Shown here piece after piece: positions 1-22,859 of a stretch of DNA of 22,859 bases; position 1 is the stretch's first letter; each line of letters starts with the position of its first letter. The position numbers were made by a program, and so were the translations under genes. The stretch is from a virus. The DNA lies in IMG/VR virus record IMGVR_UViG_3300029448_000472, positions 1 through 22,859 of that record; one strand, written 5' to 3'. The notes beneath the pieces are model-generated. The model was not told the DNA's origin, ran no database searches, and worked only from the letters and a program-made list of their open reading frames with translations.

Positions 1-1513
1 TCAATATGGATCTATATCAGGAAAAATACTAGATGCATCTGATGGCACAGAAGACGGTGCGATAGAATTTAATGTCAAAAAAGCGGGATCAAATGTAATT
101 GCGGTAAGATTAAACAGTGATGAATTAAAGTTATTAAACAGCACAACACTAGATGTAGATGGTGCAGGTACTTTTGCCGGTGCCGTTACAGCAACTAGCA
201 TAACTGCAAACGATTTTACTTCTAACGGTTCAAACGCAGACATCACAATAGCACCTGCAGGTACAGGAAACATCAACTTGACAGCGGGAGCAGATGTAAT
301 AATTCCTGTCAACATAGGTTTACAATTTACTGATGCAAATGAAAAGATTGAATCAGATGGATCAAAACTTGTCATCACATCAGGTGGCACAGCATTCAAT
401 CTTCCAACTTCAGACGGAACAAACGGACAAGCACTTGTAACAGATGGAGCAGGAACACTATCCTTTGGCACAGTGTCAACAACCGTATCAGATGATACTC
501 TGGCCACAGTAAGAAATAACAAGTCACTAGGATCGGCGGCAAGAACAATAGACAGCATTAATGCAACATTCATAGACAGTGCTTTTTACTTCCTTGTGCA
601 TAACGACATTGTCAATGAAGTGATCAGTGCAGAACTGTTCGCAGTTACTAACAATGATTCTGCATCTTTCCTAGGGAATAGAAGAGGGATTGAATCCGGA
701 GGTGGAAGCAACGTTCCAACCCTATCTACAGACGTTTCAAATGGACAGTTCAGGGTAAGAGCAGTAGGAAGTTCAAGCGAATGCAAGGCAAGTTTCTACA
801 AGGTGGCTATGTCTTCAAGCACAACTGATGCCACAAGAGGCAACACAGTGACATCTAGCAACACCGATGTTGACTCTGCTTCAGAATCAATTGATACATT
901 TGCTCATGCTACATTCAGAGGGGCAAAATATTTTATCAGTGTTGACAACGACAGCAAAACAGAGATGGATGTGGTCGAGGCACTTGTTGTACACGATGGC
1001 TCTGATGCATACATCAAGTCATATGGTCATACATCTTCCGGATCCAACCCATTAATCACACTGACTGCGGCAATATCTGGAGACAACGTTGTTGTGAGTG
1101 CGGCAGGAAATGAACCCAACCTAAACGTAACAATGCACAAAATACTTTTGAAAGATAACATGACTGCAGAAAGCAACGCAAACCAAAAAGCGTTTGCATC
1201 TGTCACTGTAAGTTCAACTGCAACAGCGATTGATCTAATGGATCTTGACGATGCCAACGGTGCTGTCTACTTCATCGTGGGTGCCAATTCAAGTGAAGGT
1301 GCATTCAGTATTCAGGAAGTATACACTGCGGCAACACCAGGTGTACCGGCGGTGGCAAACGGACCTTTTGTGTCCAGTAAAACATCTTCACAACTTGAAT
1401 TTACGGCAGAGTTTGACACAGCAACAGAGAACAGTCTTGAACTTTTCTGTTCAAGCACATCGGGTGGTAGCACAACAGTGTCTGGCTATAGGATATCTGC
1501 ACTAGCCGGCTAA
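1..1513 (+). CDS. Fibre-like virion structural protein, 5' end outside window
   Basis: The reading frame is open from base 2 with no start, so about 503 C-terminal residues are visible. The first part holds one unit of the repeat that dominates the next gene (NGSNAD, AGTGNINLTAGADV, EKIESDG). It is followed by a linker (LPTSDGTNGQALVTDGAG) typical of phage fibre proteins. The last ~325 residues look like three diverged ~95-residue beta domains, each starting with an ID-x-hydrophobic stretch and then an A-x-YF motif (AFYF, AKYF, AVYF). Composition is Ser/Thr/Ala/Asn rich with almost no Lys-rich helices. The likely role is an adhesion or whisker/fibre component of the virion, inferred from composition, repeats and its place beside a second fibre gene. 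No named family is recognised, and no transmembrane segment is visible. The TAA stop forms the first bases of the late promoter for the next gene. Confidence 0.75.
   Translation, partial: QYGSISGKILDASDGTEDGAIEFNVKKAGSNVIAVRLNSDELKLLNSTTLDVDGAGTFAGAVTATSITANDFTSNGSNADITIAPAGTGNINLTAGADVIIPVNIGLQFTDANEKIESDGSKLVITSGGTAFNLPTSDGTNGQALVTDGAGTLSFGTVSTTVSDDTLATVRNNKSLGSAARTIDSINATFIDSAFYFLVHNDIVNEVISAELFAVTNNDSASFLGNRRGIESGGGSNVPTLSTDVSNGQFRVRAVGSSSECKASFYKVAMSSSTTDATRGNTVTSSNTDVDSASESIDTFAHATFRGAKYFISVDNDSKTEMDVVEALVVHDGSDAYIKSYGHTSSGSNPLITLTAAISGDNVVVSAAGNEPNLNVTMHKILLKDNMTAESNANQKAFASVTVSSTATAIDLMDLDDANGAVYFIVGANSSEGAFSIQEVYTAATPGVPAVANGPFVSSKTSSQLEFTAEFDTATENSLELFCSSTSGGSTTVSGYRISALAG
533..1510 (+). 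repeat. Three diverged tandem domains in the fibre C-terminus
   Basis: The encoded protein shows three similar blocks at about 533-814, 875-1150 and 1211-1510. Each begins with TIDS, SIDT or AIDL, has A-x-YF about 13 to 15 residues later, a hydrophobic strand (ISAELFAV, VVEALVVHD, IQEVYTAA), and ends with a strand before the next unit (FYKVAM, MHKILL, GYRISAL). The alignment was made by eye on the protein. DNA identity is low, so the duplication is old. Confidence 0.5.
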
Positions 1514-1516
1514 ATA
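1509..1516 (+). promoter_or_regulatory. T4-type late promoter built on a stop codon
   Basis: GCTAAATA; the TAA of the upstream gene's stop codon is the TAA of the motif. It lies 39 bases before the ATG of the second fibre gene, leaving a leader with a GGGAG ribosome binding site (1541-1545). Confidence 0.55.
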
Positions 1517-1555
1517 CAGCAATAATAACAACAATCATGCGGGAGATATGGAACC

Positions 1556-3460
1556 ATGACAACAAGAAACTTTAGAGTCAATAACGGTTTAGAAGTAGGT
1601 GATGTAACAATCAGTGCTTCAACTAATAAAATAACAGGTCTAAGTACATCAGCACCATCGGGAAACGGTGATGTTGTAACTAAGGCGTACTCAGACTCTG
1701 GTACGCAAACCATGACCAACAAGACACTTACTGCGCCAGTGCTTAATGCACCAGTAGTAACTGACTTATCAGTAAACGATATCGTTACAAACGGATCGAA
1801 TGCGGACTTCACAATCGATACAGCAGGAACAGGAGACATCAACTTGACAGCAGGTGCTGATGTAAATGTACCAGCAGACATCGGAATTACATTTGGTAAT
1901 GACGGTGAAAAAATTGAAGGTGACGGAACCGATTTAACAATCGCTTCAAGTGCCAAATTAAATTTGACAGCAACAACAGATGTAATTTTACCACCTAACG
2001 TTGGATTAATTTTTGACACGGCAGGTGCTGAAAAAATAGAATCTGATGGTACTGACTTATCAATCAGTGTAGGAGCAAACGGTGACATCAACGTTCCGGC
2101 AGACATCGGTGTTACTTTTGGTAATGACGGTGAGAAGATCGAAGGTGATGGTACAAACTTAACTATTACAGGAAACAATATCGATTTGACAGCAACAGAA
2201 GATGTAAGAATTCCAGCAAACGTTGGTATAACATTTGGAACTGGTGAAAAAATCGAAGGTGACAGTACAGACCTAACAGTAACATCAGGTGGTGCGATCA
2301 ACCTTACAGCGACAACAGACATTGTGGTACCTACTAGCGTAGGTATAACATTTGGTACTGGTGAGAAGATTGAGGGTGACGATACAGACCTTACAATAAC
2401 TTCAGGTGGTAAAATCAATCTTGCGGCAACATCGGATGTACACGTTGCACAAAACATCGGTATAGTTTTTGATGCAAACGGAAGTGAAAAGATTGAGTCA
2501 GATGACACAAACTTAACAATTAGCTCAGGTGCACAAATTATATTGGCGCCAACTACAGATGTTAAACTAGGGAATAACCTTGGAATGATATTTGGTGATG
2601 CAGGTGAGAAAATCGAAGGTGATGGTACAAACTTAACTATCGCATCTTCGGGCTTATGTACTATCACAGCAACAGGTCAGACAGTTATCACTAATGACTT
2701 GGTTGTAAGTGGAAACTTAACTGTTGACGGTACAAGAACAGTCATTAACACAACTACACTATCGGTTGAGGACAACTTTATTGAAGTGAACAGAACAGTA
2801 TCTGCCGCTTCAGGAATGCCAACTTACTCCGGACTAGCAATTAACAGAGGTGTAACATCGACTGCAACAGAAGAAGATCTTTTCTGGGTATGGGATGAAG
2901 CCTTTGCAGATGACGGTACAACAATCCACGGTAACGCGGGTGGTGCCTTTACTGCCTTAAGAGCGGCAAGGGGTGCAGACAATGCCTCTGAAATTACAGC
3001 ATCAGAGACTAATCTAGTTGATATAAGATGTAACGTAATCCACGCCTTAGCAACTTCGGCTCAGTACGCGGACGTTGCCGAGCGTTTCGAAGCAGACGCT
3101 CCTATGGCAACTGGTGCAGTAGTAATGGTAGGCGGTGAAGCAGAGATAACAGAAACAACATCAGAGTTATCTGATCAAGTTTTTGGTGTTATATCTGATC
3201 AACCAGCATACGCCATGAACGCAGGTGCAGGTGATCAAGATTCACATCCATACGTTGCAATGACAGGAAGAACTCCAGTTAGAGTGACAGGTGCAGTAAC
3301 TAAAGGTCAAAGATTAGTTAGTTCATCAGTTAAAGGTTGTGCAAGAGCGGCCGCTACAGGCGAATCAATTTCACCATTCCACGTTATTGGTAGAGCATTA
3401 GAAAGTTCTAACGATGCAGGAATCAAATTGGTAAACTGTGCAGTGAGAACAAACAACTAA
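1556..3460 (+). CDS. Fibre-like virion protein with seven ~39-residue repeats
   Basis: 634 residues. The N-terminus (about 1-75) contains a phage-fibre-type segment (TNKITGLSTSAPSGNGDVVTK). Residues ~100-367 carry seven copies of a unit marked by 'VPxxIGxxFG.. EKIEGDGTxLTI', with EKIE at residues 118, 159, 193, 231, 270, 311 and 351. A TVDGTRTVINTTTLSVEDN segment follows. The C-terminal ~135 residues start at QYADVAERFEADAP and contain VFGVISDQP, PVRVTGAVTKGQ and VIGRALE. That end domain resembles the 'ADxAE..F' tail domains found at the C-terminus of many phage fibre proteins; relation to intramolecular chaperone or autoproteolytic domains is possible but unproven. The start is ATG with GGGAG 10 bases upstream. 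It shares the repeat with the preceding gene, so the two are probably paralogues or partners. A strong terminator follows. Function as a host-contact fibre is inferred. Confidence 0.8.
   Translation: MTTRNFRVNNGLEVGDVTISASTNKITGLSTSAPSGNGDVVTKAYSDSGTQTMTNKTLTAPVLNAPVVTDLSVNDIVTNGSNADFTIDTAGTGDINLTAGADVNVPADIGITFGNDGEKIEGDGTDLTIASSAKLNLTATTDVILPPNVGLIFDTAGAEKIESDGTDLSISVGANGDINVPADIGVTFGNDGEKIEGDGTNLTITGNNIDLTATEDVRIPANVGITFGTGEKIEGDSTDLTVTSGGAINLTATTDIVVPTSVGITFGTGEKIEGDDTDLTITSGGKINLAATSDVHVAQNIGIVFDANGSEKIESDDTNLTISSGAQIILAPTTDVKLGNNLGMIFGDAGEKIEGDGTNLTIASSGLCTITATGQTVITNDLVVSGNLTVDGTRTVINTTTLSVEDNFIEVNRTVSAASGMPTYSGLAINRGVTSTATEEDLFWVWDEAFADDGTTIHGNAGGAFTALRAARGADNASEITASETNLVDIRCNVIHALATSAQYADVAERFEADAPMATGAVVMVGGEAEITETTSELSDQVFGVISDQPAYAMNAGAGDQDSHPYVAMTGRTPVRVTGAVTKGQRLVSSSVKGCARAAATGESISPFHVIGRALESSNDAGIKLVNCAVRTNN
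1853..2656 (+). repeat. Seven-unit protein repeat in the fibre shaft
   Basis: Units are 34 to 41 residues long (about 102-123 bases), each with an EKIE-[GS]-D core, e.g. the DNA phrase 'gaaaaaattgaaggtga' and variants. At the DNA level related 9-15 base phrases recur (ggtgagaa[ag]at, gacagatgt). Regular spacing suggests a beta-structured shaft with one turn or strand set per unit. Confidence 0.8.
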
Positions 3461-3466
3461 TAAATA
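3461..3466 (+). promoter_or_regulatory. Possible late promoter with no gene before the terminator
   Basis: TAAATA directly after the fibre stop codon (TAATAAATA). The next start codon lies beyond a terminator, so if active it would make only a ~48-base RNA ending at 3519. It may be a chance match. Confidence 0.25.
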
Positions 3467-3486
3467 TTCATACTTTTTAGTAGAAC

Positions 3487-3519
3487 AAAAAAGGCGGCTT
3501 TCGGGTCGCCTTTTTTTTT
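3487..3519 (+). terminator. Rho-independent terminator
   Basis: AAAAAAGGCG pairs with CGCCTTTTTT, extended by G-T, C-G and T-G pairs around a TTCG loop, followed by a run of nine T. It closes the fibre transcription unit 26 bases after the stop. The A-tract on the left also gives a leftward-acting form, though the nearest leftward gene ends at 3983 in the opposite direction. Confidence 0.9.
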
Positions 3520-3529
3520 GTGACTTATC

Positions 3530-3537
3530 AATAAATA
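3530..3537 (+). promoter_or_regulatory. Late promoter AATAAATA, 7 bases before ATG
   Basis: AATAAATA follows the terminator and ends 7 bases before the ATG at 3545. No Shine-Dalgarno sequence fits in the gap. The predicted transcript starts at or near the start codon. Confidence 0.6.
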
Positions 3538-3544
3538 CACATAT

Positions 3545-3982
3545 ATGTTTAAAGTAGGAAAAAATATCACAATTAATGCGGACACCTTTCTTGAATTTAA
3601 AGGCGAAAACGACGCAGGCGAAGAGATTAGAATAGGTTCCATTAAAGGTAGCATCAAGGACAACAAGAAAGGTGCAGACCAGAGTGTAATTCAAATAATA
3701 GGCAGAAAAGATGGACAGCACAAACCTTTGTTGACCATTGCAAACAATGCCATCTACGCACATCGTGATGTTCCATTCGTGTGGCAGACAGAGGACGGAA
3801 AAAAGACTTTTGTGTCAGGCACATCAACTACAAAAAGAAACATAAACCTACCTGACGACAACGGAACGCTAATGATAAACAATTCCGGAAAAGTAATGGC
3901 AACAGACTTGCCAACAAGCGATCCTAGTAATGCAGGTCAGTTATGGAACGATAGCGGCACAGTCAAGATTAGTGCAGGTTAA
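3545..3982 (+). CDS. Small putative virion structural protein
   Basis: 145 residues, no recognised named family. The N-terminal half is mixed charged (KVGKNITINADTFLEFKGEN, then a lysine-rich stretch to about residue 45), followed by IIGRKDGQHKPLLTIANNAI and FVWQTEDGKKTFVSG. The C-terminus ends with LPTSDPSNAGQLWNDSG, a phrase common at the ends of phage fibre and structural proteins, so a virion role is likely. It stands alone between a terminator and a convergent gene, with its own late promoter. The stop codon abuts the stop codon of the Nudix gene without a single intervening base, through the palindrome TTAATTAA (3979-3986). Confidence 0.7.
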   Translation: MFKVGKNITINADTFLEFKGENDAGEEIRIGSIKGSIKDNKKGADQSVIQIIGRKDGQHKPLLTIANNAIYAHRDVPFVWQTEDGKKTFVSGTSTTKRNINLPDDNGTLMINNSGKVMATDLPTSDPSNAGQLWNDSGTVKISAG

Positions 3983-4411
3983 TTAAGTAATCAAATCAAG
4001 TATAGTTTGTAGTTTGCCTTTTATGGCTTTGTTATTCAATGTGTTTTTGAGACCCATGTGTAGATTTTTTGGCCAACATTCAAATGCAGTCCAGCAATAT
4101 CCCGAATGTTCTTTGTTTAACTTTGGCAAAAATTCATTTTCGATTGCAATTAAGTAAGTGTGAAAGAAAAATTTTTCATCATTTGATGTAAACATTTCTA
4201 ACGGAATAATTTTTTTAAATTTAGGCATGTCCCCAACTTCTTCCTTGACTTCTCGTTTTAAGCCTTCAAATGCGGACTCGGTATACTTTGTCCTTCCGCC
4301 TACCAATCCCCACATGCCTTTGGTTTTATCCGAGGTTCTCTGTAAAAATAGGAATCTTTTTGTTGATGTGCTATAGAACAACGCACCAGAACATATTATA
4401 TTATTTTCCAT
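3983..4411 (-). CDS. Nudix hydrolase
   Basis: 142 residues, usual length for a single-domain Nudix enzyme. The Nudix box is complete: G-x5-E-x7-REV-x-EE-x-G, starting at the second G of VGGRTKYTE and ending in EEVGD. The Glu residues that bind the catalytic metal are all present. Upstream are strands FLFLQRTSDKTKGMWGLVGG, typical of the fold (W-G-L/F-P/V-G-G). Such enzymes cleave nucleoside diphosphates linked to another group; T4 itself encodes one (NudE). The substrate here cannot be told from sequence; sanitising nucleotides, dinucleoside polyphosphates or RNA caps are all possible. It is transcribed leftward, downstream of gp15 but with its own sigma70-like promoter, and no Shine-Dalgarno sequence precedes ATG. 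That suggests early expression, unlike its late-gene neighbours. Confidence 0.93.
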   Translation of the reverse strand: MENNIICSGALFYSTSTKRFLFLQRTSDKTKGMWGLVGGRTKYTESAFEGLKREVKEEVGDMPKFKKIIPLEMFTSNDEKFFFHTYLIAIENEFLPKLNKEHSGYCWTAFECWPKNLHMGLKNTLNNKAIKGKLQTILDLIT

Positions 4412-4416
4412 AATAG

Positions 4417-4445
4417 ATTATAACAGATTTATCTTAATTTATCAA
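4417..4445 (-). promoter_or_regulatory. Sigma70-like promoter for the Nudix gene, ATG at predicted +1
   Basis: On the minus strand TTGATA (4445-4440), a 17-base spacer, then TATAAT (4422-4417). This is 11 of 12 matches to consensus. ATG begins 5 bases after the -10 box (4411), so the predicted transcript is leaderless. The -35 box contains the TGA stop of gp15. Confidence 0.75.
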
Positions 4446-5887
4446 GGAGTAGTAGCGTCTTGGCCAGATGCGTCATCGTTTGCAGTGTAACCACCATCGA
4501 TAACAATGCTCCAATTACCTTGTGTGTACACACCTTCGTATGATTTAACCCATTCTGTGCCGTTGAATCTGTACTGAATACCTGTGTTTTGATTGGTGAC
4601 GTAGTGCTGTGTTGAATCTGGATCTGAAGCATCAAATACTTTTCTCCACCTACTTTCACCACTGCTGTATTCAATGATGTCTCCAACACTCGCTATCAAC
4701 TCGCCCCATGTAGAACTTTGAACAGTTGCGGTAGAATCACCTATTTCATCTATTATAAGATATCTGTCCCCATTAGCAGGCGTGCCGGGTGCAAACGTAA
4801 GCGGATTAATTATTTTTTTCACCGCTGTTAGTGTGTTTGCAGGAATTGTGTCACCATCAATGCTATACATTAAAATTGTGTCATCGAGAGTTGTGGTAGC
4901 AATAGTGCCCACTATCTCATTTCCGTTTGGTTGTGTCAGTCTGATCTGTGATGTGCCATTTGCAACAACGCCATATTGGTCTAGTAAAACTTTCCAGTTG
5001 ACTGCAGGGCCAAATGTTTCGAAAGGATCTGCGAGACCCGGATCTTTCGCACCTGTGTAAAAACCATCTCCACCCGATTTCACATTTACACCTGTGGTTC
5101 CTAATAGCCTTAACTGACTTCCCGTTACTAACAATCCAAAATTGTTCGGCGTAATAAAACTTCTTGATAGCAGAGATCCATCTATTAGACCTTTTGCTAT
5201 TCCGCCGTCGTCATCATAAACGCTCATGATTATTTTTTGTACCACACCTAATTTTTTTACTTTCACAGGCGGTGATAACCATATTGGCATTGAAAATTGC
5301 ATTGTTGCAACATCAATTTCTGTGTCTGCACCAACAGGAATTGTTCTTGAACTAAAGGTTATATTTGTAAGTTCAACGTAACTTAGACTAGTCCAGTCTA
5401 TATAATTGTCCGACTTCTGTATTTCAAAATCAGGATTGAATAGATATAAAATTTGTTCAAGAATTTGTAATTTCTGATCAGTATTAGAACTCCATATATC
5501 TGCTGTAACTTCTAACCTAAAAGGCGAAGGCATAACTTTTTCTATTGTGTATCCCGCACCTAGTTGATTCGTATAATTTCCGTCGCTGTCAACACCACGC
5601 TCTTTCAAATGCTGTTTTTCAATATGATAAGGATTTTGCATTCTTTCTCTGTCATAATTTAATTCTCTGACATAGCAGGCAATCCTAGGAGTATATTGCA
5701 GTGCGTTTTCACTATTATTCCTTATAATATTAGCAACCTGTCTTGTAGGGTCTCCGTAAATCACAGGCACTGCTCTTAAATCAATTGTATCGTTTTTGCC
5801 TTTTCCTGTTTCAACAGAAAAATTACTTAAAATCCTAATGAATTGAGTGAGAAACTTCCTAATCTGTCCTTCGTAAAAGTGTAACAT
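4442..5887 (-). CDS. gp15: Tail sheath stabiliser, gp15-like, with long C-terminal extension
   Basis: 481 residues; T4 gp15 has about 270. The first ~210 residues follow gp15: FYEGQIRKFLTQFIRILSNF at the N-terminus (T4 has FYNSSFRRYATLMGDLFSNI), then RAVPVIYGDP, PRIACYVRELNYDRER, MPSPFRLEVTADIW, LQILEQILYLFNPDFE, and MPIWLSPPVKVKKLG. In T4, gp15 forms the hexameric ring that ends the tail and binds the neck, so this should join head and tail. Residues ~225-481 are extra. They contain a GDxYxIxD strand pattern and a YRFNGTEWVK motif near 439-448 that recurs in gp14 and gp18. The gene starts 2 bases after gp14's stop on the minus strand, with no Shine-Dalgarno sequence, so translational coupling to gp14 is likely. 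Its TGA stop lies inside the Nudix -35 box. Confidence 0.88.
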   Translation of the reverse strand: MLHFYEGQIRKFLTQFIRILSNFSVETGKGKNDTIDLRAVPVIYGDPTRQVANIIRNNSENALQYTPRIACYVRELNYDRERMQNPYHIEKQHLKERGVDSDGNYTNQLGAGYTIEKVMPSPFRLEVTADIWSSNTDQKLQILEQILYLFNPDFEIQKSDNYIDWTSLSYVELTNITFSSRTIPVGADTEIDVATMQFSMPIWLSPPVKVKKLGVVQKIIMSVYDDDGGIAKGLIDGSLLSRSFITPNNFGLLVTGSQLRLLGTTGVNVKSGGDGFYTGAKDPGLADPFETFGPAVNWKVLLDQYGVVANGTSQIRLTQPNGNEIVGTIATTTLDDTILMYSIDGDTIPANTLTAVKKIINPLTFAPGTPANGDRYLIIDEIGDSTATVQSSTWGELIASVGDIIEYSSGESRWRKVFDASDPDSTQHYVTNQNTGIQYRFNGTEWVKSYEGVYTQGNWSIVIDGGYTANDDASGQDATTP

Positions 5888-5889
5888 TT

Positions 5890-7059
5890 TTAATTGTCAG
5901 CCTTTGGTTTTAATGCATTTGTTAATGATTGTCTTTGTTCAACTGTTAAACCATTTATCGTATCTGTCGATGTGTTGTTAACAAATCCGGTTTTCTGTGT
6001 AGCTCTGGTATCATTGTTTGTCATGCTAATTCTTACTGAATCCTCTATTTTAATCCATCTATTACCGTCATATCTAAACAACCTGTTTGGTAAGAAATCA
6101 GTTCTTAAAAAATAATCACCCTTATCTATATTTGCATTAGGAAACGATATCCCAAATCCTGCTGGTGATCCATTTGGTGCAACACCATCTCCATCTAAAT
6201 AAAATCCATAATGTGAACTTGCTGGTGTATCGATTGTTGCATTAACAGTTTTATCTGTGCTGACCCTTTGTTCTGCAGTGTTTACATTGTCTGTCCTTAT
6301 GTTGCCTCGTTCATCTATTGGGGCAACGTAATATTGCTTGTAGTTAAAACCCGCCTTAGGTGCATCTGCTTCTGCCTGAGCAACTACTTGGTCATTGATT
6401 GTTTTTTCTCTGTTGAAAGTTGACATGTAACTCGCCAAAGATCCTTCTGTTGCGGCATCACCTAATATATCTCTGTACTCCTGCGAGTCAACTAATGATT
6501 TCATTTTTAATCTTAACAAGTGTGGCCACCATGTTTGAGAAAAACCTTCAGCCGCCCTGTTTACGTCTTCTACAACGTAATATCTTTTGAGTGCTATCGG
6601 TATAGTTTCGTCAAGCGAGAAGTCGTCTTTCATGTGAGGAAATTCAATTACATCTCCCGCCATTGGCTTTCTACCTATTCTTTCAACAATATCGTTAAGA
6701 TGCACTGTTAGGAATAAGGTATCATTTTGCAAAAACATTCCAAATTGGGATAGATTAAAATCAGCATCTTGCACATTATAGATGCCTCGCACAATGTATA
6801 TGTCATCTGCATATTTTCTATCTCTATTTTCTAAGAAAAGTAAATCTTGTATCGTCCTTTCGTTTAGACTGTCACCAGAATACTGAGGTTGTGTTGGAGA
6901 AGCGTCTCCGTCTTTTTGAGAACTGCCCTGATCATATGGACCCAGGTATTTGTGAAAGTGTAGGTCGGTTCCTCCTACTGTAAACATCTCCTTAATGTTA
7001 CGATCGAAGAACTTATAGTCATTGCCCTTTTCAGGCTTGAAAATGGATAATCTTGGCAT
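5890..7059 (-). CDS. gp14: Neck protein, gp14-like, with C-terminal extension
   Basis: 389 residues from the chosen ATG; T4 gp14 has 256. The family core is visible: EMFTVGGTDLHFHKYLG near the start, IQDLLFLENRDRKY, then FGMFLQNDTLFLTVHLND and KPMAGDVIEFPH (T4 has FGMQVQDEVTLSI and KEPKEGDLIYFP). In T4, gp13 and gp14 form the neck that closes the filled head for tail joining. Residues ~310-340 hold a GDYFLRTD..NRLFRYDGNRW module also seen in gp15 and gp18. An ATG at 7068 would add MCD, but its A is the last base of the late promoter motif AATAAATA; the ATG at 7059 lies 8 bases past the motif and is preferred. First gene of the leftward block and divergent from gp13 across 43 bases. Confidence 0.87.
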   Translation of the reverse strand: MPRLSIFKPEKGNDYKFFDRNIKEMFTVGGTDLHFHKYLGPYDQGSSQKDGDASPTQPQYSGDSLNERTIQDLLFLENRDRKYADDIYIVRGIYNVQDADFNLSQFGMFLQNDTLFLTVHLNDIVERIGRKPMAGDVIEFPHMKDDFSLDETIPIALKRYYVVEDVNRAAEGFSQTWWPHLLRLKMKSLVDSQEYRDILGDAATEGSLASYMSTFNREKTINDQVVAQAEADAPKAGFNYKQYYVAPIDERGNIRTDNVNTAEQRVSTDKTVNATIDTPASSHYGFYLDGDGVAPNGSPAGFGISFPNANIDKGDYFLRTDFLPNRLFRYDGNRWIKIEDSVRISMTNNDTRATQKTGFVNNTSTDTINGLTVEQRQSLTNALKPKADN

Positions 7060-7067
7060 ATCACACA

Positions 7068-7075
7068 TATTTATT
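7068..7075 (-). promoter_or_regulatory. Late promoter AATAAATA for gp14-gp15
   Basis: On the minus strand AATAAATA ends at 7068, 8 bases before the ATG at 7059. It lies 14 bases from the opposing gp13 promoter at 7090-7097. Confidence 0.65.
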
Positions 7076-7089
7076 GCACAGGCAAAGGC

Positions 7090-7097
7090 TATAAATA
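7090..7097 (+). promoter_or_regulatory. Late promoter TATAAATA for gp13
   Basis: Exact match to the T4 late promoter TATAAATA, ending 5 bases before the ATG at 7103. An in-frame ATG at 7097 overlaps the motif itself and is not favoured. Confidence 0.7.
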
Positions 7098-7102
7098 TGA
7101 GT

Positions 7103-7864
7103 ATGTCAGAACTTCAAACAGGTCAACAAGAGATATTTGATTATGTAAAAAATAACCTCGGTGAGGGCATGATCGATGTTGAATTAGACCCGAAACACTA
7201 TCAAACGGCACTGGAAAGAGCCATTAACAAATTTAGACAGAGATCATCAAATGCTGTTGAGGAATCATACGCTTTCCTAGAACTAAAAGAAAATCAAAAC
7301 ACTTATATTTTACCAGATGAGGTTATAAATGTAAGAAGTTTACATCGTAGAACTGTTGGTTCAAGAACAGGAGGCGGAGAAGGCGGAACATTATTTGAAC
7401 CTTTCAACTTGGCCTACACAAACACTTACCTATTAAGAGCAGGTGCAACAGGTGGACTAGCAACTTATTACGCTTTTGCTTCGTACCAAGAATTAGTAGG
7501 AAAATTGTTTGGAAGTTTCATACAGTTCCATTATGATAATGCAACAAAAAAATTAACAATCACACAAAGACCAAGAGCTGACAACGAAACTGTTTTAATG
7601 CACACTGACAACTTTAGACCAGATATTACATTGTTCAAAGACATCTATTCTAAGCCTTGGATAAGAGACTATACCTTGGCGGTGTCAAAGGTAATGATAG
7701 GTGAAGCAAGAGGCAAATTTAATACCATTGCAGGTCCGCAAGGAGGCACAACACTTAACGGTGATGCACTTAAAAGCGAAGGCATGGCCGAGATGGAAAG
7801 ACTTGAGGCTGAGATAGGTAATTACTCTGAAGGTGGCACACCTCACAGTTTTGTTATTGGTTAA
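7103..7864 (+). CDS. gp13: Neck protein, gp13-like
   Basis: 253 residues from ATG 7103; T4 gp13 has about 309. The family pattern is clear: LGEGMIDVELDPKHYQTALERAI near the N-terminus (T4: [23 protein letters not shown]), FHYDNATKKLTIT in the middle, and a C-terminal WIRDYTLAVSKVMIGEARGK, LNGDALKSEGMAEMERL, GTPHSFVIG (T4: [20 protein letters not shown], ending PPFGILVG). With gp14 it should form the neck ring that seals the head after packaging. The reading frame stays open upstream to 7022, but that part overlaps gp14 on the other strand. The start at 7103 follows the perfect late promoter at the standard 5-base distance. There is no Shine-Dalgarno sequence, so the mRNA is probably leaderless. 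Confidence 0.88.
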   Translation: MSELQTGQQEIFDYVKNNLGEGMIDVELDPKHYQTALERAINKFRQRSSNAVEESYAFLELKENQNTYILPDEVINVRSLHRRTVGSRTGGGEGGTLFEPFNLAYTNTYLLRAGATGGLATYYAFASYQELVGKLFGSFIQFHYDNATKKLTITQRPRADNETVLMHTDNFRPDITLFKDIYSKPWIRDYTLAVSKVMIGEARGKFNTIAGPQGGTTLNGDALKSEGMAEMERLEAEIGNYSEGGTPHSFVIG

Positions 7865-7880
7865 TTCACAATAAAATACT

Positions 7881-7888
7881 TTTAAATA
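7881..7888 (+). promoter_or_regulatory. Possible late promoter TTTAAATA
   Basis: TTTAAATA, 8 bases before the ATG at 7897. The first bases depart from the TATAAATA consensus, so this is weaker than its neighbours. Confidence 0.45.
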
Positions 7889-7896
7889 CGGGCGTC

Positions 7897-8085
7897 ATGA
7901 AAGATACTCGATACAAAAAACTTTCAAATTGCACTCTAGATGAACTATCGGATATGGTAGATGATCTTGAAAATGTTGCCATACACGCTCTAAAAGAGAA
8001 AAAATTAGGAGTTAGGAAATTAGTACTAACACAGGTGCACGAAGTAAAAAAAGAGATTGCAAAACGCCTTAAAAAAATAGTATAA
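7897..8085 (+). CDS. Small helical protein of unknown function
   Basis: 62 residues, MKDTRYKKL at the start and KKEIAKRLKKIV at the end. The middle (LDELSDMVDDLENVAIHALK) has heptad-like hydrophobic spacing and could form one or two amphipathic helices. It is basic at the C-terminus. No family is recognised. It lies between gp13 and the dNMP kinase, 7 bases before the latter, and its last codons hold the kinase gene's likely -35/-10 elements. Support is a sensible start spacing to a late motif and good coding density; it remains a moderate call because of its length. Confidence 0.6.
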   Translation: MKDTRYKKLSNCTLDELSDMVDDLENVAIHALKEKKLGVRKLVLTQVHEVKKEIAKRLKKIV

Positions 8086-8086
8086 T
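8057..8086 (+). promoter_or_regulatory. Sigma70-like promoter for dNMP kinase, ATG at predicted +1
   Basis: TTGCAA (8057-8062), 18 bases, then a perfect TATAAT (8081-8086), ending 6 bases before ATG at 8093. The -35 box matches 4 of 6 consensus bases. The -10 overlaps the stop codon region of the upstream small gene. Confidence 0.55.
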
Positions 8087-8092
8087 AATACT

Positions 8093-8746
8093 ATGCTTAT
8101 AGGTGTAGTAGGATTAATAGGTTCTGGTAAAGATACAGTCTCGGAGAGATTGGCGACAAAACATAATTTTAAAAAAGATTCATTTGCTAAAAGTTTAAAA
8201 GATGCCGTTAGTGCCATGTTTAATTGGGACAGGGAAATGCTTGAAGGACGTGGCGAGTCAAGCAGGCATTGGCGAGAACAGCCGGACAAATTCTGGAGCG
8301 AAAAGTTTGGAAAACCAATAACACCAAGATGGGTACTACAACATTTTGGCACAGAAGTTATGCGTGGACAAATGCTGGATACAATCTGGGTTGACAGTTG
8401 TCTTGCACGTTACAAAGGCGAGCCTACAGTAATATCAGATACCCGTTTTGAGAATGAAATTAAAACTATAAGACAAGCAGGTGGCAAAATAATACTTGTA
8501 AAAAGAGGACAAGATCCAGACTGGTTTACAAGTTATGTTGAAGGCAATATCGTTCCCACCGGTATACATAGTTCTGAATATGCATGGGCAAAATCAGAGT
8601 TTGATCACGTGATACAGAACGATGGCACAAAGGATGAGCTATACGAAAAAGTTGATGATCTAATCATCAGCGACAAGATCTCCAATACGCCAACCGAGAC
8701 GTCTGACCCCTTGAAGCCGTTGGCAATTGGCGCAAACAGTTTTTAA
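8093..8746 (+). CDS. gp1: Deoxynucleoside monophosphate kinase (T4 gp1-like)
   Basis: 217 residues; T4 gp1 has 241. The P-loop is at residues 7-15 (GLIGSGKDT), and the Lys and Thr/Asp positions are intact. DSFAKSLKDAVSAMF, WVLQHFGTEVMR, VISDTRFENEIKTI and GKIILVKRG match the dNMP kinase pattern known from T4-type phages. The enzyme phosphorylates dNMPs (in T4 dTMP, dGMP and hydroxymethyl-dCMP) to dNDPs in the cytoplasm, feeding phage DNA synthesis with nucleotides recovered from host DNA. It has its own sigma70-like promoter and no Shine-Dalgarno sequence. In T4 gene 1 is not a neck gene, so its place among virion genes is a rearrangement. Its last 29 codons overlap, tail to tail, the leftward HNH-like gene. 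Confidence 0.9.
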   Translation: MLIGVVGLIGSGKDTVSERLATKHNFKKDSFAKSLKDAVSAMFNWDREMLEGRGESSRHWREQPDKFWSEKFGKPITPRWVLQHFGTEVMRGQMLDTIWVDSCLARYKGEPTVISDTRFENEIKTIRQAGGKIILVKRGQDPDWFTSYVEGNIVPTGIHSSEYAWAKSEFDHVIQNDGTKDELYEKVDDLIISDKISNTPTETSDPLKPLAIGANSF

Positions 8747-9019
8747 ATTAGTAGCCGCAGTATTTCTCATATTTCCGTCAACAAAAAATACATCAAGTTG
8801 TGACTGCTGTTGTGCTCTAAAGCCACACAACTCGCATTTTGTACGTTTCTTGTACCCAGATCTTTGCAGTGGAGTAATGCCACCAATTTTCTTTCCGGCT
8901 TTCTTACGATTACAGGTATCACACAGGCTCCGCCAATATATTTTAGTGCCCCGCCTATATGCATAGGCCCGTGGCTTGGCTTTGCACTTCTTACACAATG
9001 GCCTGTCCTTGTACTGCAT
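8660..9019 (-). CDS. HNH-like zinc protein with replaced catalytic residues
   Basis: 119 residues from ATG 9019. Four CxxC pairs are present at residues 9/12, 33/36, 62/65 and 96/99, enough for two zinc sites. The second half follows the HNH pattern (CELCGF, LDVxxVDGN, NLKTVCANC). However, the family's DHIDGN His is Phe (VFFVDGN) and the closing CxxCH is CANCQ. Loss of both His residues argues against nuclease activity, leaving a basic zinc-binding DNA- or RNA-binding protein. The frame is open upstream to 9061, but ATG 9019 sits exactly 5 bases after TAAATA on the minus strand and directly before the conserved C-x-x-C, so it is preferred. The 3' end overlaps the dNMP kinase by 87 bases. Alternative view: a still-active divergent nuclease using other residues. 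Confidence 0.78.
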   Translation of the reverse strand: MQYKDRPLCKKCKAKPRAYAYRRGTKIYWRSLCDTCNRKKAGKKIGGITPLQRSGYKKRTKCELCGFRAQQQSQLDVFFVDGNMRNTAATNLKTVCANCQRLQGVRRLGWRIGDLVADD

Positions 9020-9024
9020 ATCGT

Positions 9025-9032
9025 TATTTACG
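9025..9032 (-). promoter_or_regulatory. Late promoter CGTAAATA for the HNH-like gene
   Basis: On the minus strand TAAATA (9030-9025) is followed by 5 bases and ATG at 9019. No Shine-Dalgarno sequence is present in the gap. Confidence 0.6.
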
Positions 9033-9033
9033 T

Positions 9034-9047
9034 TGCCTATATAGGCA
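9034..9047. promoter_or_regulatory. Perfect 14-base palindrome, operator candidate
   Basis: TGCCTATATAGGCA is a perfect inverted repeat in the 115-base divergent gap between the HNH-like gene and gp18. It lies 3 bases upstream of the HNH promoter motif. The same arms recur inside the HNH-like gene as GCCTAT-4-ATAGGC (8953-8968). It could be an operator or just a hairpin. Confidence 0.4.
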
Positions 9048-9087
9048 CCTAAAAATAGCAAGTTATATCGTAAAAACCATATGATCT

Positions 9088-9095
9088 AATAAATA
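9088..9095 (+). promoter_or_regulatory. Late promoter AATAAATA for gp18
   Basis: AATAAATA, 39 bases before the ATG at 9135. The leader carries a strong AAGGAGA Shine-Dalgarno sequence (9119-9125), as expected for a very abundant virion protein. Confidence 0.7.
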
Positions 9096-9134
9096 ACTCT
9101 AGTATACGGACAACTTGCAAGGAGAACACGTAAA

Positions 9135-12100
9135 ATGGCAACATTGACATCACCAGGAGTAGAGGTTTCAGTAATAAACGAAAGTTTTTACGTACCATCA
9201 GATGCGGGTACAACACCTCTTTTTATAGTAGCATCAGCACAGGATAAAACAAACGGAGCAGGCGACGGAACAGCGTCAGGAACAACAACTGCAAACGCAA
9301 ATACTGCCTTTTTGATTTCATCTCAAAGAGAATTAACAGAGACTTTCGGAGATCCGAAATTCTACACAGACGCTTCAGGCAATTCATTAAACGGTTATGA
9401 ATTGAACGAATATGGTTTACAAGCGGCATACTCATTTTTGGGTGTAGCCAACAGAGCTTTTGTATTAAGAGCAAATGTTAACACGTCTGAATTAGTTGGA
9501 AGTGCAAATCCTCCAACAGCTCGTCCAACAGATGGCACATACTGGTTTGACCTTGCATCAAGCGTGTATGGATTATTTGAGTGGTCAAAAACAAACCAAA
9601 AATTCACAGCAATCACTCCAACGTTGATCACTTCAGTTTCTGACCTGGTAGGAAACAGTTCAACAGGTGCTCCAAAACAAAACATTGGATCAATCGGAGA
9701 CTACGCAATTAACACAACACACGTTACTAACAAGATCTACAAGAAAAATGCAAGTAACGAATGGAACCATGTTGGATCAAGTGCATGGCATGCCGCTTTA
9801 CCAATCATCACAGTTGCTAGTGGCACAACAGTCACAAACAGTGCAACTATGCAGATGAACGGCGTACAGATACAAACTGGCGGTACTGCATTATCAAATG
9901 TTGCAACAGCAATTGGTTCTAATGTTACTAACGTAACAGCAAGTGTAAACAGCACAACAGGAAATCTAGAAATATTCCATAACGGTCAAGCAATAGGTGA
10001 CTCAACTGCAGGAACTAACACAATTAGATTTGAAGAAGGATCTGGATTGATGGGAGAATTAGGAATCACAGCAGGTACTTTCAAAGGTCCTAAATTCCTA
10101 CAAGCGGCACACACTTCAAGACCAACTTGGAAAACAGCAGACGAAGACAGACCTAACGGATCAGTTTGGTTCAAAACAACTTCTGCTAATTCAGGTGCAA
10201 ACATTATATCAAAACTATACAATGCATCAAGTGGTGCATTCGCAACTGTAAGTTCACCATTACATGCAAACAACCATACAGCGATTTTCAAACTTGATGC
10301 CGCGGGTGGTGGAGCAAATTTATCAGTAGGTGACTTATACGTGCAGTTCAACACAACTGAAGAGTTCATGACATCAGCAAGTACTACTGACACAACTAAC
10401 AATGTTGGTGACTTCCAGATATTCAGATACGAAGGTGGCACAACTGTAATTGAATCAAATACTACTTTCCCGAGCTTCACAGCAGGTGAGACATTCTCAG
10501 TACAAGAGTCAATCAAAAACCAAGAGGCATTAAACGCGGCTAAGACTGTGACAATGATCTCAGGTGATGGAAGTACACTGGGTGATGCAGAAGACTTTGT
10601 TACTGCATTCTCAACAGCAGGATTTACAAACCTGGAAGCAGAAGTAATCGGTTCAGGTACTAAAAAAGGTGCAATCAGAATCACACACAAACTTGGTGGT
10701 GAGTTCAGAATGTTTGACACTTTAGGTACACCATTAGCAGATGCAGGATTTAGTGCAACAACGGCACACAGTTATGGCACATACACGGCAAACAGTGCAA
10801 CGTTGATTGACAACTTGTATGACCTACCAACTGGTGAATCACTTGACTCAACAGCAAACACAGGTATATTAGCAAGTAACTTCAAAAGATTAAGTTACAC
10901 AGCAAGTACAAGTGAACCAACTAACGAACCAGCAGATGGCACGTTATGGTACAGCACAACATTAGATGCTGACATCATGGCGCACAATGGTACAACTTTT
11001 GTTGGATATGTAACAGCATACTCAAGCACAGATCCAAATGGTCCACAGTTTAGTGCAACAGCACCAACTTCACAATCAGATGGCACTGTACTTGTAAACA
11101 ACGACTTATGGATTGACACAAGTGATCTTGAAAACTATCCAAAACTTTACAGATATAACACAGCGGCGACTTTAAGTTCAACTAACACAGCGAACCAAGT
11201 TGCAGTAACTACGTCTGGTGCGGCTTGGGAACTAGTTGACAAAACTGACCAAACAACAGAAGACGGTGTTCTTTTTGCAGATGCAAGATGGCAAACGACA
11301 GCAGAGAAGAACGCAAACGACAGCACACAGGCTGGAAGCCCAAGTTCAATTAAAGACTTGTTGAGCGATGGATTCTTAGATCCAGATGCTCCAGATCCGG
11401 CTTTATTCCCACAAGGTATATTGTTGTACAACACAAGACGTTCTGGTTACAATGTTAAAGAATACAAAAACAGTTACATTACAACTACGAAATATCCAGG
11501 ATCTGGTTCAACTGGCCTAGGTAACATTAGAGCAAGTAACGAATCAGTTGCAGGATACTTCCCAGACAGATGGGTAACAAAATCAAGCAACAATGCTGAC
11601 GGTTCTGGTACATTCGGAAGAAAATCACAGAGAAAAGTAGTTGTTGAGCAACTAAAATCAGAGATCGACACTAACCAAGCGATAAGAGAAGACCAAAGAG
11701 GCTTCAACGTAATCGCAACGCCTGGTTATCCGGAACTGATTGCAAACATGATTAACCTAAACACAGACAGAAACAACACTGCCTTTATAGTTGGTGACAC
11801 TCCATTAAGATTAGAGGGAACATCAACAAACCTACAAAACTGGGCAAACAACACTGCAGGTGCATCGGACAACGGAGAAGATGGATTAGTAAGTGCAAGT
11901 GACCACTTGGGAGTGTTTTATCCTTCTGGACAGACGACAGACAACGCAGGAAAAAGTATTGTAGTTCCACCATCACACATGATGATCAGAGTGTTGGCAA
12001 ACAACGATAGTATTGCTTTCCCATGGTTTGCACCGGCTGGTACAAGAAGAGGTGTAGTTGACAATGCAACAGCAGTTGGTTACATAGATTCAGAAGGTGA

Positions 12101-12560
12101 GTTTGAATCAATATCTGTTACGGAGTCAGTGAGAGATTCAATGCATGAAGTTAAAATAAATCCAATTACATTCTTTGCAGGAGCAGGTATTGTAAACTTT
12201 GGAAACTTAACTAAAACAACATCTAGTTCAGCACTTGACAGAATAAATGTTTCAAGATTAGCAGTGTTCTTAAGAACACAGTTAGACGCAGTTGCGAAAC
12301 CATTTATTTTCGAACCAAATGATGAATTAACAAGAAACGAGATCAAAGGTGCGATCGAATCATTCTTGTTAGAACTAGTTGGTCAGAGAGCATTGTTCGA
12401 CTTCTTGGTAGTTTGTGATGAGACAAACAACACAGCAACAAGAATAGATAGAAATGAACTGTACGTAGATATAGCGATTGAACCAGTGAAATCGGTTGAA
12501 TTTATTTACATACCGTTAAGAATCAAAAACACAGGAGAAATTGCAAAGTTAGGGAACTAA
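9135..12560 (+). CDS. gp18: Tail sheath protein gp18, greatly enlarged
   Basis: 1141 residues; T4 gp18 has 659. The N-terminus (TSPGVEVSVINESFYVP.. GTTPLFIVASAQ, ETFGDPKFY, ANRAFVLRANV) and the C-terminal part (RGFNVIATPGYPELIANMINL.. AFIVGDTP, APAGTRRGVV, RINVSRLAVFLRTQLDAVAKPFIFEPND, FLVVCDETNN, VEFIYIPLRI) are those of contractile sheath proteins. Between residues ~125 and ~830 is a large insertion of beta-type modules, several with P-x-[DN]-G-[ST]-x-W-[FY] or LYRYN motifs. In T4 the outer domains of gp18 are insertions on the sheath surface, so these modules probably decorate the tail exterior. Two blocks in the insertion look duplicated. Start is ATG with AAGGAG 10 bases upstream. It is followed by gp19 in the same unit. 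The protein polymerises around the tube and contracts to drive DNA injection. Confidence 0.95.
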   Translation: MATLTSPGVEVSVINESFYVPSDAGTTPLFIVASAQDKTNGAGDGTASGTTTANANTAFLISSQRELTETFGDPKFYTDASGNSLNGYELNEYGLQAAYSFLGVANRAFVLRANVNTSELVGSANPPTARPTDGTYWFDLASSVYGLFEWSKTNQKFTAITPTLITSVSDLVGNSSTGAPKQNIGSIGDYAINTTHVTNKIYKKNASNEWNHVGSSAWHAALPIITVASGTTVTNSATMQMNGVQIQTGGTALSNVATAIGSNVTNVTASVNSTTGNLEIFHNGQAIGDSTAGTNTIRFEEGSGLMGELGITAGTFKGPKFLQAAHTSRPTWKTADEDRPNGSVWFKTTSANSGANIISKLYNASSGAFATVSSPLHANNHTAIFKLDAAGGGANLSVGDLYVQFNTTEEFMTSASTTDTTNNVGDFQIFRYEGGTTVIESNTTFPSFTAGETFSVQESIKNQEALNAAKTVTMISGDGSTLGDAEDFVTAFSTAGFTNLEAEVIGSGTKKGAIRITHKLGGEFRMFDTLGTPLADAGFSATTAHSYGTYTANSATLIDNLYDLPTGESLDSTANTGILASNFKRLSYTASTSEPTNEPADGTLWYSTTLDADIMAHNGTTFVGYVTAYSSTDPNGPQFSATAPTSQSDGTVLVNNDLWIDTSDLENYPKLYRYNTAATLSSTNTANQVAVTTSGAAWELVDKTDQTTEDGVLFADARWQTTAEKNANDSTQAGSPSSIKDLLSDGFLDPDAPDPALFPQGILLYNTRRSGYNVKEYKNSYITTTKYPGSGSTGLGNIRASNESVAGYFPDRWVTKSSNNADGSGTFGRKSQRKVVVEQLKSEIDTNQAIREDQRGFNVIATPGYPELIANMINLNTDRNNTAFIVGDTPLRLEGTSTNLQNWANNTAGASDNGEDGLVSASDHLGVFYPSGQTTDNAGKSIVVPPSHMMIRVLANNDSIAFPWFAPAGTRRGVVDNATAVGYIDSEGEFESISVTESVRDSMHEVKINPITFFAGAGIVNFGNLTKTTSSSALDRINVSRLAVFLRTQLDAVAKPFIFEPNDELTRNEIKGAIESFLLELVGQRALFDFLVVCDETNNTATRIDRNELYVDIAIEPVKSVEFIYIPLRIKNTGEIAKLGN
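9810..10964 (+). repeat. Duplicated block within the gp18 insertion
   Basis: Protein residues ~226-350 and ~470-610 share an order of motifs. A 'V-x-x-A-I/F' stretch with a TNVTA or TNLEA strand comes first, then a hydrophobic LEIFHN or AIRITH strand. Next are GLMGELGITAGT or GTPLADAGFSATT, then S-x-P-T, and each ends with P-[NA]-[DG]-G-[ST]-x-W-[FY]-x-TT. Found by eye; similarity is weak. Confidence 0.4.
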
Positions 12561-12565
12561 TTTTG

Positions 12566-12573
12566 AATAAATA
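12566..12573 (+). promoter_or_regulatory. Late promoter AATAAATA for gp19
   Basis: AATAAATA, 10 bases before the ATG at 12584. GGAG (12574-12577) directly follows the motif and would lie before the predicted +1, so it can act as a ribosome binding site only on read-through mRNA from gp18. Confidence 0.55.
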
Positions 12574-12583
12574 GGAGAAACAG

Positions 12584-13210
12584 ATGGCAATATCAACTTT
12601 ATCAAAATTTACAGTACCTTTAGCAAACGATCAAAGTTCAGCATCACAAGGTTTATTGATGCCAAAACTACAATATCGTTTTAGAGCGGTACTTGAAAAT
12701 TTTGGAGTATCAACACCAAGATCAGAATTAACAAAACAAGTGATGGACATAACAAGACCTAACTTGACTTTTGACCAAGTAACACTAGATGTTTACAACT
12801 CAAAAGTTTATGTTGCAGGTAAACACACTTGGGATCCAATTACAATTACTTTAAGAGATGACGTTAACAACTCAGTAAGTAAATTAGTTGGTGAGCAGAT
12901 ACAGAAACAGTTTGACTTCTTTGAACAATCAAGTGCGGCATCTGGTATTGACTACAAATTCACAACTAGAATCGAAATGCTTGATGGTGGAAATGGAGCA
13001 AGTGCACCAAATGTACTAGAAACATTTGAATTATATGGTGCGTACATTGAAAACGTAAACTACAACACACTTGCATACAACACATCAGAGCCTGCTACAA
13101 TAACATTGTCAGTAAGATACGACAACGCTGTACAAACACCACAAGGTACAGGTATTGGAACAGCAGTTGCAAGAACTATTGGTACTTTAAGTACTGGTGG
13201 TGGACAGTAA
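12584..13210 (+). CDS. gp19: Tail tube protein gp19
   Basis: 208 residues; T4 gp19 has 163. LQYRFRAVLENFG, KQVMDITRPNLTFDQVTLDVYNSKVYVAG, WDPITITLRDD and FELYGAYIENVNYNTLAYNTSEPATITLSVRYDNA are the strands and turns of the T4-type tail tube. Hexamers stack to form the inner DNA channel within the sheath. The ATG has GGAG at 6 bases distance. The gene follows gp18 by 23 bases and a terminator closes the unit after it. It shares the DPITIT motif with the next gene. Confidence 0.93.
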   Translation: MAISTLSKFTVPLANDQSSASQGLLMPKLQYRFRAVLENFGVSTPRSELTKQVMDITRPNLTFDQVTLDVYNSKVYVAGKHTWDPITITLRDDVNNSVSKLVGEQIQKQFDFFEQSSAASGIDYKFTTRIEMLDGGNGASAPNVLETFELYGAYIENVNYNTLAYNTSEPATITLSVRYDNAVQTPQGTGIGTAVARTIGTLSTGGGQ

Positions 13211-13238
13211 TACAAAATTAAGTTAGCAATTATAAAGT

Positions 13239-13268
13239 AAAAAAAGCGTCTTTATAGGCGCTTTTTTT
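13239..13268 (+). terminator. Rho-independent terminator after gp19
   Basis: AAAAAAGCG pairs with CGCTTTTTT, extended by T-G and C-G pairs, with a TTTATA loop and seven T. The following bases TTTTTTTGTGACT are identical to those after the first terminator (3513-3525). Confidence 0.88.
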
Positions 13269-13273
13269 GTGAC

Positions 13274-13281
13274 TATAAATA
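13274..13281 (+). promoter_or_regulatory. Late promoter TATAAATA
   Basis: Perfect TATAAATA directly after the terminator, 5 bases (ACACT) before ATG at 13287. The same AACACTATG ending occurs at the 20715 gene. Confidence 0.7.
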
Positions 13282-13286
13282 ACACT

Positions 13287-14681
13287 ATGCCAAGCATAAA
13301 CAACTTCTTAAAAGGTGTACAGAACGGTCAGCCAGGAATGAAAGACTTCCGACATGCCTCAAGGCTTTACATAGATGACCATCACAAATTAGCACCAAAG
13401 CATAAGTTTTTATATCACGTGGTGTTTGACCTAGATGATTCTGTAAGTTTTAATTCATTCACAGAAGCAGAAAGACGAGAACTAAACATGCTTGTCAAAG
13501 CAGTTGACCTGCCAAGATATGACATGAACATTGAAGAAAAAGTGCAGTACAATAAAAAAATGTATCTAGCAACAAGGATTGTTTATGATCCGATCACTAT
13601 AACTTTCCATGATGATCATGCAGACACTGTTAACGCATTTTGGAAAAAATATTACGAATACAATATTGCCGATCCTGTACAACTGGGAGAAGCGGTACAG
13701 AATATAACAAAAGATGATTACTACAACACTGACAGAACATACACAAAATGGGGACTAGACACACCTAAGCAACGTAAAAAACCTTTCATTAGAAACATCA
13801 CAATATTTGTGTTGCACAATCAAAGATTCACATCTTTTAGTTTAGTCAATCCTGTGATAGGTTCTTTTAGTCATGACAACTTAGACCAAGCAGACGGCGC
13901 CGGCGTTTTACAAAATCAAATGCAAATACTTTACGAAACAGTAAGATACAATTCAGGAGTTATAAGACCACAAGGATTTAATAGAGGTGAGGGAGTTCCA
14001 GGATTTGCAACAATTCATTACGACAACGAACCTTCGCCATTGACAGTGTTGGGTGGTGGCACAAATAGTATATTTGGTCCAGGTGGGGTAGTTGACGGCA
14101 TAGGCTCTGTGATTAGAAATGTTCAGTCAGGAAATATATTAGGGGCAATTTTAAGTGCATCAAACACATACAACAATGCAAAAAAAATTAAAAAATCAGA
14201 TGCAAAAGAAGAATTAAAAGGCATAGCAAAAGAAGGTGTGCTAGAAGTTGGAAAACAGGCAGGCAATATCACTAATCCTGTGGCGGCATTCGCAGTTGGT
14301 TCAGTATTGGCTGTTGGAACAATCGCTTCTGCAAAAGGCACAACTGACAATAAGCAACCACAAGACAATACCGTAATAAACAACAGCGTACAGGACACAG
14401 TGAATTTTTTAAGTGCCAACGAAGCATACAACTTGATTACAACAGACACAAATGTGCGTGAGGAAATAGCGGCAGGAATATATTATAAAGATATCGGAAG
14501 TAGAAAAGGACTGACAGTTGCAGAATCCGATGTAGAGTATACTGCAAGTTCGGACAATGTCAAGACAGTGTATACAAATAAAGTGTCCACTGATATAAGA
14601 AAATTAGTGACAGAAGGTTACATTCAGATTGAAAGAGGTTCACTAGATGTTTCAATTGCAACAGAGAAAGCGGAACTGTAA
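13287..14681 (+). CDS. Tail-tube-fold virion protein, possible baseplate tube initiator
   Basis: 464 residues from ATG 13287; an upstream in-frame GTG at 13269 lies inside the promoter and is not used here. Residues ~40-220 look like a tube-fold: FLYHVVFDLDD, MLVKAVDLPRYD, YDPITITFHDDHADTVNAFWKKYY (compare WDPITITLRDD in gp19), IRNITIFVLHN and SFSLVNPVIGSFSHD. In T4 the tube-fold proteins gp48 and gp54 sit under gp19 on the baseplate, and gp54 starts tube growth; this is the most likely role, but which one cannot be told. The C-terminal ~210 residues are different: Gly-rich, with a helical linker and a hydrophobic run PVAAFAVGSVLAVGTIASA (331-349). The stop overlaps the next start as TAATG. 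Confidence 0.72.
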   Translation: MPSINNFLKGVQNGQPGMKDFRHASRLYIDDHHKLAPKHKFLYHVVFDLDDSVSFNSFTEAERRELNMLVKAVDLPRYDMNIEEKVQYNKKMYLATRIVYDPITITFHDDHADTVNAFWKKYYEYNIADPVQLGEAVQNITKDDYYNTDRTYTKWGLDTPKQRKKPFIRNITIFVLHNQRFTSFSLVNPVIGSFSHDNLDQADGAGVLQNQMQILYETVRYNSGVIRPQGFNRGEGVPGFATIHYDNEPSPLTVLGGGTNSIFGPGGVVDGIGSVIRNVQSGNILGAILSASNTYNNAKKIKKSDAKEELKGIAKEGVLEVGKQAGNITNPVAAFAVGSVLAVGTIASAKGTTDNKQPQDNTVINNSVQDTVNFLSANEAYNLITTDTNVREEIAAGIYYKDIGSRKGLTVAESDVEYTASSDNVKTVYTNKVSTDIRKLVTEGYIQIERGSLDVSIATEKAEL

Positions 14682-15058
14682 TGGCTGAATTTTATACAAA
14701 CTTGCCACCTAAAGATAAAGATGTGTTAAACAAAACTATTGAAAAACTGACCACGACACAGTATCAGACAGACTACCAATTCAATGCAAATGATTATGAC
14801 GCCGCTGTTGGGTTTTTTGTTAAGCGTGGCTTCAAACGATCGTCGGCTGAATCAACTGCTTATGTCATACTAGCACAGGCAAAAATTGATCAGGTAAATC
14901 CACAGGAAGTAATAGACAAATTAGGCCATGCTTCCGAAATACAGTTGTCCGAGCTAATAACAATAATTCTCAACGCTAATAGATACAAGTCAAGTAGATT
15001 AGGTGTTAGACAAACTTTAACTACAAAAGAAACTGTGTCTAGAAATATTCTAGACTAA
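14681..15058 (+). CDS. Conserved phage protein, unknown function
   Basis: 125 residues, mostly alpha-helical. MAEFYTNLPPKDKDVLN at the start, FNANDYDAAVGFFVKRGF in the middle, then AYVILAQAKIDQVNPQEVIDKL and LSELITIILNANRYKSSRLGVR. This pattern is familiar from T4-type marine phages (cyanophages and pelagiphages), where it sits near tail genes, but no function is known to me. Starts inside the stop of the previous gene (TAATG) and ends the same way at gp4, so the three genes are translationally coupled under one late promoter. Confidence 0.7.
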   Translation: MAEFYTNLPPKDKDVLNKTIEKLTTTQYQTDYQFNANDYDAAVGFFVKRGFKRSSAESTAYVILAQAKIDQVNPQEVIDKLGHASEIQLSELITIILNANRYKSSRLGVRQTLTTKETVSRNILD

Positions 15059-15498
15059 TGATTCCAAGATTTGCAAGAGGGAAATTTTATCCCAAAAATA
15101 AAGAAAAGTATGTTGGACTTAAAACCCCAACTTACAGATCAAGTTGGGAACATGCATTCATGAGGTTATGCGATGAACATCCAAACGTTTACAAATGGGC
15201 AAGTGAAAGCATAAAAATTCCTTACAGGCATCCTTTCACTGGCAAGTATACAGTTTATGTTCCAGATTTTTTTGTAGTTTATAACGACAAAAATAGTAAA
15301 AAACATGCCGAAATGATTGAAGTAAAACCAATGTCGCAAACCACAATGGAGATGGCTGGTAAAAGTATGGCAAAAAAGAAACAGGTAGCAATAAACATGG
15401 CCAAATGGGAGGCCGCCAATGCTTATGCTCGACAAAATAAATTAAGATTTAGAGTGGTATCAGAAGAACAATTATTCCATAACGGTAAACGTAAGTAA
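15058..15498 (+). CDS. gp4: Head completion protein gp4-like, nuclease fold
   Basis: 146 residues, close to T4 gp4 (about 150). FARGKFYPKNKEKYVG, YRSSWEHAFMRLCDEHPNV, WASESIKIPYRHPFTGK and YVPDFFVVY match the gp4 family (T4 pattern YKGKWKPRNPKKYRGDP.. FRSLWERTFMRFCD.. YFPDF). The PD-(D/E)xK signature is intact: PD at 69-70 and E-V-K at 88-90, with Glu31 as a further candidate. The T4 protein joins the filled head before the tail is added and may trim DNA ends; the nuclease activity is inferred from the motif. Its stop codon TAA forms part of the next late promoter. Confidence 0.86.
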   Translation: MIPRFARGKFYPKNKEKYVGLKTPTYRSSWEHAFMRLCDEHPNVYKWASESIKIPYRHPFTGKYTVYVPDFFVVYNDKNSKKHAEMIEVKPMSQTTMEMAGKSMAKKKQVAINMAKWEAANAYARQNKLRFRVVSEEQLFHNGKRK

Positions 15499-15501
15499 AT
15501 A
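15494..15501 (+). promoter_or_regulatory. Late promoter AGTAAATA for gp16
   Basis: TAAATA is made from gp4's TAA stop plus ATA, and ends 5 bases before ATG at 15507. Confidence 0.55.
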
Positions 15502-15506
15502 AGACG

Positions 15507-16031
15507 ATGACAAAAAAATTAGAAGATATTCTTAATTTACCAAATGTAAAAGAACAGTTCAAAGAGGTAGATAAAAAAGAAAAAGATAAAAAATTAAAGG
15601 ATACTGCCAACGGTGCATCATCAAAAAATTTAGATCCACAAACTAAGAAAAATTTAGAAAAAAGTTATGCAGAATTTGATAAGATAGCGGCGGCGTTGCC
15701 GCAGGTTAAAGGACTGGGTGAACTGTCTGATCTGGAACTTGATAAACTTGCCATAGAGGCAGAAGAAAGTTATAAGAATTTAATGGATCTCGGAATGAAC
15801 GTTGACTCAAGATACTCAGGACGTATATTCGAGGTAGCGGGAAATTTCCTTAGAAATGCCATAGATGCCAAAGCAGGCAAAATTGATAAGAAGCTCAAAA
15901 TGGTTGAATTACAACTTAAAAAGCAGAAGATTGATCAAGGCAATAAGGACGGTCCTGCGATAGAAGAAAGTGATGGATTCGTGATATCAGACCGTAACGA
16001 ATTAATGAAGAAACTACTGAAAAAAGACTAA
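15507..16031 (+). CDS. gp16: Small terminase subunit, gp16-like
   Basis: 174 residues (T4 gp16 has 164). The N-terminal ~60 residues are Lys-rich and probably flexible. Residues ~75-145 form long helices (LDKLAIEAEESYKNLMDLG, YSGRIFEVAGNFLRNAIDAK, KIDKKLKMVELQLKKQKI), as in T4-type small terminases whose central coiled coil makes rings. The tail (FVISDRNELMKKLL) fits the T4 gp16 end region (GSPTELMDEI). The small subunit recognises and regulates cutting of the DNA concatemer by gp17. It lies in the packaging operon, two genes before gp17. Identification rests on this layout and fold pattern, so it is less certain than gp17. Confidence 0.75.
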   Translation: MTKKLEDILNLPNVKEQFKEVDKKEKDKKLKDTANGASSKNLDPQTKKNLEKSYAEFDKIAAALPQVKGLGELSDLELDKLAIEAEESYKNLMDLGMNVDSRYSGRIFEVAGNFLRNAIDAKAGKIDKKLKMVELQLKKQKIDQGNKDGPAIEESDGFVISDRNELMKKLLKKD

Positions 16032-16034
16032 ATA
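16027..16034 (+). promoter_or_regulatory. Late promoter ACTAAATA
   Basis: TAAATA starts with gp16's TAA stop (16029-16031) and ends 6 bases before ATG at 16041. Confidence 0.55.
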
Positions 16035-16040
16035 TTGCAT

Positions 16041-16652
16041 ATGAGCACATTTACAGAGTATCTTACAGAAGCGGCCAAGTCATATGATTACAAAATCAAG
16101 GTAGCAGGCCCACTTGCAGATGATTTCAAGAACAGAATGGAAACTGCATTACAAAAATTTGAACTTGCAAAAATGTCAGCAGGTAAAAAGACACCAATAC
16201 AAAGTGTGCCTCTAGATTTTCCAGCGTTAAGCAACGAAGAAGTTACAATATTTGACGTAACTACTAACTATCCATGTTCAGTACAAGCATTAAAAGAATA
16301 TCTAGCAGACTACATGAATGTAAATGCGGCCATGATCGTTGTTAGAAGACCAGGTGAGCCAACTGAGGAATATCAGGACACAATGGCGAATGCAGGCAAA
16401 TCAGAATATGTTAACAAACTTATGGATATCGAAATGAAAGATGCTCCAAAAGTAAACAAAGATGAACACACAGGCGACAAGTACAACATGAGTCTGTTAA
16501 AAGAATTGTTAAAAGACAAATCTCCAGTATTACATGCCGCTGAAGATCCAGCAAACAAAGACGAAAAAAAATTACAAGACAGAGAGGACAAAAGCGAACC
16601 AAGTCCTTTTACAAAACCAACAAACCCACACCCAGACCCAAAAAGGAAATAA
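16041..16652 (+). CDS. Conserved phage protein, unknown function
   Basis: 203 residues from ATG 16041; a TTG six bases earlier is in frame but lies directly after the late promoter. Residues 1-110 look folded: TFTEYLTEAAKSYDYKIKVAG, MSAGKKTPIQSVPLDFP, VTIFDVTTNYPCSVQALKEYL, AAMIVVRRPGEP. This part resembles a conserved protein of marine T4-type phages found next to terminase genes. The C-terminal third is charged and proline-rich (SPFTKPTNPHPDPKRK) and probably disordered. No catalytic motif is visible. The mRNA is predicted to be leaderless. It precedes the acidic protein gene by 3 bases, and its 3' end contains the ribosome binding site of that gene. Confidence 0.7.
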   Translation: MSTFTEYLTEAAKSYDYKIKVAGPLADDFKNRMETALQKFELAKMSAGKKTPIQSVPLDFPALSNEEVTIFDVTTNYPCSVQALKEYLADYMNVNAAMIVVRRPGEPTEEYQDTMANAGKSEYVNKLMDIEMKDAPKVNKDEHTGDKYNMSLLKELLKDKSPVLHAAEDPANKDEKKLQDREDKSEPSPFTKPTNPHPDPKRK

Positions 16653-16655
16653 GTT

Positions 16656-17525
16656 ATGGAAATGATAGACGTATTACAGAAACTAAAAGAGATCGCTGAA
16701 ACTAAACCTGAATTGGTAAAAGACGCTGTGGAGAGTGTTGAAAAAACAAATCCAAAAGAAGTCACTGAAGGTGGCATGAAAGATTACCTACACAGTGAAG
16801 CAGAAAAATTGTCTAGAGAAGAGTTTTTAAAGAAGCATGGTGAAAGTTTAAGAGGTTTTTATAATGCAATCAATGGTTCGGAAGACGACGAAGACGACAT
16901 GGGCGAGGGAAAAATGATGAAAAAAGAAACAGTAAAAGAAGATATAAAAATATCAGCAGACACACCGCAAGAAGCAGGAATGATGATGCAGATTTTAAAA
17001 TTAGCAGGCGTACAACCAGTTGATGCAAAAATGATTGGCGGAGACGGAAATGATGATGACATGTCACATGACCATGATGGTATGACTCACTCACACCCAG
17101 GTGGAGATCAAGAGCATAACCACGATGACGATGCTATGGGCTCAATGCAAATGGCAAAAATGAGAGACATGATGACTGCTCCTGATCAAGAGAAAAAAGA
17201 TGAGACATTTGCAAATTCAATGGGTGACGAGAAAGAAGAACCAAAATATCAAGACACAGACACATTAGTAAATTTCCATTCAGGTGGCTTAGGTGCTCAA
17301 AGAAAGCAGTACAGAAAAGATTACCCAGGAGACAATCCAATGGCTGTGGAAGATACTATTACTGAAGAAGATCTTGCAAACAGTTTGAGAGCTCAATACG
17401 AAGGTTTCAAAAAAGCATATCAAGAAGCGGCTAAACCTGATTTCTTAGACATGGACAAAGACGGCAACAAGACAGAACCAATGAAAAAAGCCGTTAAGGA
17501 CAAAGAAGAGAAAGAAAAGAAGTAA
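16656..17525 (+). CDS. Acidic His/Asp-rich phage protein, unknown function
   Basis: 289 residues, very rich in Asp, Glu, Lys and Met. Three features stand out. Residues 112-119 hold QILKLAGV, similar to RITKLAGV in the 20715 protein. Residues 133-159 hold six His in HxH pairs among many Asp (SHDHDG, THSHPGG, EHNHDDD), a likely metal-binding loop. Residues 261-275 hold PDFLDMDKDGNKTEP, an EF-hand-like DxDxDG loop known from several marine phage proteins; the rest is a Lys/Glu tail. A structural, scaffold or chaperone role near packaging is possible but nothing decides it. Start is ATG with AAAAGGA 8 bases upstream, so this internal gene has a normal ribosome binding site; a second ATG follows two codons on. 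Confidence 0.72.
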   Translation: MEMIDVLQKLKEIAETKPELVKDAVESVEKTNPKEVTEGGMKDYLHSEAEKLSREEFLKKHGESLRGFYNAINGSEDDEDDMGEGKMMKKETVKEDIKISADTPQEAGMMMQILKLAGVQPVDAKMIGGDGNDDDMSHDHDGMTHSHPGGDQEHNHDDDAMGSMQMAKMRDMMTAPDQEKKDETFANSMGDEKEEPKYQDTDTLVNFHSGGLGAQRKQYRKDYPGDNPMAVEDTITEEDLANSLRAQYEGFKKAYQEAAKPDFLDMDKDGNKTEPMKKAVKDKEEKEKK

Positions 17526-17549
17526 TACTTTTCCTAACCACATCACAGC

Positions 17550-17557
17550 GTTAAATA
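17550..17557 (+). promoter_or_regulatory. Late promoter GTTAAATA for gp17
   Basis: TTAAATA ends 7 bases (CTACACT) before ATG at 17565. No Shine-Dalgarno sequence in the gap. Confidence 0.55.
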
Positions 17558-17564
17558 CTACACT

Positions 17565-19157
17565 ATGGCGTATGTATCATTAGATAGCGACCAAATTAAA
17601 AAGGCGCACAAGAAACACAAATACACCAAAGAGCAAGTCGAAAAACTTGAGAAGTGTATGCATCCTAAATCTGGACCATTGTTCTTTATGAAAGAATTCA
17701 TGAAGATACAACATCCTGTAAAAGGTTCGATCCCTTTTGTACCTTATCCATATCAAGAAAGATTAATTGAAAGTTACAACGATCATAGATTTTCTATTGC
17801 TATGCTACCCAGACAAACAGGAAAAACAACATGTGCATCTGGATTCCTTATTTGGTATGCCATGTTTAGACCAGATTCACAAATACTAATTGCGGCACAC
17901 AAATACGCAGGTGCATCAGACATTATGTCAAGGGTGCGTTATGCTTACGAGATGTTGCCCAGTTGGATCAAAGCAGGTGTAACACAGTATAATAGAAATA
18001 GTATAGAATTCGACAACGGTTCAAAAATTATGGCAACCACAACAACTGAAAACACAGGACGGGGTATGTCACTTACTTTAATATATTGTGATGAGTTTGC
18101 GTTCGTGCAACCACCAGAAAAAGCCAAAGAGTTTTGGACTTCACTATCTCCAACATTGAGTACAGGTGGAAAGTGTATGATCACAAGCACACCTAACTCT
18201 GATGAAGATCAATTTGCATTGATATGGAAAGAAGCAAACAAAAGATTTGATGAATATGGCAACGATAAAGTGATTGGCACCAATGGTTTCTATGCAATGA
18301 AGGCCCATTGGTCAGAACATCCAGAAAGAGACGAATCATGGGCAGAACAAGAACGTTCAAGAATAGGTGAAGAAAGATTTAGAAGGGAACACGAATGCGA
18401 ATTCTTGATCTATGACGAGACCTTAATAAGCAGTATTCATCTTGCTGACATGGAAGGCACGGCACCTGTTGAAACAACCGGACAAGTACGTTGGTATAAA
18501 CGTCCAACTCCTGGTCATACTTACATGGTATCGCTCGATCCTGCTATGGGTACAGGTGGCGACTATGCGGCAATACAGGTTTTTGAACTACCAACGTTTG
18601 AGCAAGTGGCAGAGTGGCAACATAACACCACACCAATGAATCACCAAATAAGAATTTTACAACAGATCAATAAGCACATTAATGATGCTATCATGGAAAA
18701 AGACTCAAGTGCATCGCCTCAAATATTTTACAGTATGGAAAATAATACAATAGGTGAAGCCGCACTTATGAGAGTAATGGATATTGGTGAAGAAAACATT
18801 CCTGGAATGTTTTTGTCAGAACCAATAAGGAAAGGACACAGAAGGAAATTTAGAAGAGGATTTAATACAACTGCAAAATTCAAAATTGATGCTTGTACAA
18901 AATTTAAAGAACTTATTGAAAGTGGAAAAATGAAACTTAATTCACAGTTATTAATATCGGAACTTAAAGACTTTGTAGCAAGTGGCATGAGCTACAAGGC
19001 CAAAGCAGGACAACACGACGACCTAGTAAGTGCTTGTTTGTTAATGACACGTATGATGAAAGTGTTGGCGGATTTTGATCCAAAAATATTTGAAAAATGG
19101 ACAGACAGGACATCGGAAATCAAACCAATGCCTGTGTTTGGATCATTTTACGGATAA
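17565..19157 (+). CDS. gp17: Large terminase subunit gp17 (packaging ATPase and nuclease)
   Basis: 530 residues; T4 gp17 has 610. ATPase domain: Walker A PRQTGKTT (82-89), Walker B LIYCDEF (172-178), coupling motif ITSTPN (206-211). Nuclease domain of the RNase H type: VSLDPAMGTGGDYAAI (322-337, Asp325 and Asp333), FYSMENN (Glu392) and QHDDLVSA (Asp485/486). All catalytic acids are therefore present. The motor docks on the portal, pumps DNA into the prohead with ATP and cuts the concatemer. The start is close to a late promoter and lacks a Shine-Dalgarno sequence. The stop overlaps the radical SAM start (TAATG), which links their translation. Confidence 0.97.
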   Translation: MAYVSLDSDQIKKAHKKHKYTKEQVEKLEKCMHPKSGPLFFMKEFMKIQHPVKGSIPFVPYPYQERLIESYNDHRFSIAMLPRQTGKTTCASGFLIWYAMFRPDSQILIAAHKYAGASDIMSRVRYAYEMLPSWIKAGVTQYNRNSIEFDNGSKIMATTTTENTGRGMSLTLIYCDEFAFVQPPEKAKEFWTSLSPTLSTGGKCMITSTPNSDEDQFALIWKEANKRFDEYGNDKVIGTNGFYAMKAHWSEHPERDESWAEQERSRIGEERFRREHECEFLIYDETLISSIHLADMEGTAPVETTGQVRWYKRPTPGHTYMVSLDPAMGTGGDYAAIQVFELPTFEQVAEWQHNTTPMNHQIRILQQINKHINDAIMEKDSSASPQIFYSMENNTIGEAALMRVMDIGEENIPGMFLSEPIRKGHRRKFRRGFNTTAKFKIDACTKFKELIESGKMKLNSQLLISELKDFVASGMSYKAKAGQHDDLVSACLLMTRMMKVLADFDPKIFEKWTDRTSEIKPMPVFGSFYG

Positions 19158-20710
19158 TGCAAAATAAAATTACTTTATGCCTTGGCGACAACTCTTCGGC
19201 AGATGCATGGGCACATAAACTTACACAAAAATATTCTGTAGAACAACAAATTGTGTTCCGTGGTGCAGTAACCAATGTTGATCAAAATTTGCAACACGGA
19301 TGCTACTATACCGGTCCTGTAAATCTACAGACAGCAGATATACTTGAAGTAAGCAAAAGATTCGACAAGATTGTTGTTTTAGATCAAAGTCAAGAGCAAT
19401 ACTCTCATTCGGATATTTTTGTTTCAATGTTTAGATTAGTGGAATTCCTAGAAGAGAAAGGTACAAAAGTAAAAATACTTAATGAAAAAATATTTTCAAA
19501 CATAAAATATTGGCAAAATTTAATTAAAAAAAATAAAAGTTTTTGTATAATGCCGTGGATTTATCATGGTGGATTAGGTGGCAATCACACCACTTGTAAC
19601 AACGCCGGCTTTGGCCATACACCATTAACAAAAATGAATGAAATTACTGATTGGCAGAAAGATAAAAATTTTACTGAGGTAAGACAAAAAATGCTAGCCG
19701 GAGTAAAGATAGACAGAAACTGTAATGCATGTTACAAAAACGAATTTATTAATGAACTCAGTATGCGACAGAATGATACCATAAAATGGGTAACCGAACT
19801 TGGATTGAAATCCACAAAAGATCTAGAAAATATTAAACAACCTTTGTATTATGAAATAAGGCCAAGCAATAAATGTAATATAATGTGCAGAACATGTGAA
19901 CCAAATTACAGCCACCTTATCGAGAAAGAAGCGGAAAAAATTACAGACAACTATCTAAAAACAATTTATCCTACAAAAACATGGGACGAAATGACAAACT
20001 TTCCTAGTGACATAGATCACATACATAGACTCTATGTTGCTGGAGGAGAACCAACAGTGTCTCCAGAACTTTATAATTTTTTACGGAAATGTATTGCAGA
20101 AAACAAAACAAATTTTAATTTTAGAATAAACACCAATGCAGTTAAAATTAACGATACACTCATAAAACTTTTCAAACCTTTTAGAAATCTAGGATTTAGT
20201 TGTAGTATAGATGGCATTCCAAGAATTAATGATTATATACGTTGGGGAACTGACACAAATACAGCGATAAAAAACATACACAAATTAAATGAAAATCACC
20301 AAATTGCATTCATATCTGTGGTAAGCATATACAATATTGCCAGCATAGGAGAACTGTTAAACTTTTTTGACCTGGAATTTCCTAATGCTGTTTTGCAACT
20401 ACAGAAAGCCGGACATCCACAAGATATACTGAGCCCATTCAATCATGTGGACACCGATAAAGTTTTACGATCGTTAGAACTTGCAAAAACTACAAAATGT
20501 TACTGGCATAGTGAAAGAGGCACAAAATCTATGATAGATGCACTGTATCAGCATTATGCAAGTTCACACAAGATAGATAATGATAAGTTAACCAAATTTT
20601 TCTATTATAATGATGCTTTAGACAGGTTTAGAAAGTCAAAATTAAGTGATTATATACCAGATCTTGAGGCCTGTAGGAGTTACACTCTGCAAGAACTAAA
20701 CAATAAATAA
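19157..20710 (+). CDS. Radical SAM protein with extra cysteine domain
   Basis: 517 residues from the ATG that overlaps gp17's TAA stop. The reading frame is open upstream into gp17, but this start gives coupling and a sensible N-terminus. Residues 1-115 form an unrecognised alpha/beta domain (ITLCLGDNSS, KIVVLDQS). Residues 128-195 carry FCIMPW, a Cys at 147, and CNACYKNE (189/192), the pattern of 'twitch'-type radical SAM proteins with an auxiliary iron-sulfur site. The core has CNIMCRTC (240/244/247, the Cx3Cx2C site for the 4Fe-4S cluster), VAGGEPT (295-300, SAM binding), and FRINTNAV and FSCSIDG strands. Such enzymes start radical chemistry on peptides, proteins, nucleic acids or sugars; the substrate here is unknown. 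Co-translation with gp17 suggests late action, perhaps on a virion or host component. Confidence 0.9.
   Translation: MQNKITLCLGDNSSADAWAHKLTQKYSVEQQIVFRGAVTNVDQNLQHGCYYTGPVNLQTADILEVSKRFDKIVVLDQSQEQYSHSDIFVSMFRLVEFLEEKGTKVKILNEKIFSNIKYWQNLIKKNKSFCIMPWIYHGGLGGNHTTCNNAGFGHTPLTKMNEITDWQKDKNFTEVRQKMLAGVKIDRNCNACYKNEFINELSMRQNDTIKWVTELGLKSTKDLENIKQPLYYEIRPSNKCNIMCRTCEPNYSHLIEKEAEKITDNYLKTIYPTKTWDEMTNFPSDIDHIHRLYVAGGEPTVSPELYNFLRKCIAENKTNFNFRINTNAVKINDTLIKLFKPFRNLGFSCSIDGIPRINDYIRWGTDTNTAIKNIHKLNENHQIAFISVVSIYNIASIGELLNFFDLEFPNAVLQLQKAGHPQDILSPFNHVDTDKVLRSLELAKTTKCYWHSERGTKSMIDALYQHYASSHKIDNDKLTKFFYYNDALDRFRKSKLSDYIPDLEACRSYTLQELNNK
20702..20709 (+). promoter_or_regulatory. Late promoter AATAAATA
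   Basis: Overlaps the radical SAM stop codon (20708-20710) and ends 5 bases (ACACT) before ATG at 20715, the same ending as at 13287. Confidence 0.65.
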
Positions 20711-20714
20711 CACT

Positions 20715-22685
20715 ATGAATCCAAAAAACTCGCTAGATCTATTCAATAAAATCAGGTCACAGTTCACTAACATAAGACTTGGTGATGAGAACGGCGCCGC
20801 AACTGCAAGTCCGCAGGATGCTGTATTTTTTGAGTTTGAATTCCAAGAAGATGCAGACACATTTGGGTCAGTAAGCATAAGCCTGGCAGACGGTGAGAAC
20901 ATGAAAGTTTACTACAACAGAGATCTTGTCAACAAAATCGATGAAGACAGCAAGGACGAATGGTACGCTTTCTTGAAAGAACTGAAAGACTTTGCTGTAG
21001 AACATCAATTAAGGTTTGATGTACGAGATATCACAAAAAACAACCTCACAAAGCAGGATTATGAAAATCTTGCAGATACGAACAAAACGGTAAATACTGA
21101 TGAAATGTCAGAAGAACTAACAAGAATCACTAAATTAGCGGGTGTTGAAAAGGCACCAGTTGCAGAAGGACTTACGGGTACTTCTAAAAGTTCATTTGAG
21201 AACTTAGACAAAACAAAATTAATAATCAGACACAAAGGCAAAGTTGACGAAACTGTGCCAGGTGCAAGATCAAGACAGATACAGTCACTATACATCGAGA
21301 ACGAAGATGGTGAAAGATTCAAATATCCACTTACACACCTAGCAGGTGCAAGAGCGATGCAGAGGCACGTTGCAAATGGTGGAAGACCACATGATGAATT
21401 TGGCGAACACATTGTAGCAACTTCAGAAGACATAGCAAAACTAAATTCTTTTTCGAGATATGTTACTAACAAAGATCAATTAAATGATAACGCAGGTGAC
21501 ATCATTGAACAAACAAAATTAAAATTAGAAAATTTAAGAGGCTACATGAAAAATCTTTCTAAACAGTCTCACTATGAAAATGCAAGTAAAGATTTCAAAA
21601 CATCAGAGGAACAAATACTAGATGACGAAACAGTAAACAAATTGAGAGAAAAGTTTACTATGACAAATTTAGACAAGAGGGTAGAAGATGCTTTCCCGTT
21701 AATAAACAGAATAATGAGTGAGATCGAAGTTAATGAATTAGATGACACAGAAGGACCAAAAATTAAAGACACACAACCAACTGTGTTAGGTAAAGATGTT
21801 GAACCAATTGATGCTGATCCAGAACCACAAGTTGATCATGGTGCAGTTGTACAAAGTTTCCTAACAGATCCTGAAAGAAAACTTATATTAAGAAAAGATG
21901 CATCAGCAGACAAGATGTTGTCAGCAACAAAATTTAAAGACAAAAGCACAATGCTTGGTTCGATATTATCAGACATAGCATCAAGAATGTTATCTAAAAC
22001 CCCCGAAGAAGACAGAGTGGCAAACTTTGCTTCTAGAGTAGCAGATGGCATCGACCAAGAAGGTTCTGCTTCATTCAAGCCTGGACCTGATTACAATAAA
22101 AATAAAAAAATAGCAGTGCAACTTGCTAAAAGATATATTGACGATTACAAAAAAATGAAATCTGATCCAGAATATGCTGACCAAGTAAGAATGGATCCTG
22201 AAGACTTTAATCCAAAAAAACACCCTAAACTTGATAAAAGAGCAAGAGGTGAAGCACAGGCATTTGAGGACTGGGCAGAGAATACAGCAAACGAATACGC
22301 ACAACCACAGCATCAGGATAAAGAATTAGAAAAAAAAGATAAAGAAGACGCAATGAAACTTGACGTTACTAAAGCAGACAAAATGATGAATACAACTGCG
22401 TACAAAAGAATGCAGGCAGGAGATCCAAAGTATGCTGACAAAACTGAAGGCAATGAATTTGCAAACGCAGTTAGGAAAGCAAAAGCGGCAGGCATGAAAG
22501 CAGGCGATAAATTCAAAGTTGGTGATCAGGAATACACGTTGAAAGACGCTATCGAAATGGCAGGATTACAACTTGAAGAATTCTTTTCAGAAGAAGACCT
22601 AGCACCAATAGAAGACGCACAACAAGAAGCAGAAGCGATCAACACAGAATTAGACAGAATCAAAACACTGGCTAACTTATCTTAA
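20715..22685 (+). CDS. Large conserved marine T4-type phage protein, unknown function
   Basis: 656 residues. The N-terminal domain (1-~120) has WYAFLKELKDFAVEHQLRFD and VRDITKNNL. A linker with RITKLAGV (137-144) follows. Then comes a conserved-looking domain (~165-250) with KLIIRHKGKVDE, PGARSRQIQSLYIENEDGER, FKYPLTHLAGARAMQRHVA and GGRPHDEFGEHI. The rest is charged and helical (repeated Lys/Asp/Glu), ending in GDKFKVGDQEYTLKDAIEMA and a short acidic tail. The PGARSR..RFKYP..HLAGARAM pattern is familiar from uncharacterised proteins of cyanophages and pelagiphages. Basic residues in that domain could bind nucleic acid or phosphate, but this is a guess. Predicted mRNA is leaderless. Confidence 0.75.
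   Translation: MNPKNSLDLFNKIRSQFTNIRLGDENGAATASPQDAVFFEFEFQEDADTFGSVSISLADGENMKVYYNRDLVNKIDEDSKDEWYAFLKELKDFAVEHQLRFDVRDITKNNLTKQDYENLADTNKTVNTDEMSEELTRITKLAGVEKAPVAEGLTGTSKSSFENLDKTKLIIRHKGKVDETVPGARSRQIQSLYIENEDGERFKYPLTHLAGARAMQRHVANGGRPHDEFGEHIVATSEDIAKLNSFSRYVTNKDQLNDNAGDIIEQTKLKLENLRGYMKNLSKQSHYENASKDFKTSEEQILDDETVNKLREKFTMTNLDKRVEDAFPLINRIMSEIEVNELDDTEGPKIKDTQPTVLGKDVEPIDADPEPQVDHGAVVQSFLTDPERKLILRKDASADKMLSATKFKDKSTMLGSILSDIASRMLSKTPEEDRVANFASRVADGIDQEGSASFKPGPDYNKNKKIAVQLAKRYIDDYKKMKSDPEYADQVRMDPEDFNPKKHPKLDKRARGEAQAFEDWAENTANEYAQPQHQDKELEKKDKEDAMKLDVTKADKMMNTTAYKRMQAGDPKYADKTEGNEFANAVRKAKAAGMKAGDKFKVGDQEYTLKDAIEMAGLQLEEFFSEEDLAPIEDAQQEAEAINTELDRIKTLANLS
21089..21096 (+). promoter_or_regulatory. 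Possible internal late promoter inside the 20715 gene
   Basis: GGTAAATA ends 8 bases before an in-frame ATG at 21105 (Met131), which lies at the boundary between the N-terminal and conserved domains. It fits the spacing used by real genes in this window but may be a chance match. Confidence 0.25.
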
Positions 22686-22807
22686 TAAAACACCCATATT
22701 ACCAATAATAGTAGTAGACATTAGATAAATATCATTGTATATTATGTACTATATGTCTAATATACATTTAGGCAACAAACACAGGCACAATAAAGGAGGC
22801 TTACATT
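22686..22807 (+). promoter_or_regulatory. Long leader with late promoter, inverted repeat and strong ribosome binding site
   Basis: 122 bases, the longest gap in the window. GATAAATA (22724-22731) is a late promoter candidate 76 bases before ATG. TAGACAT (22715-22721) and ATGTCTA (22753-22759) form a 7-base inverted repeat around it. AT-rich hexamers such as TATATT and TAATAT could be sigma70 -10 boxes, but no clear -35 was found. AAAGGAGG (22793-22799 region) is a near-perfect Shine-Dalgarno sequence. Position and strength suggest an abundant, regulated product. Confidence 0.5.
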
Positions 22808-22859
22808 ATGGCATCATTGGCTGAAATAAGAGCGAAGTTAAAATCTCAAGAAGTGAATC
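22808..22859 (+). CDS. Start of a gene cut by the window edge
   Basis: Only 17 codons are visible, beginning MASLAEIRAKLKSQEVN. ATG follows AAAGGAGG at 8 to 9 bases, the best ribosome binding site in the window, and a 76-base leader. The N-terminus is short, basic and helical. An ssDNA-binding protein of the gp32 type is one guess, since its leader is known to be regulated in T4, but too little sequence is present to decide. Confidence 0.6.
   Translation, partial: MASLAEIRAKLKSQEVN

Follow-up and report, generated by a model that had tools for sequence, protein, structure and literature searches.

In the stretch of viral DNA analyzed here (22,859 nucleotides, hereafter the window), a gene for a radical SAM enzyme, designated rSAM, begins inside the stop codon of terL, the gene for the large terminase. 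This arrangement raises the question of whether translation together with the packaging motor means that the enzyme also acts on packaging and, more generally, of what such a gene contributes at this position.

A radical SAM enzyme with an additional N-terminal domain

The gp17-like terL gene occupies positions 17565 to 19157 of the plus strand (PHROG terminase large subunit, E 7.4e-111). Its TAA stop codon (19155 to 19157) overlaps the ATG codon of rSAM (19157 to 19159) in the sequence TAATG (19155 to 19159), exactly as described in the initial annotation. The rSAM gene (19157 to 20710, plus strand) encodes 517 residues and is followed by vsp (20715 to 22685, plus strand), which encodes a virion structural protein (PHROG_13484, E 3.8e-18). 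An upstream ATG at 19097, present in the list of open reading frames, was ruled out as the start codon of rSAM because the homologues begin near the MQN position. The overlap is not kept in relatives. The rSAM gene of locus L001 starts with TTG or ATG a few bases past the terL stop codon, and those of other carriers start 15 to 18 nt downstream of terL. In carriers with rSAM in the terL slot, neither of the flanking gaps exceeds 43 nt. Locus L095, an eleventh carrier, has rSAM before terL rather than behind it.

The protein belongs to the radical SAM superfamily, as initially annotated. Residues 126 to 504 matched the NF033640 family (N_Twi_rSAM) with a score of 228.2 bits (E 1.7e-67), above the curated cut-off of 170 bits, and a match to the Pfam Radical_SAM family was also obtained (PF04055, E 6e-10). 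An alignment of homologues was built from 37 non-redundant rows, all from viral contigs, two of which are truncated by contig ends. Seven cysteines are invariant in the 37 rows, down to about 33% identity. Three of these (C240, C244, and C247) form the CxxxCxxC cluster motif (19874 to 19897, plus strand). The four others (C130, C147, C189, and C192), already proposed as additional ligands in the initial annotation, lie in a twitch-like region (residues about 126 to 196; 19532 to 19744, plus strand) and constitute a conserved twitch-type set for a putative auxiliary cluster. The GGEP SAM-binding motif (residues 296 to 299; 20042 to 20053, plus strand) was also recognized, G296 and G297 being invariant and P299 nearly so. 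The AlphaFold2 model of the whole protein, based on the alignment of homologues, had a pLDDT of 92.9 and a pTM of 0.91. Its Foldseek matches in the PDB were radical SAM enzymes; SkfB, BlsE, and SuiB ranked first, with low TMq values (0.27 to 0.31). Our searches did not retrieve a biochemical function for the NF033640 family or a paper assigning a function to the subfamily described here. Scanning of GTDB genome contigs with degenerate patterns, a procedure of limited sensitivity, did not lead to any confirmed homologue. As a member of its family, rSAM is ordinary; its interest lies in the variable late slot that it occupies and in its recurrent N-terminal domain.

This domain (residues 1 to 126; 19157 to 19534, plus strand) had been left without an assigned family in the initial annotation, which called for a structure prediction. 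Modeled alone with AlphaFold2, it adopted a Rossmann-like α/β fold (pLDDT 92.9) with the order strand-helix-strand-strand-helix-strand-helix-strand-helix. Sequence searches against Pfam, PHROG, and the PDB returned nothing credible, and Foldseek returned no significant match (best E values of 0.02 in the PDB and 0.004 in BFVD); deoxyribosyltransferase/SLOG-like folds recurred among the weak BFVD matches, and no winged helix was present among the top fold matches. Comparison with 50,697 phage records gave no match at E ≤ 1. A profile made from a subset of the domains identified 34 loci, and the open reading frame was read at 16 of these. Fifteen encode a fusion of the N-terminal domain with a radical SAM enzyme; at the remaining locus, L168, the frame taken contained an upstream methyltransferase. 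These results define a subfamily of radical SAM proteins that is recurrent, has a length of about 510 residues, and has an N-terminal fold named in none of the libraries searched.

Three other assignments of the domain were considered. Binding of vitamin B12 was considered unlikely since residues 1 to 126 contain no DxHxxG sequence and no B12-binding domain was present among the top 50 Foldseek matches. Some class B (cobalamin-dependent) radical SAM enzymes lack the DxHxxG motif. Two resemblances suggested by eye, to the glycosyltransferase-like protein of the radical SAM arrays of large phages and to the N-terminal extension of the radical SAM proteins of these arrays, were rejected based on hhalign probabilities of 0.2% and 0.5%, respectively.

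Occupancy of the slot between terL and vsp

The late block was tabulated as ten genes in 88 loci, comprising the 80 nearest TerL relatives and eight rSAM carriers. The terL-vsp junction was readable in 86 loci: 72 harbored no inserted gene, ten harbored rSAM, and four harbored a methyltransferase unrelated to rSAM. Most of the ten rSAM-filled slots originated from rSAM-seeded searches, and 10 of 86 is therefore an inflated value rather than an unbiased frequency; among the loci obtained with TerL as the seed, rSAM was present in the slot in 3 of 80. Empty junctions were 12 to 22 bp long in most loci and 97 bp long in L071.

Sequence identity between carriers also separates rSAM from its neighbors. 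The identity of rSAM was uncorrelated with that of terL (Spearman rho of −0.08), whereas vsp and terL varied together (0.70), both coefficients being descriptive since the pairs are not independent. Loci L001 and L089 have terL genes with 94% identity and rSAM genes with 45% identity; the corresponding values are 83% and 63% for L088 and L089. The G+C content of rSAM was lower than that of terL in the six carriers compared, for example 32.6 versus 38% in the window and 35 versus 49% in L089. For two carrier pairs with unsaturated dS, dN/dS ratios of 0.08 and 0.13 were obtained, indicating that rSAM is under purifying selection in the carriers; the pair formed by the window and L001 was saturated. 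The rSAM gene is exchanged between phages independently of the adjacent genes. All rSAM genes of the terL slot form one clade (support of 100/99), indicating that their association with late genes is both old and stable within that lineage. From this tree, rSAM was probably acquired by a single lineage, within which exchange, loss, or renewed gain followed.

Homologues with the same N-terminal domain were found after a gene for a DnaB-type helicase, before a gene for an ATP-dependent DNA ligase, after the gene for IF-1, with a gene for an Fe-S biogenesis protein nearby, or in other, mixed contexts. Comparison of four or more contexts revealed no constant partner gene, and association with terL was not a conserved feature of the homologues. 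The initial annotation had tied rSAM to packaging and held that scattered homologues without a link to late genes would speak against this. Scattering was indeed largely observed, the exception being the single clade of the terL slot; together with the empty or methyltransferase-filled slots and the discordant identities, it leaves the link to packaging weak.

The same data bear on the proposal that rSAM modifies packaged DNA or nucleotide precursors. A precedent for DNA modification is known in the QueE-type radical SAM enzymes of phages, some homologues adjoin helicase or ligase genes, and the N-terminal domain displays the weak likeness to nucleoside deoxyribosyltransferase/SLOG folds mentioned above (E 0.04 to 0.3). 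However, this likeness is not significant, the match to a QueE-like PHROG is weak (E 1.8e-4 only), the contexts share no constant partner gene, and rSAM is swapped or absent among phages with about 90% identical terminases. The initial suggestion that packaged DNA is the substrate is thus not supported, and we consider it highly improbable.

Probable late timing and candidate substrates

TAAATA is the core of T4-type late promoters. In the window, this element is present 13 nt before the ATG codon of terL (17552 to 17557, plus strand) and again at 20704 to 20709 (plus strand), where it overlaps the 3' end of rSAM and precedes vsp. Among the relatives, TAAATA was found within 20 nt upstream of the start codon of terL in 84 of 86 loci and of vsp in all 86, whether or not cargo was present, as well as upstream of the tube gene (54/57) and g174 (69/72), for a background of 1.2%. 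It was found upstream of none of the g125 (0/65), gp4 (0/65), and g289 (0/71) genes. The rSAM gene of the window lacks a TAAATA element and is flanked by those of terL and vsp, making late co-expression with terL the likeliest timing. Directly before rSAM, a TTAAATA-type element is present in L085, L087, L088, and L095. Late expression of rSAM is therefore plausible in the lineage of the window, and this part of the initial proposal stands; the comparisons made here do not support the further step from operon position to a role in packaging, or to packaged DNA or one particular virion protein as the target. In the window, TAAATA elements were noted at 12568, 15496, 16029, 3532, 7883, and 13276, in addition to 17552 and 20704, at distances of 11 to 16 nt before the start codons of selected genes.

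Other genes are inserted in the late block. Thirty-three genes found at five junctions fell into ten sequence groups that were derived from these same inserts. Radical SAM genes accounted for 19 (four kinds) and methyltransferase genes for six (two kinds); the other eight belonged to four further groups. One of these eight encodes an Asp/Asn-hydroxylase according to Pfam, and two, forming one group, weakly matched cupin/hydroxylase proteins. Three others, also forming one group, had no Pfam match and matched a PHROG named DNA endonuclease V, their likeness to oxygenases being limited to an HxD...H motif read by eye. The remaining group of two genes was not identified. Accessory genes located elsewhere in the same loci appeared similar in kind by eye, and the pattern is therefore not specific to the late block. 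Apparent insertions of 400 to 800 bp at the g205-g289 junction, and several at the g289-terL junction, were set aside; the two that were read, in L009 and L087, consisted of g289-like sequence.

Additional genes were observed during this survey. Radical SAM genes of the three other kinds are located at other late-block junctions in L007 (922 to 1890), L039 (5013 to 5987), L047 (2994 to 4025), L054 (2991 to 4019), and L022 (3296 to 4429). In L042, an open reading frame for 499 residues with a CxxxCxxC motif (9377 to 10876) has, by eye, the look of a cobalamin-type radical SAM enzyme. The minus strand of the window contains a NUDIX hydrolase gene (3983 to 4411; PF00293, E 2.8e-12) and an open reading frame for 133 residues with a weak HNH-like match (8660 to 9061), which overlaps the end of a kinase-like gene (8093 to 8746).

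The late site and its promoter-like elements, the company of radical SAM enzymes, methyltransferases, and hydroxylase-like proteins at neighboring junctions, and the fold likeness to the peptide-modifying enzymes SkfB and SuiB would all suit an enzyme that cross-links, epimerizes, or oxidizes a virion protein during late assembly, the other junction enzymes of the relatives serving the same purpose. Against this explanation, most near-identical phages lack rSAM, the family occurs in non-late contexts in other phages, similar accessory genes are present outside of the late block, and no RRE-like peptide-binding domain was detected in the protein. We regard modification of a virion protein as unlikely. 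A broader version, rated slightly lower still, is that slots of the head-tail operon house interchangeable late tailoring enzymes that decorate the virion or its glycans, so that phages would exchange virion chemistry as cassettes, with rSAM as one module. If this were the case, several unrelated types of radical SAM enzymes would be modules of this kind, along with hydroxylase-like proteins and methyltransferases.

Maturation of a small ribosomal peptide, in the manner of RiPP enzymes, is suggested by the twitch architecture and by SkfB and SuiB being among the top fold matches. The intergenic gaps of at most 43 nt in the terL slot leave no room for a gene encoding a precursor peptide, no RRE was detected, and no small gene is a constant partner across contexts. 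RiPP maturation was rejected on the first two grounds, modification of a co-transcribed peptide is without support, and we place the overall probability of a RiPP-like role very low.

A different type of chemistry is hinted at by distant relatives. In a search of 12 carrier records, five records of 197 to 340 kb each contained 10 to 13 NF033640 matches, not all above the cut-off. In L191 to L195 (records of 92 to 340 kb), radical SAM genes of the NF033640 family form tandem arrays. The arrays from four of the five large records and from one 92-kb record lie near structural-looking genes. A carbamoyltransferase gene, confirmed with Pfam, is adjacent to one array, look-alikes beside others being judged by eye only, and genes for nucleotide-sugar enzymes are present in other array loci. 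These neighbors point weakly to carbohydrate chemistry; the substrate class considered below rests on the context of these relatives, which lack the N-terminal domain of rSAM.

Taken together, we favor, as somewhat more probable than the contrary, a reading that combines an optional and laterally exchanged gene, late expression, and surface-tailoring chemistry. In this model, rSAM is optional cargo of a slot that separates terL from the following virion gene and is swapped between environmental T4-like phages independently of its neighbors. In the lineage of the window, read-through from the terL element would place it on the terL transcript late in infection, and its translation would be coupled to the terL stop codon. 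The enzyme family, the two cysteine sets, the behavior of the slot, the discordant exchange, and purifying selection in carriers are directly documented, whereas late timing, the function of the clusters, the role of the N-terminal domain, and the class of substrate are inferences. The product would probably be a self-contained enzyme. The CxxxCxxC cluster would cleave SAM to generate a 5'-deoxyadenosyl radical, the twitch region would contain an auxiliary [4Fe-4S] cluster, fully ligated by cysteines, that accepts or passes an electron, and the Rossmann-like domain would bind or present the substrate. Most likely, the enzyme would carry out C-H chemistry, either oxidative or rearranging, and its substrate would be a small molecule, nucleotide-sugar, or glycan that serves in tailoring of the host or virion surface, rather than packaged DNA or the packaging motor. 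The fold matches argue in part against this substrate class since they include the RiPP maturases SkfB and SuiB besides the blasticidin enzyme BlsE (TM-scores of 0.27 to 0.31). Translation with the packaging motor is an appealing but weak argument for action on packaging. The picture that replaces it is one of variable insertion sites in the late operons of environmental T4-like phages, filled mainly with genes for radical SAM enzymes, methyltransferases, and hydroxylase-like proteins.

Comparison with known radical SAM systems

The match to NF033640 spans nearly all of the 398 positions of the model, and twitch cysteines precede the CxxxCxxC motif in both; rSAM differs by its 126 additional N-terminal residues, a domain described in none of the libraries searched. 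The radical SAM protein of the Vibrio phage KVP40 type (PHROG_14086, E 4.8e-17) shares the phage twitch/radical SAM core, but at about 23% identity and over residues 127 to 429 only, and the N-terminal domain of rSAM has no match in the collection of phage records. SkfB, SuiB, and BlsE, SPASM/twitch and related enzymes of known structure, have the same radical SAM core, and SkfB and SuiB also have auxiliary clusters. The low TMq values, the location of the cysteine-bearing region ahead of the core, and the lack of a detected RRE distinguish rSAM from these enzymes. Finally, pelagimyophages have already been reported to vary in their cassettes of radical SAM genes (PMC7029224). Both cases involve variable radical SAM cassettes in marine T4-like phages; those of the pelagimyophages are described in the host-recognition cluster, whereas rSAM occupies the slot adjacent to terL.
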